DNA of 64,000 bases from Alphaproteobacteria bacterium. Its GTDB lineage: Bacteria > Pseudomonadota > Alphaproteobacteria > Thalassobaculales > Thalassobaculaceae. The DNA is taken from NCBI GenBank assembly GCA_024742605.1, contig JANSYC010000001.1, forward strand, positions 62,001-126,000, written 5' to 3'. Position 1 is the first letter of the stretch. Each line of letters opens with the position of its first letter. Shown in pieces: positions 1 through 64,000 of the stretch. A program made the position numbers and the translations under genes. The notes under the pieces were generated by a model that made no database searches, was not told where the DNA came from, and was given only the letters and a program-made list of their open reading frames with translations.

Positions 1-976
1 TCCGGATCTCGATCATCGGCAGCCGCACCGGCAGCCCGTCCACTTTGCCTTCCGTCACCAGCCGGATCGCACCGCCGTCGACCACGGAGACGTCGTAGGA
101 GGTCCCCCCCATGTCCACCGCAACCAGGTTCGGCATATCGAGATCCGCCGACAGCACCTCCGCCGCACGCGCGCCACCCGCCGGCCCCGACAGAAGCAGA
201 CGCGCGGGCTGTTCCCCCGCGATCTGCGGAGTGGTGACCCCGCCATTGGATTGCACCAGATAGACCGGCGTCCCGATCCCGGCCTCCTCGAGCCGCCCGT
301 TGAGGCGGTCGAGATAGGTCTTCACCACCGGCATCAGCAGGGCGTTCAGGACGGCGGTCGAGGTGCGCTCGAATTCGCGGATCTCCGGGCTGACAGCATG
401 GCTGCAGGACACGTAAACACCCGGGGCGATCTCGGAGACGATCTCCGCGACCCGCCGCTCGTGCGCCGGGTTGGCATAGGAATGCAGCAGCGCGACCGCC
501 ACGGTCTCGGCCCCGGCCGCAACCGCCGCCCGCACGGCGACCCGCACGCTCTCCTCATCGAGCGCCGTCACCACCGACCCGTCGGCCCGCAGCCGTTCAA
601 CCACCCCGAACCGGCGGGACCGCGGCACCAGCAAGGGGCGGTCCTCGGCTTTGTTGGCGTAGACCACCTGGCGGAAATGCCGCCCGATCTCCAGAACATC
701 GGTAAAGCCCTGGGTGGTCAGCACCGCGCCCTTCGGCAGCTTCCGTTCCAGCACCGCGTTGGTCGCGATCGTGGTGCCGTGCATGATCGCGCGGATGTCC
801 GACAGCCGAAAATCAAACAGCTCGGCCGCCTGAACGATACCCGCGATCAATCCCTCCGAAGGGTCGGCGGGCGTGCTCGGCACCTTGTGGGCGTGGGTCT
901 CACCGGACGCTTCGTCCAGAATCTGCACATCGGTGAAGGTCCCACCGATATCAATGGCGACGCGTATCGCGGGCAT
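1..976 (-). CDS. Hydantoinase/oxoprolinase family protein, HyuA-like (partial, runs off left edge)
   Basis: The frame opens at ATG 976 and stays open to the window edge (325 codons), so the C-terminus is missing. The N-terminus reads MPAIRVAIDIGGTFTDVQ, the ASKHA-type phosphate loop of the hydantoinase A/oxoprolinase family; further on are HGTTIATNA and, about residue 290, a second loop VDMGGTSYDVS. This family performs ATP-dependent opening of hydantoins or 5-oxoproline, usually with a HyuB partner that would lie beyond the left edge. Substrate cannot be told from this part. It is divergent from the RND adaptor gene. Confidence 0.9.
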   Translation of the reverse strand, partial: MPAIRVAIDIGGTFTDVQILDEASGETHAHKVPSTPADPSEGLIAGIVQAAELFDFRLSDIRAIMHGTTIATNAVLERKLPKGAVLTTQGFTDVLEIGRHFRQVVYANKAEDRPLLVPRSRRFGVVERLRADGSVVTALDEESVRVAVRAAVAAGAETVAVALLHSYANPAHERRVAEIVSEIAPGVYVSCSHAVSPEIREFERTSTAVLNALLMPVVKTYLDRLNGRLEEAGIGTPVYLVQSNGGVTTPQIAGEQPARLLLSGPAGGARAAEVLSADLDMPNLVAVDMGGTSYDVSVVDGGAIRLVTEGKVDGLPVRLPMIEIR

Positions 977-1078
977 GAGGAAAACCTTGAGACGGTGTCG
1001 GAAACTGGAACCGGGCGGATCCAGAGAGCATGACAAAGCCTTGGCTCGAGTTCGTCAATGCTCTTCAATCTCGAACAA

Positions 1079-1104
1079 ATGTTGCAGTGCGATGTTGCAT
1101 TGCG
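1079..1104. repeat. Tandem 13-bp direct repeat upstream of the RND efflux genes
   Basis: ATGTTGCAGTGCG (1079-1091) is followed immediately by ATGTTGCATTGCG (1092-1104), 12 of 13 positions identical. It lies in the divergent spacer between the hydantoinase and the RND adaptor, about 128 bp before the chosen adaptor start. Such repeats can be regulator sites; no regulator gene is adjacent, so the function is only suggested. Confidence 0.4.
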
Positions 1105-1231
1105 GTTGGAATCGGGCCACGACCTCCCAAGTGTTTGCGGTCGGTCGGAGATTTCGACGCCCTTCGTGCCCATGCAGTGCCCAGACCTGCGACCTCTGCT
1201 CGACCCAGCGAGCCCTATCGGGAGATTCCCC

Positions 1232-2383
1232 ATGCGAGCCTGGATACTAGCCATCACAGCCCTCGGTCTTCTCGCGGCATGTGACCAGCCCGATGGCGGC
1301 GGCGGAGCGGGGGGGGGCGGAAACCAGCCGCCGCCGACCGTGACAGTGGCAAAACCGGTGACCAAGAAAATCGTCGAAGACGACGAATTCGTCGGGCGGT
1401 TTGAAGCGGTGGACTCGGTCGACCTGCGGGCTCGGATCGGGGGCTATCTGGATACCATCAATTTCGTCGACGGCACCAAGGTGGAACGGGGCGATCTGCT
1501 GTTCACCATTGACCAGCGGCCCTTTCTCACATCCCTGCGCCAGGCCGAGTCCAGCCTGCAGGCGGACGAGGCGAGTTTCAATTTCGCCAAGCAGCAGCTG
1601 GAGCGGGCGGAGCAGCTTTTGAACCGCGGCAACATCTCACGCAGCGTCGTGGACCAGCGGAGGGAGAGTTTTCTGTCGGCCCAAAGTGCGATTGAGGGAT
1701 CACGCGCCGCGCTGGAACGGGCTCGGCTGGACCTGGAGTATACCGAAATACGGGCACCGATCTCCGGCCGGATCGGCCGTCATCTGATCTCGGCGGGCAA
1801 TCTGATCGAGGCGAACGCCAGCGTTCTCACCTCGATCGTGTCGATCAACCCGATCTACTTCTATTTCGACATCAACGAGCGTTATTTCCTGTCCTACAGC
1901 CGAGACGCACAGGCGCGCGGCGCATCCCTTCAGGAAGGCGGCGGCGGGCTCAAGGTCTCGGTGACCCTGGGGGCCGGTCAGAACGAAGAGGTCCGCACCG
2001 GTGTCCTGGACTTCTCGGAGAACCGGATCGATCAGAACACCGGCACCATGCGGGTCCGGGCGGTCATCGACAATTCCGATGAATTCCTGCAGCCGGGTCT
2101 GTTCGGCCGAATCAATGTTCCGGGCTCACTGCCCTATGACGGGATCCTGATCCCGGACGAAGCGATCGTCGCGGATCAGCAGCGGCGCCTGGTCTACGTA
2201 CTCGACGGCGAGAACAAGGCCCGCCAGGTCGAGGTTCGCCCCGGTCCCCGGATCGACGGCTATCGGGTGATCCGCGAAGGCCTCGAAGGCGACGAGCAGA
2301 TCGTGATCAACGGCCTGATGCGGGTCCGCCCAGGTTCCCCCGTCACGCCAGAGGTGGTCGAACTGCCGCCCGTGGCCGAGTAA
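1232..2383 (+). CDS. RND efflux periplasmic adaptor lipoprotein
   Basis: 383 residues. Membrane fusion protein of a tripartite RND pump, linking the inner-membrane transporter to an outer-membrane channel. The ATG at 1232 was chosen because it has a GGGAGA ribosome site and starts a lipoprotein signal (MRAWILAITALGLLAAC, lipobox cysteine at 17); the frame is open further upstream, but that sequence looks non-coding. The mature protein shows the lipoyl half motif (VDLRARIGGYLDTINF), a long alpha-hairpin (about 110-190), the second half motif (EIRAPISGRIGR), and the beta-barrel and membrane-proximal domains. It is AcrA/MexE-like in length and is followed after 11 bp by the pump gene. No outer-membrane channel gene follows. 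Confidence 0.93.
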   Translation: MRAWILAITALGLLAACDQPDGGGGAGGGGNQPPPTVTVAKPVTKKIVEDDEFVGRFEAVDSVDLRARIGGYLDTINFVDGTKVERGDLLFTIDQRPFLTSLRQAESSLQADEASFNFAKQQLERAEQLLNRGNISRSVVDQRRESFLSAQSAIEGSRAALERARLDLEYTEIRAPISGRIGRHLISAGNLIEANASVLTSIVSINPIYFYFDINERYFLSYSRDAQARGASLQEGGGGLKVSVTLGAGQNEEVRTGVLDFSENRIDQNTGTMRVRAVIDNSDEFLQPGLFGRINVPGSLPYDGILIPDEAIVADQQRRLVYVLDGENKARQVEVRPGPRIDGYRVIREGLEGDEQIVINGLMRVRPGSPVTPEVVELPPVAE

Positions 2384-2394
2384 GGACGACCGTC

Positions 2395-5300
2395 ATGGGT
2401 ATAGGTCATTTCTTCGTCAACCGTCCGATCTTCGCAACGGTGCTCTCGCTGATCACGGTGATCATCGGGCTGGTATCCTACGGCCAGTTGCCGGTCTCCC
2501 AGTATCCCGAAATCGCGCCGCCCTCGATCGTGGTGCGGGCCACCTATCCGGGCGCCGACGCCACCACCGTGGCGAATACCGTGGCCAATCCGCTGGAGCA
2601 GGAGGTCAACGGGGTCGAAGGCATGATCTACATGTCCTCCTATTCGACCTCGGACGGCGCGATGTCGCTGACCATCACCTTCGAGCTCGGCACCGATCTG
2701 GACGCCGCTCAGGTGCTGGTCCAGAACCGGGTTTCGATCGCCGAACCGCGGTTGCCGGAAGAGGTGCGCAGGCTGGGGGTCACCACGTCGAAGAGTTCGC
2801 CCGACCTGATGATGGTCGTGCATATGCTGTCTCCGGACGACACCTTCGATCAGCTCTATGTCTCGAACTACGCCCGCGCCCGCGCCCGGGATCTGCTGGT
2901 GCGGCTTGAGGGCGTCGGCGAAGTGCTCCTGTTCGGTGAGCGGCAGTTCGCCCTTCGGGTCTGGCTCGACACCGACAAACTCGCGGCCTACGGCATCACA
3001 CCGGGCGATGTGGTCTCGTCCCTGCGCGAACAGAACGTCCAGGTCTCCGGCGGCGCGCTCGGCACCCCGCCCAATGACGGCGACAACGCCTTCCAATACG
3101 TCGTCACCACTCAAGGCCGTTTCAGCGATCCCAAGGATTTCGGCAACGTCATCGTCCGTGCGACCGAGGACGGGCGGATCGTGCGCGTGCGCGACGTCGC
3201 CCGGGTCGAACTGGGTGCCAAGGACTACATCTCGAACTCCTACCTGAACAACAAGCCCGCAGTGGCACTGGGTATCTTCCAGCGGCCGGGAACCAACGCA
3301 CTCGCGACCGCCGACGAGATCATCGCCACCATGGACGAACTGGCGACAGAGTTCCCACCGGGTTTGGCCTATCAGGTGGTCTACAATCCGACCGAGTTCA
3401 TCAGCTCGTCGATCGACGCGGTCTACGCGACGATCTTCGAAGCCGTGATCCTGGTGGTGATCGTGATTCTGGTGTTCCTCCAGAGCTGGCGGACCGCCCT
3501 GATCCCGATCCTGGCGATTCCGGTGTCGCTGATCGGCACCTTCGCGGTGATGCTCATGCTCGGCTACTCGCTCAACATGCTGACCCTTTTCGGCCTGGTG
3601 CTGGCGATCGGCATCGTGGTCGACGATGCGATCGTGGTGGTCGAGAATGTCGAGCGCAACATGGCCAACGGCATGTCGCCCCGCGAGGCGGCCCACCAGA
3701 CCATGACCGAAGTGGCCGGCGCACTGATCGCGACCTCTCTGGTGCTGATCGCGGTGTTCGTACCGACCGCCTTCGTGCCCGGGATCTCCGGCCAGTTCTA
3801 CACCCAGTTCGCGGTCACGATCTCGGTCTCGACGGCGATCTCGTCGATCAACTCGCTGAGCCTGTCGCCGGCCCTTGCAGCCGTGCTGCTGCGCCCGCAC
3901 GACGCGCCGAAATCACAGAACCCGCTGGCGGCGTTCGGCCGTAAGCTGGCGGACGGCTTCAACCGCGGCTTTGACCGGATGGCCTCGGCCTATGCGTCCC
4001 TGGTCGGACTGATGGCACGCCGCAACACGGTCCTGGTCGGAACGCTGATGGTGTTCGGCGGCCTGATTTACGGCGCCTATTTCATGCTGACCACCGTGCC
4101 CCGCGGGTTCATTCCGACCCTCGACCAGGGCTACGCCATCGTGGTCGTGCAGCTTCCGAGCGGCGCCGCCCTGAACCGCACCGATGCGGTCATCAAGGAG
4201 GCGTCCGAGATCGTCCGCACCAGCCCCGGCATCACCGACGCGGTCGCCTTTGCCGGTTTCTCCGGCGCCACCTTCACCAATGCGTCGAACCAGGGCGTGA
4301 TCTTCGCCCGGTTCGACAGTTTCGAGAACCGGCTGGCCCAGGGGCTGCCGGCCGAGGCCGTCATCGGACAGCTCTTCGGCCGTCTGCAGTCGATCCGCGA
4401 GGCCTTCATCATCGCGATCGCGCCACCGCCGGTCCGCGGCATCGGCCAGGGCGGCGGTTTCAAGATGCAGGTTCAGGACCGGGAAAGCACCGAGATCGGC
4501 GACGTGCTGAACGCTGCCAATTCGGTGATCGGAGCCGCCAATCAGACCCCGGGCGTGGCCGGTCTCTATACCACCTTCGCCGCCTCAAGCCCGCAGATCT
4601 TTCTGGAGATCGACCGGGTGCGGGCACAGATGCTGAACGTGCCAATCTCCAGCATCTTCGAAGCGCTCTCGACCAATCTGGGGGCGACCTATGTGAACGA
4701 CTTCAATGCCTTCGGGCGCATCTACCAGGTTCGGGCCCAGGCCGATCAACAGTTCCGGCAGGACCCGGCCGACATTCTGCGCCTGAAAGTGCGGTCGACC
4801 ACCGGCGCCCTGGTGCCGCTCGGGACCCTGGTCGATATCCAGGATCGGGCCGGACCGGATCTGGTCCAGCGCTACAACATGCTGGTCTCGGTCCCGGTCC
4901 AGGGCGCGGCGGCCCCGGGTGTCTCGACCGGTGAGGCGCTTACGATCATGGAGGGTGTGGCCGACAAGGTCCTGCCGGAGGGGATGACCTTCGAATGGAC
5001 CGAACTCGCCTTCCAGGAGGCCAATACCGGGAACGCGGCGGTCTATATCTTCGCCCTGGCCGTCGCCTTCGCATTCCTGGTGCTGGCCGCCCAGTACGAA
5101 AGCTGGATCCTGCCGCTCGCCATCATCCTGATCGTGCCGACCAGCTTGCTGGCGGCGCTTCTGGGCGTGTCCTTCCGGGGCATGGACAACAACATCCTGA
5201 CCCAGGTCGGCCTGATCGTTCTGGTTGGTCTGGCGGCGAAGAACGCGATTCTGATCGTGGAATTCGCCAAACAGCTGGAGGAGGAAGGCAAATCGCTGAC

Positions 5301-5562
5301 CGAGGCCATCGTCACCTCGGCCCGCCTGCGGCTGCGGCCGATCCTGATGACCGCCTTCGCCTTCATCCTGGGCGTGCTGCCGCTGGCGGTCGCGACCGGA
5401 CCCGGTGCCGAGATGCGTCAGTCCATCGGAACGGCCGTGTTCTCCGGCATGTTGGGTGTCACCTTCTTCGGGCTGATCTTCACCCCGGCCTTCTACATTC
5501 TGCTGCGGCGCATGGTCGGTGCCGGAAAGGCAGAAAACCCGGAGCCGCAAAAGGCGGAGTAA
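2395..5562 (+). CDS. RND multidrug efflux transporter, HAE1 family
   Basis: 1055 residues, the usual length for AcrB/MexF-type proton-driven pumps. It starts MGIGHFFVNRPIFATVLSL, the typical first transmembrane helix, has two large periplasmic loops and twelve predicted helices. The TM4 aspartate pair of the proton relay is visible at D410-D411 (GIVVDDAIVVVENVERN), and the TM10 lysine at K949 (GLAAKNAIL). It forms an operon with the adaptor. The substrate is unknown; antibiotics, dyes or solvents are typical of the family. It converges on the LysE gene with only about 28 bp between, holding a small CCGTC/GACGG hairpin at 5570-5583. Confidence 0.95.
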   Translation: MGIGHFFVNRPIFATVLSLITVIIGLVSYGQLPVSQYPEIAPPSIVVRATYPGADATTVANTVANPLEQEVNGVEGMIYMSSYSTSDGAMSLTITFELGTDLDAAQVLVQNRVSIAEPRLPEEVRRLGVTTSKSSPDLMMVVHMLSPDDTFDQLYVSNYARARARDLLVRLEGVGEVLLFGERQFALRVWLDTDKLAAYGITPGDVVSSLREQNVQVSGGALGTPPNDGDNAFQYVVTTQGRFSDPKDFGNVIVRATEDGRIVRVRDVARVELGAKDYISNSYLNNKPAVALGIFQRPGTNALATADEIIATMDELATEFPPGLAYQVVYNPTEFISSSIDAVYATIFEAVILVVIVILVFLQSWRTALIPILAIPVSLIGTFAVMLMLGYSLNMLTLFGLVLAIGIVVDDAIVVVENVERNMANGMSPREAAHQTMTEVAGALIATSLVLIAVFVPTAFVPGISGQFYTQFAVTISVSTAISSINSLSLSPALAAVLLRPHDAPKSQNPLAAFGRKLADGFNRGFDRMASAYASLVGLMARRNTVLVGTLMVFGGLIYGAYFMLTTVPRGFIPTLDQGYAIVVVQLPSGAALNRTDAVIKEASEIVRTSPGITDAVAFAGFSGATFTNASNQGVIFARFDSFENRLAQGLPAEAVIGQLFGRLQSIREAFIIAIAPPPVRGIGQGGGFKMQVQDRESTEIGDVLNAANSVIGAANQTPGVAGLYTTFAASSPQIFLEIDRVRAQMLNVPISSIFEALSTNLGATYVNDFNAFGRIYQVRAQADQQFRQDPADILRLKVRSTTGALVPLGTLVDIQDRAGPDLVQRYNMLVSVPVQGAAAPGVSTGEALTIMEGVADKVLPEGMTFEWTELAFQEANTGNAAVYIFALAVAFAFLVLAAQYESWILPLAIILIVPTSLLAALLGVSFRGMDNNILTQVGLIVLVGLAAKNAILIVEFAKQLEEEGKSLTEAIVTSARLRLRPILMTAFAFILGVLPLAVATGPGAEMRQSIGTAVFSGMLGVTFFGLIFTPAFYILLRRMVGAGKAENPEPQKAE

Positions 5563-5590
5563 CGGCAGTCCGTCCCGCGACGGCGGGGGC

Positions 5591-6214
5591 CTATTTGGAA
5601 AACAGATAGACCCCCACAGCCACCATGACGCCGCTTGCCGCCCGGTTGATCAGAATGTTGGCTCCGGACCCGAACCGACTTCCCGCCCGATGGGCGAGAT
5701 AGGCGTAGACGAGCTTCACGCCCCCCACCGCCACCACCGAGATGCCCATGACGAGGCCTGCGTCCAGGTAGCTGATGTTGGTGAGGTCGATGAAGGCCGG
5801 CAGGAATCCAAGGTAGAACAGCACCACCTTCTGATCGGCCAGGGTGATGAAGAGACCTGTCAGGAAACTCGAGATCAGGGAGGGCGAGGCGGCGGATTCC
5901 GTGCCTTCGACGGATGCGCGACCGCTTCTCCACAGCTTGACGCCCATCCAGATCATATAGGCGCCGCCCACGTATTTTATCAGATAGGCGGCCTCGCCCA
6001 TCGCCTCGGTGAGCAGCGCCAGGCCGAAGATCGCAAGGCATATGTAGACAATGTCGCCCAGCACGATCCCGGCGGTGGTCGCAACACCATGGGAGAGCCC
6101 ATCGGCGGCCGAGCGGGTCGAAACCAGGAGAACGCTGACGCTCGGGATGATCGCCAGCACCAGCAGAGACCCCGTCAGCGCCAAGGCGTTCGCGAGCGTC
6201 ATGCTGGACTCCAT
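5591..6214 (-). CDS. LysE/RhtB family amino-acid exporter
   Basis: 207 residues with about six hydrophobic segments and the family signatures near the N-terminus (LAIIPSVSVLLVSTRSAADG) and in the second helix (YLIKYVGGAYMIWMGVKLW). Members export lysine, homoserine, threonine or related metabolites. The start at 6214 is preceded by a GGGAGGAT ribosome site at good spacing. The N-terminal signature is slightly unusual: the common PGP is IPS here. Substrate cannot be assigned. It is a single gene, convergent with the RND operon. Confidence 0.88.
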   Translation of the reverse strand: MESSMTLANALALTGSLLVLAIIPSVSVLLVSTRSAADGLSHGVATTAGIVLGDIVYICLAIFGLALLTEAMGEAAYLIKYVGGAYMIWMGVKLWRSGRASVEGTESAASPSLISSFLTGLFITLADQKVVLFYLGFLPAFIDLTNISYLDAGLVMGISVVAVGGVKLVYAYLAHRAGSRFGSGANILINRAASGVMVAVGVYLFSK

Positions 6215-6357
6215 GACGATATCCTCCCGAGATGATTCTGATCGTTCCGAAACTCTGCTGAAAACCTACGAGCCCTGGGCCCAGAGTGGCAATGCTTGAT
6301 TTCTGGCCACATCCCGCTCGTTCGACGGCCAACCGAAATAGGCCCGAGCCGAATTAA

Positions 6358-7206
6358 TCAGTCGCGTGTGAACAGGATGTTTCCGGTAAGGGCAACGCCT
6401 TCAGTCTTGGCCAGAACTTCGGCTTCCATAGCCGCGTCCTTTCGAAAGCCCAGTGCCTCAAGTTGCCCGATCACCGCCGCATGCTGTTTGTAGTTCAGAG
6501 AGAGTTCGATCATCACGGATCTCAGCCGACGGTCGGCCAGCACCTTTTGCCCGCCCGCCACGATCGCGTGCTCCAGTCCGTCGACATCGATCTTGATGTG
6601 GCTGGGCATCGGCAGATCGTGGGTGTGGACCAGTTCGTCCAGGGTCACGGTTTGAATGCCCTGCGGGCGGACCGAGCGTCCTGCCATGTCGCTCGAGCCG
6701 GCGCGCGCGCCTTGTACCTGATGCCCGCTGCTCCCGAGGGCTTCCTGCGTGAGCAGGATCGTGCTGAAGCCGGACCTGTCAGAGAGACCGACGCAATAGG
6801 CGAGACAACGATCACCGATCTTGTTCAGCCCGATATTTTCGTTCAACAAGCCGAAATTCCGGGCTTCGGGTTCGAATGCGAACACACGGCACCCGGCCCC
6901 AACGGAGGCGTAAAGGCTGAAGAGTCCGATATTGGCACCGATGTCGAACAGCACATCGCCGGGAGTCATCCCGTCGAGCCATGTGATCGTCTCCGGTTCC
7001 TTGGTGCTAACCGTGAGCACCCGATAGGCGGAGATGCCGTTCGGTGTCGCATAGGTGATCGAGGTACCGGAGCCGTTTGCGATCGGACCATTCACCCGGA
7101 TGATCGGACGCGCCTTTCCATAGCTGACCGCAAGATCGAGCAGTTTTTTTCGCGCATCGGGCTTGGTCGTTGCCTTCGGCGCGGCGTCGTCCGGTATGTC
7201 CGACAT
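6358..7206 (-). CDS. FkbM family SAM-dependent methyltransferase
   Basis: 282 residues. The SAM-binding loop is VLFDIGANIGLFSLYAS followed by FAFEPEARNFGLLNENI, and the later HIKIDVDGLEHAIVAGG is the second FkbM hallmark. Members O-methylate sugars, polyketides or glycolipid components. The ATG at 7206 has GGAG upstream; a TTG six codons earlier is less likely. It lies 39 bp downstream of the sulfotransferase gene and probably forms a two-gene operon with it, suggesting joint decoration of a glycan or small molecule (inference). Confidence 0.88.
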   Translation of the reverse strand: MSDIPDDAAPKATTKPDARKKLLDLAVSYGKARPIIRVNGPIANGSGTSITYATPNGISAYRVLTVSTKEPETITWLDGMTPGDVLFDIGANIGLFSLYASVGAGCRVFAFEPEARNFGLLNENIGLNKIGDRCLAYCVGLSDRSGFSTILLTQEALGSSGHQVQGARAGSSDMAGRSVRPQGIQTVTLDELVHTHDLPMPSHIKIDVDGLEHAIVAGGQKVLADRRLRSVMIELSLNYKQHAAVIGQLEALGFRKDAAMEAEVLAKTEGVALTGNILFTRD

Positions 7207-7245
7207 GAAACGGTCTCCAGTCAAATGTGCGTAGCCGACCGCCTG

Positions 7246-8139
7246 TCAGGCCGGCGAAATCAGACCGCTTGGATAACCCCATTCGGCGAGCGCGTCACCG
7301 GCAACCGACTCGAACGCGGCCAAGGCCGAATCATCGAATTCACCCCGCCATCCTTCGACTTCACCGCGCCGGTAGTGGGACTTCGGGTCCACTTGCCCCT
7401 GGCGTCGCCCTCCGGACAGTGTCTCGAAGCTGGAGGCCGAAACCGCTCGGGCGACAATTTCAGGGTCCGTGGACACGCCAAGGAACTCGAAAATCCGGGT
7501 CGCCTCCGCGAGCGTATCCCGATGCAACGTCTCATACTGCACGAGGATGGAGGCGTCAGGATTGCAGTCGGCGACACCCTTGCGGTTTCGCTCCACCCAT
7601 TCCTTGGCGTACCAGCCGACATATTCTTCCCAGCTCATCTCCGTCGGAAGCTTTGCGCGAAACCTGGACCACGCCGATATCGCACCGTCCCGACCGTCCC
7701 GCATGACGTGGATGAACTTCGCTTTCGGAAAAAGCGCGTAGATACGACCCAGGTACATAATGTTCTCAGGCGTCTTCTCTCCAATCAATGCGGTCTTGGA
7801 GAGATCCCGATCACCGATATTTGCCTGCACCAGCTCCATATAGGCCAGCCGCAGCAGCCGGACCACGCCACCGCGCCGAAACCCACGCGAGGCGGGCGCC
7901 CAGACCGCTGCGTCTTCACCGCGCTTCTGGCTGTGATTCGCCACCACACGGCCGATCTGCCCGGCGAGCCCGCTCATGAACTGCGACTCCCCCAGACACA
8001 CCACCTCGGGGTGGGCATCGAGCAACTGCTGAACCCAGGTCGTTCCTGAACGCGGAAGACCTCCGATGAAGAACACCGGCATTTCGGCAGCCCTGTCGCT
8101 CGATTTCGCCATCTCCAGGAATTCGGGAATGCTGGTCAT
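7246..8139 (-). CDS. PAPS-dependent sulfotransferase
   Basis: 297 residues from the ATG at 8139, which has a GGAAGG site; an in-frame TTG at 8172 is the alternative. The 5'-phosphosulfate loop is clear (FFIGGLPRSGTTWVQQLL) and the 3'-phosphate region follows (FPKAKFIHVMRDGRDGAIS, with the conserved Arg-Asp and Ser). It would transfer sulfate from PAPS to a hydroxyl or amine; the acceptor is not predictable. It is the first gene of the pair with the FkbM methyltransferase, so a methylated and sulfated surface glycan or metabolite is plausible. Confidence 0.9.
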   Translation of the reverse strand: MTSIPEFLEMAKSSDRAAEMPVFFIGGLPRSGTTWVQQLLDAHPEVVCLGESQFMSGLAGQIGRVVANHSQKRGEDAAVWAPASRGFRRGGVVRLLRLAYMELVQANIGDRDLSKTALIGEKTPENIMYLGRIYALFPKAKFIHVMRDGRDGAISAWSRFRAKLPTEMSWEEYVGWYAKEWVERNRKGVADCNPDASILVQYETLHRDTLAEATRIFEFLGVSTDPEIVARAVSASSFETLSGGRRQGQVDPKSHYRRGEVEGWRGEFDDSALAAFESVAGDALAEWGYPSGLISPA

Positions 8140-8270
8140 GAACGCCTTCCGCAGCGGGTTCGCAATCGCCAAAGCTCTCTAAAATTTGGCTGGCAGAACC
8201 TTATGGCGGAAGGCGGCTTCCGGCTCAAGCGGATGCCCGGTCCGAGGGCGACCGAACCCAGACAGCCCCG

Positions 8271-8699
8271 TCAGGTCCCGGCGACATAAGCCGCGAGCTG
8301 GCGCACTTCCTCCTGGGTCTCATCAAGCCGATGTTTCACCACGTCGCCAATGGAAATGACCCCGACCACGGCACCCGCATCCACAACCGGAACATGACGA
8401 AACCGTCCGTTGCTCATCATTTCCATGACGTTGGAGATCGATTGATCTCTGCTGCACGTCACCACCGACTGGGTCATCAAGGCCGACACCTGCTCCTCGA
8501 GACATTCGGCTCCCCGCCGCGCAATCGCGCGCACGATATCCCGCTCAGAGAGAATGCCGACCAGGGTGCTTCCCTTCAGAACAACAACGGATCCGATCCG
8601 GCATTCCGTAAGTTGCTTGGCCGCCTCGGATACCGATCTGTCCGGCGCAATCGAATGAATTTCAGGACCTTTGGTCTTGAGTATATCCTGGACCAGCAT
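8271..8699 (-). CDS. CBS-domain protein (two CBS motifs)
   Basis: 142 residues made almost entirely of a tandem CBS (Bateman) module: first repeat about 5-62 (ending GSTLVGILSERDIVRAIA), second about 72-128 (ending GAVVGVISIGDVVKHRL). Such stand-alone proteins bind adenosine nucleotides and regulate partner enzymes or channels. The start ATG 8699 has a perfect GGGAGGA site seven bases upstream. A longer open frame extends upstream but is arginine/proline-rich and not protein-like. No partner is obvious. Confidence 0.9.
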   Translation of the reverse strand: MLVQDILKTKGPEIHSIAPDRSVSEAAKQLTECRIGSVVVLKGSTLVGILSERDIVRAIARRGAECLEEQVSALMTQSVVTCSRDQSISNVMEMMSNGRFRHVPVVDAGAVVGVISIGDVVKHRLDETQEEVRQLAAYVAGT

Positions 8700-9352
8700 T
8701 GCATCCTCCCAAATCTGGGGCGGAGGAGCGGCACGCGGGGCACGGGCCCGAAGATCGCTTTCACGTGGTCGTGTCCCCCTCGGAGACTCGACATGTCGGT
8801 CGGGCGCTCGGAACCGTCCGGATGAAGCCGAACCCACCCTTTTCACGGATCTTCTTGATGAAGATCTCTAAACATGATTATCCGCCGATCTCGGATATAT
8901 GACAATAAAAAACGAGTTGACTATTCGGCCGAATGCTTGGGCACCGAAGCTTTGGCGTTGTACTCAACAGATCCGGCCCGGAGTCCGCAAATTTCTACGC
9001 GCCCCTCCGGAACTATTTCCACCCGACCCCCAAGACCACAGGCCACGGGTTTCCTGGTTCTCGCGTGACCCGGTTTCGACGGGTCCGAAGTTTTGAACCA
9101 TAGCCCGCTGCGTATCGGCCGATAGACCAGTGCGTCCGGCGCATTTCCAATCGTTCCCGAAGACGAAGAACGACGGCCTCCAACCGTCCTCCCCTGCCCT
9201 CCACCGACCGCTTCAAAGCGACCGAATGCGCGGAAATGCGAGGGTTGCCGGACTTGCGTTCATAGGCAATTTACGACATATCTACGGCCCAGTGTGCGAG
9301 CGGTAAATTGGCACGGCGCCCCCGCTCCAATGAACCAAAACGGGCATTACCT
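8700..9352. other. 653-bp gene-free interval before valS
   Basis: No open frame here looks like a protein. The middle (about 8865-8930) is AT-rich and contains a perfect 12-bp palindrome, ATTCGGCCGAAT (8923-8934), directly after a TTGAC sequence. At 9067-9085 there is a GACCCG/CGGGTC hairpin followed by a short T-run (9090-9094). These could be a promoter/operator and the end of a small transcript, but neither is secure. Confidence 0.4.
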
Positions 9353-11941
9353 ATGGAATCTCGCGGTCGCTTCGTACTCGACAAGTACGACTTTAAGTCC
9401 ATTGAAAAAGAAGTCTTGGACTTGTGGAAACAGACCGACGTCTACAAGTGGGATTCGAGCTGTCCGCGTGAAGAAAACTACGTCATCGACACGCCGCCTC
9501 CGACCGTTTCCGGATCGCTGCATATCGGTCATGCGTTCAGCTACACGCAGACCGACTACATGGCGCGGTTCAAGCGCATGTCGGGCAAGAATGTGTTCTA
9601 CCCCATCGGCTTCGACGACAACGGCCTCCCCAGCGAGCGTTTGGTGGAGAAGCAACTCAAGGTGCGGGCCTCCGATTATTCGCGCGAAGAGTTCGTAAAG
9701 CTCTGCCATGATGTTGTGCATGACGCTGAGGACGGGTTCCGCGATCTGTTCGTCCGCTTGGGCATCAGCTACGACTGGGATCTTGAATACACCACGATCA
9801 GCCCTCACGCATGGCGCATGTCGCAGATGTCGTTGCTGGATCTGTTCGAGAAGGGGCATCTCTACCGGCAGCCTCAACCGACTCTCTGGGATCCGGTCGA
9901 CCGCACCGCAATCGCCCAGGCCGAAGTGGTCGACCAGGAGCATCAGGGCACCCTGTACGACATTCCGTTCGAGCTCGCCGATGGATCCAAGATCGTCATC
10001 GCGACCACCCGGCCGGAGCTTCTGATCGCGTGCGTGGCGGTGATGTACAATCCTGAAGATCCGCGCGCAGCAAGTCTCGCTGGACAGAAGGCGTTCACCG
10101 CGCTGGTCGGAGCCGAAGTCCCTTTGATCGCCGACGAAGCGGTCGATATGGAAAAAGGCACCGGTCTGGTGATGTGCTGCACCTTCGGCGACCCGACCGA
10201 CATCGAGTGGTGGCGAACTCACAACCTGCCGCTCCGCAACGTGGTCGCCAAGGACGGGACCCTCCGGAATATGGAGAGCATCGGCACGCCGGAGTGGCCG
10301 GTGCGGGACACCGCGACCGCCAAGGCTGCGGCCGACGCGCTCACCGGACAGCACGTGCGCAAGGCCCGCAAGCTGGTCCTGGACATGCTGCGCGCAGAGG
10401 ACCTGATTGCGGGCGAGACCAGCGTCCACCAGATGATCCCATCAGCCGAGCGCTCGAAGTCGCCGCTGGAAATCCTGGTGACCGAACAATGGATGATCCG
10501 GCTGCTCGACAAGAAAGAGCAACTGATCGAGCAGGGCCGCAAGATCACCTGGCATCCCGCCTTCATGCGGCAGCGCTATGAGGACTGGGTTCAAAATCTC
10601 AAATGGGACTGGTGCATCAGCCGCCAGCGTTACTTCGGGGTGCCGGTCCCGTTCTGGTATTCGAAACGTCCCGGTGAGGAAGGCAAGATCCTCTCGGCTC
10701 ACAAGGACGATCTGCCGGTCAACCCGCTGGTCGATGCCCCCAGAGGCTACCGGCTGGATGAGGTCGAACCGGATGTTGACGTGCTGGACACTTGGGCAAC
10801 CAGTTCGGTATCTCCGCAGATCAGCAGCTATGGGATCAACGAGGAGTTCGTGCTGGACACCGACCGTCATAGCCGGGTCTTCCCCGCGGATCTGCGGTCC
10901 CAGTCGCATGAGATCATTCGCACCTGGCTGTTCTACACGGTCGCCAAATCCCTGATGCACGCGGATGTGCTGCCGTTCGATCAGGCCGCCATCTCCGGAT
11001 GGTGCCTGGCCGAGGGCGGCGGCAAGATGTCCAAGTCCGCAGGCAACATCATCGATCCGAACAAGATCCTGGATCAGTCCGGCTCCGACGTGCTGCGGTA
11101 CTGGTCGGCGAGCGGACGGCTGGGGAACGACACCGCGTTCTCACCGGATCTGCTGAAGATCGGCAAACGGCTGGTCACCAAGCTGTGGAACGCGTCGCGG
11201 CTCTCGGCCGGGCACCTCGAGGCGCACACGGTCCGATCCGCGACCGCCGCCGAAGCTGTTGCCAAGGGTGAGATCACGGACACGTTCGATCTCTGGATCC
11301 TCAGCCGCGCCCGGGCGGCGATCGAGGAGGTGACCCAGCACTTCGAGAACTATTCCTATACGAGCGCCATCGAGGCGGCGGAACGGTTCTTCTGGAGCGA
11401 CTACACGAACAACTATCTGGAACTGTGTAAGGGCCGGCTCTACGGCGACGTGAGCACCGGGTCCGGAAACACGACCGGTGTGCTGGACACCCTGTACTTC
11501 GTGCACGAGGCGGTTCTGAAACTCTTCGCGCCGTTCCTGCCCTACAGCGTCGAGTACCTGTATCAGGCGATGTACGCCGGAAAACAGGGCCAGCACGTGT
11601 CCGTTCACGCGCGTGGCAGTTGGCCGAAAGCGGCGAACTTTCCGTCCGACACTGCGGCGGTGAAGGCAAGCGAAACGGCCGTCGATATCCTCGGCGCCGT
11701 GCGGAAGTACAAGTCGAACATGCAACTGTCCATGTCCGTCCCGATCGAACGCATTATGGTGGCGCCGTCGGCAGAATCGGCCGGAACTCTTGAGCTGGAT
11801 GGCACCTTGCAGGATCTGGCGCATACCGTTCAGACCACGTCGATCGAACCGATGACCGGTCTCCCGGCCGGCGCGGAAGCGGTCGAAGGTCCGGACGGGC
11901 TGGTGTGCATCGTGGTCGAGATGAAACCGGCGGCCGCGTGA
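9353..11941 (+). CDS. valS: Valyl-tRNA synthetase, archaeal/Rickettsia type
   Basis: 862 residues. Charges tRNA-Val with valine in the cytoplasm. Class I signatures: HIGH at 57-60 (PPPTVSGSLHIGHAFSYTQT) and KMSKS at 558-562 (GGGKMSKSAGN). The CP1 editing domain carries IATTRPELLIACVAVMYNP. The catalytic core reads PPTVSGS and YPIGFDDNGLPSERLVEK, the form known from archaeal and Rickettsia enzymes, instead of PPNVTGSLHMGHA and PGTDHAG of ordinary bacterial ValRS, and the C-terminal coiled coil of the bacterial type is not evident. The start at ATG 9353 was preferred to a TTG at 9308, although its ribosome site is weak. A tRNA-Arg gene follows 60 bp later. Confidence 0.93.
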   Translation: MESRGRFVLDKYDFKSIEKEVLDLWKQTDVYKWDSSCPREENYVIDTPPPTVSGSLHIGHAFSYTQTDYMARFKRMSGKNVFYPIGFDDNGLPSERLVEKQLKVRASDYSREEFVKLCHDVVHDAEDGFRDLFVRLGISYDWDLEYTTISPHAWRMSQMSLLDLFEKGHLYRQPQPTLWDPVDRTAIAQAEVVDQEHQGTLYDIPFELADGSKIVIATTRPELLIACVAVMYNPEDPRAASLAGQKAFTALVGAEVPLIADEAVDMEKGTGLVMCCTFGDPTDIEWWRTHNLPLRNVVAKDGTLRNMESIGTPEWPVRDTATAKAAADALTGQHVRKARKLVLDMLRAEDLIAGETSVHQMIPSAERSKSPLEILVTEQWMIRLLDKKEQLIEQGRKITWHPAFMRQRYEDWVQNLKWDWCISRQRYFGVPVPFWYSKRPGEEGKILSAHKDDLPVNPLVDAPRGYRLDEVEPDVDVLDTWATSSVSPQISSYGINEEFVLDTDRHSRVFPADLRSQSHEIIRTWLFYTVAKSLMHADVLPFDQAAISGWCLAEGGGKMSKSAGNIIDPNKILDQSGSDVLRYWSASGRLGNDTAFSPDLLKIGKRLVTKLWNASRLSAGHLEAHTVRSATAAEAVAKGEITDTFDLWILSRARAAIEEVTQHFENYSYTSAIEAAERFFWSDYTNNYLELCKGRLYGDVSTGSGNTTGVLDTLYFVHEAVLKLFAPFLPYSVEYLYQAMYAGKQGQHVSVHARGSWPKAANFPSDTAAVKASETAVDILGAVRKYKSNMQLSMSVPIERIMVAPSAESAGTLELDGTLQDLAHTVQTTSIEPMTGLPAGAEAVEGPDGLVCIVVEMKPAAA

Positions 11942-12001
11942 TCGGCCGAAGGTCATTTTCTGGCGGAAATCGGCGTGGAATTACTGTAAACCTACCGGCA
12001 T

Positions 12002-12078
12002 GTCCTCGTAGCTCAGCAGGATAGAGCACCAGATTCCTAATCTGGGGGTCACAGGTTCGAATCCTGTCGGGGACACCA
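12002..12078 (+). tRNA. tRNA-Arg (anticodon CCU)
   Basis: 77 nt including an encoded CCA. The acceptor stem GTCCTCG pairs with CGGGGAC (one G-T pair), the D arm is GCTCAG...GAGC, the anticodon stem CCAGA/TCTGG encloses loop TTCCTAA (anticodon CCT), and the T arm is ACAGG/CCTGT with TTCGAAT. It reads AGG codons. It lies 60 bp after valS in the same direction. No integrase or 3' repeat is seen nearby, so it is not visibly used as an attachment site here. Confidence 0.96.
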
Positions 12079-12085
12079 TTCGCGC

Positions 12086-12099
12086 CCGACTGTTGTCGG
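12086..12099 (+). terminator. Small hairpin after tRNA-Arg
   Basis: CCGAC-TGTT-GTCGG, a five-pair stem eight bases after the tRNA CCA end. There is no T-run, so it is only a weak candidate for processing or termination of the tRNA transcript before the convergent hspQ gene. Confidence 0.3.
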
Positions 12100-12118
12100 C
12101 TCGGAGAGACTGGACCGG

Positions 12119-12445
12119 TCAGGCGGAAACCTGTTTGGGCATATAGCGACCGTCATTCATGTCGCCAAACATGACGCCGACATCCGGGTGGCCGACCGGA
12201 CCGCTCGCACTGTCTTCGACCAGATTCTGCTCCGAAACATAAGCGGTGTAGTAGCTTTGCGGATTCTCGGCGAGAAGATGGTAGAAGGGCTGATCCCGCT
12301 TCGGGCGCATGTGCTCGGGGATTGACTGATACCATTCCTCGGTATTGCCGAACTCGGGGTCGACATCGAAGACAACGCCCCGAAAATTATGAATCCGGTG
12401 ACGAACGACCGCTCCAAGAGTGAATTTCGCTTCGGTGATTTTCAT
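12119..12445 (-). CDS. hspQ: Heat-shock protein HspQ
   Basis: 108 residues, the usual size for HspQ (YccV family, hemimethylated-DNA-binding fold). Recognised by FTLGAVVRHRIHNFRGVVFDVDP and the later QPFYHLLAENPQSYYTAYVSEQNL. In enterobacteria HspQ is a heat-shock protein that affects DnaA stability and acts as a Lon specificity enhancer. ATG 12445 (MKITEAKF) fits the family N-terminus; the longer open frame upstream is not protein-like. The ribosome site is weak. A 13-nt palindrome lies about 75 bp upstream. Confidence 0.9.
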   Translation of the reverse strand: MKITEAKFTLGAVVRHRIHNFRGVVFDVDPEFGNTEEWYQSIPEHMRPKRDQPFYHLLAENPQSYYTAYVSEQNLVEDSASGPVGHPDVGVMFGDMNDGRYMPKQVSA

Positions 12446-12519
12446 AATCCGGCTTTCATCGGTCACGTTAGGCGTCTGAATCGCATTCCATAAAAACACC
12501 TCACCGTACATAATGCCAA

Positions 12520-12532
12520 GCCCTGACAGGGC
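12520..12532. promoter_or_regulatory. GCCCTG-A-CAGGGC palindrome upstream of hspQ
   Basis: A perfect 6+1+6 inverted repeat in the spacer between the rhomboid gene and hspQ. A one-base loop makes an RNA hairpin terminator unlikely, so an operator for the leftward hspQ promoter is the simpler guess. Confidence 0.3.
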
Positions 12533-12572
12533 AACCCCCGTCCGCCCCCGCCCCGGCATTCACGCTTGTCAC

Positions 12573-13277
12573 TCAAGGCTTCGCACGCCAGCGTTCTGAC
12601 CACCCCGCCAGAATGACGCCCGCGACGAATCCCACGCCGTGCGCCAGAAAAGCGATGGTTTTCGCCTCGTCGGAGTCGGCGAAGGCGATGCCGTAAACCT
12701 GAATGATCAACCAGGCCACGATGATCGGCAGCGCAGGGATCCGGATCACCCGCAGCCACTGCCCCCGGCGCGGCGAAGGAACACCGATCCTGGCACTTGG
12801 ATCGATCCGGGCCAGTCCGCCGATCACGCCTGCGATAGACGCGCTCGCGCCGATGATTGGAATGGCCGAGCTGGGAGAGGACGCCGCCTCAAGCCCGAGC
12901 CCCGTCGCGCCCGTAACCAGGAAGACCAGCAGGAATCTGATCGCCCCGGTCCGCTGCTCCAAGAGCGGTCCGAGAAGCAGCAGCACCAGGAGGTTGCCGA
13001 TCAGATGGGTCCAACCGCCATGCAGAAACTGAGCGGTGACGAGGGTCAGAAGCGGGCTGACGACGTCGATTTGCGGAGCCGGTTGGCGGATGCCGAACAG
13101 ATGCGCCGGCAGCAGGCCGAAACTGTAAATCGCGCGGGCTTCTCCGAACGCCCCCAACTCTCGCTGCCAGACGAAAACTGTGGCAATGGCCATCACCAGA
13201 AGCGCGGTCATCACCGGCCAGGACCCGCCGGTCCGGGGATTCGGATTTTTCCTGGACGGAAACCGAACGACCGTCAT
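12573..13277 (-). CDS. Rhomboid family intramembrane serine protease
   Basis: 234 residues with about six to seven hydrophobic segments. Rhomboid landmarks: HGGWTHLIGN (H86, H91, N95) after the second helix, the serine in GASAS (S145), and the catalytic histidine in FLAHGVGFVAGV (H213, within HxxGxxxG). The usual GASG is GASA here, a variation found in active members. It cleaves transmembrane proteins within the bilayer; the substrate is unknown. It lies 127 bp upstream of hspQ in the same direction and is separated by about 43 bp from the preceding deacylase gene. Confidence 0.9.
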   Translation of the reverse strand: MTVVRFPSRKNPNPRTGGSWPVMTALLVMAIATVFVWQRELGAFGEARAIYSFGLLPAHLFGIRQPAPQIDVVSPLLTLVTAQFLHGGWTHLIGNLLVLLLLGPLLEQRTGAIRFLLVFLVTGATGLGLEAASSPSSAIPIIGASASIAGVIGGLARIDPSARIGVPSPRRGQWLRVIRIPALPIIVAWLIIQVYGIAFADSDEAKTIAFLAHGVGFVAGVILAGWSERWRAKP

Positions 13278-13320
13278 CGCAGATCATGCGCGGAGAACAG
13301 CGAACTGCCGCGCCAATCCC

Positions 13321-13836
13321 TCACTCTCCAAACAGCGTGTTGAAGGGCACAGAATAGGTCAGAACCAAGGATTCGACGCCCGGATTGCGCTCACCGATTC
13401 CGGCGTTCGAGATATGGGTAAAGGACAGTCCTAGACGGGAATAATTGTCGAAGCGATAGGCCAGCTCGACGCCGGACCGGAACTCCACCGCGTGCCCTAG
13501 ATCCTTTCCGTCGCCGTTCCCGTAGATCCCCGCCGCGAAGTTCGGGGTGAGAACCCATCGATTGCCGAAAAAGATATCGATCCCGACACCGGCATAGCCG
13601 TAGGTGGCCGCATCGGTGGTGGCCGTCGCACCGACGAAGGGCGTGAAGATCCAGATCTTGTTGGCTTCGGAGAACCGGTATTCCAAACGCGCCTCACCGG
13701 CCGCCTCGTCGTCGAACAGATCGTAGTAACCGGCGCCGAACGTGAGAAAGTCCGGTTCCTCCGCGCGAAGGGGGGCCACGGCCAACAGAAACGCGCCAAC
13801 ACACGCGGCGAGACGAACGAGAGACGAACCAATCAC
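13321..13836 (-). CDS. Acyloxyacyl hydrolase, PagL-like outer-membrane protein
   Basis: 171 residues from a GTG at 13836, which has GGAGG eight bases upstream and begins a clean signal peptide (SSLVRLAACVGAFLLAVAPLRA, cleavage before EEP). In-frame ATGs lie at 13851 and 13872. The C-terminal block FTHISNAGIGERNPGVESL matches the catalytic His-x-Ser and downstream Glu of PagL lipid A 3-O-deacylases, and the alternating beta-strand pattern fits an eight-strand barrel. It probably removes a fatty acid from lipid A at the outer membrane. The substrate is inferred from the family. Confidence 0.82.
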   Translation of the reverse strand: MIGSSLVRLAACVGAFLLAVAPLRAEEPDFLTFGAGYYDLFDDEAAGEARLEYRFSEANKIWIFTPFVGATATTDAATYGYAGVGIDIFFGNRWVLTPNFAAGIYGNGDGKDLGHAVEFRSGVELAYRFDNYSRLGLSFTHISNAGIGERNPGVESLVLTYSVPFNTLFGE

Positions 13837-13896
13837 GGCGAAGTCCTCCATATCTTTCCGCGCACTATACATCCGGCACCGCAGGCTTCAACTCGA

Positions 13897-14859
13897 TCAG
13901 GACCGGGGCGCGAGATGCCGCTTGAACCGCTCGGTCGCCCGCACCAGGGATTTGCGGATTCCAGGCTCCATCGCGGCATGCCCGGCATCCGGTACGACGA
14001 CCAGTTCAGCCCCCGGCCAGACACGCACCAAGGCCTCCGCCGTCATCATGGGACAGATCATATCGTAGCGCCCCTGGACCACGATCGCCGGATGCTTATG
14101 GAGCGCGGACATGCCACCCAGCAGCCCGCCAGGCTCCAGGAACAGGCCGTGCGCGAAGTAATGCGCCTCCATCCGCGCAAGGCTTAACGCATGGGCCTCA
14201 TCCTCTGACGAGGCGATATGGCCCCGATCCGGGATCAGCGCCGAGCACGCGGCCTCGTAGCGGGCCCAGGCTCGGGCCGCCGGCATATGCACCGATGGAT
14301 CGTCATCGGACAGGCGCTTGAGATAGGAGTCCAACAGATCCGATCGTTCATCCTCCGGCAGGAACTCGACGAACTGGCGCGATTCCTCTGGGAAGAAGTA
14401 ACGAATGCCACTCATGAACCAGTCGATCTCGACCTGACGGCCTAGAAAGACGCCGCGCAGAACAAAACCGAGGCAGCGCTCGGGATGGGCTTGGCCGTAG
14501 GAAACCGCCAGGGTCGCCCCCCAGGACCCACCGAAGACCAGCCAGGACCCGATCTCCAGGTGCTCCCGCAGCCGTTCTATATCCCGGATCAGATGCGAGG
14601 TCGTGTTCGCGTGCAGCGACGCATGAGGCGTCGAACGGCCCGCGCCCCGTTGGTCGAACAGAATAATCCGGTAGAAGGCAGGGTCGAAGAATCGCCTCTG
14701 CGCCGGAGTGGTACCAGAGCCGGGACCGCCATGAAGGAAAACGACAGGGACCCCGTCGGACCGGCCGGATTCCTCCCAATACATGGAGTGACCGTCCCCG
14801 ACGTCCAAAAAGCCGCTCCGGCGACACGCCAGTTCCGGATAGATTTCAACCCGGCTCAC
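13897..14859 (-). CDS. pip: Proline iminopeptidase (alpha/beta hydrolase, S33)
   Basis: 320 residues. Removes N-terminal proline from peptides. The oxyanion region HGGPGSGTTP, the DQRGAGRS motif typical of proline iminopeptidases, the nucleophile elbow GGSWGATLA, the acidic residue in VVQGRYDMICP and the histidine in VPDAGHAAMEP are all present, so it should be active. It starts with GTG at 14859 with GAGGTGAT just upstream. It is a single gene, probably cytoplasmic. Confidence 0.93.
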   Translation of the reverse strand: MSRVEIYPELACRRSGFLDVGDGHSMYWEESGRSDGVPVVFLHGGPGSGTTPAQRRFFDPAFYRIILFDQRGAGRSTPHASLHANTTSHLIRDIERLREHLEIGSWLVFGGSWGATLAVSYGQAHPERCLGFVLRGVFLGRQVEIDWFMSGIRYFFPEESRQFVEFLPEDERSDLLDSYLKRLSDDDPSVHMPAARAWARYEAACSALIPDRGHIASSEDEAHALSLARMEAHYFAHGLFLEPGGLLGGMSALHKHPAIVVQGRYDMICPMMTAEALVRVWPGAELVVVPDAGHAAMEPGIRKSLVRATERFKRHLAPRS

Positions 14860-15021
14860 CCGATCACCTCATGTTGCGACGGCGCCTTTTATCGACTGAC
14901 GGCAGTGACTTGTCAAAACCGTGACGGTTCTCCATGTCGCCGCGCCATCGGTCCTCGCGCGCATCAGAGGCGCCGGATCAGCGGCAAGGCCGGTTTCCGA
15001 TCCCGTTCAGGAAAACGGCCA

Positions 15022-15939
15022 CTAGACTTCAGGGACCGCGCCGGCCGGGGCATGGGCGCGCAGGAGCTTCACCAAAGCCGTGACATCATCGGTCCTGGAA
15101 CGGCTGTCGCGCCAGGCCAGCGCCACGTCTCGCCCGATCCCGACTTCGGACAGGGTCCGGTAACCGACCAGATGATCGTAGATTTCGGGCTCACGTACCG
15201 CCGTCGCCGGGATCAGGCTGTACCCGGAGCCCGCCGCCACCATCGCCTTCAAGGTCTCCAGACTCATTGCCGTGTGCCTGTGGCGGGCCGATCCGGCCCC
15301 GCAGATCTCCAGAGCCTGCTCGCGGAGGCAATGCCCCTCCTCCAAGAGAACCGCATCCGCCGGGTCCAGATCGTCGACCGAGATGCGGTCCATCGCCGCC
15401 AGCTTCGAGCCCTCCGGGATGATCAAGCGGAACGGTTCCCGATAGATCGTCGCCAGCGTGACGCCACTCTCCGAGATGGGAGGTGAGAGAATCACAGCGT
15501 CCAACGCACCATCCTGGAGACGGCCGACCAGACGTTCAGTGAGGCCCTCCTCGATCTCGAGTTCAAGATTGGGGTGGGCGTCTCGAAGGGGTTTCAGAAG
15601 ACCCGGCAGCAGGTATGGCCCGACCGTCGCGATCGCACCAAGGGCGAATCGGCCGGACAAAGGATCGCCGCTGTCGTCTGCGGGAATCAACATCGCGTCC
15701 GCCGCATCCAGCACGGCGCGGGCGCGATCAATCACTCTGGCGCCCAAGGGGGTTATCAAGACCTTCCGGCTGGCGCGCTCGAAAATCGCATAGCCCAAGG
15801 CATCCTCGACCTTACGGACCCCGACCGAGAGAGAGGGCTGGCTGACATGGGACGCATCGGCTGCCCGGCCAAAATGACCGTGCTCGGCGACGGCCACCAC
15901 ATACGATATATCTCGAAGCGTGACACCTTGAAGTTTCAT
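15022..15939 (-). CDS. oxyR: LysR-family hydrogen-peroxide regulator OxyR
   Basis: 305 residues from ATG 15939. The N-terminal winged helix-turn-helix (HFGRAADASHVSQPSLSVGV) is followed by the substrate-binding-like regulatory domain. The redox cysteines are C204 and C213 in EEGHCLREQALEIC, with the same nine-residue spacing as C199/C208 of E. coli OxyR. It is divergent from dps, and a well-matched OxyR box begins over its start codon, suggesting autorepression together with dps activation. Confidence 0.93.
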   Translation of the reverse strand: MKLQGVTLRDISYVVAVAEHGHFGRAADASHVSQPSLSVGVRKVEDALGYAIFERASRKVLITPLGARVIDRARAVLDAADAMLIPADDSGDPLSGRFALGAIATVGPYLLPGLLKPLRDAHPNLELEIEEGLTERLVGRLQDGALDAVILSPPISESGVTLATIYREPFRLIIPEGSKLAAMDRISVDDLDPADAVLLEEGHCLREQALEICGAGSARHRHTAMSLETLKAMVAAGSGYSLIPATAVREPEIYDHLVGYRTLSEVGIGRDVALAWRDSRSRTDDVTALVKLLRAHAPAGAVPEV

Positions 15940-15983
15940 AGACAAAGCCTATCACAGAAATCCAAACATTCGATTGGTATGAT
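15938..15983 (+). promoter_or_regulatory. OxyR box and -10 element of the dps promoter
   Basis: The OxyR consensus is four tetrads ATAG-N7-CTAT-N7-ATAG-N7-CTAT. Here the tetrads are ATAG (15938-15941), CTAT (15949-15952), ATCC (15960-15963) and CGAT (15971-15974), 13 of 16 positions matching with exact seven-base spacers. TATGAT at 15978-15983 is a good -10 for rightward transcription, and there is no recognisable -35 (CAGAAA at the expected place), as expected of an activator-dependent promoter. This predicts a start near 15990 and a leader of about 83 nt before dps. Confidence 0.75.
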
Positions 15984-16072
15984 TCATCACCCTTCCCCAC
16001 CTCATTAGTGAGGGTTGGCGATAACCCCTTCCGGCGGTCGCGTCGGACATCTCGAGATATAAGGAGGCAGAT

Positions 16073-16522
16073 ATGACCACCAACAATGGACCGGTTATCA
16101 CCGTGCTCGAAAAAGCATTGGCGGACACTTATGCGCTGGCCTTGAAAACCCAGAACTACCATTGGAATGTTACCGGTGCGGATTTTTTCCAGTTGCACGG
16201 CATGTTCGAGGAACAGTACGGCGACCTGAGCGGCGCCGTGGATGAACTCGCCGAACGCATCCGCGCGCTGGGCCAATTGAGCCCCGGCGGTTTCAAGGCG
16301 TTTCAAGCCCTGACTCAGATCGAGGACGGTGACGGGGCCAGTTCCCCCATGGATATGGTGAAGGATCTCGCCAAGGGGCACGAAACGGTTTCGAGTCTGT
16401 TGAGAGAAGGCGTTGCCACGGCGGAGGAAAATGACGACGTGGCAACGGCGGATATGCTGACGGGCCGTCTCACGGTGCATCAGAAAACGGCTTGGATGCT
16501 GAACGCGACCGCAGCTCGCTGA
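16073..16522 (+). CDS. dps: Dps/ferritin-like DNA-protecting protein
   Basis: 149 residues. Dodecameric mini-ferritin that oxidises Fe(II) with peroxide and shields DNA. The inter-subunit ferroxidase residues are visible in QNYHWNVTGADFFQLHGMFEEQY (two His, then Glu). It has a strong ribosome site (AAGGAGG). It is divergent from oxyR with an OxyR box in between, so peroxide induction is expected. A long stem-loop lies about 90 bp after the stop. Confidence 0.93.
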   Translation: MTTNNGPVITVLEKALADTYALALKTQNYHWNVTGADFFQLHGMFEEQYGDLSGAVDELAERIRALGQLSPGGFKAFQALTQIEDGDGASSPMDMVKDLAKGHETVSSLLREGVATAEENDDVATADMLTGRLTVHQKTAWMLNATAAR

Positions 16523-16611
16523 TCGCCCAGACGGGCTGCGCGGCGGACGGGATGTCGGTGCCTCCCCTCATACCGTCCGCAGATCTCAGGGCTCTTCGGA
16601 GGCAAATCCCC

Positions 16612-16644
16612 AACGGCCGGCGCGGCACTTTCCGCCCGGCCGTT
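16612..16644 (+). terminator. Long stem-loop downstream of dps
   Basis: AACGGCCGG (16612-16620) pairs with CCGGCCGTT (16636-16644), and GCGG/CCGC extends the stem inward around loop CACTTT, with one bulged C; thirteen pairs in all. There is no T-run after it, so termination may need Rho, or the stem may stabilise the dps mRNA. It lies about 40 bp before the next gene. Confidence 0.5.
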
Positions 16645-16683
16645 TGGCTGTCTGAGTTGCGGGCATCGTGCTAGTTTTCGATC

Positions 16684-17514
16684 GTGATGATGCGATCGAC
16701 ACGCCGCCAGATTCTCACCGCCGTTGCAGGCGCGTCCTGCTCGAGCCTTTTCGGCATCTCCGGTCTTTCGGCTTCGGCGCTTGGACGCCCGGTCTATCCA
16801 CCGGCGGATTTGGCCCCGGGACGCGTCAGTGTGGTTGCGGCCATCCGCTCGGGGGATGAAATCGACCTTGAGGACGGAGAACGGGTCCGCCTCGCCGGCA
16901 TCGAAGCACCGAAAATCGGCACCGAAAACTCGTCCCCGTGGCCGATGGCGGCACTCGCATCCGAAGCCTTGGGAGAACTGATCCTGGGGCGACATGTGAA
17001 GCTGTTGTACCCGGAGGACAAGGCAGACCGGTGGGGCCGAACTCTGGCGCATCTCAGGCTGGGGGAGGAAGGCGACTGGGTCCAGGGCCGCATGCTGATG
17101 GCAGGCATGGGCCGTGTACGAACCTTCCCACGTACCGCCAACGGCGCCCGCACCATGCTGGATCTCGAGCGGACCGCACGCGCGAACGCCCGCGGCATTT
17201 GGTCCGATCGATTCTACCGGATCCGCAATCCGGATGAGACCTGGGGAGATCTGGACAGTGTGCAGATCGTCGAGGGCCGGGTGGTCGACGCCGCGACCGT
17301 GAACGGCACAACCTATCTGAACTTCGGGCGCGATTGGCGCCGCGACTTTACGTTTCGGATCAAGACGGATCCCCGACGCGCCTTCCGGCGGGCCGGGATC
17401 CGTCTTGAGGATCTGACACGCCGCCGGGTACGGGGACGGGGCTGGGTTTTTCCTTTGAACGGGCCGATGATCGATCTGACACATCCCGAACAGCTCGAGG
17501 TGCTTGAGGAATGA
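16684..17514 (+). CDS. Exported SNase-like (thermonuclease-fold) protein, catalytic glutamate replaced
   Basis: 276 residues. An N-terminal signal with RR (MRSTRRQILTAVAGAS) suggests export. Residues about 45-195 are a staphylococcal-nuclease fold: SGDEIDL (D58, Asp21 of SNase), RLAGIEAPK (R69 as Arg35, E74 where Asp40 lies, K77 where the general base Glu43 lies), DRWGRTLAHL (R119, Arg87). The Glu43 to Lys change predicts weak or no nuclease activity. The remaining 80 residues form a second basic beta-rich region (TTYLNFGRDWRRDFTF). The start is uncertain between GTG 16684 and ATGs 16687/16690. Its end overlaps the M48 gene by four bases. Confidence 0.85.
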   Translation: MMMRSTRRQILTAVAGASCSSLFGISGLSASALGRPVYPPADLAPGRVSVVAAIRSGDEIDLEDGERVRLAGIEAPKIGTENSSPWPMAALASEALGELILGRHVKLLYPEDKADRWGRTLAHLRLGEEGDWVQGRMLMAGMGRVRTFPRTANGARTMLDLERTARANARGIWSDRFYRIRNPDETWGDLDSVQIVEGRVVDAATVNGTTYLNFGRDWRRDFTFRIKTDPRRAFRRAGIRLEDLTRRRVRGRGWVFPLNGPMIDLTHPEQLEVLEE

Positions 17515-18980
17515 TGCGGTTTGCCGCGTTCATCGGAGCAGGACCCATCCGGATGCTGGCAGCCGTCTTGGTTTCGGCTTGGGTAGCCGGCTGCGCAGTC
17601 AATCCGGCCACCGGTGACCGAAGCTTCGTGGGGTTTCTGCCACCCGAGGAAGAGGCCGCGTTTGGTGCCGAGAACCACCCGCTGATCCTTCGAAAATTCG
17701 GTGGAGCCTACGACGACCCCGACCTTGCGGCCTACCTGACTCAGGTCGGCGGCAATCTGGTTTCCGTCGCTGAACGGCCAGACCTGATCTTCACCTTCAC
17801 GGTTCTGGACAGCGAGACCGTCAACGCCTTCGCGATCCCCGGCGGCTACGTCTACGTGACCCGCGGCCTGCTCGCCCTGGCGGACAATGAAGCCGAATTG
17901 GCCAGCGTCCTGGGCCATGAGATCGGCCACATCACGGCCCTGCACGGCGCCCAACGGGTGAGCCGCGGCATGCTCGCAGGACTTGGAGCCGCGATTCTTG
18001 GCGCCGCGATCGGTCAGGATGCGGTGACCGACATGCTCGGAGCCGGAGCCTCCGCCCTATTGCAGAGCTACAGCCGGGAGCAGGAACTGGAAGCCGATAC
18101 CTTGGGGATTCGGTATCTGTCCCGGGCCGGCTACGACCCGCAAGCCTCCGCGACCCTGCTCGCGAAGCTCCGTGAGGAGTCCCTGCTCCGCGCGCAACTC
18201 TCAGGTGAGGGCGATCCGGACAGGTTCGACATTTTTGCGAGCCATCCACGGCCGATCGACCGACTGCAACGAGCCGCCGCACTCTCGGCGGCCGGAAATG
18301 GCAACATTTGGAGAGACCGATATCTGGAGCAGATCGATGGGCTGATCTACGGCAATTCCCCAAGACAGGGCTTCATTCGGGGGCGGTCGTTCCTGCATCC
18401 GGTGCTCGGAATCGGATTCACCGTTCCCGGCGGTTTTGTGCTGCAGAACCGGCCGGAAAATGTTCGGGCCGTGAACCAGGACAGGAGCGCGGGACTGATG
18501 TTCGACAGCATCCGGGTCCGGCCCGACATTTCGGCCGACCGGTATCTCAGCCGTATGTGGGCGCCATCCGCGAAATTCCTCAGCTTCGATCGCTTGCGCA
18601 TTGGAGAGCGGGAGGCGGCGACGGGACTCCTGGAGCAGCGAACCCCCAACGGGACGGCGGACCTCCGGCTCTTGGCGATCAAGGACGGTCCGCACCGGAT
18701 CTACCGGTTCGTTTTCATCAACCGATCCCGCGACCGCGACCGATATTCTCAGGCCTTCCGATCAACGGCCTTCAGCTTTCGGACCCTTTCCGAATCCGAC
18801 CTGGCCCAGCTGACGCCCGAACGGATCGTGATCATCAAGGTCAAACCGGGCGACACGATCGACAGCCTGGCAAGCCAGATGCCACCCGGCCCTCTGCGGG
18901 AGCAGCTGTTCAGAGTCTTGAACGGCCTGACCGACACGCCCGCCCCGACGGCCGGCACACGGCTCAAAATCATTCGCTAG
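17511..18980 (+). CDS. M48 family metalloprotease lipoprotein (BepA-like)
   Basis: 489 residues. A lipoprotein signal ends at AGC (AAVLVSAWVAGCAVNP). The M48 zinc site is HEIGH (LGHEIGHITALHG) with the third ligand in REQELEADTLG. Such periplasmic proteases act in outer-membrane protein quality control. The middle region is unassigned. The last 50 residues (VKPGDTIDSLASQM ... GTRLKIIR) resemble a LysM peptidoglycan-binding repeat, which would tether it near the wall. An ATGA overlap with the nuclease-fold gene indicates translational coupling. It is followed by a bidirectional terminator. Confidence 0.9.
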   Translation: MMRFAAFIGAGPIRMLAAVLVSAWVAGCAVNPATGDRSFVGFLPPEEEAAFGAENHPLILRKFGGAYDDPDLAAYLTQVGGNLVSVAERPDLIFTFTVLDSETVNAFAIPGGYVYVTRGLLALADNEAELASVLGHEIGHITALHGAQRVSRGMLAGLGAAILGAAIGQDAVTDMLGAGASALLQSYSREQELEADTLGIRYLSRAGYDPQASATLLAKLREESLLRAQLSGEGDPDRFDIFASHPRPIDRLQRAAALSAAGNGNIWRDRYLEQIDGLIYGNSPRQGFIRGRSFLHPVLGIGFTVPGGFVLQNRPENVRAVNQDRSAGLMFDSIRVRPDISADRYLSRMWAPSAKFLSFDRLRIGEREAATGLLEQRTPNGTADLRLLAIKDGPHRIYRFVFINRSRDRDRYSQAFRSTAFSFRTLSESDLAQLTPERIVIIKVKPGDTIDSLASQMPPGPLREQLFRVLNGLTDTPAPTAGTRLKIIR

Positions 18981-18996
18981 CAGGGGTCCCAAATGG

Positions 18997-19030
18997 AAAA
19001 CAGCCCCTCCTGCCAGAAGGGGCTGCTTTC
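18997..19030. terminator. Bidirectional rho-independent terminator
   Basis: CAGCCCCT (19001-19008) pairs with AGGGGCTG (19018-19025) around a nine-base loop. AAAA precedes the stem and CTTTC follows it, so the leftward transcript ends with CTGTTTT. It serves both the M48 gene and the convergent rpoH. Confidence 0.8.
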
Positions 19031-19098
19031 GGATAAGTGGGGCCTGTGGAAGATGGCCGATAAGAAACTCGTTTCGATCCGACGCGGCGCTCGCGCGG

Positions 19099-19983
19099 TC
19101 AGGCTTCCAGAAGAAGGTCTCGGGTGCTCTCAACCCTGTGGGACAAGCACTCCCGCAATTTCATGAGAGCGCGGTGCTCAAGCTGGCGCACCCGCTCCTT
19201 GGAGACGCCGAGCTCGCGTCCCAGTTCCTCGAGTGTCGCTCCGTCCTCGCGAAGCCGTCGCTGGTCGATGATCGTGCGCTCGCGCGGACTCAACTCTTCC
19301 AACGCCTCGGCGAGCCAGCGGGACCGGGTGCGGGAATCCCGCATACCGGTGACCACATCCTCCGGGTTCGGCCGCTCATCCGACAGGAACTCCTGCCATT
19401 CGTGCTCACCGGATTCGGAAACCGGCGCATTCAGGGACTGATCGTGGCCTGAAAGCCGCATCTCCATGGACTCGACGTCCTTGAGAGCCACGCCCAGTTC
19501 GACCGCAATGCTCGTCCGGCCCTCGTCCGACATCGGACCGTTTACGGCGTCACGGATCTTCGCGCGCAGCCGGCGCAGGTTGAAGAACAGGGATTTCTGG
19601 GACGCGGTCGTGCCGGTCCGGACGATGGACCAATTCCGCAGGATATAATCCTGAATCGCGGACCTGATCCACCACGCGGCGTAGGTCGAGAACCGCACCT
19701 CCCGTTCCGGCTCGAACCGGGCGGCAGCCTGCATCAGGCCCACGTTGCCCTCCTGCACCAGATCGCCCATCGGAAGTCCGTAGTTGCGAAACCGGCTGGC
19801 CGTGCTCACCACCAAACGAGTGTAGGACCGGACCAATTCATGCAGGGCGCGTTCGTCGTTCTCTTCGCGCCAGCGCCGGGCCAGTTCGAATTCATTATCC
19901 CGTTCCAGAAGAGGCTCTTTCATGGAAGCCTTGATGAACGCGACATTCGCTCGTTGGGTCTGCGGATCGTCGATATGTGCCAT
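19099..19983 (-). CDS. rpoH: RNA polymerase sigma-32-type factor RpoH
   Basis: 294 residues. Region 2 (LVQEGNVGLMQAAARFEPE...RFSTYAAWWIRSAIQDYI) and region 4 (LSPRERTIIDQRRL...LEELGRELGVSKERVRQLE) are intact. The RpoH box reads QKSLFFNLRRL, identifying the heat-shock/stress group. The ATG at 19983 has AGGGGG upstream; a longer frame is not needed. Alphaproteobacteria often have two rpoH genes, and neighbours carD and fdxA resemble the rpoH2 context, so this may be the oxidative-stress paralogue (inference). Confidence 0.92.
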   Translation of the reverse strand: MAHIDDPQTQRANVAFIKASMKEPLLERDNEFELARRWREENDERALHELVRSYTRLVVSTASRFRNYGLPMGDLVQEGNVGLMQAAARFEPEREVRFSTYAAWWIRSAIQDYILRNWSIVRTGTTASQKSLFFNLRRLRAKIRDAVNGPMSDEGRTSIAVELGVALKDVESMEMRLSGHDQSLNAPVSESGEHEWQEFLSDERPNPEDVVTGMRDSRTRSRWLAEALEELSPRERTIIDQRRLREDGATLEELGRELGVSKERVRQLEHRALMKLRECLSHRVESTRDLLLEA

Positions 19984-20135
19984 GACCAAGCCCCCTGCGC
20001 TGAAAATCAAGCCGATCTTTGCGATCGCTATTTGACCTTGTTACGCGTGCGGCTTTTGTCCGGATCACCGAATTAATAACAAATTTGGAAACAGTCTGTA
20101 GAAATCGGTCTCATTGGCCCTGTGTCAGAATTAAT

Positions 20136-20951
20136 TTACACATCAAGACGGTCGAGAATGTCACCCTTACTTGACACACACACGGCGGAGAGTGCGCCGT
20201 CACGACCGCATCCTTCGTCAATTGACAGCGTAATGCCGTTTTCGGTCCAGCCCGCATCCGCCGGATCAAAACCGCGAATGACCCGCTGGAATCCCTCATA
20301 GCCGGAGGCCGCTCGGGCAAAGCCGCCACTTTCCCACCAGAACGCGTCCTTCTGTTCTTCCAGTCGCCGTTCCGGGTCGAGTCCGCTGTGCACCATCAGG
20401 ACGCCGTCGGCCCCGGAGACTGCATAGCGGCGCAGCGACGTAAACCAGGCGTGATGGCCCGGTGCCGCCTGCATCGCCGCTTTCAGGCGCGCCGTCCAAC
20501 GGGTGAGCGCCACCAGACCTTCCTGGGCGGCGGCGAATCCCTGATTGGGATCCCCGCCATAGGCCCGCAAGGTCGGCTCAACGCCCCGATCCAACATCCA
20601 CTGGAGCAGGTCAGCCGGTTTCGGAGCAAAATGAATCTGCAGGAGCTTGTGCCACATCTCCTCCTGCCGGCCGCGCAGGAACACGATGTCATCCGGGAGG
20701 TACAGCGGCGGCAACGCCAGAATGGACCTCCGAAAGCGCAGAATCTCGTCGATGGTCGCGCGCACTTCGCCCAAGCCCATCACATTTCCGGTATATACGA
20801 GTCTGTCGCCGCTCTCGAACCGAGCCCCGATTTGATCGTGAAGGCTTTCAAGCCGCGCCACGTCCCCATGGATCGCGGCGACAACCCAGATACGGTCGCC
20901 GGTGCTGAGATCTACGTAACGATCATTTGAGGCGAGGCTCATGCGATCCAT
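20136..20951 (-). CDS. Degenerate calcineurin-like (PPP family) phosphoesterase, predicted inactive
   Basis: 271 residues. The layout is that of bacterial PPP phosphatases, but key residues are changed. GDxHG is A25-A26-I-H28-G29; GDxxDRG is G55-N56-V-M-G59-L60-G61; GNHE is G94-R95-Q96-E97. The later motif MVHSGLDPERRLEEQ (H188) is well conserved. Two metal-ligand aspartates and the Asn-His pair of GNHE are therefore gone, and hydrolysis is unlikely; a binding or scaffold role is more probable. It sits between carD and rpoH on the same strand. The ribosome site is poor; ATG 20942 is an alternative start. Confidence 0.8.
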   Translation of the reverse strand: MDRMSLASNDRYVDLSTGDRIWVVAAIHGDVARLESLHDQIGARFESGDRLVYTGNVMGLGEVRATIDEILRFRRSILALPPLYLPDDIVFLRGRQEEMWHKLLQIHFAPKPADLLQWMLDRGVEPTLRAYGGDPNQGFAAAQEGLVALTRWTARLKAAMQAAPGHHAWFTSLRRYAVSGADGVLMVHSGLDPERRLEEQKDAFWWESGGFARAASGYEGFQRVIRGFDPADAGWTENGITLSIDEGCGRDGALSAVCVSSKGDILDRLDV

Positions 20952-21019
20952 GACATGTTAGGAAGCATTCGGATGACGAGGGCGTCCCCCGGCAAGATCC
21001 GCAAAACGGAGTGTATGAC

Positions 21020-21047
21020 AAAGGGCGGCGCCGTGGCACCGCCCTGT
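21020..21047 (-). terminator. Terminator of carD
   Basis: AGGGCGG (21022-21028) pairs with CCGCCCT (21039-21045), extended inward by GCC/GGC around GT. Read leftward the stem is followed by TTGTC. It lies 31 bp after the carD stop. Confidence 0.65.
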
Positions 21048-21075
21048 CGTCGATCAAGCCACATCTCGTAGACGC

Positions 21076-21573
21076 TCAGGCGGCGTCCATGAGCTTCTCG
21101 AGCTTGGTGACCGCCGCGTCCTCGTCGATCTGCTCGATCTTGGCGAATTCACGGGCCAATCGGTCGATCGCAGCCTGGTACATCTGCCGTTCGCTGTAGG
21201 ACTGATCGCCCTGGTTGCTCGGCCGACGCAAGTCACGCACGACCTCGGCGATGGAGACAGGATCGCCGGAATTGATTTTGGCCTCGTATTCCTGAGCCCG
21301 ACGACTCCACATGGTGCGCCGGACACGCGCCCGACCCTTCAGCTTTGCGATCGCCGCATCCATTTGCTTGCGACTGCTCAGCCGGCGGAGGCCGCTGTTC
21401 TTCGCCTTCGCGACAGGAATGCGCAAGGTCATACGATCTTGTTCGAAGTCGATCACCAAAAGGTCGAGCTGAGTGCCCGCGATCTCCTGGCTTTCCGTCC
21501 CTTTAATCAGGCCGACACCATGAGTCGGGTAAACCACGTAGTCACCCGACTGGAATTCACTCTTTTTGGTCAT
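21076..21573 (-). CDS. carD: CarD/CdnL family transcription regulator
   Basis: 165 residues. The N-terminal RNA-polymerase-interacting Tudor-like domain is FQSGDYVVYPTHGVGLIKG...LLVIDFEQDRMTLRIPVAK, followed by a helical DNA-contacting domain. CdnL homologues bind the polymerase beta subunit and stabilise open complexes at rRNA and housekeeping promoters. ATG 21573 (MTKKSEF) fits the family start. It lies downstream of fdxA in the same direction, and has its own terminator. Confidence 0.93.
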   Translation of the reverse strand: MTKKSEFQSGDYVVYPTHGVGLIKGTESQEIAGTQLDLLVIDFEQDRMTLRIPVAKAKNSGLRRLSSRKQMDAAIAKLKGRARVRRTMWSRRAQEYEAKINSGDPVSIAEVVRDLRRPSNQGDQSYSERQMYQAAIDRLAREFAKIEQIDEDAAVTKLEKLMDAA

Positions 21574-21986
21574 TGGCGCTCTCTGTCTCCGTGCAATCCG
21601 AGGAGTCCGCACCCTGTCGACAGTGACAACGAGACCCGCCGAAGGTCATGCGACGGCCCCGCAGGGACACGACGCCGACCCTTCGGTCGATCTCGATCTG
21701 TCAATGTCCCAAGGTTTGGGGTTACGCTTTTTGCGACCCCACGCTTTGCGGGACCGGCGCTAAGTGTGGACGATTTCCAACAGCGCCGAGTTACAGAAGC
21801 CTACCATAAAAACCGCTAAAAAGGTAGATTTTCCGCTGGAATGACGGCTGACAAGAATGACATTGAGATATCAGGCTTTTATGACAGCATTCTTAATCTA
21901 GAATGACAATTGGTTGGGTTCTTGACGTCTCTGAGCGCCCTGCAGCATTGGATGATACGGACCCGACGGCTGGCAAAATCCAACGC
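21574..21986. other. 413-bp spacer between fdxA and carD with repeated GAATGAC boxes
   Basis: No credible gene. The fdxA-proximal part is AT-rich. GAATGAC occurs at 21839-21845, 21855-21861 and 21901-21907, and CATTCT (21888-21893) forms an inverted repeat with AGAATG (21900-21905) across TAATCT. These could be sites for a regulator of the leftward carD transcript. TTGACA on the minus strand (21699-21704) could be a -35, but no matching -10 follows. Confidence 0.4.
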
Positions 21987-22325
21987 CTAGCTTCCCTCCC
22001 CGGGATTGGCGGAAAAGTATTTATCGAATTTGCCGGTTTCGTCCTTGAACTTGTCGGCGTCCGCAGGCGCATCGATCTTCCGCGTGATATTCGGCCATTC
22101 CTCGGAATACTGCCGGTTCATCTTCAGCCATTTTTCAGCTTCGGCCTCGGTGTCCGGCAAAATGGCCTCTGGCGGGCACTCAGGCTCGCAGACCCCGCAA
22201 TCGATGCACTCGTCGGGATGAATGACGAGCATGTTCTCGCCTTCATAAAAGCAATCCACAGGGCAGACTTCGACGCAATCGGTGTACTTACACTTGATAC
22301 AGGCTTCGGTGACAATATAGGTCAT
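21987..22325 (-). CDS. fdxA: Seven-iron ferredoxin FdxA
   Basis: 112 residues, typical length. [29 protein letters not shown] is followed by [12 protein letters not shown], giving the cysteines for one [3Fe-4S] and one [4Fe-4S] cluster, and the alphaproteobacterial C-terminal extension ([11 protein letters not shown]). Cytoplasmic electron carrier. The ATG at 22325 has AGGGAG upstream. It is the first gene of the leftward fdxA-carD block. Confidence 0.95.
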
Positions 22326-22562
22326 CGATAACTCCCTAGAATGCGCAATTTCCGGGTGCGCCTGGACCATGCAAACGCCCCACCGCTTCTCTAGACGGTC
22401 GGGACAGGATCATCAAGACCGAGTTGCGTCCGATCGGTCAGGGGTCGCTGGTCCCGGCTCAAGCGGCCCCCTGTATCGGTTTAGAAGCCTTTATCTTGTG
22501 ATAGCCGACCATGGCGCGTAGCTTGAACGGATGATTGGGGATGTGACTTCGGGGTGAAGGGT

Positions 22563-24971
22563 ATGCGGCTTGCGTATCGGCGTGCTGCAAGGTTTGGAGC
22601 AACGCTAGCTTGCCTGTTTGCAGGGCCCCGCTTCGTGCAGGCTCAGGTTGCTTCAAATCCCGTCGCGGGCGCCAACGGCGCAACAGATTCGACATCGATC
22701 AGCGCGTTTGGCGACTCTATGCCGCTGATTGCAGCCGCCCTGGCGATCACACTTGTTGTGTTGGCAGCCATGCTGATGCGTCAGATCGCGCGAAATCGAT
22801 CGCTGTCCCAAGTGACCGCGGCGGTCGAGGCCGACCGGAACAGATTGCAGTCGGCGCTTGATTCGATGCCGGTTCGCAGTATCGACCCGACCGAGTCCAA
22901 GGATTGGGATGCCTTCCTCAAAACTCTGAAAGAGCCGGATTCCAAAGCGCTTTCGGACGCCAAACATGATCTTGTCGCGGCCGGGACCCGGTTTGACCGG
23001 ACGGCGACCCTTCCGGACGGCAATTTGATCAGTGTATCCGGTCGAATGGCTGCGGGTCGGCCGATCGTCTGGGCGAGCGATGTTCCCAGCATTTCAGCGC
23101 GGGTTCGACAGGCCGAAACAGAACTCGACCAATTGCGAATGGTGCTTGAAGCCCTGCCATTGGCGATTTGGCGTCGCGTGAAAGACGGCGCTGTCGAGAC
23201 TCTCAACGCACCGGCGGAAGCTCTGCGCCTGGATCTCGATGATGCGGCTCCCCTTGCGGCCCGCGCCCTGACCGGCGGTCACGCGGTGATCGAAAGTCGA
23301 ACCGTGGTGGTCGACGGCAATCGACGGCTCATGGAAATCTCAGAAGCCCCCGACCAAAACGGTGGGACAATAGGCACGGCGGTCGATCTGACAGCGATCG
23401 AGGACCTCCAGAGCCAACTCGGCCGGCAGCTTGAGGGCCAGCAGGAAGCCCTCAGCGCGCTCGATACTGCAGTCGCGATCTTTGGGCCGGACCGGCGCCT
23501 GATCATGGCGAACGCCGCCTTCGGAGCGCTCTGGAGAATCCCGCTCGAGCGTCTGGATATGGACCCGAGCCTGGGAGAAATCCTCGAGATGGCACGGGAA
23601 CAGCGGCGCCTTCCCGAACAGGCCGACTTCCGGAGTTGGCGTGACGATTTCAACCGCATGTTCCGTACCTTGACCGAGCCCTTCGAGGATCTTCTGTTCC
23701 TGCCAGACGAAACCACCATCCGGATGCGCGTCTCGCCACATGTGTTCGGCGGACTGTTGATGACGTTCGTCGACGTAACGGACCGGATCACCCTGGAACG
23801 ATCCATCAACACCTTGTCGGAGGTCCAGCGGGAAACCCTCGACAGTCTGCATGAGGGGATCGCGGTGTTCGGGGTGGACGGCAAGCTCAAGCTGTCCAAT
23901 CCGGCCTTTCGTACCCAATGGGGTATTCCGGAGACCCTTGGGTCCAGCTCCGTGCTCGAGAACGAGCCGCATCTGGTCGATATCCTCCAACTCATGAGAT
24001 CCAGCTATCCGAGAGACGTGAATTGGTCCCGCGAAAAGGAGCGGTGGAGCGGATTTCTGGAAGATCGGCATCCGCGTTCCGGGCGGGTCGAACAGGTCGG
24101 AGGCCGGACCGTGGACTATAGCGTCGCGCCCCTGCCGGACGGTGCGATCCTGCTGACATTCCAGGATGTCACCGATACCTTGGCGGTTCAGCAGGCACTT
24201 CGTGAGCAAGCCGAAGCGTTGAGTATGGCGGACCGCCTCAAGAGCGAATTCTTGGCGAATGTCTCCTACGAACTCCGTACGCCCTTGAACGCGATTATCG
24301 GCTTCTCGGAGATCCTGAAGAATGAGTACGCCGGCCCGATGAATGAGCGGCAGCAGGAGTACTCCAAGGCGATCCTGGATTCGTCCAACAGTCTCGTCCG
24401 CCTGGTGAACGACATTCTGGATCTGGCGTCCATCGAGGCAGGCTACCTGGAACTGGAAGTCCATCAGGTCAATTTCACCCGACTGACCGACTCGATTGAT
24501 ACGCTGGTCCGTGAAAGGGCCCGGAACCGCGGAATCACCTTCACACTGAAGATCTCGCCCGATCTCCCCGAGGTCATGGCCGACGAGCGGCGACTGACCC
24601 AGGCATTGTACAATCTGGTGTCCAACGCCTTCGCGTTCACCAGCACCGGCGGCGAAGTGACGCTGGAGATCTCCTGGGAAGCAGAAAATCTGCTGTTCCG
24701 TGTCCGCGACTCGGGCGTCGGCCTGACGGCATCGCGGACGATCGGTTCCACCGCCCGATTCGAACGTGGCGGACGCCAGTCGCGCACCGCAGTGAGCCTG
24801 TCTCTCGTGAAATCCCTTGTCGAATTGCACCAAGGGAGCCTAGAAGTTGTCTCCGAGCCTGGCTTCGGCAACGAGGTCGTCTGCAGCATTCCCCTGCGCC
24901 CTGGTCCACATCCGGAACCCTCTGTTCCGGGGCAGGGAGACGAGCCCCTCGGGGTCACATCGACTTCATGA
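22563..24971 (+). CDS. divL: DivL-like tyrosine pseudokinase (cell-cycle sensor histidine-kinase homologue)
   Basis: 802 residues. An N-terminal signal-like segment (about 7-28) and a transmembrane helix (about 53-75) are followed by PAS-like sensor regions (about 180-545), a dimerisation/phosphoacceptor helix (about 560-630) and an ATPase-like domain (about 670-790). The H-box reads FLANVSYELRTPLNAIIGF: Y569 replaces the phosphoacceptor histidine, as in Caulobacter DivL. The N-box asparagine and RDSGVGL are kept, but the glycine-rich G2 box is lost (SRTAVSLSLVKSL). DivL controls CckA and so CtrA activity through DivK. The following tsaE-amgK-murU-addBA-trxA order supports the assignment. GTG 22554 is an alternative start. 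Confidence 0.9.
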   Translation: MRLAYRRAARFGATLACLFAGPRFVQAQVASNPVAGANGATDSTSISAFGDSMPLIAAALAITLVVLAAMLMRQIARNRSLSQVTAAVEADRNRLQSALDSMPVRSIDPTESKDWDAFLKTLKEPDSKALSDAKHDLVAAGTRFDRTATLPDGNLISVSGRMAAGRPIVWASDVPSISARVRQAETELDQLRMVLEALPLAIWRRVKDGAVETLNAPAEALRLDLDDAAPLAARALTGGHAVIESRTVVVDGNRRLMEISEAPDQNGGTIGTAVDLTAIEDLQSQLGRQLEGQQEALSALDTAVAIFGPDRRLIMANAAFGALWRIPLERLDMDPSLGEILEMAREQRRLPEQADFRSWRDDFNRMFRTLTEPFEDLLFLPDETTIRMRVSPHVFGGLLMTFVDVTDRITLERSINTLSEVQRETLDSLHEGIAVFGVDGKLKLSNPAFRTQWGIPETLGSSSVLENEPHLVDILQLMRSSYPRDVNWSREKERWSGFLEDRHPRSGRVEQVGGRTVDYSVAPLPDGAILLTFQDVTDTLAVQQALREQAEALSMADRLKSEFLANVSYELRTPLNAIIGFSEILKNEYAGPMNERQQEYSKAILDSSNSLVRLVNDILDLASIEAGYLELEVHQVNFTRLTDSIDTLVRERARNRGITFTLKISPDLPEVMADERRLTQALYNLVSNAFAFTSTGGEVTLEISWEAENLLFRVRDSGVGLTASRTIGSTARFERGGRQSRTAVSLSLVKSLVELHQGSLEVVSEPGFGNEVVCSIPLRPGPHPEPSVPGQGDEPLGVTSTS

Positions 24972-25453
24972 CACTGAGCTTCACACTATCGGATGAACGA
25001 AAAACTGAAGAGCTGGCCGCGCGGTTGGCCATGATCGCACGGGTGCCGGACATCATTCTGCTGTTCGGCGATCTCGGAGCCGGAAAAACGGCCTTCGCCC
25101 GCGCCTTCATCCGCGCCTGGAGCGCGGATCCGAACACCGAAGTCCCCAGCCCCACCTTCACCTTGGTTCAACCCTACGAGGCACCGCGAGGGCCGGTATG
25201 GCACTTCGATCTCTATCGGTTGGGGGATCCGGACGAATTGTGGGAGTTGGGACTCGAACAGGCGTTCGCCGAAGCGGTCTGTCTCATCGAATGGCCGGAC
25301 AGGCTCGGATCTTGGACTCCTGCCGACCGCCTCGAAATCTCCGTCGATCTGTGCGACCAAGACGGCTCCGAAACCGGGACGGCGCGGATCGCCCGTCTGA
25401 CCGGCTTCGGAAGCTGGAGGGATCGGCTGGCCGCCTTGCGGGACGGGCCATAG
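24968..25453 (+). CDS. tsaE: tRNA threonylcarbamoyladenosine biosynthesis ATPase TsaE
   Basis: 161 residues. The P-loop is GDLGAGKT (34-41), followed by SPTFTLVQPYE and the HFDLYRL motif typical of TsaE, which works with TsaB and TsaD in making t6A37 of ANN-decoding tRNAs. Its start overlaps the divL stop by four bases (ATGA), so it is translationally coupled. Confidence 0.94.
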   Translation: MTLSFTLSDERKTEELAARLAMIARVPDIILLFGDLGAGKTAFARAFIRAWSADPNTEVPSPTFTLVQPYEAPRGPVWHFDLYRLGDPDELWELGLEQAFAEAVCLIEWPDRLGSWTPADRLEISVDLCDQDGSETGTARIARLTGFGSWRDRLAALRDGP

Positions 25454-25476
25454 TCGGCGCGGGAGGGAAGTGAGTT

Positions 25477-26553
25477 TTGGCGGACATGAGAACAACCGAT
25501 ACCTCCCCCGCGGCTGCGCAGGACAGGCGGGAAATCCAGATCCGGGAATTCCTGGAGTCGACGGGTTGGGGGGACGCCGACAGAGGCGTGTTGGCCCGGG
25601 ATGCGTCGTATCGGACCTATGACCGTCTGCGCCGTGGACGTGAGACGGCGGTGCTGATGAACGCGCCGCCCGGGCTGGAAGAGGTGGGTCCGTTCCTCGA
25701 CATCGCCGCCCAACTGCATCGGTTCGGCTACTCCGCCCCGCGCATCCTGGCGCAGGATGAGGCGCTCGGCCTCCTGCTGATCGAGGACCTGGGCGATCGC
25801 ACATTCACGCGCGTCCTGGCGGACGGCGGCGACGAGACCGCGCTCTACGAGATGGCCGTCGATCTGCTGGCCGACCTTCACCGGCGCGCTCCGGAGATCG
25901 GCTTTAACGCCCCGCCCTACGATATCGACCGCCTGGCGGAGGAGGCTGACCGGATTCTGCGCTGGTATCTGCCGCTTTACACGGGAGAGGTCGACGCCAA
26001 CCAGCAGGCGGAGTTCGCCGAACTCTGGCGGGGCCATGCCGGCGTGCTTTGCCAGGGTCGGCCGACACTGGTGCTGCGCGACTTTCACGTCGACAATCTG
26101 ATGGTGTTGAAAGAACGGTCCGGCGTCGCACGGTGCGGCTTGTTGGATTTCCAGGACGCCCTGTCCGGACCGGCCGCTTATGATCTGGTTTCGCTGCTTC
26201 AGGACGCCCGTCGCGATCTGGCGCCCGGCCTGGAGGACGCCATGTTGGAGCGCTACCGGGCCACCACCCGGACCCAGGATTGGGACGGCTTTCTGCGCGG
26301 TTATCACGCGCTTGGCGCCCAGCGCGCGATCAAGGTCATCGGCATTTTCGGACGCCAGCTCGGATTTTTTGGACGCACCCAGTATCTCAAACACTTGCCC
26401 CGCTGCTGGGCGCATGCCATGCGAGATCTGGAACGGGCCGGTCTGGATGATCTGACCGCATGGCTCGACCGAAATATTCCGGCGGCGTATCGGGAAATTC
26501 CGGACGAGGGCGCGCGGCTTCCCGCCGCACTCAGCCCGGTGATCCAACGCTGA
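25477..26553 (+). CDS. amgK: N-acetylmuramate/N-acetylglucosamine 1-kinase AmgK
   Basis: 358 residues, APH-type kinase fold. It has the catalytic loop LVLRDFHVDNLMVL (the family HxDxxxxN written RDFHVDN) and the DFQDA metal site. AmgK phosphorylates MurNAc or GlcNAc at C1 in the recycling route that bypasses de novo UDP-MurNAc synthesis. The neighbouring MurU homologue completes the pathway. A TTG at 25477 lies ten bases after GGAGG and is preferred; ATG 25486 is too far from it. Confidence 0.9.
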   Translation: MADMRTTDTSPAAAQDRREIQIREFLESTGWGDADRGVLARDASYRTYDRLRRGRETAVLMNAPPGLEEVGPFLDIAAQLHRFGYSAPRILAQDEALGLLLIEDLGDRTFTRVLADGGDETALYEMAVDLLADLHRRAPEIGFNAPPYDIDRLAEEADRILRWYLPLYTGEVDANQQAEFAELWRGHAGVLCQGRPTLVLRDFHVDNLMVLKERSGVARCGLLDFQDALSGPAAYDLVSLLQDARRDLAPGLEDAMLERYRATTRTQDWDGFLRGYHALGAQRAIKVIGIFGRQLGFFGRTQYLKHLPRCWAHAMRDLERAGLDDLTAWLDRNIPAAYREIPDEGARLPAALSPVIQR

Positions 26554-26584
26554 TGTCCTGAGACCGAGCCAAGAGACCCGTGCC

Positions 26585-27355
26585 ATGCTGCTCCCCCGGA
26601 TCAATCGCCGCGCCGCCTGGATGCCGGACACCGCCATGGTGCTGGCAGCCGGATACGGCAAACGGCTTCGCCCGTTGACCGACACGCTGCCAAAACCACT
26701 GGTCCCGGTCGCCGGCGTCCCGACTCTCGATCGGATTCTCGAGAAGCTGGACGAAGCAGGTGTCTCCCGCGCGGTGGTCAATGCCCATCACCTCGCCGAC
26801 CGCATCGTGTCCCATCTCGAAAGCCGCGCCCAGGCCACGCCCAAGGTTCAGATCGTGCGGGAATCGGACGCTTTGGAAACCGGCGGCGGGGTCAGGAACG
26901 CCCTGCCGGAGCTCGGCCCGGACCCGTTCTTCGTGATCAACGGAGACAGCGTCTGGCTGGACGGGATGAGCGACACCCTGCACCGCTTCGCGAGCGGGTG
27001 GAATTCCGAGACCATGGACGTCTACCTGTTGCTGTATCCGCTGGCCCGAGTCCGCGGCTACAAGGGGATGGGCGACTACATCATGGACCCGATGGGCAAG
27101 CTGGAGCGCCGGGAGGAACGGCGGGTTGCCCCGTACATCTATATGGGTGTGTCGATCCTGCATCCCCGGGCTTTTGCCGATGTCGACGAGGGCAAGTTCT
27201 CGCTGAACGAGATCTACGATCGGGCGGAGCGGGCCGGACGTCTGCATGGCATGATGCATGACGGACTCTGGTACCATATCTCCACCCCGATCGATCTGGA
27301 GATGGCGAACCAGCGGTTTGCCAAGGGTCACGTCCCGGATGTGCCATTCTTTTGA
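26585..27355 (+). CDS. murU: N-acetylmuramate alpha-1-phosphate uridylyltransferase MurU
   Basis: 256 residues. The nucleotidyltransferase signature AMVLAAGYGKRLRPLTDTLPKPLVPV lies at about 17-42, with the metal-binding INGDSVW further on and the LETGGGVRNAL loop typical of sugar-1-phosphate uridylyltransferases. It makes UDP-MurNAc from MurNAc-1-P and UTP. It follows amgK by 31 bp. ATG 26621 is a possible shorter start. Confidence 0.9.
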   Translation: MLLPRINRRAAWMPDTAMVLAAGYGKRLRPLTDTLPKPLVPVAGVPTLDRILEKLDEAGVSRAVVNAHHLADRIVSHLESRAQATPKVQIVRESDALETGGGVRNALPELGPDPFFVINGDSVWLDGMSDTLHRFASGWNSETMDVYLLLYPLARVRGYKGMGDYIMDPMGKLERREERRVAPYIYMGVSILHPRAFADVDEGKFSLNEIYDRAERAGRLHGMMHDGLWYHISTPIDLEMANQRFAKGHVPDVPFF

Positions 27356-27361
27356 GGTGAG

Positions 27362-30300
27362 ATGACCGGACTCCCCAAGCTCTACACAATTCGTGCCGGT
27401 GTTCCCTTTCTGGACGCCCTTGTGGAGGAATTGTGGCAGCGGGTGGGACAGGATCCGGTCGCACTCTCCCGTGCGACCATCCTGCTTCCGACCACCCGCG
27501 CAGTTCGGGCCACCGCGGAGGCGTTTCTGCGGCTGGGCAACGGCCGGCCGATGCTGCTTCCGACACTGCGGCCGATCGCCCAGGTCGAAGATGAGGCGCT
27601 GGAACTGTCGCAAGGCGCCGAGCCGTTGGTCCGAGAGGCACTCGATCTGCCGCCCGCGATCTCCGGGACCCGACGGCAGATGCTGCTGGCCCGTCTGATC
27701 CTGCAGTTCGGACGCGGGCTGGTACGCGACGGCGTGGACGCAACCGACACCCCTGATCAGGCGGTGCGGCTGGCGACCGCCCTGGCCAAGCTGATCGACG
27801 AGGTTCAAACCCAGGATCTGGACTTCTCGGGGCTTGGGGGTTTGGTGATCGACCGCTACGCCCATCACTGGCAGGAAACCCTGCGGTTCCTGCAGATCGT
27901 CACCCGGTTCTGGCCCGACATGCTCGAAGAGATCGGCGCAACCGATCCGAAGATCCGGGAATTCGCCTTGATGCGGGCGCAGGCGCAGGCCTGGACGGTC
28001 GAGCCACCTCAGGATCCGGTGATCGTCGCGGGTTCCACCGGTTCGGTACCGGCGACGGCGGACTTGATGCGGGTCGTCGCCGGATTGCCGCAAGGGGCCG
28101 TCATCCTGCCCGGCCTGGACACCGAAAGCGACGCCGCGACCTGGACGGCGATCAAGGGGGATCCGAGCCACCCGCAAAACGGCCTGGCACGTCTGCTCGA
28201 CCAGTTCGATGTGACCCGCCAAGATGTCCGGAGTTGGAGTACCGCCCAACCGCGCGCCGATCTCCGACCCCGCCTTCGTATGATTCGCGAAGCGCTGCGC
28301 CCGTCGGAAACCACAGATGTCTGGCGCCGCCTGCAGGAAACCGCACCCGAGCTCCTCCACGGGACCACGTTTTCCGGGATCAGCCGGCTTGAAGCCGATG
28401 GGCCGCGCGAAGAAGCGGGAGCGATCGCCGTCGCCTTGCGGGAGGTCGCGGAGATTCCGGGCAGGACCGCGGCGCTGATCACAACCGACCGAACGCTGGC
28501 CCGGCGGGTTCGGGCCGAGCTGCGGCGGTGGGGGCTGGATGTGGACGATTCGGGGGGCAGTCCCCTCGCCGAGGCACCGCCTGCGGTGTTCCTGCATCTG
28601 GTTTTGGACGCCGCGGCCCAGGACGCGGCACCGGTGCCGCTGCTGTCCCTGCTCAAGCACCCGCTGGCGGCGGGTGGATTGCCGCTCGGGCAGTTCAGAT
28701 CCCGCGCCCGGCTCCTCGAACGCCGAATCCTGCGCGGCCCGCGTCCCGCCGCCGGCTTCGCCGGATTGCGCGAAGCGCTGCATCAGTCGCTCCAAAGGGA
28801 TGAGGAACGCAAGGGTGAGGTTTCGGAGGCGGACCGGGTCGAGGTCTCGCGCTTGCTGGCCTGGATCGATGATCTGGAAAGCCGTCTGGGGCCGTTATTC
28901 GACACCCTGCAGGGCGATGCCAGATCGCCGGTCGCATTTCTGGCGGCCCATGTCACCGCTGCGGAGCGCCTTGCGGACACCGATGAGGTGACCGGCGACA
29001 CGCGCCTGTGGCGGGGCGATGCCGGCGAAATGCTGGCGGCCCTGATCTCGGAACTGCAGGATGCCCTTCCCGGACTGGAACCGATTCGCGGCGGATTATG
29101 GCCCGGATTGCTCGGCGCGGTGCTGGAGGGGCGTCAGGTGCGCGCCCGGGCCCGGGCCCATCCCCGCCTGCAGATCCTGGGGGCGCTCGAAGCCCGGCTG
29201 CAGCATTTCGACCGGGTGATCCTGGGCGGTCTGGTCGAAGGGTCCTGGCCGCGCGACCCGGAGCCCGACCCGTGGATGGGCCGTCCGATGCGCGTCGCCT
29301 TCGGGCTGCCGGAGCCGGAGCGGCGGATCGGTCTGTCCGCACATGATTTCGCGATGGCGATGACCGCCGACGAGGTGATTCTGACCCGCGCGCTGCGGGC
29401 GGAGGGGGCGCCAACGGTGCCGTCCCGATGGCTCCGTCGCATCGAAACGGTCGCCGAGTCGATTGGTGAGCGGTTTCAGCCCACCCGCCGCTGGCTCGAC
29501 TGGGCCGCTCTGCTCGACCGTCCGACCGATTGGCGGCCCGACCAGAGGTCTCCCGATCAGACACCACGACCGCCGAGCGTGCGCCCGCCGATCTCGGCCC
29601 GGCCCCGCCGCCTGCCCGTGACCGATATCCAGACCTGGCTGGAGGACCCATACGCCCTCTACGCCAAACGCATTCTGAAGCTCCGCCCGCTCGACCCGCT
29701 CGACCAGGAACCGGGAGCCGCCGATCGCGGCAGCGCAATTCACGCCGCCCTGGACCGTCTGGTCCGTGAGCACCCCTCGGGACCGCTCCCCGCCGATGCC
29801 TATGACAAGCTGGTGGCCTACGGGGAGGAGGCGTTCGGAGCGCTGATCTCGAACCCGACCGTCGCGGCCTTCTGGTGGCCCCGATATCTGAGGGTTGCAG
29901 GATGGTTTGTGGAAACCGAAGGCGCGCGGCGTCCTTCGCTCGACCGCAGCTGGACCGAACGCCGCGGCAGCGTGGAGTTTCCCGGCCCAGCCGGACCGTT
30001 CGAATTGTACGGCTATGCTGACCGGATCGACCGGATGCGGGACGGCGGATTCGCCATCATCGATTACAAGACTGGAAGCCAGCCGACCCGCAAGCAGCTT
30101 GAGACCGGGCTCGCACCGCAATTGCCGCTTGAGGCCCTTATGATCGCGGCCGGGGGTTTCGCGGGCGTACCGGCGGGCCCGACCGAAGAGCTGGCCTATT
30201 GGCGACTGACCGGCGGCGAGGAGCCGGGCAGGATCGACGCGGCAACCGGCAATCTGGCCGAGCTCATCGCCCGGGTCAGGCAGGGTCTGGAAGTGCTGAT

Positions 30301-30430
30301 TGAGACATTCGATGACGAGACCACCAGCTATCACGCGATCCCCTACCCAGGCCGGGCGCCGAAGTTCAACGACTACGAACATCTGGCCCGCGTGCTCGAA
30401 TGGGGCGGCGAGGAGGGCGGGGATGTCTGA
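27362..30430 (+). CDS. addB: Double-strand break repair protein AddB
   Basis: 1022 residues. Alphaproteobacterial AddB: a degenerate UvrD-type helicase scaffold (N-terminal ATILLPTTRAVRATAEAFL, LPTLRPIAQVEDE) and a C-terminal RecB-type nuclease domain with the acidic/lysine core FAIIDYKTGSQPTRKQLE and QLPLEALMIAAGG. With AddA it processes DNA ends and loads RecA. The ribosome site is TGAGGTGAG. Its stop lies eight bases inside addA (ATGTCTGA). Confidence 0.94.
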   Translation: MTGLPKLYTIRAGVPFLDALVEELWQRVGQDPVALSRATILLPTTRAVRATAEAFLRLGNGRPMLLPTLRPIAQVEDEALELSQGAEPLVREALDLPPAISGTRRQMLLARLILQFGRGLVRDGVDATDTPDQAVRLATALAKLIDEVQTQDLDFSGLGGLVIDRYAHHWQETLRFLQIVTRFWPDMLEEIGATDPKIREFALMRAQAQAWTVEPPQDPVIVAGSTGSVPATADLMRVVAGLPQGAVILPGLDTESDAATWTAIKGDPSHPQNGLARLLDQFDVTRQDVRSWSTAQPRADLRPRLRMIREALRPSETTDVWRRLQETAPELLHGTTFSGISRLEADGPREEAGAIAVALREVAEIPGRTAALITTDRTLARRVRAELRRWGLDVDDSGGSPLAEAPPAVFLHLVLDAAAQDAAPVPLLSLLKHPLAAGGLPLGQFRSRARLLERRILRGPRPAAGFAGLREALHQSLQRDEERKGEVSEADRVEVSRLLAWIDDLESRLGPLFDTLQGDARSPVAFLAAHVTAAERLADTDEVTGDTRLWRGDAGEMLAALISELQDALPGLEPIRGGLWPGLLGAVLEGRQVRARARAHPRLQILGALEARLQHFDRVILGGLVEGSWPRDPEPDPWMGRPMRVAFGLPEPERRIGLSAHDFAMAMTADEVILTRALRAEGAPTVPSRWLRRIETVAESIGERFQPTRRWLDWAALLDRPTDWRPDQRSPDQTPRPPSVRPPISARPRRLPVTDIQTWLEDPYALYAKRILKLRPLDPLDQEPGAADRGSAIHAALDRLVREHPSGPLPADAYDKLVAYGEEAFGALISNPTVAAFWWPRYLRVAGWFVETEGARRPSLDRSWTERRGSVEFPGPAGPFELYGYADRIDRMRDGGFAIIDYKTGSQPTRKQLETGLAPQLPLEALMIAAGGFAGVPAGPTEELAYWRLTGGEEPGRIDAATGNLAELIARVRQGLEVLIETFDDETTSYHAIPYPGRAPKFNDYEHLARVLEWGGEEGGDV

Positions 30431-33400
30431 TGTGATCCCCGGCGATCCCAACGATCCGCGCACGGTGCAGCGCATGGCCTCGGATACCGGTCATTCGGTC
30501 TGGGTGGCGGCCTCGGCCGGGTCCGGAAAGACCAAGGTCCTGACCGACCGTATCCTGAACCTGCTGCTCGACCGGGTCGCACCGGAGCGGTTGCTGTGCC
30601 TGACCTTCACGAAGGCGGCCGCCGCCGAGATGGCGGTCCGGCTGTCTGGGGAACTGTCGCGCTGGACGGTGCTGGAGGAAACAAAGCTCCGCGCCAAACT
30701 CGACGATCTGCGCGGCCGCACCGCCACCATGGAGGAGGTCTCGGAGGCCCGTCGACTGTTCGCCAAGGTCCTGGACGCGCCGGGCGGTCTCAAGATTTCG
30801 ACCATCCACGCCTTCTGCCAATCCCTGCTGAGACGGTTTCCGATCGAGGCCGGTGTCTCGCCGCATTTCGACCTGGCTGACGACCGGACCACGGTCGAGC
30901 TGCTGACCAATGCCCGGCTCACCGTCCTGGCCCATGCCCGGCACGGCGACGACGAGGATCTGGCGGAGGCCCTGTCGATCATCACCCGGACGCTGACAGA
31001 CCAGGGCTTTGAGGACATCCTGAAGGTCGCTGTGGCGGATCGCGGTAAGCTGGACACCGCGAGGGTGAAAGCCGGCGGCACCGATGCCCTGATTTCCGAA
31101 ATGTACCGCCGGGTCGGCGTCGATCCGACGGAGACCGACGCCGATCTCATCCTCGCCGCCAGCCGGGAGGACGCCTTCGACGGAACGGCCCTGCGCGCGG
31201 CGCTCCCGGCGCTCGAGGGTGGCGGCAAGGAGGACAAGGCTCGGGCGGATGGAATGGCGTCCTGGCTGGGGCAAGGCGATGCCGCCACGCGTGCCGGTCT
31301 CTGGCAGATCTGGCACAAACAGTTCCTGACCGGCGAGGGCGCCATCCGCGCCAGACTCGCCATCAAGAAGGTGGCGGAGTCCGTCCCTCACCTTGTCGAC
31401 GCGCTGTTCGTCGAGGCGGAGCGGGTCCTTCAAGTCGAAGTCCGCCGCCGCACCATCGCGCTGGCGCACCGCACCGCCGCCCTGATCCGACTCGCGACCG
31501 CCGTTCTCGTCCGCTACTCCGAGGAGAAGCGTCGGCGGGGTCTGCTCGACTATGACGACCTGGTCCGAAAGGCCGGTGAACTTCTGGGGCGCGGCGGAGT
31601 CGCCGACTGGGTGCTGTTCAAGCTGGACGGCGGCCTGGACCATATCCTGATCGACGAGGCGCAGGACACCGCCCCCTCTCAGTGGACCGTCATCCGGGCC
31701 CTGGCCGAGGAATTCTTCACCGGCGACAGTGCGCACGAGGACCGGACGCCCGGGGTCGAACGCACGGTTTTCGCAGTCGGCGACATCAAGCAGTCGATCT
31801 ACAGCTTCCAGGGCGCTGACCCTGCCGGTTTCACCGCCAGCCGCGCCGCATTCGCGCAGCGCGCCGAAGACGCGCAGCGAACCTTCAAGTCGGTCCCGAT
31901 GGAGGTCTCGTTCCGATCGACCGATGCAGTGCTGCAAGCGGTGGACGCCGTGTTCAACCGTGATCCGGGTCGGATCGGGGTGGCGGAACCAAATCCGATC
32001 CCGGCCGACCGGGGCGGTGGAGGCTGGCAGAGCATCGCCCATTTCGCGCATCGCAAGGGCATGTCCGGTCGGGTCGAGGTCTGGCCTCTGGTCGGGCCGG
32101 TCGAGACCGAAGAGATCGACAGCTGGGCGCCTCCGATCCGCCGGCGTGGCGGCGACGATCCAGCGGCCCGGCTCGCGGGCATCCTGGCGGATCGGATCGA
32201 AGGATGGATCGGACAGGACACGCTGCCCGCGCGTGGCCGTACAGTCCGTGCCGGAGACATCATGGTACTGGTCCGCCGCCGCGACCGTCTGGTGGGCGAA
32301 CTGGTCCGGGCGCTGAAGCAAAAGGGCGTGCCGGTGGCCGGGGTCGATCGGCTGGTGCTCTCGAACCAGATGGCGGTCCAGGATCTGCTGGCGCTTGGCC
32401 GGGTGCTGTTGCTGCCAGAGGACGACCTGACCTTGGCGGGGGTGCTGAAGAGCCCGCTGTTCGGGCTCTCCGAAGACGAGCTGTTCGATCTCACCTGGAA
32501 CCGGCCAAAACCCCGGCTGTGGCACAGTCTTCAGTCCAAAGCGGAGACGGACCCTCGCCTCGCCGAGATCGCGGACCAGCTGCGCACCTTGATGGCGGCC
32601 GCAGACTACCTGCCGCCATATGAACTGTTTCAGATGATCCTGAACCGGACGGTGGACCGCATGGGCGGCCGCAAGGCCCTGGTGGCGCGCCTGGGCGAGG
32701 AGGCCGAGGAGGCGATCGACGAGATCCTGGCCCAGGCCCTGATCTATGAATCCACACACACGCCCTCGCTTCAGGGTTTTCTGCACTGGCTGGGTGGCTC
32801 GGAATTCGAGGTCAAGCGCGAACTCGACGGCGCCCCGGTCGATCAGGTGCGACTCATGACCGTGCACGGCTCCAAGGGCCTGCAGGCGCCGGTCGTCATC
32901 CTGCCGGACACCACCCGGCCGCCGCTGGTTCGCGACAGTCTTCTGTGGGACCAGGACCTGGACACACCCGAGCGAGCCCGCATCCCGATCCCGCTTTGGT
33001 CCTCCGGTGCGAAACAGGACGACGCCCTGGCCGCCGCCGCCCGGGCGCTGGTCAAGAGCAAGGCCGAGCAGGAATACCGGCGATTGCTCTACGTCGCGAT
33101 GACACGCGCGGAGGATCGTCTGGTCGTGTGCGGCTGGCATGGCAAACAAGGCCCCAGACCGGAAGCCTGGCACCCCATGGTCCGCGACGCCCTCTCGGGC
33201 TCGGCCGCACCGCTCACCCTCCCGGGACTGGAAGAGCTCGGAGACGGTTTGCTGATCGAGTCCGACCAGACCGCCGAGCCGAAGCTTGAGGAGTCCCGCG
33301 CACCCCGAGCCGGAGACGATACCGACCCACCCGCATGGCTGCACAGTATGGCTCCGGGCGAACCGGTGCCGCCGCGGCCGCTCGCACCCGTACGGGGTGA

Positions 33401-33941
33401 GGACGAGGACCCGCCGGTGCTGTCGCCGATGGCGGAGCGGGTCCGGTTCGCACGCGGCACCCTGTTGCACCGTCTGCTTCAGATCCTGCCGGAAGTTCCG
33501 CCGGGCGAGCGTGAATTGGCGGGGCGCAGGTTCCTCTCTCGTCCATCCCACGAGCTGTCCGAGGCGGATATCGAAACCTGGGTCGCCGAAGCTCTGGCGG
33601 TCCTGAACCATCCGGAGTTCGGCGAGGTGTTCGCACCCGGCTCCCGTGCCGAGGTGCCGATCATCGGCGTGGTGGGGGACGTTGTCGTGTCGCGACGGAT
33701 CGACCGCCTCCGAGTTACCGACGCCGAGGTTCTTATTGTCGACTTTAAGACCAACAGGCCCCCGCCAACCTCTATTGATGCAATTTCAGAAACATACGTC
33801 ACTCAGCTAACCGATTACCGTCGATTGCTGCAGAAGGTCTATCCCAATCAACGGGTTCGCTGTGCCCTGCTCTGGACCGACGGGCCGCATTTGATGGAGG
33901 TTCCACAAGAGATGTTGGATCAGGCGCGCGCTCCGGCTTGA
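30423..33941 (+). CDS. addA: Double-strand break repair helicase-nuclease AddA
   Basis: 1172 residues from ATG 30423, inside the addB end, with GGAGGGCGGGG upstream. The Walker A is ASAGSGKT (30-37), followed by the motif Ia region LCLTFTKAAAAEM, Walker B ILIDEAQDT, motif III GDIKQSIYSFQGA and motif V VHGSKGLQAPVV of a UvrD-type helicase. A C-terminal RecB-type nuclease core ends ADVLIVDFK-like (EVLIVDFKTNRPPP). It is the partner of AddB. Codon use becomes AT-richer in the last 150 bases of coding sequence. Confidence 0.95.
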   Translation: MSDVIPGDPNDPRTVQRMASDTGHSVWVAASAGSGKTKVLTDRILNLLLDRVAPERLLCLTFTKAAAAEMAVRLSGELSRWTVLEETKLRAKLDDLRGRTATMEEVSEARRLFAKVLDAPGGLKISTIHAFCQSLLRRFPIEAGVSPHFDLADDRTTVELLTNARLTVLAHARHGDDEDLAEALSIITRTLTDQGFEDILKVAVADRGKLDTARVKAGGTDALISEMYRRVGVDPTETDADLILAASREDAFDGTALRAALPALEGGGKEDKARADGMASWLGQGDAATRAGLWQIWHKQFLTGEGAIRARLAIKKVAESVPHLVDALFVEAERVLQVEVRRRTIALAHRTAALIRLATAVLVRYSEEKRRRGLLDYDDLVRKAGELLGRGGVADWVLFKLDGGLDHILIDEAQDTAPSQWTVIRALAEEFFTGDSAHEDRTPGVERTVFAVGDIKQSIYSFQGADPAGFTASRAAFAQRAEDAQRTFKSVPMEVSFRSTDAVLQAVDAVFNRDPGRIGVAEPNPIPADRGGGGWQSIAHFAHRKGMSGRVEVWPLVGPVETEEIDSWAPPIRRRGGDDPAARLAGILADRIEGWIGQDTLPARGRTVRAGDIMVLVRRRDRLVGELVRALKQKGVPVAGVDRLVLSNQMAVQDLLALGRVLLLPEDDLTLAGVLKSPLFGLSEDELFDLTWNRPKPRLWHSLQSKAETDPRLAEIADQLRTLMAAADYLPPYELFQMILNRTVDRMGGRKALVARLGEEAEEAIDEILAQALIYESTHTPSLQGFLHWLGGSEFEVKRELDGAPVDQVRLMTVHGSKGLQAPVVILPDTTRPPLVRDSLLWDQDLDTPERARIPIPLWSSGAKQDDALAAAARALVKSKAEQEYRRLLYVAMTRAEDRLVVCGWHGKQGPRPEAWHPMVRDALSGSAAPLTLPGLEELGDGLLIESDQTAEPKLEESRAPRAGDDTDPPAWLHSMAPGEPVPPRPLAPVRGEDEDPPVLSPMAERVRFARGTLLHRLLQILPEVPPGERELAGRRFLSRPSHELSEADIETWVAEALAVLNHPEFGEVFAPGSRAEVPIIGVVGDVVVSRRIDRLRVTDAEVLIVDFKTNRPPPTSIDAISETYVTQLTDYRRLLQKVYPNQRVRCALLWTDGPHLMEVPQEMLDQARAPA

Positions 33942-34012
33942 CCGCGGGTGATACGCTTCCTACCTTGCGATGAAGCGAGCACAACTGCTGCACAGATTAG
34001 TGAGGATACGTC

Positions 34013-34333
34013 ATGGCTACGGTCAAGATTTCTGATTCTTCGTTTGACGAGGACGTGCTCAAGTCCAGCAAGCCGGTTGTTGTGGATTTCTGGGCCGAGT
34101 GGTGCGGCCCCTGCAAAATGATCGCTCCGGCACTTGAGGAGATTTCGAATGAAATGTCCGATCAGGTGACGGTGGCCAAGCTGAATATCGACGACAATCC
34201 CGGAACACCTTCGAATTACGGCGTGCGTGGAATTCCGACGCTGATCATGTTCAAGGACGGTCAGGCGGTGGCGCAGAAAATCGGCGCCCTGCCGAAATCC
34301 GAACTGAAGCGTTGGGTTGAAGACGCCATGTAG
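34013..34333 (+). CDS. trxA: Thioredoxin TrxA
   Basis: 106 residues, classical thioredoxin-1. The active site is WCGPC (C31, C34) after VVVDFWAEW, and the cis-proline is in RGIPTLIMF. Cytoplasmic disulfide reductase. It lies 71 bp after addA and ends before a strong terminator. Confidence 0.97.
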
Positions 34334-34344
34334 ACCAGACCCAA

Positions 34345-34428
34345 GCGGGGCCCCGCCCGCACTCTACTAAGGCCCCGCGGGTAAATGCGTGCCAGCAACT
34401 AGGGTCCCGTTTCGGCGGGGCCTTTTTT
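34345..34428 (+). terminator. trxA terminator with additional competing GC hairpin segments
   Basis: The terminator proper is GGTCCCG (34403-34409) paired with CGGGGCC (34416-34422), loop TTTCGG, then six Ts (34423-34428). Upstream are GCGGGGCC (34345-34352) and GGCCCCGC (34371-34378), which pair perfectly with each other; the second could also pair with GCGGGGCC at 34415-34422, disrupting the terminator. The convergent folC gene ends at 34440. Confidence 0.8.
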
Positions 34429-34439
34429 GTGCGGGACGC

Positions 34440-35732
34440 CTACCCGTTTTCGCGGAGAACCGTTCCCGCGAGATAGAGCGAGCCGCCGATCAAGACATGA
34501 CCGGACGCGGATGGATCGGTCAAAGCGGAGGTCAACGCATCCTCAACATTCCGCGCGGCCATGGCCTTGAGGCCCACGGAACGGGCCGCCTCCGCCAGGT
34601 CCCGGGCGCTCAGGGCATTCGGCTCACCCGGAATGGCGACGGTCAGCACCAGGTCGACCACTTCCTGGAACGGGCGCAGATAGTCCGCCGGCTCCTTGCT
34701 GTTCAGCATGCCCAGAATGAGAATGACACGCCCCGCACCATCGACTCTCCAATCCGCCAAGTGCGCAGCAATGACCTGACCGGCGTCCGCGTTATGTCCG
34801 CCATCGAGCCAGAGCGACCACCCATCGGGCATACGCTCGACCAAGGGACCGTGCGAGAGCAGCTGGAGCCGGGCCGGCCAGCGGACATCCAGAAGCCCCT
34901 GTGCCCAATGTTCGGGCCCACTTGGAACCAATGGCGCGATCACCGAGGCCGCGGCCACGGCCGTCGCCGCGTTCGCACTCTGATGCGCGCCCGGCAACGC
35001 CGGGATCGGGAGCTTATGAACAGTGTCTCCCAGACGAACCTCCAGATGACCAGCGTACCGTTGAGCACCGAACTCAGCGGCCCACCGGGTCATCGGGGCG
35101 CCTATCGCACCTGCGCGCTCCTCGATCACGGCGCGGGCCGCGTGGCCTTGCGGGCCGATCACTGCCGGAACCAGCGGGCGCAGGATGCCTGCCTTCTCGA
35201 AGGCGATTTTCTGAATCGTATCGCCCAGGAAACTCATATGGTCCATGGAGACCGGGGTAATCACGCTGGCGATCTGTGCGTTCACCACATTGGTGGTGTC
35301 CAGGCGTCCGCCCAGGCCGACCTCGAGCAACAGAACATCCGCCGGCGTCCGCGAAAAGGCGAGGAGGGCTGCGGCGGTGGTGATCTCGAACAAGGTGATC
35401 GGGCGGGCGGCATTAACCTGCTCACACTCTTCGAGAACCTCGGTAAACGCCACATCGGAGATCTCCGACCCGGCCAGAACCACCCGCTCATTGAACTTGA
35501 CCAGATGCGGCGACGTGTAGACGTGGACCCGATGGCCGGCGGCCTCCAGGATCGCCCGCAGATAGGCCACCACGGAGCCTTTCCCGTTGGTCCCGGCCAC
35601 ATGCACGACCGGCGGAAGACGCCGCTCCGGGTTGCCCAGATCGTCCAGAAGCTCTTGGATCCGATCCAAGGAGAGGTCGATCGCCTTCGGATGAAGTCGG
35701 CTCAGGCGCTCAAGGATCGTGTCCGGGGCCAT
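34440..35732 (-). CDS. folC: Bifunctional folylpolyglutamate synthase/dihydrofolate synthase
   Basis: 430 residues. Mur-ligase-type P-loop VAGTNGKGSVVAYL, then YTSPHLVKFNERV, LLEVGLGGRLDTTN and the C-terminal domain with LDGGHNADAG. It adds glutamate to dihydropteroate and folates. ATG 35732 lies eleven bases after the accD stop; a TTG start 16 codons upstream would overlap accD and is less likely. The accD-folC order is common in alphaproteobacteria. Confidence 0.94.
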   Translation of the reverse strand: MAPDTILERLSRLHPKAIDLSLDRIQELLDDLGNPERRLPPVVHVAGTNGKGSVVAYLRAILEAAGHRVHVYTSPHLVKFNERVVLAGSEISDVAFTEVLEECEQVNAARPITLFEITTAAALLAFSRTPADVLLLEVGLGGRLDTTNVVNAQIASVITPVSMDHMSFLGDTIQKIAFEKAGILRPLVPAVIGPQGHAARAVIEERAGAIGAPMTRWAAEFGAQRYAGHLEVRLGDTVHKLPIPALPGAHQSANAATAVAAASVIAPLVPSGPEHWAQGLLDVRWPARLQLLSHGPLVERMPDGWSLWLDGGHNADAGQVIAAHLADWRVDGAGRVILILGMLNSKEPADYLRPFQEVVDLVLTVAIPGEPNALSARDLAEAARSVGLKAMAARNVEDALTSALTDPSASGHVLIGGSLYLAGTVLRENG

Positions 35733-35742
35733 GTCTGCGGGC

Positions 35743-36726
35743 TTACGCCTTGGATTTTTTAGACGCTTCGTTCTGCTCAACGCGGTCGGCCGAAGACATC
35801 GGAGCGGAGGCGTTTGCTTCGACAGGCTTGGAGGCCGGTGTCTCGCTCGCCGGGTCGAGTTTCACCACATCGGCCTTCGGTTCCGGGTCCATCAACAGCC
35901 CCAGCAGCCCCCCGAGCGTCTGCTTGAGCTTATGGCGATGCACGACTGCATCGACCATGCCGTGCTCCAGCAGATATTCCGCCTTCTGGAAGCCTTCCGG
36001 CAGCTGTTCGCGAATTGTTTCCTGGATCACCCGCTGTCCGGCGAACCCGATGATCGCCCCGGGTTCGGAGATATGAAGATCTCCCAACATGGCAAAGGAC
36101 GCGGTGACGCCACCGGTGGTCGGATCGGTCAAGAGTACGACAAAGGGGCGTCCGGTTTCCTTGAAACGCTCGACCGCGGCGACCGTGCGCGGCATCTGCA
36201 TCAACGAAAGAATCCCTTCCTGCATCCGCGCGCCGCCCGAGGAGGGAACGATGATCAGAGCCGCGTCCTGCGTCTCCGCCAGCTTGGCGGCACGAACCAG
36301 CCCTTCGCCGACGGAGCTGCCCATCGAACCGCCCATGAAATCGAAATCGAAGGCCGCGACCACTGCCGCATTGCCCTCAATGGTGCCGTGCGCGACCACG
36401 ATCGCATCGTTTCTTCCGGTCTTGGACTGCGCTTCCCGCAAACGGTCCGAGTAGCGCTTTCGGTCCCGGAACTTGAGGGGATCAATGGCCGGTTTACCCA
36501 ACTCGATCGGCTCCACCAGGCCACCGTCAAACAGCAGCTTCAGCCGCTCCATCGGGGGCAGCCGCATGTGATGGTCGCATTCCGAGCAGACCCGATGGTT
36601 GGTCGCCAGATCGGCGTGGAAGATCATCTGTCCGCAAGCGGGGCATTTATGCCAGAGGTTGTCCGGCATCTCCCGTCCGACGAGCGCCTGAATCTTAGGC
36701 AGAACCGCATTCGTGAGCCAGTTCAT
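35743..36726 (-). CDS. accD: Acetyl-CoA carboxylase carboxyltransferase subunit beta
   Basis: 327 residues. An N-terminal zinc ribbon (C28, C31, C47, C50: CPACGQ...CSECDH) precedes the crotonase-fold carboxyltransferase domain (FMGGSMGSSVGEGLVRAA, SSGGARMQEG, GGVTASFAMLGD). It forms the carboxyltransferase with AccA, encoded elsewhere. A charged, alanine-rich tail of about 40 residues ends the protein. It lies between trpA and folC in one leftward run. Confidence 0.96.
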   Translation of the reverse strand: MNWLTNAVLPKIQALVGREMPDNLWHKCPACGQMIFHADLATNHRVCSECDHHMRLPPMERLKLLFDGGLVEPIELGKPAIDPLKFRDRKRYSDRLREAQSKTGRNDAIVVAHGTIEGNAAVVAAFDFDFMGGSMGSSVGEGLVRAAKLAETQDAALIIVPSSGGARMQEGILSLMQMPRTVAAVERFKETGRPFVVLLTDPTTGGVTASFAMLGDLHISEPGAIIGFAGQRVIQETIREQLPEGFQKAEYLLEHGMVDAVVHRHKLKQTLGGLLGLLMDPEPKADVVKLDPASETPASKPVEANASAPMSSADRVEQNEASKKSKA

Positions 36727-36747
36727 CAGATGTCTCCTCGCACCGGG

Positions 36748-37590
36748 TCAGACGCGCGCGCCGCGCACGCCATCGGCCAGGCTTTTCACGAAGGCCAATG
36801 TATCCGGTACCGTCCGCGCGGTCGCCTTGCCGTCGGCATCCAGGGACATCCGGATGGTATCCACCACCGCCGATCCGACGATGGCGCCATCCGAGACCTT
36901 GGCCACCGCCGCCGCCTGTTCGGGAGTCTTGATGCCAAACCCCACGCAGACCGGCAGGGCGGTATGGCGCTTCAACCGTTCGGTCGCGCGGGTGACGATC
37001 TCGACCGGAACATCGACCGTTCCGGTGACACCGGTGATCGAGACATAATAGACGAACCCGGCGGTATGCCGGAGCACCGAGGGCAATCGCTTATCGTCGG
37101 TGGTCGGCGTCGCCAGCCGGATGAAGGCCAAACCCTTGCGCAGCGAGGGCAGACACAGCTCGTCATCCTCCTCCGGCGGCAGATCGACCACGATCATGCC
37201 GTCGACCCCGGCGGCCTTGGCGTCGTCGAGGAAGCGCTCAACCCCGTAGCTGTAGATCGGATTATAGTAGCCCATCAGGATGATCGGGGTGTCCGCATCT
37301 GTCTCCCGAAAGGCGCGCACCATGTCCAGAACCTTCGGCTGGGTCATGCCCGCAGCCAGAGCGCGCAACCCCGCCGCCTGAACCGAGGGGCCGTCCGCCA
37401 TCGGATCGGTGAACGGCATACCGAATTCGATCATGTCGGCGCCCGCGCCCGGCAGACCGTTCATCAGCGCCTGTCCTGTCGCGAGATCGGGGTCTCCCGC
37501 GCTGATATAGACGCCCAAGGCCCCCCGCCCTTCGGCAGCGCAGGCAGCGAACCGGGCTTCGATACGGCCCGTGGAGTCGAACGTCGTCAT
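36748..37590 (-). CDS. trpA: Tryptophan synthase alpha chain
   Basis: 280 residues, TIM barrel. The catalytic glutamate and aspartate are in [16 protein letters not shown]; the phosphate-binding [10 protein letters not shown] is near the C-terminus. It cleaves indole-3-glycerol phosphate and passes indole to TrpB. The trpB stop and trpA start share one base (TGATG), so they are tightly coupled. Confidence 0.96.
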
Positions 37591-38816
37591 CAGATCAGGC
37601 CCTTCGCTTCGAGCTGGGGAATCACGGCCCCGAGGTCCTTGTCGCCGCGACCGCAGAGATTCATCACCACGATCTGGTCCTTCGGCCGGTCGCCGATGAA
37701 GGTGCCGACATGGGCCAGTGCGTGGGCGGGCTCAAGCGCAGGAATGATGCCCTCCTTGCGAGAGCACAGCGCGAAGGCCTCCAGAGCCGCATCATCCGTG
37801 CAGGCGACGTACTTCACCCGACCCAGCTCGTGCAGCCAGGAATGCTCAGGGCCGATGCCCGGGTAATCCAGCCCGGCGGAAATCGAGTGCGCCTCGGTGA
37901 TCTGACCATCGTCGTCCTGAAGCAGATAGGTCCGGTTGCCGTGCAGCACGCCCGGCCGGCCGCCGTTCAGGGACGCCGCATGTTTGTCGGTCTCCAGGCC
38001 CAGGCCGCCCGCCTCGACGCCAATGATCTCGACGTCGACATCGTCCAGGAACGGGTGGAACAGGCCCATCGCGTTCGAACCGCCGCCGATGCATGCAACC
38101 AGCGTGTCCGGCAGCCGGCCCTCGGCGGCCATCATCTGGGTCTTGGTCTCCTCGCCGATGATCGACTGGAAGTCGCGAACCATCGCGGGATAGGGATGCG
38201 GACCGGCGACCGTACCGATGATGTAGAAATGGGTCTCGGCCTTCGACACCCAGTACCGCAGCGCCTCGTTCATCGCGTCCTTCAGAGTGCCCGCGCCCGA
38301 GGTCACGGGATGCACCTCGGCGCCGAGGAGCCGCATGCGATCCACGTTGGGCTTCTGACGCTCGACGTCCTCGGCCCCCATGAAGACCTCACAGGTCATG
38401 CCGAACAACGCGCAGGCGGTCGCGGTCGCCACCCCGTGCTGACCGGCACCGGTCTCGGCGATGATGTGCTTCTTGCCCATCCGTTTTGCCAGCAGCGCCT
38501 GGCCCATCACGTTGTTGATCTTGTGGGCGCCAGTGTGGTTCAGCTCGTCGCGCTTGAAGTACAGCTTGGCGCCGCCGAAATGCTCCGTCAGCCGCTCCGC
38601 GAAATAGAGCGGACTGGGTCTGCCGATGTAATGGGTGTGGAAGTACTCGATATCCTTCTTGAACGCAGGATCGGTCTTGGCGTGGGTATAGGCGGCCTCG
38701 ACCTCCAGGATCAGCGGCATCAGGGTTTCGGCGACATAGCGGCCCCCGAAGATGCCGAAATGGCCTTCGGCGTCGGGGCCTGCACGCAGAGAGTTCGGAA
38801 CGGCGGCGACGGACAT
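37590..38816 (-). CDS. trpB: Tryptophan synthase beta chain
   Basis: 408 residues. The PLP lysine is in [10 protein letters not shown], followed by [13 protein letters not shown], and the PLP-phosphate loop is [10 protein letters not shown]. It condenses indole with serine. ATG 38816 has GGAGG eight bases upstream; an ATG at 38831 is possible. No trpF lies upstream; the preceding spacer has three CGGACA repeats. Confidence 0.96.
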
Positions 38817-38845
38817 CGCGCGGACCTCCATGGGCTGGTCTCGCC

Positions 38846-38873
38846 CGGACAATACCGGACATGTGCTCGGACA
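38846..38873. promoter_or_regulatory. Three CGGACA repeats upstream of trpB
   Basis: CGGACA occurs at 38846-38851, 38856-38861 and 38868-38873, ten and twelve bases apart, that is about one helix turn. The cluster lies about 30-57 bp upstream of the trpB start, where an operator or upstream promoter element would be expected. No known regulator is recognised from the motif. Confidence 0.4.
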
Positions 38874-38952
38874 TGAGGTCTTAAGGCCGAGCGGCCCGCC
38901 ACGCAAGGATGCTGGTGCGGGTCACGCCGAACCGCTGGTCGTGAGACCCGCT

Positions 38953-40317
38953 CTAGTACCGCTCTTCCTCGAAGATCGGGTCCACCGAATGGTTCCATCG
39001 GCCTTCATAGGCGGCCAGCTGATCATCGGCCATGGTGCGGCCGCTCTCGGCGACGGCGTCTAACGGGGTCAGGAACCCGGTCTCGTCATTGCCGCTGCTG
39101 TCCAGGATGCCACGACGGCGCAGACCCTCTCGGGCCAGAGCCAGCATATCCTTCGCCCAATCCCGAACCTCGCGACCCTTGATCTTCGCCTGGAGCGCGT
39201 CGCGCGGCGTGTCGTCGCGCAGGAGCTGCTGTTCCTCCACGGTCCAATCCTTGACCATCTGCCAGGCCTGGTCCTGCACACCCTGATCGTAGAGCAACCC
39301 CACCCAGAGGGCCGGCAGCGCGCAGATCCGATTCCAGGGCCCGCCATCAGCGCCGCGCATCTCGATATACTTCTTCAGACGCACTTCCTGGAACACGGTG
39401 GTGGTGTGATCCGACCAATCCCCCATGCCCGGCATCTGGCCCGGAACCTCTTCCAGCTTGCCGACCATGAAATCCCGGAAGCTCTTGCCGGCCACATCGA
39501 TGTACTTGCCGTCGCGATAGACGAAATACATCGGGACATCGAGCATGTAGTCGACATAGCGCTCGAACCCGAACCCGTCCTCGAAAACGAAGGGCAGCAT
39601 ACCGCACCGGTCCGGGTCCGTGTCGGTCCAGACATGGCTGCGGAAGCTCTTGAAGCCGTTCGGCTTGCCTTCGGTGAAGGGAGAATTTGCGAACAGGGAG
39701 GTCGCGATCGGCTGCAGCGCCAGGCTGACCCGATACTTTTCCACCATATCGGCTTCGCTCTCGAAATCGAGATTGGCCTGAACGGTGCAGGTCCGCTTCA
39801 TCATGTCGATGCCGAGATTGCCGACCAAGGGCATGTAGCGCTTCATGATCTCGTAGCGCCCCTTCGGCATCCAGTGGATGTCCTCACGGGTCGCCTTCGG
39901 CCTGAAGCCGAGACCCAGCATCGCCACGCCCAGTTCGTCGCAGACCTCTTTGACCTGCGCCAGATGGGTATGCACCTCGTCGCAGGTCTGATGAATATTC
40001 TCCAGCGGCGCGCCGGAGAGCTCGAACTGTCCGCCCGGCTCCAGCGTGATCGCGCAGCGGTCCTGCAGGAGAGCGATGGTGTTGCCGTGTTCCTGAATCC
40101 GCTCCCAACCGAAGCGGGTCAGCCCTTCCAAGATGGCGCCGATCCCGTCCTTGCCCTCGTAGGGCAGCGGGGCGTGATCGGACAGGCGGAAGGCGAACTT
40201 CTCGTGTTCCGTCCCGACGCGCCACTCGGAGCGCGGCTTGCACGCGGACGAGAACCACTCGACCAATTGATCCTTGCTCTCGATCGGAGCTCCAGCGTCT
40301 TCAGGCGGCCGTGACAT
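38953..40317 (-). CDS. gshA: Glutamate-cysteine ligase, plant/proteobacterial type (GCS2 family)
   Basis: 454 residues. First step of glutathione synthesis. Recognised by EWRVGTEHEKFAF, ITLEPGGQFELSGAPL, PKGRYEIMKRYMP and MKRTCTVQANLDF, the ATP/glutamate-binding blocks of the plant-like enzyme common in alphaproteobacteria. ATG 40317 follows GGAG at five bases; GTG 40323 is an alternative. It lies 74 bp downstream of rsmE in the same direction. Confidence 0.94.
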   Translation of the reverse strand: MSRPPEDAGAPIESKDQLVEWFSSACKPRSEWRVGTEHEKFAFRLSDHAPLPYEGKDGIGAILEGLTRFGWERIQEHGNTIALLQDRCAITLEPGGQFELSGAPLENIHQTCDEVHTHLAQVKEVCDELGVAMLGLGFRPKATREDIHWMPKGRYEIMKRYMPLVGNLGIDMMKRTCTVQANLDFESEADMVEKYRVSLALQPIATSLFANSPFTEGKPNGFKSFRSHVWTDTDPDRCGMLPFVFEDGFGFERYVDYMLDVPMYFVYRDGKYIDVAGKSFRDFMVGKLEEVPGQMPGMGDWSDHTTTVFQEVRLKKYIEMRGADGGPWNRICALPALWVGLLYDQGVQDQAWQMVKDWTVEEQQLLRDDTPRDALQAKIKGREVRDWAKDMLALAREGLRRRGILDSSGNDETGFLTPLDAVAESGRTMADDQLAAYEGRWNHSVDPIFEEERY

Positions 40318-40391
40318 GCACACTCCGGTCTTTTGGGCCGCAGGGCGGCCGGGTCTGTCATTGCAGTCCGTTCATCCCAGCCGTTACCGGC

Positions 40392-41135
40392 TCATCTCCA
40401 GTCACCGACCATGGTCTGCCAGGCAGCCACAACCGCCAATGCCGCCGTGTCCGCACGCAGCAGGCGCGGACCCAGGCTAACCGGTGTAACAAACGGCAGC
40501 GACCTCAGCCGGTCAAGTTCCTCTTCGGCAAAGCCGCCTTCCGGCCCGATCACGAATCCGACATGCCCGGCCGAGGACAAGTGATCCCCCGACAGCGCCT
40601 CGGCAAGAGGCTGTCCGGCATGGGTCTCGTCGCAGAGGATCAGCGGTCGATCGTCCGGCCAGAGGTCGAGCACCCGGTCCAGTTTCTCCGGTTCCCGAAC
40701 CTCGGGAATCGTCAGCCGGTCGGATTGTTCGGCCGCTTCGATCGCATTGGCGGTCAAGCGGTCCAAGTTGACCCGGTCGACCATGGTCCGCCGGGTCATG
40801 ACCGGCCACAGCAGCGCCACCCCAAGCTCGGTCGCCTTCTGCGCCACGAAATCGATCCGCGCCCGCTTGATCGGCGCGAAGGCGAGCCAGACGTCGGGCT
40901 CCTCGCGCTGCGGCCGGGTCTGCTCCACCAGGGTCAAGGTCGCAGCTTTCTTGCCTGCGGTCTCAATCCGCCCGCGCCACTCCCCATCCCGACCGTTGAA
41001 CAGGGCGAGTTCGTCCCCCGGGCCGAGGCGCAGCACGTTCCGCAGGTAGTGCGCCTGCGCCTCGCTGACAGCGACCGTCGCCGCTTCGTGGAGCGGGCTG
41101 GCGACGTGCAGGCGGGTTTCGAGACCATCCTTCAT
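40392..41135 (-). CDS. rsmE: 16S rRNA (uracil1498-N3)-methyltransferase RsmE
   Basis: 247 residues. N-terminal PUA-like domain (HYLRNVLRLGPGDELALFNG) and C-terminal SPOUT knot domain with VGFVIGPEGGFAEEELD and LGPRLLRADTAALA, the RsmE hallmarks. It methylates U1498 of 16S rRNA with SAM. It is the first gene of the leftward rsmE-gshA pair and is divergent from the flavoprotein gene. Confidence 0.95.
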   Translation of the reverse strand: MKDGLETRLHVASPLHEAATVAVSEAQAHYLRNVLRLGPGDELALFNGRDGEWRGRIETAGKKAATLTLVEQTRPQREEPDVWLAFAPIKRARIDFVAQKATELGVALLWPVMTRRTMVDRVNLDRLTANAIEAAEQSDRLTIPEVREPEKLDRVLDLWPDDRPLILCDETHAGQPLAEALSGDHLSSAGHVGFVIGPEGGFAEEELDRLRSLPFVTPVSLGPRLLRADTAALAVVAAWQTMVGDWR

Positions 41136-41198
41136 ACCGGCGGTGTAGACCGGGGCGCTGCGCCCCGCAACCTCCCGTCGACGTCCGCGCCTGCAAGA

Positions 41199-41219
41199 TT
41201 GTATACAAGACTGTACAAG
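41199..41219. promoter_or_regulatory. GntR/FCD-type operator upstream of the flavoprotein gene
   Basis: TTGTATACAA (41199-41208) is a perfect 10-bp palindrome of the TNGTNNNACNA type bound by FCD-subfamily GntR regulators. A second, imperfect copy, CTGTACAAG, follows at 41211-41219. The sites lie 60-80 bp before the flavoprotein start, and a GntR/FCD gene lies directly downstream of that gene, so it is the probable ligand-controlled repressor. Confidence 0.65.
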
Positions 41220-41278
41220 ATACGTCCTGCGACCTATTTTCGTCGCCTCACAAACGTTTTGAAACGAGGATGGAACCG

Positions 41279-42781
41279 ATGGCGGAAGTGGATGTGGTCA
41301 TCGTCGGAGCCGGCAACGCGGCACTCTGCGCGGCCCTTTCGGCGCGCGAGCAAGGCGCCCGCGTGGTCGTTCTGGAGCGCGCATCGGAGGACGAGGGCGG
41401 CGGCAATACCCGCTTCACGGCCGGTGCCATCCGTACCGTCTACAACGGGGTCGACGATCTCCGGGCGCTGATGCCGGACCTGACCGATGAGGAAGTCGCG
41501 ATCACCGATTTCGGAACCTATACTCAGGACCAGTTCTTCGACGACATGTTTCGGGTCACCCAATATCGCTGTGACGCGGACCTGGCGGAAAAACTGGTCA
41601 CCCGTTCCTACGACACCCTGATGTGGATGAAGGACAAGGGCGTTCGGTTCCAACCGATCTGGGGCCGACAGGCCTTCAAGGTGGACGGAAAGTTCAAGTT
41701 CTGGGGCGGGCTCACGGTCGAGGCTTGGGGCGGCGGACCGGGCCTGGTCGAATCGCTGTGGCAGATCGCGGAGAAGAGCGGCGTCGAGATCCGGTATTCC
41801 ACCCGGGCGCTCGAGTTGGTCTACGACGATATCGCGGTTCGGGGCGTGAAGGTGAAATCCGCCGACGGTGTCGAGATCATAGAGGCGCGGTCGGTGGTGC
41901 TGGCCGCCGGTGGCTTCGAGGCCAACCATGAGATGCGCACGCGCTATATCGGCCCGGGCTGGGAGTTGGCAAAGGTCCGCGGCACCCGGTTCAATACCGG
42001 TGACGGCATCAACATGGCGCTGAAGATCGGCGCGGCGCCCTACGGGAACTGGTCCGGCTGCCATGCGGTCGGCTGGGACTACAACGCGCCTGAATTCGGT
42101 GATCTGGCCGTCGGCGACAATTTCCAGAAGCACTCCTACCCGTTCGGCATCATGGTCAACGCCGAGGGCAAACGTTTCGTCGATGAGGGCGCGGATTTCC
42201 GCAACTACACCTACGCCAAATACGGCCGGGTGATCCTGAATCAGCCCGGCCAGTTCGCCTGGCAGATCTTCGATCAGAAGACCACCCATCTGCTGCGGGA
42301 TGAATACCGGATCAAGCAGGTCACCAAGGTGCAGGCCGATACGCTGGAGCAGCTTGCGGACAAGCTCGAAGGGGTCGACAAGGCCGGATTCCTGGCTGAA
42401 ATGAAAGCCTGGAACGACGCCGTTCAGACCGACGTCCCCTTCAATCCCAACGTCAAGGACGGGCGCGGCACCAATGGCCTGTCGGTGCCGAAATCGAACT
42501 GGGCGAACCCGTTGGATAGCGGCCCCTTTGAGGCCTATCAGGTCACCTGCGGAATCACCTTCACCTTCGGGGGCCTGCGGATCGATGACAACGGACAGGT
42601 CATGGACACCGATCTGGTTCCGATCCCCGGCCTCTACGCGGCTGGCGAGTTGGTCGGCGGTCTGTTCTACTTCAACTACCCAGGAGGCACGGGCCTGATG
42701 TCCGGCGCCGTGTTCGGACGCCAGGCCGGCCGGTCGGCCGGGCTCGCGGCGTCGAACGGGGAAATGAAGGCGGCGGAGTAG
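41279..42781 (+). CDS. FAD-dependent tricarballylate dehydrogenase-like oxidoreductase (TcuA-like)
   Basis: 500 residues. The FAD-binding fold starts VVIVGAGNAALCAALSAREQGARVVVLE; the GGNTRFTAGAIRTVY segment, the middle IMVNAEGKRFVDEG and the terminal AGELVGGLFYFNYPGGTGLM are those of the fumarate-reductase/succinate-dehydrogenase flavoprotein superfamily, closest to TcuA, which oxidises tricarballylate to cis-aconitate. The substrate is not proven, and no TcuB or TcuC partner is present. ATG 41279 has GAGG nine bases upstream; ATG 41270 is also possible. It is controlled, by inference, by the adjacent GntR gene. Confidence 0.85.
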   Translation: MAEVDVVIVGAGNAALCAALSAREQGARVVVLERASEDEGGGNTRFTAGAIRTVYNGVDDLRALMPDLTDEEVAITDFGTYTQDQFFDDMFRVTQYRCDADLAEKLVTRSYDTLMWMKDKGVRFQPIWGRQAFKVDGKFKFWGGLTVEAWGGGPGLVESLWQIAEKSGVEIRYSTRALELVYDDIAVRGVKVKSADGVEIIEARSVVLAAGGFEANHEMRTRYIGPGWELAKVRGTRFNTGDGINMALKIGAAPYGNWSGCHAVGWDYNAPEFGDLAVGDNFQKHSYPFGIMVNAEGKRFVDEGADFRNYTYAKYGRVILNQPGQFAWQIFDQKTTHLLRDEYRIKQVTKVQADTLEQLADKLEGVDKAGFLAEMKAWNDAVQTDVPFNPNVKDGRGTNGLSVPKSNWANPLDSGPFEAYQVTCGITFTFGGLRIDDNGQVMDTDLVPIPGLYAAGELVGGLFYFNYPGGTGLMSGAVFGRQAGRSAGLAASNGEMKAAE

Positions 42782-42843
42782 GCCCGGTCCGATCCATTCC
42801 GGATCCCCGCCGGCCGAACTTCGGCGGGGACGGGAGGCATTGG

Positions 42844-43557
42844 ATGGCGAAACGATCGGGGAAACTTCAAAGCGATCCGGCCGACGGCGCCGGGACGGAG
42901 TCGCGCGGGGAAATTGCCTACACGCGCCTGAAGGCATCAATCCGCGCCGGTGAGCTCAAGCCGGGTCAGCGCATCCGTGAAAACGAGATGGCGTCGCAGC
43001 TGGACATGAGCCGGACGCCGGTGCGCGAGGCACTTCGGCGTCTTGAGGCCGATGGACTGCTGACCTTCGCTCCCTACCGCGGCATGGTGATTTCCGAGTT
43101 GGATCATCAGGCGGTGATGGAGCTCTACCAGATGCGCGAGGTGCTGGAGGGCACGGCGGCCGGGCTGGCCGCACGGCACGCCTCGGAGGCCGAGATCGGC
43201 ATTCTCCAGGATCTGGTGGCGGCCGACAAAGGCAGTGCCGCAGATCCCAAGGAAGTCTCCACCCATAACCGGCAGTTCCATGGTGCTGTCTACCGGGCCG
43301 CCCACAACCGCTATCTGCTGAAGACTCTCAATGTGCTGGGCGATGCGATGGCGCTTCTGGGCATGACCACCATGTCCCTCACCGGTCGCTCCGATACCGC
43401 CCGGGAAGAACATGCGGCGATCGTGACCGCAATATCGGCTCACGATCCGGCGGCAGCGGAAAATGCCGCCCGCAAGCATATCCGCGAAGCACAGCGGGCA
43501 CGCCTCCGCCTGATGTTCGGAGACGGCAATGCGCGGATCCCCGAAATCAAGGAGTAA
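42844..43557 (+). CDS. GntR family transcriptional regulator, FCD subfamily
   Basis: 237 residues. The N-terminal winged helix (IRAGELKPGQRIRENEMASQLDMSRTPVREALRRL) is followed by a helical FCD effector domain with the metal-binding histidine/arginine pattern (HNRQFHGAVYRAA, REEHAAIVTAI). GGGAGG precedes the start. It lies 62 bp after the flavoprotein gene, with a matching palindrome in front of that gene. The effector is probably an organic acid. Confidence 0.92.
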   Translation: MAKRSGKLQSDPADGAGTESRGEIAYTRLKASIRAGELKPGQRIRENEMASQLDMSRTPVREALRRLEADGLLTFAPYRGMVISELDHQAVMELYQMREVLEGTAAGLAARHASEAEIGILQDLVAADKGSAADPKEVSTHNRQFHGAVYRAAHNRYLLKTLNVLGDAMALLGMTTMSLTGRSDTAREEHAAIVTAISAHDPAAAENAARKHIREAQRARLRLMFGDGNARIPEIKE

Positions 43558-43576
43558 CCGTCCGCGAATGCAGAAT

Positions 43577-43598
43577 GGCCCGACCAAAAGGCCGGGCC
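43577..43598. terminator. Hairpin between gntR and atpF
   Basis: GGCCCG (43577-43582) pairs with CGGGCC (43593-43598) around a ten-base loop in the 69-bp gap between convergent gntR and atpF. T-runs are weak, so it is a candidate only. Confidence 0.45.
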
Positions 43599-43626
43599 GG
43601 ATTCCGTAAATTATTCGGATATCTGA

Positions 43627-44118
43627 CTACTGAAGGCGCTGAGGAATGTCCTCAATCGACTCGGCCACCAGACGCTTCGCCGTGGCGTCGTCCAGATTGT
43701 CGGTGATCAGACGGCGGGTCGCCGCAATCGCCAGATCGACCATCTGTCCGCGCACTTCCGCCAAGGCCTTGCTTTCGGCCGCCTCGATCTTTTCGACCGC
43801 AAGCTGCTCTCGGCGGGCCAGAGACTGCTCCAGCTTTTTCTCGGCCTCGACCTGCATGCGGGCCGCTTCTTCCTTGGCATGAGCCAGGATCGCGCCGGCC
43901 TCCTTCAGTGCATCGCGATGCAGACGCTGATAGTTTGCTTTGGCAGCCTGTGCCTCTTCCCGCAATGCCTGAGCTTCTTCGAGCTTGGACTTGATCTGCT
44001 CTGCACGCGCATCCAGGGAAGCCACGGCCATGCCCCAGCCCTTGTAGAGCGCGCCCGCCATGAAAATCAGGAACGCGACAGCAACCCAAAGCGAGGCATC
44101 TCCAAAACCGTAAAACAT
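43627..44118 (-). CDS. atpF: ATP synthase F0 subunit b
   Basis: 163 residues. One N-terminal membrane helix (LWVAVAFLIFMAGAL) and a long charged coiled coil (about 35-130), forming the peripheral stalk. It starts two bases after the b' gene ends and is the last gene of the F0 operon. Alphaproteobacteria typically carry both b and b'. Confidence 0.94.
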   Translation of the reverse strand: MFYGFGDASLWVAVAFLIFMAGALYKGWGMAVASLDARAEQIKSKLEEAQALREEAQAAKANYQRLHRDALKEAGAILAHAKEEAARMQVEAEKKLEQSLARREQLAVEKIEAAESKALAEVRGQMVDLAIAATRRLITDNLDDATAKRLVAESIEDIPQRLQ

Positions 44119-44120
44119 GC

Positions 44121-44762
44121 CTATGCCCTCCCGTCGCCGGAGACGGCCTCGACCGCCCGTTTGACGCTGTCTTCGCCCGGAGTCACGCCGATCAGCTTTC
44201 CGGTGGCCTCAACAGCAGCCTCGCTGGCGACGGCCATCAAGCTTTCAAGCGCCTCGTCCCGCTGTTTCCCGATTCGGGTTTCGGCGGTCTTGACCTTTCG
44301 AGCCATCTTCTTGGCATGTTCCGCTTCAGCCTTGGCCTGTTCGGCCGCGGCCTCATCGTTGGCCGCCTTGATCTGGCCCTGGGCTTCCGACCGCGCCTCG
44401 GCAAGCGCCTTCTCGTAGTCGGCCTGAACCTTTTCAGCCTCAGACTTCAACCGATCCGCGGTTTCCAGGTCGTCCGTGATCCGTTCCTGCCGCTCTTCAA
44501 GGACCTCGGCGATCCGGGGGACCGCCATCTTCGACATGATCCAATACAACAGCGCGAAGCTGACGATCAGCCAGAAGATCTGGGTCGGGAACGCGCTCAC
44601 GTCGAGCTGGGGCAACCCGCCATCCGGCTTGCCGCCTGCATCAACGCCGGTGGCGGCATGCGCCGCCGTCGTCGCGATCGAGAAGATCGCCACGCCGGCC
44701 GCACCGAAGCCGGCCGTCCGAATCCCATTGAAGAATGCGGAATCCATTCCGTCGCGCCTCAT
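44121..44762 (-). CDS. ATP synthase F0 subunit b'
   Basis: 213 residues. Longer than b because of an N-terminal hydrophobic, signal-like segment (about 15-37) before the membrane helix FPTQIFWLIVSFALLYWIM, then a coiled coil. The motif LPQLDVSAFPTQIFWL is typical of b' of alphaproteobacteria. A good AGGAGG site precedes ATG 44762. It follows atpE after a 59-bp spacer with a strong stem-loop. Confidence 0.93.
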   Translation of the reverse strand: MRRDGMDSAFFNGIRTAGFGAAGVAIFSIATTAAHAATGVDAGGKPDGGLPQLDVSAFPTQIFWLIVSFALLYWIMSKMAVPRIAEVLEERQERITDDLETADRLKSEAEKVQADYEKALAEARSEAQGQIKAANDEAAAEQAKAEAEHAKKMARKVKTAETRIGKQRDEALESLMAVASEAAVEATGKLIGVTPGEDSVKRAVEAVSGDGRA

Positions 44763-44788
44763 ACCGTTATCCTCCTGAAGGTGGACAA

Positions 44789-44812
44789 GCGCCGAGCCCC
44801 GAGGCCCGGCGC
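44789..44812 (-). promoter_or_regulatory. Strong stem-loop between atpE and b'
   Basis: In the leftward mRNA GCGCCGGGCC pairs with GGCTCGGCGC around a TCGG loop: ten pairs including one G-U. It begins ten bases after the atpE stop, has no T-run after it and lies within the operon. It could protect the upstream atpE message from 3' decay and help to raise c-subunit output (inference). Confidence 0.6.
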
Positions 44813-44821
44813 GCGCCGAGA

Positions 44822-45046
44822 TCAGGCGAACAGGATCAGGAACGCGATCAGCAGCGCGAAAAGCGCAACGGCCTCGGTCAGCGCAAAGCCCAGAATGCCG
44901 ATGCCGAACACTTCGTTACGGGCAGCCGGGTTGCGGGCGATCGACGCGATCAGGGTCGAGAAGATGTTGCCGATACCGACACCCACGCCCATCAGCGCGA
45001 TCACGGCAATACCAGCACCAATCATCTTTGCGGCTTCGACGTCCAT
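44822..45046 (-). CDS. atpE: ATP synthase F0 subunit c
   Basis: 74 residues, two membrane helices. The packing glycines GVGVGIGN lie in helix 1 and the proton-carrying glutamate E58 in helix 2 ([11 protein letters not shown]); no sodium-binding pattern is apparent. The loop ARNPAARNE contacts the rotor. A GGAAGGAAAAG ribosome site and an A/T-rich leader suggest efficient translation, as the ring needs many copies. Confidence 0.97.
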
Positions 45047-45109
45047 GGTCTTTTCCTTCCAGTCTCGGGTTGGATTTCAGATTAAGTGTGAAACGAGTGA
45101 CGGCCGCGC

Positions 45110-45874
45110 TCAGTGCAGGTGCAGCGCGTCGTTGAGATAGATGCAGGTCAGAATGGTGAACACATAGGCCTGCAGGATCGCCACCAGGATTTCGAACCCG
45201 GTCAGAGCGACCAGCACCAGCATCGGCGCCACGCCAAAAACACCCAGCATCACCACGAAGGTGCCGAACACCTTCATCATGGTATGACCCGCCATCATGT
45301 TCGCGAACAGACGGACCGACAGGCTGACCGGCCGCGAGAGATAGGACAGAATCTCGATCGGGATCAGCAACGGGGCCATGTAGATCGGCGCTCCGGCAGG
45401 GAAAAAGAACGTGAAGAAGTGGAGGCCGTGCTTCATCAGCGCGATCACCGTCACACCGACGAACACCGCCATGGCCATCGCGAAGGTCACGATGATCTGA
45501 CTGGTGAAGGTGTAGGTGTAGTGACCGAACGGCAGCATCCCGAACAGGTTGCCGACCAGGATGAACATGAACAGCGAGAAGATGAACGGGAAGTATGGCC
45601 GCCCCTCGGATCCCACATTGTCACGCACCATGCCGGCGATGAATTCGTAGGAGAGTTCGGCCATCGACTGCAGACGGGTCGGGACCAGATGGCGGCCCTT
45701 CATGGACTGCACCAGGAAGGTTCCCACCAGGATCGCGCTCGCCATCATGTAGAAGGCGGAGGTGGTGAACGACAGGTCGAGCCCGCCGACATTCACCTCG
45801 ACGATATCAAGAAGATGGAACTGCTCGACAGGCGACGGAAAACCACCCTCTGTCGGCGACGCATTACCAGCCAC
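45110..45874 (-). CDS. atpB: ATP synthase F0 subunit a
   Basis: 254 residues with five to six membrane helices. The essential arginine lies in SLSVRLFANMMAGH, and the C-terminal helix GFEILVAILQAYVFTILTCIYLNDALH is canonical. It starts with GTG at 45874, with GGAAGG upstream, five bases after atpI. Confidence 0.97.
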   Translation of the reverse strand: MAGNASPTEGGFPSPVEQFHLLDIVEVNVGGLDLSFTTSAFYMMASAILVGTFLVQSMKGRHLVPTRLQSMAELSYEFIAGMVRDNVGSEGRPYFPFIFSLFMFILVGNLFGMLPFGHYTYTFTSQIIVTFAMAMAVFVGVTVIALMKHGLHFFTFFFPAGAPIYMAPLLIPIEILSYLSRPVSLSVRLFANMMAGHTMMKVFGTFVVMLGVFGVAPMLVLVALTGFEILVAILQAYVFTILTCIYLNDALHLH

Positions 45875-45879
45875 TGTCG

Positions 45880-46254
45880 CTATCCTTCCCGCTTCCGATC
45901 CTCAGGACGATCGTCTTCATCGTCCCCACCAGGCTCCGCGTAACCGACCGCGAGACCCTGCCCCATTGCCGCACGCCAGACATTCATCATTCCGCCGCCG
46001 GCGCCCAAAAAGAACATGACGATCAGAAACAAGGGACTAGTCCCCAGCCACCGATCCAGCCCGTATCCAATAGCACCGCCAACCACGACGCCCGCGACCA
46101 ACTCGACCCCAACCCTGAAAGCTAGCCCGGTCGCTGACTTCGGCAATCCCGCGCTGAGCAAACCCGAGGCATCTTTCTTCGCCGCTTCCCCCTGCGCCTT
46201 CTTCAGGCGCTGGGACAGGTCGTCGAGCCCCGTTGGTCGGTCCTTGTCCGTCAT
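45880..46254 (-). CDS. atpI: AtpI-like ATP synthase assembly protein
   Basis: 124 residues. A charged N-terminal helix (about 10-30), then two membrane helices (GVELVAGVVVGGAIGYGLD and LFLIVMFFLGAGGGMMNVWRA) and an acidic tail. This is the AtpI/AtpQ-type protein that heads the F0 operon and helps c-ring assembly in other bacteria. Confidence 0.9.
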   Translation of the reverse strand: MTDKDRPTGLDDLSQRLKKAQGEAAKKDASGLLSAGLPKSATGLAFRVGVELVAGVVVGGAIGYGLDRWLGTSPLFLIVMFFLGAGGGMMNVWRAAMGQGLAVGYAEPGGDDEDDRPEDRKREG

Positions 46255-46414
46255 ACTCCCTCGTTCGGGACCCGTTCAGGCCGCCGACGAAATCTCGGAT
46301 GATCGCGAGACCGTGGAGAATCTTTCTCGGTATCGCCGCGACGCATCAAACTCGAAAAGTCGCGGATAACCGCAACGATTTTCCTCGCACCGGCATGCCG
46401 GGTAAGGCGGCGCA

Positions 46415-46443
46415 AACATACGCAGCGCTCCATGGGGTGTCAA
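46415..46443 (-). promoter_or_regulatory. Sigma70-type promoter of the F0 operon
   Basis: On the minus strand TTGACA (46443-46438) is separated by exactly 17 bases from TATGTT (46420-46415). The -35 is perfect and the -10 matches four of six positions. It predicts a start near 46408 and a leader of about 150 nt before atpI. It sits within the 242-bp gap after smc. Confidence 0.65.
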
Positions 46444-46496
46444 GGCTGCTGCCCCGCACAAAATATCCCCTTAATTACATGATTTTATTACAAGTT

Positions 46497-49400
46497 CTAA
46501 CCAGCTTCGCGAATCCGCTCGGCACGGGACAGGTCGACGCTGACCAAATGGCTGATACCGCGTTCCGCCATGGTTACGCCGAACAGCCGATCCATCCGGG
46601 TCATGGTGAGCCGGTGATGGGTGATGATCAGGAAGCGCGTACCGGTTTCACCGACGATCTTTTCCAGCAGATTGCAGAACCGGTCCACGTTGGTGTCGTC
46701 CAATGGCGCGTCGACCTCGTCCAGCACGCAGATCGGCGCCGGGTTGGTCAGGAACACCGCGAACACCAGGGCGATCGCCGTCAGCGCCTGCTCCCCACCG
46801 GACAGCAGGGACATCGCCTGGGTTTTCTTGCCCGGCGGGCTGGCCATGATCTCGAGGCCCGCCTCGAGGGGGTCTTCCGCGTCGGTCAGCCGCAAATGCG
46901 CCTCGCCCCCCCCGAACAGGGTCTGGAACAGAGTCTTGAAATGGCCCTCGACCTGATGGAACGCGTCCAGCAGCCGCTCGCGGCCTTCCTTGTTCAGAGC
47001 GGAAATGCCGCCGCGCAGCTTACCGATGGCCGCGGTCAGATCGTCGCGCTCGTTCTCCATGCCTTCGACCTGGAGATCCAATTCCTCGAGCTCCGCCTCG
47101 GCCCGGAGGTTGACCGGCCCCATCCCCTCGCGCTCTCCAATCAGACGGTCGAGCTTGGACTGCATCTGGTCGGCATCCGCCAGAGGTTCATTCGGATCGA
47201 TCTCGGCCCGCGCGAGAATTTCATCGGGCGTGCAGTCCAGGCGTTCGGAAATCCGCTCTCGCGTGGTGCGAAGATTCTGATTCACCTGCTCCAGGACCGA
47301 TTCGGCGCGGACACGGTTCTCGCGGGCCCGGGACGCGGCCAGATCGGCTTCCTTGGCCAGGCGGTCCAATTCGCTTTGCTGGCTTTCGGCCCGAACCAGG
47401 AGATCTGCCGCCGCCTGTCGCTTGGCCTCAGCCTCGCCGATGAGATCGGCGAGCGTATCCTTTTGATCGGCGATCTCATCGGGCCGGGTCCGCAGCCGCT
47501 CGATCTCCTCGCTCTCGGCGGCCTGGCGGATGCTCAGCTCCTCGAGACGGCCCTGCGCCCGTTCGCGTCGGTCGAGCCAGGAGCGCAGTTCGGCCGATAC
47601 GGACTCGAGCCGGCTGCGGCGCGCCTGGGCTTCGCGGATCAGATGGTCATGGGCACTTCGGATCTCGACCAGGTCGGTGCGCTTCTCGGCCAACGCCGTG
47701 CGCAGCGACTGGGACTCGCGCCGCAAGGCGTCGATATCTGGAATTTCGCCGAGTCCCATCTCGGCCGCACTCTTCTGCTCCTCGGCTTCAGTCCTCTCGG
47801 TGACCAGTCGGGCGGCCCCGTCATCCAAGGCCGACAGCTTGGTCTCGACCGCAGCTACCCGTGACGCCAATTCCGCGGCGACCGATTTCGCACGGCTGAG
47901 CGCCTCGCCCGCATCCGACAGGCGTGTGCGCCCGGTCTCGACCCGCGCATCGGCGTCCGCCAGAGTCCGCTCTGCCCTTTGGCTGGCTTCGAGGGCCGTG
48001 TTTCTGCGGGTTTCGCTATCCGCAATCTGACGGTCCAGTTGCGCCAGCCGGTTCCGCCGTTCAAGCCGAATGGCGGCAGATGACGGGGCACCGGGCGCGA
48101 CCGAGAACCCGTCCCAGCGCCACATGCCGCCGTCCCGTGTCACGATCCTCGCGCCGATCGGCAGACCCGCCTGCGCACGGCGCGCCGTCTCCGCATCCGG
48201 GGCTACCGCAATATTCGCGATCCGCCGCGCCAGCGGAGCCGGTGCGGTCACATGCTCGGCGAGTGGCGCAAGACCTTCGGGCCAGGCGCGGCCTTCGGCA
48301 CCGGGCTGATCGGCGCGCCAGCCGGTTGCCGCAGCGGCGGCATCGCCGGAAAGGATAGGGGCCTCAAGATCATCGCCCAAAGCGGCGCCGAGCGCGGCCT
48401 CTAAGCCAGATGACACCGTCAGCGCATCGACGATCGGTGCTCCTTCGACATCGCTCTCGACCAGGAGCCGCCGCAGACCGTCGGCCTCAGCCCGCAGACC
48501 GGCCACCTCGTTTTCGACCCCACGCAGGGCCTCCCGTGCGGCCTGCTCCGCCGCCTTGGCGGTGTCTCGATCAACGCGGGCCTGGGGCAGAGCCAACTCG
48601 GCCTCGGCTTGAGCGGCTTCGGCGTCCGTGACGGCCTGGCTGGCCGCCTCGCGCTCGGCTTCCGGAACCGACTGCTCGGCAAGCTCGGTTCTGCGGCTCG
48701 CCAGCTCCACCTGCTGACGGACCAGCCGCTCCAGACGTTCCGAGGCTTGCCGCAATTGACGCTCGAACGCCGCGCGTTTCGCATCCGCAATGGCGATCGT
48801 CTCGGTCGCCGTGTGGACAGCGGTCTCCGCCTCCTCCGCGGCACGATTGGCTGCGGCCAGGCGAGCCTGACTTTCCGCCTGGGTCTCGGCCTCGCCAGCG
48901 CCTGCGGTGGCAAGCCCATCGCGTTCCGACTGCAGCCGTTCAAGGGTGCCCGCAGCCTCCTCCAGAAGCGTCGTCTCGCGCCTGATATCATCCTCGATCT
49001 GCCGCAGGCGGGTTTCACCCTCGCTCCGGGCGGTATCGATCCGGCGCGCTTCCGCTTCCAGCTCGGAGCGGGCGGCCGTCAGACGCTGCAGTTCGGCGGA
49101 CGCGGCGGCTTCGGTCTTTCGCAGTTCAGGCAGGGCGGCGGCCGCTTCGGTCTGATTGCTGCTGGCCTGCCCGGCGGCCTGGGTGGTGATCACCACATGA
49201 TCGTTCGAGTCCGCCAGAGCCTTCCCGGCCCGCGCCCGCTCTTCCAGAGCGGTGATCCAGCGGTGATGCAGGACGATCGATTCCGCCCGTCGGATCTGGT
49301 CGGACAGGCCGCGATAGCGTTGCGCCTGTTTGGCCTGTCGCCGCAACGCCTGGCGCTGGCCTTCCAGGGCCTTCAGAACTTCTTCGAGCTTCTCGAGATT

Positions 49401-49967
49401 CTGCTCCGCCGCCTTCAGGCGTAATTCAGCCTCATGCCGGCGCGAGTGAAGACCACGAATATTGGCGGCTTCCTCCAACAGGACCCGGCGGTCCGTCGGC
49501 TTGGCGGAGATGATCGAGCCGATCTTTCCTTGGCTCACCAGCCCCGCGGAGCGCGACCCGCTGGCCGCATCGGCGAACAGGAGCTGGACGTCGCGTGCCC
49601 GGGATTCCCGTCCGTTGACCCGATAGTGGGAGCCCTTGTCCCGCTCGATCCGACGGACAACTTCCAGTTCTTCGGACTCGTTGAATTGAGCCGGGGCCCG
49701 ACGGTCGCTGTTGTCGACCGTCAGCGAGACTTCGGCGATGTTTCGGGCCGGCCGCGAACTCGTTCCGCCGAAGATCACGTCGTCCATGCCGCCGCCGCGC
49801 ATCTGACGGGCGCTGCTTTCGCCCATCACCCAGCGCAGCGCCTCCACGAGATTCGATTTGCCACAGCCGTTCGGGCCGACCACGCCGGTCAGGCCTTCCT
49901 CGATGGTCAACTCGGTCGGATCAACGAAGGATTTGAACCCGGCCAAACGCAATTTGCTGAAACGCAA
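46497..49967 (-). CDS. smc: Chromosome segregation/condensation protein SMC
   Basis: 1156 residues, full length. The Walker A is GPNGCGKS (31-38) in the N-terminal head; two long coiled coils (about 165-500 and 660-1000) flank a hinge; the C-terminal head has the ABC signature LLSGGEQALTAIAL and Walker B ICVLDEVDAPLDD. It compacts DNA with ScpA and ScpB, which are not in this window. It lies 39 bp after the dsbA-like gene in the conserved mutY/dciA/dsbA/smc neighbourhood. Confidence 0.96.
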   Translation of the reverse strand: MRFSKLRLAGFKSFVDPTELTIEEGLTGVVGPNGCGKSNLVEALRWVMGESSARQMRGGGMDDVIFGGTSSRPARNIAEVSLTVDNSDRRAPAQFNESEELEVVRRIERDKGSHYRVNGRESRARDVQLLFADAASGSRSAGLVSQGKIGSIISAKPTDRRVLLEEAANIRGLHSRRHEAELRLKAAEQNLEKLEEVLKALEGQRQALRRQAKQAQRYRGLSDQIRRAESIVLHHRWITALEERARAGKALADSNDHVVITTQAAGQASSNQTEAAAALPELRKTEAAASAELQRLTAARSELEAEARRIDTARSEGETRLRQIEDDIRRETTLLEEAAGTLERLQSERDGLATAGAGEAETQAESQARLAAANRAAEEAETAVHTATETIAIADAKRAAFERQLRQASERLERLVRQQVELASRRTELAEQSVPEAEREAASQAVTDAEAAQAEAELALPQARVDRDTAKAAEQAAREALRGVENEVAGLRAEADGLRRLLVESDVEGAPIVDALTVSSGLEAALGAALGDDLEAPILSGDAAAAATGWRADQPGAEGRAWPEGLAPLAEHVTAPAPLARRIANIAVAPDAETARRAQAGLPIGARIVTRDGGMWRWDGFSVAPGAPSSAAIRLERRNRLAQLDRQIADSETRRNTALEASQRAERTLADADARVETGRTRLSDAGEALSRAKSVAAELASRVAAVETKLSALDDGAARLVTERTEAEEQKSAAEMGLGEIPDIDALRRESQSLRTALAEKRTDLVEIRSAHDHLIREAQARRSRLESVSAELRSWLDRRERAQGRLEELSIRQAAESEEIERLRTRPDEIADQKDTLADLIGEAEAKRQAAADLLVRAESQQSELDRLAKEADLAASRARENRVRAESVLEQVNQNLRTTRERISERLDCTPDEILARAEIDPNEPLADADQMQSKLDRLIGEREGMGPVNLRAEAELEELDLQVEGMENERDDLTAAIGKLRGGISALNKEGRERLLDAFHQVEGHFKTLFQTLFGGGEAHLRLTDAEDPLEAGLEIMASPPGKKTQAMSLLSGGEQALTAIALVFAVFLTNPAPICVLDEVDAPLDDTNVDRFCNLLEKIVGETGTRFLIITHHRLTMTRMDRLFGVTMAERGISHLVSVDLSRAERIREAG

Positions 49968-50006
49968 CTCGAACTGTCTCCCGTGGAGCGGCGCGGACGC
50001 CGGTGC

Positions 50007-50618
50007 CTAGCCTAGCTTGTCTTCGATCACGTCCTTGAAATCCGAGAAATCCTGGGCGCCGGTGACCTTGGTGCCGTTGATCACGAAGGTCGGTGTGGAG
50101 GAGATCTCAAACTCTTTCTGTGCCGCCAGCCGGAGTTCGAGGATACCGTCCGCCAAAGCCTGGCTGGTCATGGCCTCAACCGCGTCTTCCTGCTTGATTC
50201 CTGCGAACCTGCCGATCTGCACCAGGTTCTCGGCGATCTGGTTTCCGTCACCGCGGGTCCACTTGGCCTGTTGCTTGAACAGCAGATCCACCAAACCGAA
50301 ATACCGGTCCTCCGGTGCCGCCCGCGCCATGGCGGAGGCCATCAGCGCGTATCGGTCGAGCGGGAAATCCCGCATCTCCAGCTTCACCTTGCCGGTGTCG
50401 ATATAGGTCGACTTGATCTCGTCCAGCGTGTTGATGTGAAACGACGCGCAATGCGGGCAGGTCATCGAGGCGAATTCCAGCATGGTGACCGGCGCGTCGG
50501 GATCGCCCAGCACCCGTGGGGACAAGGCCGCCTCCAGGTCCAAAGCCCAGGCATGAGCCGGCAGCCACGGCAAAGCGGCGGCAGCAAGAATTCCAAGATT
50601 TAGCGTTCTACGATCCAC
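50007..50618 (-). CDS. DsbA-family thiol:disulfide oxidoreductase, periplasmic
   Basis: 203 residues. A signal peptide (about 1-25, ending AHAWA) precedes a thioredoxin fold with the active site CPHC (C54, C57) in ASMTCPHCASFH, the inserted helical domain, and the cis-proline in ISSTPTFVINGTKV. The type next to smc in alphaproteobacteria is DsbA/DsbG/BdbD-like. It oxidises or isomerises exported proteins. Confidence 0.92.
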   Translation of the reverse strand: MDRRTLNLGILAAAALPWLPAHAWALDLEAALSPRVLGDPDAPVTMLEFASMTCPHCASFHINTLDEIKSTYIDTGKVKLEMRDFPLDRYALMASAMARAAPEDRYFGLVDLLFKQQAKWTRGDGNQIAENLVQIGRFAGIKQEDAVEAMTSQALADGILELRLAAQKEFEISSTPTFVINGTKVTGAQDFSDFKDVIEDKLG

Positions 50619-50748
50619 GGACGACTCCCAAACACCAGATGTTGACGAAGATACTGCGAAGCTGATTTTTCCTGCAAGGCATCAGGCTCGCGACCAATCA
50701 TGGCGATATGGAGACAGCGGCCCCACCGCCCAAGACCGGATCACGGAT

Positions 50749-51291
50749 TCATGACCGGTCCGCCGGTCGACTCGCCCGAATTGCTTCGCCAAGCAAACGC
50801 AAGCTGTCGCGCAATCCGTCGTCGGCGACCGGCGTCACCCGCGCCGCGATCTCCTCGCGCTCGGCCAGACTCAGGGGCCGCAAGTGTTTGCGACTCGGAG
50901 GGCGGCGCGGCGGCAGGGCCCCCTGGCGGATCTTCACCCGCTCCACCGCCGCCCACCCGAAATGCATGTTGATCCGCTCGATCAGCAGCGGCAGCCGGTG
51001 CTGAATTTCCAGGGCGAGACCGGAGATCACTCTCAGTTCCAGAACCCCGCCGTCCCGCCGACCCTTCTGGAACTTGAGCGCGGTCGGCTGGCAGGATTTG
51101 GCATAGATCTCGCCGATGATGCTCGGCCAGTCCCTTACCACCCGCGCCTCGACGAAGCCCCGTTTCCGGAGCAGCGGGTCGGTCAGGCGCGGCGAGAGGC
51201 CCGACAGAGCATGCAATCCGCCGAACCGCCGGCCGGATACCGTTAAGATATCCGGCTTCGATTCCGGTGTTTTTGCCTCGCGCTTCGCCAC
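50749..51291 (-). CDS. dciA: DUF721 protein, DciA-like helicase loader
   Basis: 180 residues. The DUF721 core VVRDWPSIIGEIYAKSCQPTALKF...GVLELRVISGLALEIQHRLPLLIERINMHFG is present, with a basic C-terminal tail. DciA loads the replicative helicase DnaB in bacteria without DnaC. It is divergent from mutY by 63 bp and is upstream of the dsbA-like gene and smc. Confidence 0.9.
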   Translation of the reverse strand: MAKREAKTPESKPDILTVSGRRFGGLHALSGLSPRLTDPLLRKRGFVEARVVRDWPSIIGEIYAKSCQPTALKFQKGRRDGGVLELRVISGLALEIQHRLPLLIERINMHFGWAAVERVKIRQGALPPRRPPSRKHLRPLSLAEREEIAARVTPVADDGLRDSLRLLGEAIRASRPADRS

Positions 51292-51354
51292 AAGACTAAC
51301 TCCCTGGCCATAAAATGCTGTCCCGTTCGCCGGGGCGCACTATGTTCCCAGCCC

Positions 51355-52497
51355 ATGACCGACGCAAATCCATCCCGCGCTTCCCTGTCGGATGACCGCA
51401 AGGCCGAGCGAGCCGCTCATGTGGACGTTCCACCCGAGGCGCTCGCGGCCCGATTGCTCGACTGGTACGACCGGCACCACAGACATCTGCCCTGGAGGTC
51501 GGAGCCGGGCGAGACCGCCGACCCCTATCATGTCTGGCTGAGCGAGATCATGCTTCAGCAGACCACGGTGGCCGCGGTCGGAACCTATTTCCGGAGATTC
51601 GTCGAGTTGTGGCCAAGTGTGCACGACCTAGCGGCCGCACCGCGCGACGATGTTCTGGCCGAATGGGCGGGGCTCGGCTACTACGCCCGCGCCCGAAACC
51701 TTCATGCCTGCGCGAAAATGGTTTCAGAAGGTCTGAATGGCCAGTTTCCGGAACAGGAGAGCGACCTTTTGGAGCTGCCGGGCATCGGCCCCTACACGGC
51801 TGCGGCCATCTCGGCGATCGCCTTCGACCGGCAATCGACCATCCTGGACGGCAATGTGGAACGGGTGATCGCCCGACTCCGCCTGATCACCGATCCCCTG
51901 CCCGGCGTCAAACCAAGGCTCAAGGCCCTCGCAGCACTGGTAACGCCCTCGGAACGCCCGGGAGACTATGCCCAGGCGATCATGGATCTGGGTGCGACGG
52001 TCTGCACTCCACGCTCTCCCAAATGCCTGATGTGCCCCTGGTCGGACGCCTGCCAGGCGCGTGTCGCCGGGGTGGCCGAGAAACTGCCGCTCAAACTCAA
52101 GAAGCCGCCGAAACCGACCCGACGCGGCGTGGCGTTCTTCGTGGTCGGCGGCGATGGCGAGATTCTCCTGCGGCGACGGCAAGACAAGGGGCTGTTGGGC
52201 GGCATGGCCGAGATCCCTTCAACCCCTTGGCAGGAAAGCGCTCCCGGCCTCGATATGGTCGAGGCGCATGCGCCGCTCCGCCTAGACTGGACGCCGCTCA
52301 ACGGAGAGGTACGCCACACCTTCACACATTTTCACCTGGAACTGACGGTGATGGCGGCTCGGTTGGAGACGGCGGAAATCGTTGACGGCCACTACTGGCA
52401 TTCGATCGACCGGATCGGCAAAGCCGGATTGCCCAGTGTGATGGCAAAAGTGGTCAAGCACGCGGCCACGCAACTCTCGAATACGCTGGGCACTTAG
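51355..52497 (+). CDS. mutY: A/G-specific adenine DNA glycosylase MutY
   Basis: 380 residues. Removes adenine opposite 8-oxoguanine. The catalytic glutamate is in WLSEIMLQQTTV, the helix-hairpin-helix is LPGIGPYTAAAI with the aspartate in TILDGNVERV, and the [4Fe-4S] cluster site is C-X6-C-X2-C-X5-C (CTPRSPKCLMCPWSDAC). The C-terminal NUDIX-like domain (about 255-370) reads 8-oxoG. It is about 35 residues longer at the N-terminus than many MutY proteins, so ATG 51355 could be early. Confidence 0.95.
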   Translation: MTDANPSRASLSDDRKAERAAHVDVPPEALAARLLDWYDRHHRHLPWRSEPGETADPYHVWLSEIMLQQTTVAAVGTYFRRFVELWPSVHDLAAAPRDDVLAEWAGLGYYARARNLHACAKMVSEGLNGQFPEQESDLLELPGIGPYTAAAISAIAFDRQSTILDGNVERVIARLRLITDPLPGVKPRLKALAALVTPSERPGDYAQAIMDLGATVCTPRSPKCLMCPWSDACQARVAGVAEKLPLKLKKPPKPTRRGVAFFVVGGDGEILLRRRQDKGLLGGMAEIPSTPWQESAPGLDMVEAHAPLRLDWTPLNGEVRHTFTHFHLELTVMAARLETAEIVDGHYWHSIDRIGKAGLPSVMAKVVKHAATQLSNTLGT

Positions 52498-52548
52498 TCG
52501 CAGAGCCGATCGAAGGACTGGACGAACGGCCTGCAACCGACCAAATTC

Positions 52549-52752
52549 ATGTCCATGAACAACAGCAAGCTTCAGTTCCGCGAGACCCGGACGCCCAACT
52601 CAAAGGCGCCTCAAAAGCCGGTCGTGGTCCCGGCGCAATTGGATCCGCGCGCGGCGGCGCAGGATCTGCCGCCGGAGATCGGCGGCTACAAGGGCCCGGA
52701 ACCGACCCGGTTCGGCGATTGGGAGCACAAGGGCCGCTGCACCGATTTTTGA
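52549..52752 (+). CDS. DUF1674/SdhAF4-like protein
   Basis: 67 residues. The C-terminal block EIGGYKGPEPTRFGDWEHKG followed by RCTDF is the DUF1674 signature, related to the mitochondrial succinate-dehydrogenase flavoprotein assembly factor SDHAF4. The N-terminal half is low-complexity. It lies 51 bp after mutY. No sdh genes are in this window. Confidence 0.9.
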   Translation: MSMNNSKLQFRETRTPNSKAPQKPVVVPAQLDPRAAAQDLPPEIGGYKGPEPTRFGDWEHKGRCTDF

Positions 52753-52845
52753 TCGGCCGATAGCCGTTCCAGGACGCCACTTGCCGCTTCTGCGGCTTCC
52801 TCCCACACTGCGCGCAACCACATGCCGGAGTCTCGGGAGGACCAC

Positions 52846-53733
52846 ATGACAGCCGCCGCCAAGCCAAGCCTTAAATCGCTTCTGAAATCGGGAGACCTGC
52901 TGGTCGCACCCGGCATCTTCGACGGAATCACCCTGCGGGTCGCCGAGAAGATCGGGTTCGACGCGCTCTACATGACCGGGTATGGAACCGTAGCGTCCCA
53001 TCTGGGCCTCCCGGATGCCGGTCTGGCCTCCTATCGGGATATGGTCGAACGGGTCCGGCTGTTCGCGGGCCTGAGCAAGGTCCCGATGCTGTGCGACGGC
53101 GACACCGGATACGGCGGACTGTTGAATGTCGAGCATACGGTCAAGGGCTACGAGGCCGCCGGCGCCTCCGCGATCCAGCTTGAGGACCAGGAATTCCCCA
53201 AGAAATGCGGACACACCCCCGGCCGGAAGGTCATTCCGATCGATCAGGCGGCGGCGAAGGTGAAGGTCGCGGCGGACGCACGGGACAGCAAGGACTTCCT
53301 CATCGTCGCCCGGACTGACGCGCGCACCACTTACGGTCTCGATGAGGCCCTGCGACGGGGCGAGGCCTTCGCAAAGGCAGGGGCGGATATCCTGTTCATC
53401 GAATCCCCCGAATCCGAGGCCGAGATGGAGCGGATCTGCGCCGCCTTCGATCTGCCGCTGCTGGTCAACGTGGTGGAAGGCGGCTCGACGCCGGTTCTCA
53501 GCAAACAGCGGTACATCGAGCTCGGCTATCAGATGGCGATCTATCCGGCGCTGGCGTTCCTCGCCGTCGGCAAGGCCGTCGAGGGCGTCTACGGGCATCT
53601 GAAGACGACCGGATCTTCGGTCGGAACGGAGGACCGGCTGGCCGACTTCATGACCTTCTCCCGCACCATGGGTTTCGAGGACATCTGGGCGTTCGAGCGC
53701 GATCACGCCGGCATGGAAGAGGCGGCCGAATAG
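52846..53733 (+). CDS. Isocitrate lyase/PEP-mutase family protein
   Basis: 295 residues. TIM barrel with LVAPGIFDGITLRVAEKIG, the Mg site CDGDTGYGG, QLEDQEFPKKCGH and NVVEGGSTP. The catalytic cysteine of the lyase loop (C121 in KKCGH) is present, favouring a C-C lyase such as 2-methylisocitrate- or dimethylmalate-lyase type over a phosphonomutase; oxaloacetate decarboxylase is the other possibility. ATG 52846 has GGGAGG. Its stop abuts that of the convergent ureidoglycolate-lyase-like gene (TAG|CTA). Confidence 0.88.
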   Translation: MTAAAKPSLKSLLKSGDLLVAPGIFDGITLRVAEKIGFDALYMTGYGTVASHLGLPDAGLASYRDMVERVRLFAGLSKVPMLCDGDTGYGGLLNVEHTVKGYEAAGASAIQLEDQEFPKKCGHTPGRKVIPIDQAAAKVKVAADARDSKDFLIVARTDARTTYGLDEALRRGEAFAKAGADILFIESPESEAEMERICAAFDLPLLVNVVEGGSTPVLSKQRYIELGYQMAIYPALAFLAVGKAVEGVYGHLKTTGSSVGTEDRLADFMTFSRTMGFEDIWAFERDHAGMEEAAE

Positions 53734-54210
53734 CTAAAGGCGAATTTCCACCTCGACCGGCAGTTCGACAAACTGCTCGTCGCCGGCGCCGCCGTCCAGG
53801 AACATGACGGTGGCAAAGGTGGCCGGTTTGTCGAGCACAGTCATCGGATGATGCCAGACATTGGCGTCGTAGCTGATGCCGGTGCCGCCATCGACCTCGA
53901 ACAGGCGCAGCCCGTCCACGTCAGGCCCGCCGTCGGCATCGTGCGGCGCGACCATGACCAGATATCGGCCGACATCCACCGGCAGGAACGCCTGGCTGGA
54001 GAATTCGTGCCGTTCCATCGTGCGGGTCGTCAGGGGCAGTGCGGTCGGCTCGGTCAGGCTGGTTCGGAAACAGACAGCCGCATCCGAGCGCAGGTTCATC
54101 AGAGTGTCGGAATAATCCATCCGCCCGGACGCACTCGGACGGGTCAGCAGCTTTCCGAAGGGCGCAAAGGCGTCCGCGGTGATCGGCTCCGGCTTCAGGG
54201 TCAGGGTCAT
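53734..54210 (-). CDS. Ureidoglycolate lyase family protein (AllA-like)
   Basis: 158 residues, cupin-like fold. PITADAFAPFGKLL at the N-terminus, then MERHEFSSQAFLPVD and GISYDANVWHHPMTVLDKP are the AllA blocks; the family splits ureidoglycolate to glyoxylate and urea. No other purine-degradation gene is near, so the physiological substrate is open. ATG 54210 follows GGAG; TTG 54225 is unlikely. It lies 39 bp downstream of the gamma-glutamylcyclotransferase-like gene. Confidence 0.88.
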   Translation of the reverse strand: MTLTLKPEPITADAFAPFGKLLTRPSASGRMDYSDTLMNLRSDAAVCFRTSLTEPTALPLTTRTMERHEFSSQAFLPVDVGRYLVMVAPHDADGGPDVDGLRLFEVDGGTGISYDANVWHHPMTVLDKPATFATVMFLDGGAGDEQFVELPVEVEIRL

Positions 54211-54249
54211 GCTCGGTTTCTCCAAAGCGCGTGTCGATCGGTGCCAGGG

Positions 54250-54744
54250 TCAGTCGGCGGCAAGCGGCTGATGTTCGCGCCGTGCAGCCTGCCAGATATC
54301 CTCGGCCTCTTCCGGGGTCATCTTGCCGAAGCAGTCCATATAGATGCGCGAAACCTTCAGGAACGAGGTCTTGTGTCGAGCGGCCCAGGTCGCCAGGTCC
54401 CAGTCTTCATCGGTCGCGGCGGCATTGGGCGCGGCGCCACAATAGATCGCACTCTCCACCGTGCCATCCGGCAACTCAATCTCGCAAGGCTCCAGATCGT
54501 AGTCGAAATCCTCGAAAAACAGAATCCGGTCCCGATCGGTCTTGCCCGTTCCCAGGAACACCTGTCCATCGACGCTTTCGTCCTCGGCCTGCACCAGGAC
54601 CGGAAAGCTGTCCTTGGCGATCCGGCGGCGCGCGAAACCGTTCAGGCGGGCGGGCGAGAGATCCCGCGCCGTCACGGTCCGGTCCAGAACCAGTTCCAGG
54701 ACATCCCGGTCCATCAATGTGCCGAAGAAGAAAAACCGATCCAT
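54250..54744 (-). CDS. Gamma-glutamylcyclotransferase (AIG2-like) fold protein
   Basis: 164 residues. FFFGTLMDRDVLELVL is the AIG2/GGCT substrate loop (usually YGTLM), followed by VDGQVFLG. The family includes gamma-glutamylcyclotransferases and ureidoglycolate-pathway neighbours. It forms a two-gene leftward unit with the AllA-like gene. The precise reaction is unknown. Confidence 0.82.
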   Translation of the reverse strand: MDRFFFFGTLMDRDVLELVLDRTVTARDLSPARLNGFARRRIAKDSFPVLVQAEDESVDGQVFLGTGKTDRDRILFFEDFDYDLEPCEIELPDGTVESAIYCGAAPNAAATDEDWDLATWAARHKTSFLKVSRIYMDCFGKMTPEEAEDIWQAARREHQPLAAD

Positions 54745-54872
54745 ATACGAAGGTCCTTGGCCCGGGGGTGAGAGGCATTGATTTCGAAGTCGTGGAACAT
54801 AGGTGCGAACCCCGTGTCTCGCCAGTGCCGACCGGATGGTTTTCTCGCAATCGCTTGTGCTAAATATGGGCG

Positions 54873-55877
54873 ATGAGCGCGAAATACATCCAGGCTTCCC
54901 CGAAGGCCTTGACCCCAGTGGTTCCGAATCTGGTGTCTTTTGGCAGTCGGCTTCCCAATGTGGCGATGGAGGCGGATCTCGGTCGCCATCTCGACTATTT
55001 CAGAGACATGACCCATGGCCCCACTCTGTTCCTGTACGCAGCGGGGTCCGACCGGGTGCTCCAGGCGCGGGCCGAAGGGGTCACGGTCGTCGCAATAGAC
55101 GATCGGATCGAGCGATCCGAGGTCGGGGGGGCGGACCTCGATATCTGGTGCGTGCCCGATATCAACGGTGCTTTGCGCGTGCGACTGTTCGGCGCCGAGA
55201 GACAGGCGCTTCTGGCCGATGCGAACCAGCGCGTGGTGGCCGCCTGGTCCGGCGCGGGCGCGTTTTCCGACTGGCTGTCGTCCGCCCTTTCGACCCTCGC
55301 CCGCCCGGCGGCGCAAGAACGGCGTGAAGGAGCGCCGGTTCTTCTGTTGCCGAACGTTCTCGAGCCCAGGCTGTGCCGCGCATTGATCGAGCGCCTGGAC
55401 TCGCGAATGGAAGAGGGCCGGGTGGCCATCATCGACAAGGGCGAAACCAAGAGCGTCGAGCTGCCGGACAAGAAGCGCCGTCGAGATCATAAGCTCCCGA
55501 AGGACGACCCGCTCTACCTCGCCTGTGCGGAGCGGGTGTCCCGTCGGGTGATGCCGGAACTCTATAAGGCGTTCTGGATCGAGAAGCTGCGGCACGAAGG
55601 CTATTATCTGGCGCGTTATGACGATGACAGGGCTGACTTTTTTGCGGCCCACCGGGACAACAACACCCCCGGCACGGCGCGGCGCAGGATGGCGATCAGC
55701 ATGGAACTGAATGAGAATTACGAGGGAGGCGGCCTTATGTTCCCGGAATACTCGGATCACCGTCACCGCGCCCCCGCCGGCGGCGCCCTGGCGTTCTCGT
55801 GCAATCTGATGCATGAGGCGGTCCCTGTCTCAAAAGGCTCGCGATACGTTTTGCTGGCCTTCATGGCCGCCCCGTGA
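54873..55877 (+). CDS. Redoxin-like / 2-oxoglutarate-Fe(II) dioxygenase fusion protein
   Basis: 334 residues. Residues about 150-334 are a prolyl-4-hydroxylase-type dioxygenase: iron ligands H260 and D262 (FFAAHRDNN), distal H314 (LMHEAVPV) and 2OG-binding R324 (SRYVLL). Residues about 20-140 resemble a redoxin/AhpC fold (GPTLFLYAAGSDRVL, VTVVAIDD, WCVPD...LFG), but have only one cysteine and no peroxidatic motif, so it is probably a binding domain. The hydroxylation target is unknown. A single gene divergent from the AIG2-like gene. Confidence 0.82.
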   Translation: MSAKYIQASPKALTPVVPNLVSFGSRLPNVAMEADLGRHLDYFRDMTHGPTLFLYAAGSDRVLQARAEGVTVVAIDDRIERSEVGGADLDIWCVPDINGALRVRLFGAERQALLADANQRVVAAWSGAGAFSDWLSSALSTLARPAAQERREGAPVLLLPNVLEPRLCRALIERLDSRMEEGRVAIIDKGETKSVELPDKKRRRDHKLPKDDPLYLACAERVSRRVMPELYKAFWIEKLRHEGYYLARYDDDRADFFAAHRDNNTPGTARRRMAISMELNENYEGGGLMFPEYSDHRHRAPAGGALAFSCNLMHEAVPVSKGSRYVLLAFMAAP

Positions 55878-55988
55878 CAGGAGGGGGTACCGTCGCAGCC
55901 GGGCTTGCCCGGCGCCCAAGACGGCATATTTCGCGTCAGGCGAGTGATGTTCGCTGACGGCTCGACAATGAAGGATTGGTGACGGGGC

Positions 55989-57104
55989 ATGGGCGTGCGG
56001 ACGGTAGATAGAGTTGACGGCGCCGCCGTGGACATGGCGGATCACCCTCCGGTCAAGCTCGACCGGCTTGGGGTTCTGCTGGTCAATCTGGGCACACCGG
56101 AGTCGACCGATGTTCCGACCGTGCGTCGCTATCTGCGGGAATTCCTGTCCGACCCGCGCGTGATCGAGGTCAATCCGTGGCTTTGGAAGCCGATCCTGTA
56201 CGGCATCATCCTGACCACCCGTCCCCCCAAGACCGCCGAGGCCTACCGTCAGATCTGGATGGAGGAGCACGACGAAAGCCCGTTGCGCCACTACACCCGT
56301 CTGCAGGCCGAGTTGTTGCAGGAGCGGATGGATCCGGGCGGCGAAACCCTGATGATCGACTGGGCGATGCGCTACGGCGTGCCGCGGATCGGCGACCGGC
56401 TGGAGGCGATGACCGAAGCCGGATGCGACAAGATCCTGATCGTCCCGCTCTACCCGCAGTATTCAGCCTCGACCACGGCCAGCGTGAACGACGCGGCTTT
56501 CGACGCGTTGAAGACCCTGCGCTGGCAGCCCGCCGTGCGCACCGCTCCGGCCTTCCACGACGACGAGAGCTATGTCGAGGCCGTGGCCGCTGGGATCGAG
56601 CGGCACCTGAAGACCCTGGATTGGGAGCCCGAGGTGATTCTGGCCTCGTTCCACGGTTTGCCGAAACGCTATTTTATGGCGGGCGACCCCTATCACTGCC
56701 ACTGCGCCAAGACCGCCCGCATGGTGCGAGAGCGGTTGGGCCTGACCAAGGATCAGTTCCGCCTGACGTTCCAGTCCAGGTTCGGCACCGAGGAATGGCT
56801 GCAGCCTTATACCGACAAGACCATCGAGGCGCTGGCGGAAGAGGGCGTGAAGAGGATCGCGGTGGTGTGTCCGGGATTCGTTGCCGATTGCGTTGAGACG
56901 CTGGAAGAGATCGGCATCCAGGCGCGTGAGACCTTCGAGGACGGCGGCGGCACCCATTTCACCACGATCCCCTGCATCAACGCCGATGTGGAAGCCGTCG
57001 ACATGCTGGAAGCGCTGGTCAACCGCGAACTCTCAGGCTGGCGGAAACCGGCGGCGGCAGAGTCAGCCAATGGCCGGCAGCCGGTGCGGTTGGCGGGAGA
57101 GTGA
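55989..57104 (+). CDS. hemH: Ferrochelatase HemH
   Basis: 371 residues. Inserts Fe(II) into protoporphyrin IX, the last step of haem synthesis. Signatures: GVLLVNLGTPES at the N-terminus, the metal-binding histidine in LASFHGLPKRYF, DPYHCHCAKTA, TFQSRFGTEEWLQPYT and CPGFVADCVETLEEI. It is of the cytoplasmic-membrane-associated proteobacterial type. A single gene, convergent with the CoA-transferase gene. Confidence 0.95.
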   Translation: MGVRTVDRVDGAAVDMADHPPVKLDRLGVLLVNLGTPESTDVPTVRRYLREFLSDPRVIEVNPWLWKPILYGIILTTRPPKTAEAYRQIWMEEHDESPLRHYTRLQAELLQERMDPGGETLMIDWAMRYGVPRIGDRLEAMTEAGCDKILIVPLYPQYSASTTASVNDAAFDALKTLRWQPAVRTAPAFHDDESYVEAVAAGIERHLKTLDWEPEVILASFHGLPKRYFMAGDPYHCHCAKTARMVRERLGLTKDQFRLTFQSRFGTEEWLQPYTDKTIEALAEEGVKRIAVVCPGFVADCVETLEEIGIQARETFEDGGGTHFTTIPCINADVEAVDMLEALVNRELSGWRKPAAAESANGRQPVRLAGE

Positions 57105-57193
57105 GCGCTACGCATTAGCTCTCGCCGCCGAGCCGGAGAAAGCGTGTCACGGACCGAAACACGGTTTCTCACCGCCTGCCATCCGGCGATCGA

Positions 57194-58435
57194 TCAGACC
57201 ACGCCCTTCGTCTTCTCCGCTGCGATCTCCTCCGCGCTCATGCCCAGGATCTCGGCCAGAACCTCGTCGGTGTGCTGGCCCAGGGTCGGCGGGGCATGCC
57301 GGTATGTGACGGGGGTGCCGGACATTTTCAGCGGGTTGGCGATAAGCGGTACCTTGCCGTCTCCGGACAGCGGATGGTCGAGCTCGATCCGCATTTCGCG
57401 CGCCTGAACCTGCGGGTTCTCGAAGACCTGATCGATGGTGTTCACCGGTCCGCAGGGCACACCGGCCGATTCCAGCGCGGCGACCCACTCGTCGGTGGTC
57501 ATTTTCGCCATATAGGGCACCATCGCTGGACACAGGGTCTCGCGGTTCTTGATCCGAAGCGGGTTTGTGGCGTAGCGCGGATCGTCCCGCAGATCGCCTG
57601 CGCCCGCCACCTCGCACCAGCGCTGATACTGTCCGTCATTGCCGCAGGCCAGGATGATATGGCCGTCCTTGGTCGGGAACACCTGATAGGGCACGATGTT
57701 CGGATGGGCATTGCCGAGCGGCTGGGGCACCTTGCCGCCGACCAGGTAGTTGGTGCCCTCGTTCACCAGCCAGGCGACCTGGCTGTCCAGCAGACAGATG
57801 TCGATATGCTGCCCCTCACCCGTCCGGTCCCGGTGACGCAGCGCGGCCAGGATAGCGGTCGAGGCGTACATCCCGGTCATAACGTCGGCGATTCCCACAC
57901 CCACCTTGACCGGCTCCCCCCCCGGCGTTCCGGTGATCGACATGATGCCGCCCATGCCTTGGGCGAGAAAATCGTAGCCGGCACGCTTGGCATAGGGGCC
58001 GGTCTGGCCGAACCCGGTGACCGAACAGTAGATCAGCCCCGGAAACTCTTCCCGCAGCTGCTCGTAGCCGAGGCCCAGCTTGGCGAGCGACCCGACCTTG
58101 AAATTCTCGACCAGAATGTCGGATTCTCCGATCAGCCGCTTTGCGAGCGCGATCCCATCGGGCTTCGAAAGATCCATCGTGACCGACCGTTTCGAGCGGT
58201 TGGCGCAGAGATAGTATGCGCTCTCGGTGGTGTCGTTGCCCTCCGCATCCTTCACATAGGGCGGCCCCCAGGACCGGGTGTCGTCGCCCTGGCCGCGCCG
58301 CTCGATCTTGATCACATCGGCGCCGAGATCTCCCAACAGCTGGGTGCAGGTGGGCCCCGCCAGGATCCGTGTCAGATCGAAGATCCGGACACCGTCGAGC
58401 GGGAGAATTGGCTTCGAACCGGAAGAAGCGGGCAT
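57194..58435 (-). CDS. CaiB/BaiF family CoA-transferase
   Basis: 413 residues, family-III CoA-transferase. The N-terminus LDGVRIFDLTRILAGPTCTQLLGDLGADVIKIE, then NRSKRSVTMDL and the catalytic aspartate region PVKVGVGIADVMTGMYA are canonical. It moves CoA between carboxylic acids (formyl-, succinyl- or carnitine-type); the acids are not predictable. ATG 58435 has GAGG nine bases upstream; ATGs at 58444 and 58450 are alternatives. Confidence 0.92.
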   Translation of the reverse strand: MPASSGSKPILPLDGVRIFDLTRILAGPTCTQLLGDLGADVIKIERRGQGDDTRSWGPPYVKDAEGNDTTESAYYLCANRSKRSVTMDLSKPDGIALAKRLIGESDILVENFKVGSLAKLGLGYEQLREEFPGLIYCSVTGFGQTGPYAKRAGYDFLAQGMGGIMSITGTPGGEPVKVGVGIADVMTGMYASTAILAALRHRDRTGEGQHIDICLLDSQVAWLVNEGTNYLVGGKVPQPLGNAHPNIVPYQVFPTKDGHIILACGNDGQYQRWCEVAGAGDLRDDPRYATNPLRIKNRETLCPAMVPYMAKMTTDEWVAALESAGVPCGPVNTIDQVFENPQVQAREMRIELDHPLSGDGKVPLIANPLKMSGTPVTYRHAPPTLGQHTDEVLAEILGMSAEEIAAEKTKGVV

Positions 58436-58527
58436 ATCGGTCATCCTCATGCGGCATACTGAACTACAAGGCCGCACCATAGGACGCGGAATCCCAGCCG
58501 CCAATCACCGTTGATCTGAGGCGCCGG

Positions 58528-59184
58528 TCACTTATAGGGATCGCGCACATCGGTCGGACCCGGATCGAACGGCCGCACCAGCATCCGCTGTCCCTGCGCA
58601 TTGGCATCGTAGAGCTTCTGCTGGGCCTGCTTCATGAAGGCCGTCATCTCTGCGAATTCGGCGACGGACATGTCGAGCTCCCGGTTCAGCATCTCCTGCC
58701 AAAGATTGTGAATGACGATGATGTCGTCATGGACCGGCGACAGGCCTTCGACTTCGGCCTTGGTCGCGCGCATCCAGTCGCGGGTCGCCGCCTGCACCGC
58801 CTTTGACTCGTTGATCACCTTCCGCACCTGAGTGGCGAGCACGGCGGCCACGTCTTTCTCGTAGGTCCCGCAGAGCGGCCAAAGCTCTTCCAGATACCGC
58901 CAGTCCTGATCGGTCAGCTGATCGAGGGTCTTGCCGTAATAGGTGAGTCCCAGGCTGCGCACCGCCAGACCTCCTTCGATCCGGGCAATCCGACTGATGG
59001 GAGCGTTTCCACCGGGGAGATTGCCGCAATCCGCCATATTGGCGTCCCCCGGCCTGCCGACCTGATCGCCCGCCGGGGCCTGGGCCGCCGCCGGGTGCAC
59101 CGCGAAAGCGACCGCGAGGATCAGCGCCGTCATGACCATGATGCTGGACAACAGAATTGTCAGGGTTCTACCGTTCACCATCAT
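58528..59184 (-). CDS. Exported protein of unknown function
   Basis: 218 residues, not recognised. A signal peptide or anchor helix covers about 7-35 (ILLSSIMVMTALILAVAFAV, then PAAAQA). The rest is predicted mostly helical, with two cysteines (C53 in ADCGNL and C105 in WPLCGT) that could form a disulfide after export. It is divergent from the gamma-glutamyltransferase gene by about 120 bp and lies 92 bp before the CoA-transferase start. Confidence 0.8.
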   Translation of the reverse strand: MMVNGRTLTILLSSIMVMTALILAVAFAVHPAAAQAPAGDQVGRPGDANMADCGNLPGGNAPISRIARIEGGLAVRSLGLTYYGKTLDQLTDQDWRYLEELWPLCGTYEKDVAAVLATQVRKVINESKAVQAATRDWMRATKAEVEGLSPVHDDIIVIHNLWQEMLNRELDMSVAEFAEMTAFMKQAQQKLYDANAQGQRMLVRPFDPGPTDVRDPYK

Positions 59185-59305
59185 CTTGTCTCATCCATCT
59201 CGTTCCGTAGCCCCGACCGGTCCACCTTAGCAGGGGATCGATCTGTCTTGAACTTGGGCGCGTCCGGCGCACGGACAACCATTCCGCCCCAAAGGAGTCC
59301 AAGCA

Positions 59306-60901
59306 ATGTCCACACCAACCCGCACGAGTCACATGGGGCCGAAGACCTCGACACACCCGATCGAAACCTGGGAGGTGCGCAAACCGGCGGTCGTGGGATC
59401 GCGCGGTGTGGTGGCAGCTCAGAATATCGACGCCGCCCTGGCGGGTGCGAGCATGCTTGAAGCCGGCGGCAACGCGATGGATGCGGCCGTCGCGACCGCC
59501 CTCGCCCTGACCGTGGCCGAGCCATGGATGAGCGGGCTGGGCGGCGGCGGTTACGCGATTGTGCGCGACGGAAAGACGGGCCAGGTCAAGATCGTCGATT
59601 TCGGCATGATCGCGGCCAAGGGCCTGGACCCGGCGGATTATCCGATCGACCCCGGTCGCGAGGCGGCAGACTGGTTCGGCTTTCCGGCCGTGGTCGGTGA
59701 CGTGAACCAGCATGGTTACGGCTCGATCGCGGTACCGGGCTCCTGTGCGGGATACGCGCTGCTGTCTGAGACCTACGGCAGAAAATCCTGGGCCGAGCTG
59801 TTGGAGCCGGCACGCAAGATGGCGCGGACCGGGCATCGGGTCACCTGGTGGTCGACCGTCCAGGTCACCGCAGACGGCGCCTGGCTTCGGGAATACCCCG
59901 GATCGAAGGCGGTATGGCTGCCAAACGGCTTGCCGCCCGCCGCCTCCGATCAGGGTCCCACCTATCTCGACATGGGGGCCCTGGCGGACACACTCGACCG
60001 ATTGGCCGAGGCGGGGCCGCGCGATTACTATGAAGGCGAGATCGCCAGGCGTCTGCTTTCCGATCTGGGCAAGGGCGGCTCCAAGATTTCCGCCGAGGAT
60101 CTGACAAGCTACCGCGCCGAGATCATCGACCCGATCGAACGGACACGGGGCCAAGGCACCTACCATCTGGTGCCCGGCTATTCCGCCGGGCCGACCTACG
60201 CAGCGGCCCTGGGCGGTTTGCCCGACAGTTTCGGCGAGGACTCCCCAGGTCCGAAGACCTATACCGCCTTTGCCGAGACCCTGGTGCAGTCCTATCGCCG
60301 CCGCTTCGAGACCATGGGCCATGCCGGCGATATCGGAGACCGCAGCTGCACCACCCATCTCTCCACCCTCGACAAGGACGGCAACATGGTGGTGATGACG
60401 ACCACCCTGCTGTCCAGGTTCGGCAGCCGGGTCGTGCTGCCGGAAACCGGCATGCTGATGAACAACGGGATCAACTGGTTCGACCCGCGTCCCGGACGTC
60501 CGAACAGCATCAAGGGGGGCGTCAAACCGCTGTCTAACATGTCGCCGGTGATGGTGACCCGCGACGGCGAGGCCTGGTTCGGCTTCGGCGCCTCTGGTGG
60601 GCGGAAGATCATGCCGGCGGTGTTCCAGCTCGCCTCCTTCGTGGCCGATTTCGGGATGGATCTGGAACAGGCGCTCCTGCAGCCCCGGATCGAGACCAGC
60701 CAGGTGGACACTCTTTTGGCCGACGACCGGTTGAGCGCGGCGGTTTTCGAAGCGTTGCGGGCGATGGCGCCGACCGAGCCAGTGGAAGCCGCCGCCTACC
60801 CGGCCCGCTACGCGATTCCGAACGGCGTGATGATGACCGAGGCCGGGCCGACCGGGGCCGCGCATCCGTTCGGGCCGTTGAACGCGGCGGTCGGCGTATA
60901 G
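59306..60901 (+). CDS. ggt: Gamma-glutamyltransferase family protein
   Basis: 531 residues. Ntn-hydrolase: GGNAMDAAVATALALTVAEPWMSGLGGGGYAIV in the N-terminal half and the autoprocessing/nucleophile threonine T349 in CTTHLSTLDKDGNMV. LSNMSPVMV and FGASGGRKI are the C-terminal conserved blocks. No clear Sec signal is visible (MSTPTRTSHMGPKTS), so location may be cytoplasmic. AGGAG precedes the start. Glutathione or another gamma-glutamyl compound is the expected substrate; acylase-type relatives also exist. Confidence 0.9.
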   Translation: MSTPTRTSHMGPKTSTHPIETWEVRKPAVVGSRGVVAAQNIDAALAGASMLEAGGNAMDAAVATALALTVAEPWMSGLGGGGYAIVRDGKTGQVKIVDFGMIAAKGLDPADYPIDPGREAADWFGFPAVVGDVNQHGYGSIAVPGSCAGYALLSETYGRKSWAELLEPARKMARTGHRVTWWSTVQVTADGAWLREYPGSKAVWLPNGLPPAASDQGPTYLDMGALADTLDRLAEAGPRDYYEGEIARRLLSDLGKGGSKISAEDLTSYRAEIIDPIERTRGQGTYHLVPGYSAGPTYAAALGGLPDSFGEDSPGPKTYTAFAETLVQSYRRRFETMGHAGDIGDRSCTTHLSTLDKDGNMVVMTTTLLSRFGSRVVLPETGMLMNNGINWFDPRPGRPNSIKGGVKPLSNMSPVMVTRDGEAWFGFGASGGRKIMPAVFQLASFVADFGMDLEQALLQPRIETSQVDTLLADDRLSAAVFEALRAMAPTEPVEAAAYPARYAIPNGVMMTEAGPTGAAHPFGPLNAAVGV

Positions 60902-60986
60902 GGGGAACTGTATGTGTCCGCCCCTCTCCTCGTCCCGATAGGAGCGAGGGCCGGCGCGATGACGCAGTCCGTCGGAAAACCAACCC

Positions 60987-61391
60987 TCAGTTCGGAAACT
61001 GCCCGCCCAGCACATCCCAGATCTGCTGACCTTTCAAGCCGCGAACGGTCACGATTGCCCGCTCGTTGCGCTCCAGGATGACCAGCAGAACCCCGCAATT
61101 GGCCTGACCCAGGGTCACATCGTACCAGCCGGCCCGCTTGATGCCGCCGATCCTGTCCGCCAGCTGCGGGGCCCCCAGGTCGTCGGTCGCGTCCTCGATA
61201 CTCCAATCCTCGATATCGTCATCGAGATCCCGCAACTCGACCCCGTGGGTGGTCGGCCCGCAGCCTTCGAGCCGTTCCGTGCCATACGGCTTGAGCGCGG
61301 CCAACTCTGTGTCGGGACTGCTGCCGCACGCCGAGACCATGAGCATCACGGCAAGAGCGGAAAGGGTGGTCGGAACGGATTTCGTGGTCAT
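60987..61391 (-). CDS. Small lipoprotein of unknown function
   Basis: 134 residues from ATG 61391, with GGGAG upstream. A lipoprotein signal is followed by the lipobox VSAC (LSALAVMLMVSACGSS). The mature part has two further cysteines (EGCGPTT, ANCGVLL) and an acidic stretch (RDLDDDIEDWSIEDATDD). No family recognised. It is convergent with ggt and lies alone. Confidence 0.8.
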   Translation of the reverse strand: MTTKSVPTTLSALAVMLMVSACGSSPDTELAALKPYGTERLEGCGPTTHGVELRDLDDDIEDWSIEDATDDLGAPQLADRIGGIKRAGWYDVTLGQANCGVLLVILERNERAIVTVRGLKGQQIWDVLGGQFPN

Positions 61392-61591
61392 GGTTGGCTC
61401 CCATGCGCGGCGGGGGTCGTGAGCGTTGCAATTGACACGCACGGATCGTGCCTGAGTTGGGCGCGTCCCGGAAGAGGTCGCCGAGACCTTGACCGGATCG
61501 AAATCCGCTTCCTACACTTCGTCCCGCAATCCGGTTTCAAGACTTATAATAATTGCCGGGGTTTAGCGTCATAACCAGGGGAGGAACGCCG

Positions 61592-62638
61592 GTGACAGAG
61601 GCCAATGGGTCGCGCACGGAGGGCCTGGCCGCAGGTACGCCAAAGGCGCGCGGCGGCAATATCGACCGCGAACGTCTGGTGGCCCATCACAAGCTGATGT
61701 GGCGGATTCGGGCCTTCGAGGAAGCCGCCCTGAATGCGAACCGGGAAAAACTGGTCCTGGGCGCCATCCACCCCTCGATCGGCCAGGAGGCCATAGCGGT
61801 CGGCGTCTGCAGCCATCTGCGCCAGAACGACATCCTGCTGTCGACCCACCGGGGGCATGGTCACACCCTGGCAAAGGGCGCGACCGCGACCGCCATGATG
61901 CGCGAGCTGCTGGGCCGGGAGGGCGGGACCAGCCACGGCAAGGGCGGCTCCATGCACATCGCCGACTTCTCGGTCGGCATGCTGGGCGCCAATGGCGTGG
62001 TGTCCGCAAATATTCACATCGCCGCCGGCGCCGCCCATGCGATCAAACTTCGGGGTGAGGACCGGATCGCGTGTTCGATCTTCGGAGACGGGGCGATCAA
62101 TCGCGGTCCGTTCCTGGAAGGCTTGAACTGGGCGGGTGTGTTCAAGCTGCCGGCCCTGTTCGTGTGCGAGGATAACGGGTTCGCCTCGACCACTCGGACC
62201 GCCGAGATGACCTCGGGACCGGGTGCGGCGGCGCGGGCCGAGGCCCTGGGTGTTCCCAGTGTCCAGGTTGACGGAAACGACGTGCTGGCGGTGGACGAGG
62301 CGGTCGCCGAGGCGGTGACCGCCATCCGTGCCGGTGGCGGGCCGCGTTTCATCGTCGCCAAGACCTATCGGTTGACCGGACACACCGCCTCGGATCCAGC
62401 GACCTATCGCCCGCTTGAAGAGGTCGACGCCGCCTGGCGCAACGACCCGATCGCGCGGCTGGCCCAGGTGCTGGCCGATGCCGGTCTGCCAGCGGCGGAT
62501 CTCGAGGCGGCCGAGGCCGCGGCAAAGGCAGAGATGGCCGCCGTCTACGCCGATGCCAAAGCCGCTCCCTGGCCGCCGGTAGAACGCGGCTTCGAGGATG
62601 TGCAAGACGCGGGTGACCCGCGCATCGATGCGGTTTAG
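61592..62638 (+). CDS. Thiamine-diphosphate dehydrogenase E1 component, alpha subunit
   Basis: 348 residues from GTG 61592, which has GGGGAGG at ideal spacing; an upstream TTG frame lacks this. The ThDP motif is GDGAINRGPFLEGLNWAGVFKLP...ENN-like EDNGFA, and the upstream THRGHGHTLAKG and GGSMHIADF blocks match pyruvate/acetoin dehydrogenase E1 alpha. The substrate may be pyruvate, acetoin or another 2-oxo compound. No E2 or E3 is visible before the window ends. Confidence 0.9.
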   Translation: MTEANGSRTEGLAAGTPKARGGNIDRERLVAHHKLMWRIRAFEEAALNANREKLVLGAIHPSIGQEAIAVGVCSHLRQNDILLSTHRGHGHTLAKGATATAMMRELLGREGGTSHGKGGSMHIADFSVGMLGANGVVSANIHIAAGAAHAIKLRGEDRIACSIFGDGAINRGPFLEGLNWAGVFKLPALFVCEDNGFASTTRTAEMTSGPGAAARAEALGVPSVQVDGNDVLAVDEAVAEAVTAIRAGGGPRFIVAKTYRLTGHTASDPATYRPLEEVDAAWRNDPIARLAQVLADAGLPAADLEAAEAAAKAEMAAVYADAKAAPWPPVERGFEDVQDAGDPRIDAV

Positions 62639-62649
62639 GGGACCCCACC

Positions 62650-63621
62650 ATGGTGACGATGACCTATGCCGATGCGGCCAAGACGACCCTCGCCGAGGAG
62701 ATGCGCCGGGACCCGTTGGTCTGGGCCTTGGGGGAGGATCTCGGACGCGGCGGCGTGTTCGGCCAATACAAAGGCCTGGTCGAGGAGTTCGGCCCGGATC
62801 GGATCTCCGACGCGCCGATCTCCGAGGCCGCAATCCTGGGCGCAGCAGTTGGTGCGGCCATGACCGGGACCCGGCCGGTGGTCGAGATGCGGTTCGCGGA
62901 TTTCGCACTCTGCGCCATTGATGAGCTGGTCAATCAGGCAGCCAAGGCCCGGTTCATGTTCGGGGGTCAAACCACGGTGCCGATGGTGATCCGGGAACCG
63001 ATGGGCATGTGGCGGTCCTCCGCCGCCCAGCACAGCCAGTCCCTGGAGAGCTGGTACACCCACATTCCGGGTCTGGTGGTGGTCTGTCCCAGCACGCCCC
63101 ACGACAATCGAGGTCTGCTCAAGACCGCCATCCGCTCCGAGGATCCGGTGGTCTACATGGAGCACAAGAACATCTGGGCGCTGGAAGGCGAGGTTCCGGA
63201 TGCGGAGCCGATCCCCTTCGGCGTCGCCCGGATCGCCCGCGAGGGATCGGACCTCACCATCGTCTCCTGGTCCGCCACCGTGCACGCCGCGACCGACGCC
63301 GCCGAGGCCCTCGCCCTGGAAAACATTTCCGCCGAGGTGGTCGACCTGCGCACGCTGTGGCCCTGGGACAAGGACGCGGTTCTGGCCAGTGTCGAGAAAA
63401 CCGGACGCCTGCTGGTCGCCCATGAGAGCGTGGTGGTCGGCGGCTTCGGAGCGGAAGTGGCGGCGACGGTCGCCGACCGGGCCTTCCGATCCCTCAAGGC
63501 ACCGATCAAACGTCTGGGCAGCCCGCGGGTGCCCATCTCCTACGCCCCACCGCTTGAAGACATGCTGCGGGTCACGCCCGCAACAATCGTGGAGACGGCG
63601 CGCGCGCTCGTCACCGGCTGA
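62650..63621 (+). CDS. Thiamine-diphosphate dehydrogenase E1 component, beta subunit
   Basis: 323 residues. Transketolase-like fold: WALGEDLGRGGVFGQYKGL, ISEAAILGAAVGAAM and the C-terminal VVDLRTLWPWDKDAVLASVEKTGRLLVAHE with VPISYAPPLED. It forms the heterotetramer with the alpha subunit encoded 11 bp upstream. Confidence 0.92.
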   Translation: MVTMTYADAAKTTLAEEMRRDPLVWALGEDLGRGGVFGQYKGLVEEFGPDRISDAPISEAAILGAAVGAAMTGTRPVVEMRFADFALCAIDELVNQAAKARFMFGGQTTVPMVIREPMGMWRSSAAQHSQSLESWYTHIPGLVVVCPSTPHDNRGLLKTAIRSEDPVVYMEHKNIWALEGEVPDAEPIPFGVARIAREGSDLTIVSWSATVHAATDAAEALALENISAEVVDLRTLWPWDKDAVLASVEKTGRLLVAHESVVVGGFGAEVAATVADRAFRSLKAPIKRLGSPRVPISYAPPLEDMLRVTPATIVETARALVTG

Positions 63622-63644
63622 CCCGAACCAACAGGAATTGCGAC

Positions 63645-64000
63645 ATGACCACCAATGAAATGACCGGAGGCGAGGCCCTCGCCAGGATGCTTCAGGCCTT
63701 CGAGGTCGGCCCGATGTTCGGTATGGGGGGCTTTCAGCTTCTGCCGTTCTACGATGCGGCCCGGCGGCTCGGGCTCAAGCATTACCTGATCAATGATGAA
63801 CGCTGCGGTGCCTTTGCGGCCGATGCCTATGCCAAGGTCACCGGCCGGGTTGGAGTCTGCGACGCCACCCTGGGTCCAGGTGCCACCAATCTGATCACGG
63901 CGCTGGTCGAAAGCCTGAACGCCGGCATCCCGATCGTGGCGATCGTCGGCGACAGCCACAGGCTGCATTCCTGGAAGAACATGACCCAGGAGAGCCGGCA
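63645..64000 (+). CDS. Thiamine-diphosphate decarboxylase/acetolactate synthase-like protein (partial, runs off right edge)
   Basis: 118 complete codons. The N-terminal pyrimidine-binding domain contains NDERCGAFAADAYAKVTGR and DATLGPGATNLITALVES, the acetolactate-synthase/benzoylformate-decarboxylase pattern in which the glutamate of DE contacts ThDP. It follows the E1 beta gene by 23 bp in the same direction and is probably in its operon. The substrate is undetermined. Confidence 0.88.
   Translation, partial: MTTNEMTGGEALARMLQAFEVGPMFGMGGFQLLPFYDAARRLGLKHYLINDERCGAFAADAYAKVTGRVGVCDATLGPGATNLITALVESLNAGIPIVAIVGDSHRLHSWKNMTQESR

Follow-up and report, generated by a model that had tools for sequence, protein, structure and literature searches.

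Gene content and distribution at the carD locus

The window, here meaning the whole 64,000-nucleotide stretch of DNA that was analysed, carries on its reverse strand the genes fdxA, carD and rpoH and, between the last two, an ORF whose product has the collinear motif layout, but not the catalytic residues, of a PPP phosphatase. The features to which the analysis refers are listed below from higher to lower coordinates, with counts relating to orthologous loci or to aligned orthologues.

21987..22325, reverse strand: fdxA, ferredoxin (NF045490); upstream in 70 of 88 loci
21076..21576, reverse strand: carD/cdnL (PF21095, PF02559), the upstream neighbour; linked at 106 of 117 loci
21019..21042, reverse strand: GC-rich terminator-like hairpin after carD, AGGGCGGTGCCACGGCGCCGCCCT-TTGTC; position read off the sequence and good to a few bases
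20136..20951, reverse strand: ORF of the predicted PPP-fold pseudophosphatase, 271 aa; probable start Met4 at 20942
20865..20879, reverse strand: motif 1, AAIHG instead of GDxHG, residues 25-29; position 26 never D (0 of 121 orthologues)
20769..20789, reverse strand: motif 2, GNVMGLG instead of GDxxDRG, residues 55-61; N56 in 110 and G59 in 120 of 121
20661..20672, reverse strand: motif 3, GRQE instead of GNHE, residues 94-97; Q96 in 111 and E97 in 121 of 121
20370..20390, reverse strand: HSGLDPE, residues 188-194; H188 in 47 of 121, this His not being family-conserved
20274..20276, reverse strand: Arg226, in place of the last metal-ligand His; R in 115 of 121, H in 5 of 6 canonical paralogues
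20042..20067, reverse strand: ECF11 (RpoE/ChrR)-type promoter of rpoH, TGATCC-N16-CGTA; exact match to the consensus
19099..19983, reverse strand: rpoH, sigma-32 family, PRK07500/NF005693 type; linked at 44 of 86 loci
17511-18980 and 16684-17514, forward strand: M48 peptidase, convergent, and a thermonuclease-like gene, recurrent neighbours (M48 at 37 of 86 loci)

The ORF is real and has exactly the bounds listed. Its translation start is probably Met4, and is placed there because the orthologue from the same genus (L002) lacks the first ATG. Neighbour counts refer to loci with enough flanking sequence. At 106 of these 117 loci carD lies upstream on the same strand, so that the family can be described as carD-linked, and the association with carD that the sequence-only reading had pointed out is a strong one. 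The 11 loci without a nearby carD are scattered over a quick tree and the very divergent members L110, L111, L117 and L118 still have the gene beside them, and the link is therefore probably ancestral. The association with rpoH, claimed in the same reading, is present but weaker, with rpoH downstream at 44 of 86 loci and missing from about half. In L111 and L118, both small genomes, the adjacent rpoH product shares only about 44% identity with the window RpoH, and in L111 the gene has the opposite orientation. An M48 peptidase gene and a thermonuclease-like gene, located past rpoH at 17511-18980 and 16684-17514 on the forward strand of the window, are also recurrent neighbours.

Matches to the family were obtained in 27 of 61 related genomes, with a clear family member in 25, and in a sample of 387 alphaproteobacterial genomes the family is present in 145, as tallied by hand from the match list at a threshold of 180 bits. 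This threshold falls within a wide gap, as family members score at least 180 bits and the next matches about 60-64 bits and below; the six lower-scoring matches inspected are all canonical PPP phosphatases. In a phylum-wide sample of 299 genomes, all nine that encode the family are Alphaproteobacteria. A scan of 84,980 species genomes returned 529 stretches encoding the family, the best 80 of which include the names Thalassobaculum, Nisaea, Azospirillum, Skermanella, Nitrospirillum, Inquilinus, Oceanibaculum, Elstera, Denitrobaculum and Micavibrio, together with a lone 'Anaerolineae' bin that is probably contamination. The family is retained even in genomes of 1.2 Mb, and plasmid records contain no match to it.

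Fold and active-site residues

When compared alone with Pfam and NCBIfam, the window protein has no match, and it does not reach the curated cut-off of Metallophos (PF00149) or related models. Membership in a Pfam or NCBIfam family hidden by divergence was rejected, as family members gave only weak matches (best E 0.006 for 25 members against Pfam), most commonly to ApaH and Metallophos_3. Profile-profile comparison by hhalign, however, aligned the family with six canonical bacterial PPP paralogues over 227 columns (99.7%, E 1.7e-26). An AlphaFold2 model generated from the 25-sequence alignment (pLDDT 92.3, pTM 0.90) has as its top Foldseek matches in the PDB PP5, the ApaH-like 2qjc, lambda phosphatase, RLPH2, PP1 and PP2A, with E values for the PPP matches down to about 1e-9 and TM about 0.55. 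Profile comparison and predicted fold both show that a PPP-type fold is retained, as had been proposed from the letters of the DNA. Searched against the sequences of solved structures, the family profile matched 2qjc (1.3e-5), a bacterial Pnkp phosphatase domain, RLPH2 and ApaH, and a viral fold library returned ordinary PPP phosphatases, none of them closer. Overall fold and collinear sequence both place the protein among the PPP-type metallophosphoesterases and, on the strength of the fold and of the profile matches, its closest kin are bacterial-type PPPs, including Ap4A hydrolases. In a quick tree the family and the canonical PPPs are the two sides of one fully supported branch. The genome of the window encodes an additional, canonical PPP elsewhere, with the motifs GDLIDRG, GNHD, HAG and HGH.

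The residues AAIHG, GNVMGLG, GRQE and HSGLDPE reported in the sequence-only reading are all present in the window protein, but its statement that HSGLDPE is kept applies to this protein and does not extend to the family, in which position 188 is occupied by His in 47 of 121 sequences, by Asn in 33 and by Ser in 28. These 121 are non-redundant orthologues with less than 95% identity. In every one of them the position of the motif-1 Asp is occupied by A, S, C, T or P; the motif-2 Asp position, where not Asn, is D in 9 and G in 2, and the Asp position of DRG is G in all but one. The Asn and His of GNHE are retained in 3 and 1 of the 121, respectively, Arg226 takes the place of the second late His of canonical PPPs (VVHGH), and H28 is retained in 95. 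Family members hold 0 to 3 of eight canonical active-site residues, as compared with 7-8 in the six canonical paralogues, and the combination of GDxHG, GDxxDRG, GNHE and late His that characterizes an active PPP phosphatase is absent. Ranked by conservation among the 271 columns, N56 is 11th, G59 32nd, R226 36th and Q96 55th, so that with E97 they lie in the upper fifth or so, whereas the position of the phosphate-binding Arg is 246th and among the most variable. As read from this alignment, several former catalytic sites have settled into a new, fixed state (Asn56, Gly59, Gln96 and Arg226, with Glu97 invariant) and do not drift freely. Orthologues with intact metal ligands, which would argue against the conserved inactive family that had been suggested, were sought among the 121 members and none was found. 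A phosphatase fold is therefore combined with a loss of catalytic residues that is itself conserved, the hallmark of a pseudophosphatase, and the window gene very probably encodes a non-hydrolytic PPP pseudoenzyme.

Transcription signals and gene linkage

Terminator-like hairpins are present in 52 of 109 gaps between carD and the pseudophosphatase gene, as against 0.6 expected, and an exact TGATCC-N16-CGTA precedes rpoH in 33 of 66 orthologous gaps but in 0 of 1,320 shuffles. Sigma factors of the RpoE/ChrR type (ECF11) have this sequence as their published consensus (PMC5507510, PMC5036791), and in Rhodobacter they drive rpoHII under singlet oxygen (PMC6852236). ChrR is encoded in the genome of the window, with a score above the curated cut-off, and the genome has nine ECF11-type sites, with none in the reversed control. 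By its promoter, the window rpoH probably encodes a singlet-oxygen RpoHII-type factor. As in the R. sphaeroides cascade from RpoE/ChrR to RpoHII (PMC6852236), there is a neighbouring rpoH with a matching promoter and a ChrR in the same genome. The parallel bears, however, on rpoH and not on the pseudophosphatase gene: the gap between it and carD has an ECF11 site in 0 of 110 cases. Clear EcfG, RpoH or sigma-70 patterns were not found in the carD-gene gaps either, and a shared stress promoter was rejected; a loose TTG-N-CTAT pattern occurs in 11 of 109, with 1.9 expected.

Because hairpins follow carD and rpoH has its own ECF11-type promoter, carD, the pseudophosphatase gene and rpoH are probably separate transcription units. 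An operon of the three would have neither terminator nor promoter between its genes, and predicted elements of both types are present, so the single co-transcribed stress block envisaged in the sequence-only reading was not upheld. With an ECF11 promoter before rpoH and none after carD, the stress link belongs to rpoH, and for the pseudophosphatase it is positional only. Where genes are not co-transcribed, such gene order does no more than hint at a shared function. Pairwise distances between orthologues give partial correlations of 0.41-0.47 with CarD and RpoH and of 0.02-0.14 with FdxA and the M48 peptidase; these values are confounded by evolutionary rate and gene length, and the co-tracking with CarD and RpoH is a weak hint of a joint function.

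Possible function and relation to known proteins

The reading that we favour, with a probability of roughly 0.48, is that a catalytically dead, metal-free PPP fold has taken on a new role as a binding module linked to CarD and RNA polymerase. The remodelled pocket (a small residue at position 26, Asn56, Gly59, Gln96-Glu97 and Arg226), or the surface adjoining it, would bind a partner or ligand without hydrolysis. Arg226 perhaps brings a positive charge to the place of the former metal, and this charge might engage a phosphate or the side chain of an acidic residue. The outcome of binding would then feed into CarD/RNA-polymerase-dependent transcription, alongside rpoH but under a different promoter. 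Both the binding and the transcriptional role are proposed because the remade pocket is conserved and because of the gene order. For a pseudoenzyme at this position, a role with CarD and RNA polymerase has slightly less than an even chance, and one exerted through RpoH in particular is unlikely. It is also unlikely that the family is a class-wide alphaproteobacterial regulator, in which the dead PPP/ApaH-like fold would detect a phosphorylated small molecule, for instance a dinucleoside polyphosphate, leave it intact and signal its presence to CarD or RNA polymerase.

Few enzymes are as conserved as the PPP phosphatases. With canonical bacterial PPPs and symmetrical Ap4A hydrolases (the PphA/PrpE/ApaH group; PDB 2qjc, 1g5b and 5vjv) the family has the fold and collinear motifs in common, but it has lost the metal and phosphate ligands, has an extra conserved KLLQxxFA segment past motif 3 and has the family-specific residues W22, W152 and W205, which are missing from its canonical relatives. 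Inactive calcineurin-like folds serve as structural subunits in Vps29 and in the B subunits of replicative DNA polymerases; use of a metallophosphoesterase fold as a binding scaffold would be shared with these, although they belong to other branches of the superfamily and are eukaryotic or archaeal. PfPPP8 of the malaria parasite was termed in 2023 the first PPP pseudophosphatase to be characterised (PMC10317984). It also has a PPP domain with a changed motif 2, GNLINRG as compared with GNxxGxG in the carD-linked family, but it is a eukaryotic (apicomplexan) protein of the basal complex in which a single motif is damaged, and some of its homologues lack obvious mutations. The carD-linked family is, in contrast, bacterial, with each motif lost in each member, and a common origin is not claimed. 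A search of the open-access literature found neither bacterial PPP pseudophosphatases nor a carD-linked phosphoesterase, and PPP pseudophosphatases were described there only from protozoan parasites. This bacterial family therefore appears to be new, and the suggestion that an inactive family at this locus would be new biology seems justified to that extent. Dead in all its members, it is ancient and under selection, has no name in Pfam or NCBIfam, and adjoins the gene for a global regulator of RNA polymerase; it would be a tractable case of conversion of a metalloenzyme fold into a binding protein and is possibly a missing piece in alphaproteobacterial transcription control.

A tentative alternative to the CarD-associated binding module, and one with some substance, is that the protein is non-catalytic but functions outside transcription, for example as a scaffold or by competing with the active PPP paralogue, with its position beside carD and rpoH simply inherited. 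This is consistent with the separate transcription units, with the presence of a canonical PPP paralogue in the genome, with fdxA being nearly as conserved a neighbour (70 of 88) without an obvious common function, and with the relocation of some orthologues, among them those of L104 and L136, which now adjoin ffh and dapF; but it does not explain the survival of the carD linkage in the very divergent members, and the distance correlations favour CarD and RpoH. The two relocated orthologues (L104, 5965-6780; L136, 4017-4817) share a new site that lacks carD, where they are transcribed divergently from an ffh-like gene and have dapF-like and radical-SAM methylthiotransferase-like genes close by, all named by eye. 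A shared theme was not found among the neighbours of relocated copies.

A new enzyme, in which the same fold has lost its original metal site and gained a different catalytic site, is distinctly improbable. Invariant or nearly invariant polar residues from which an active site could be built are available (E97, E98, D49, D88, D202, H38, H166, R93, R226, Q200), but they are scattered along the chain, and the protein matches no known enzyme family. A phosphatase still active with altered ligands, for example with one metal held by other residues, is very improbable: the retained H28 and, in principle, N56 could coordinate a metal, but the positions of Asp26, Asp59, Asn95, His96 and His226 are nearly all replaced and that of the phosphate Arg is one of the most variable in the alignment. 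The dN/dS ratio is 0.076 for the pair closest to the window (a sister species), its median over 61 pairs is 0.13, and both values point to purifying selection; the 25-sequence alignment has 41 invariant columns. Decay of a former PPP phosphatase gene into a pseudogene, which would account for the breakage of every catalytic motif and for an internal TAG codon in one orthologue, is ruled out by this selection, by the invariant columns, by reading frames that are open in nearly all genomes and by the lack of intact-ligand orthologues. The TAG codon, in G326:C24:144131-144925, stems from a sequencing error or, alternatively, from recent loss.
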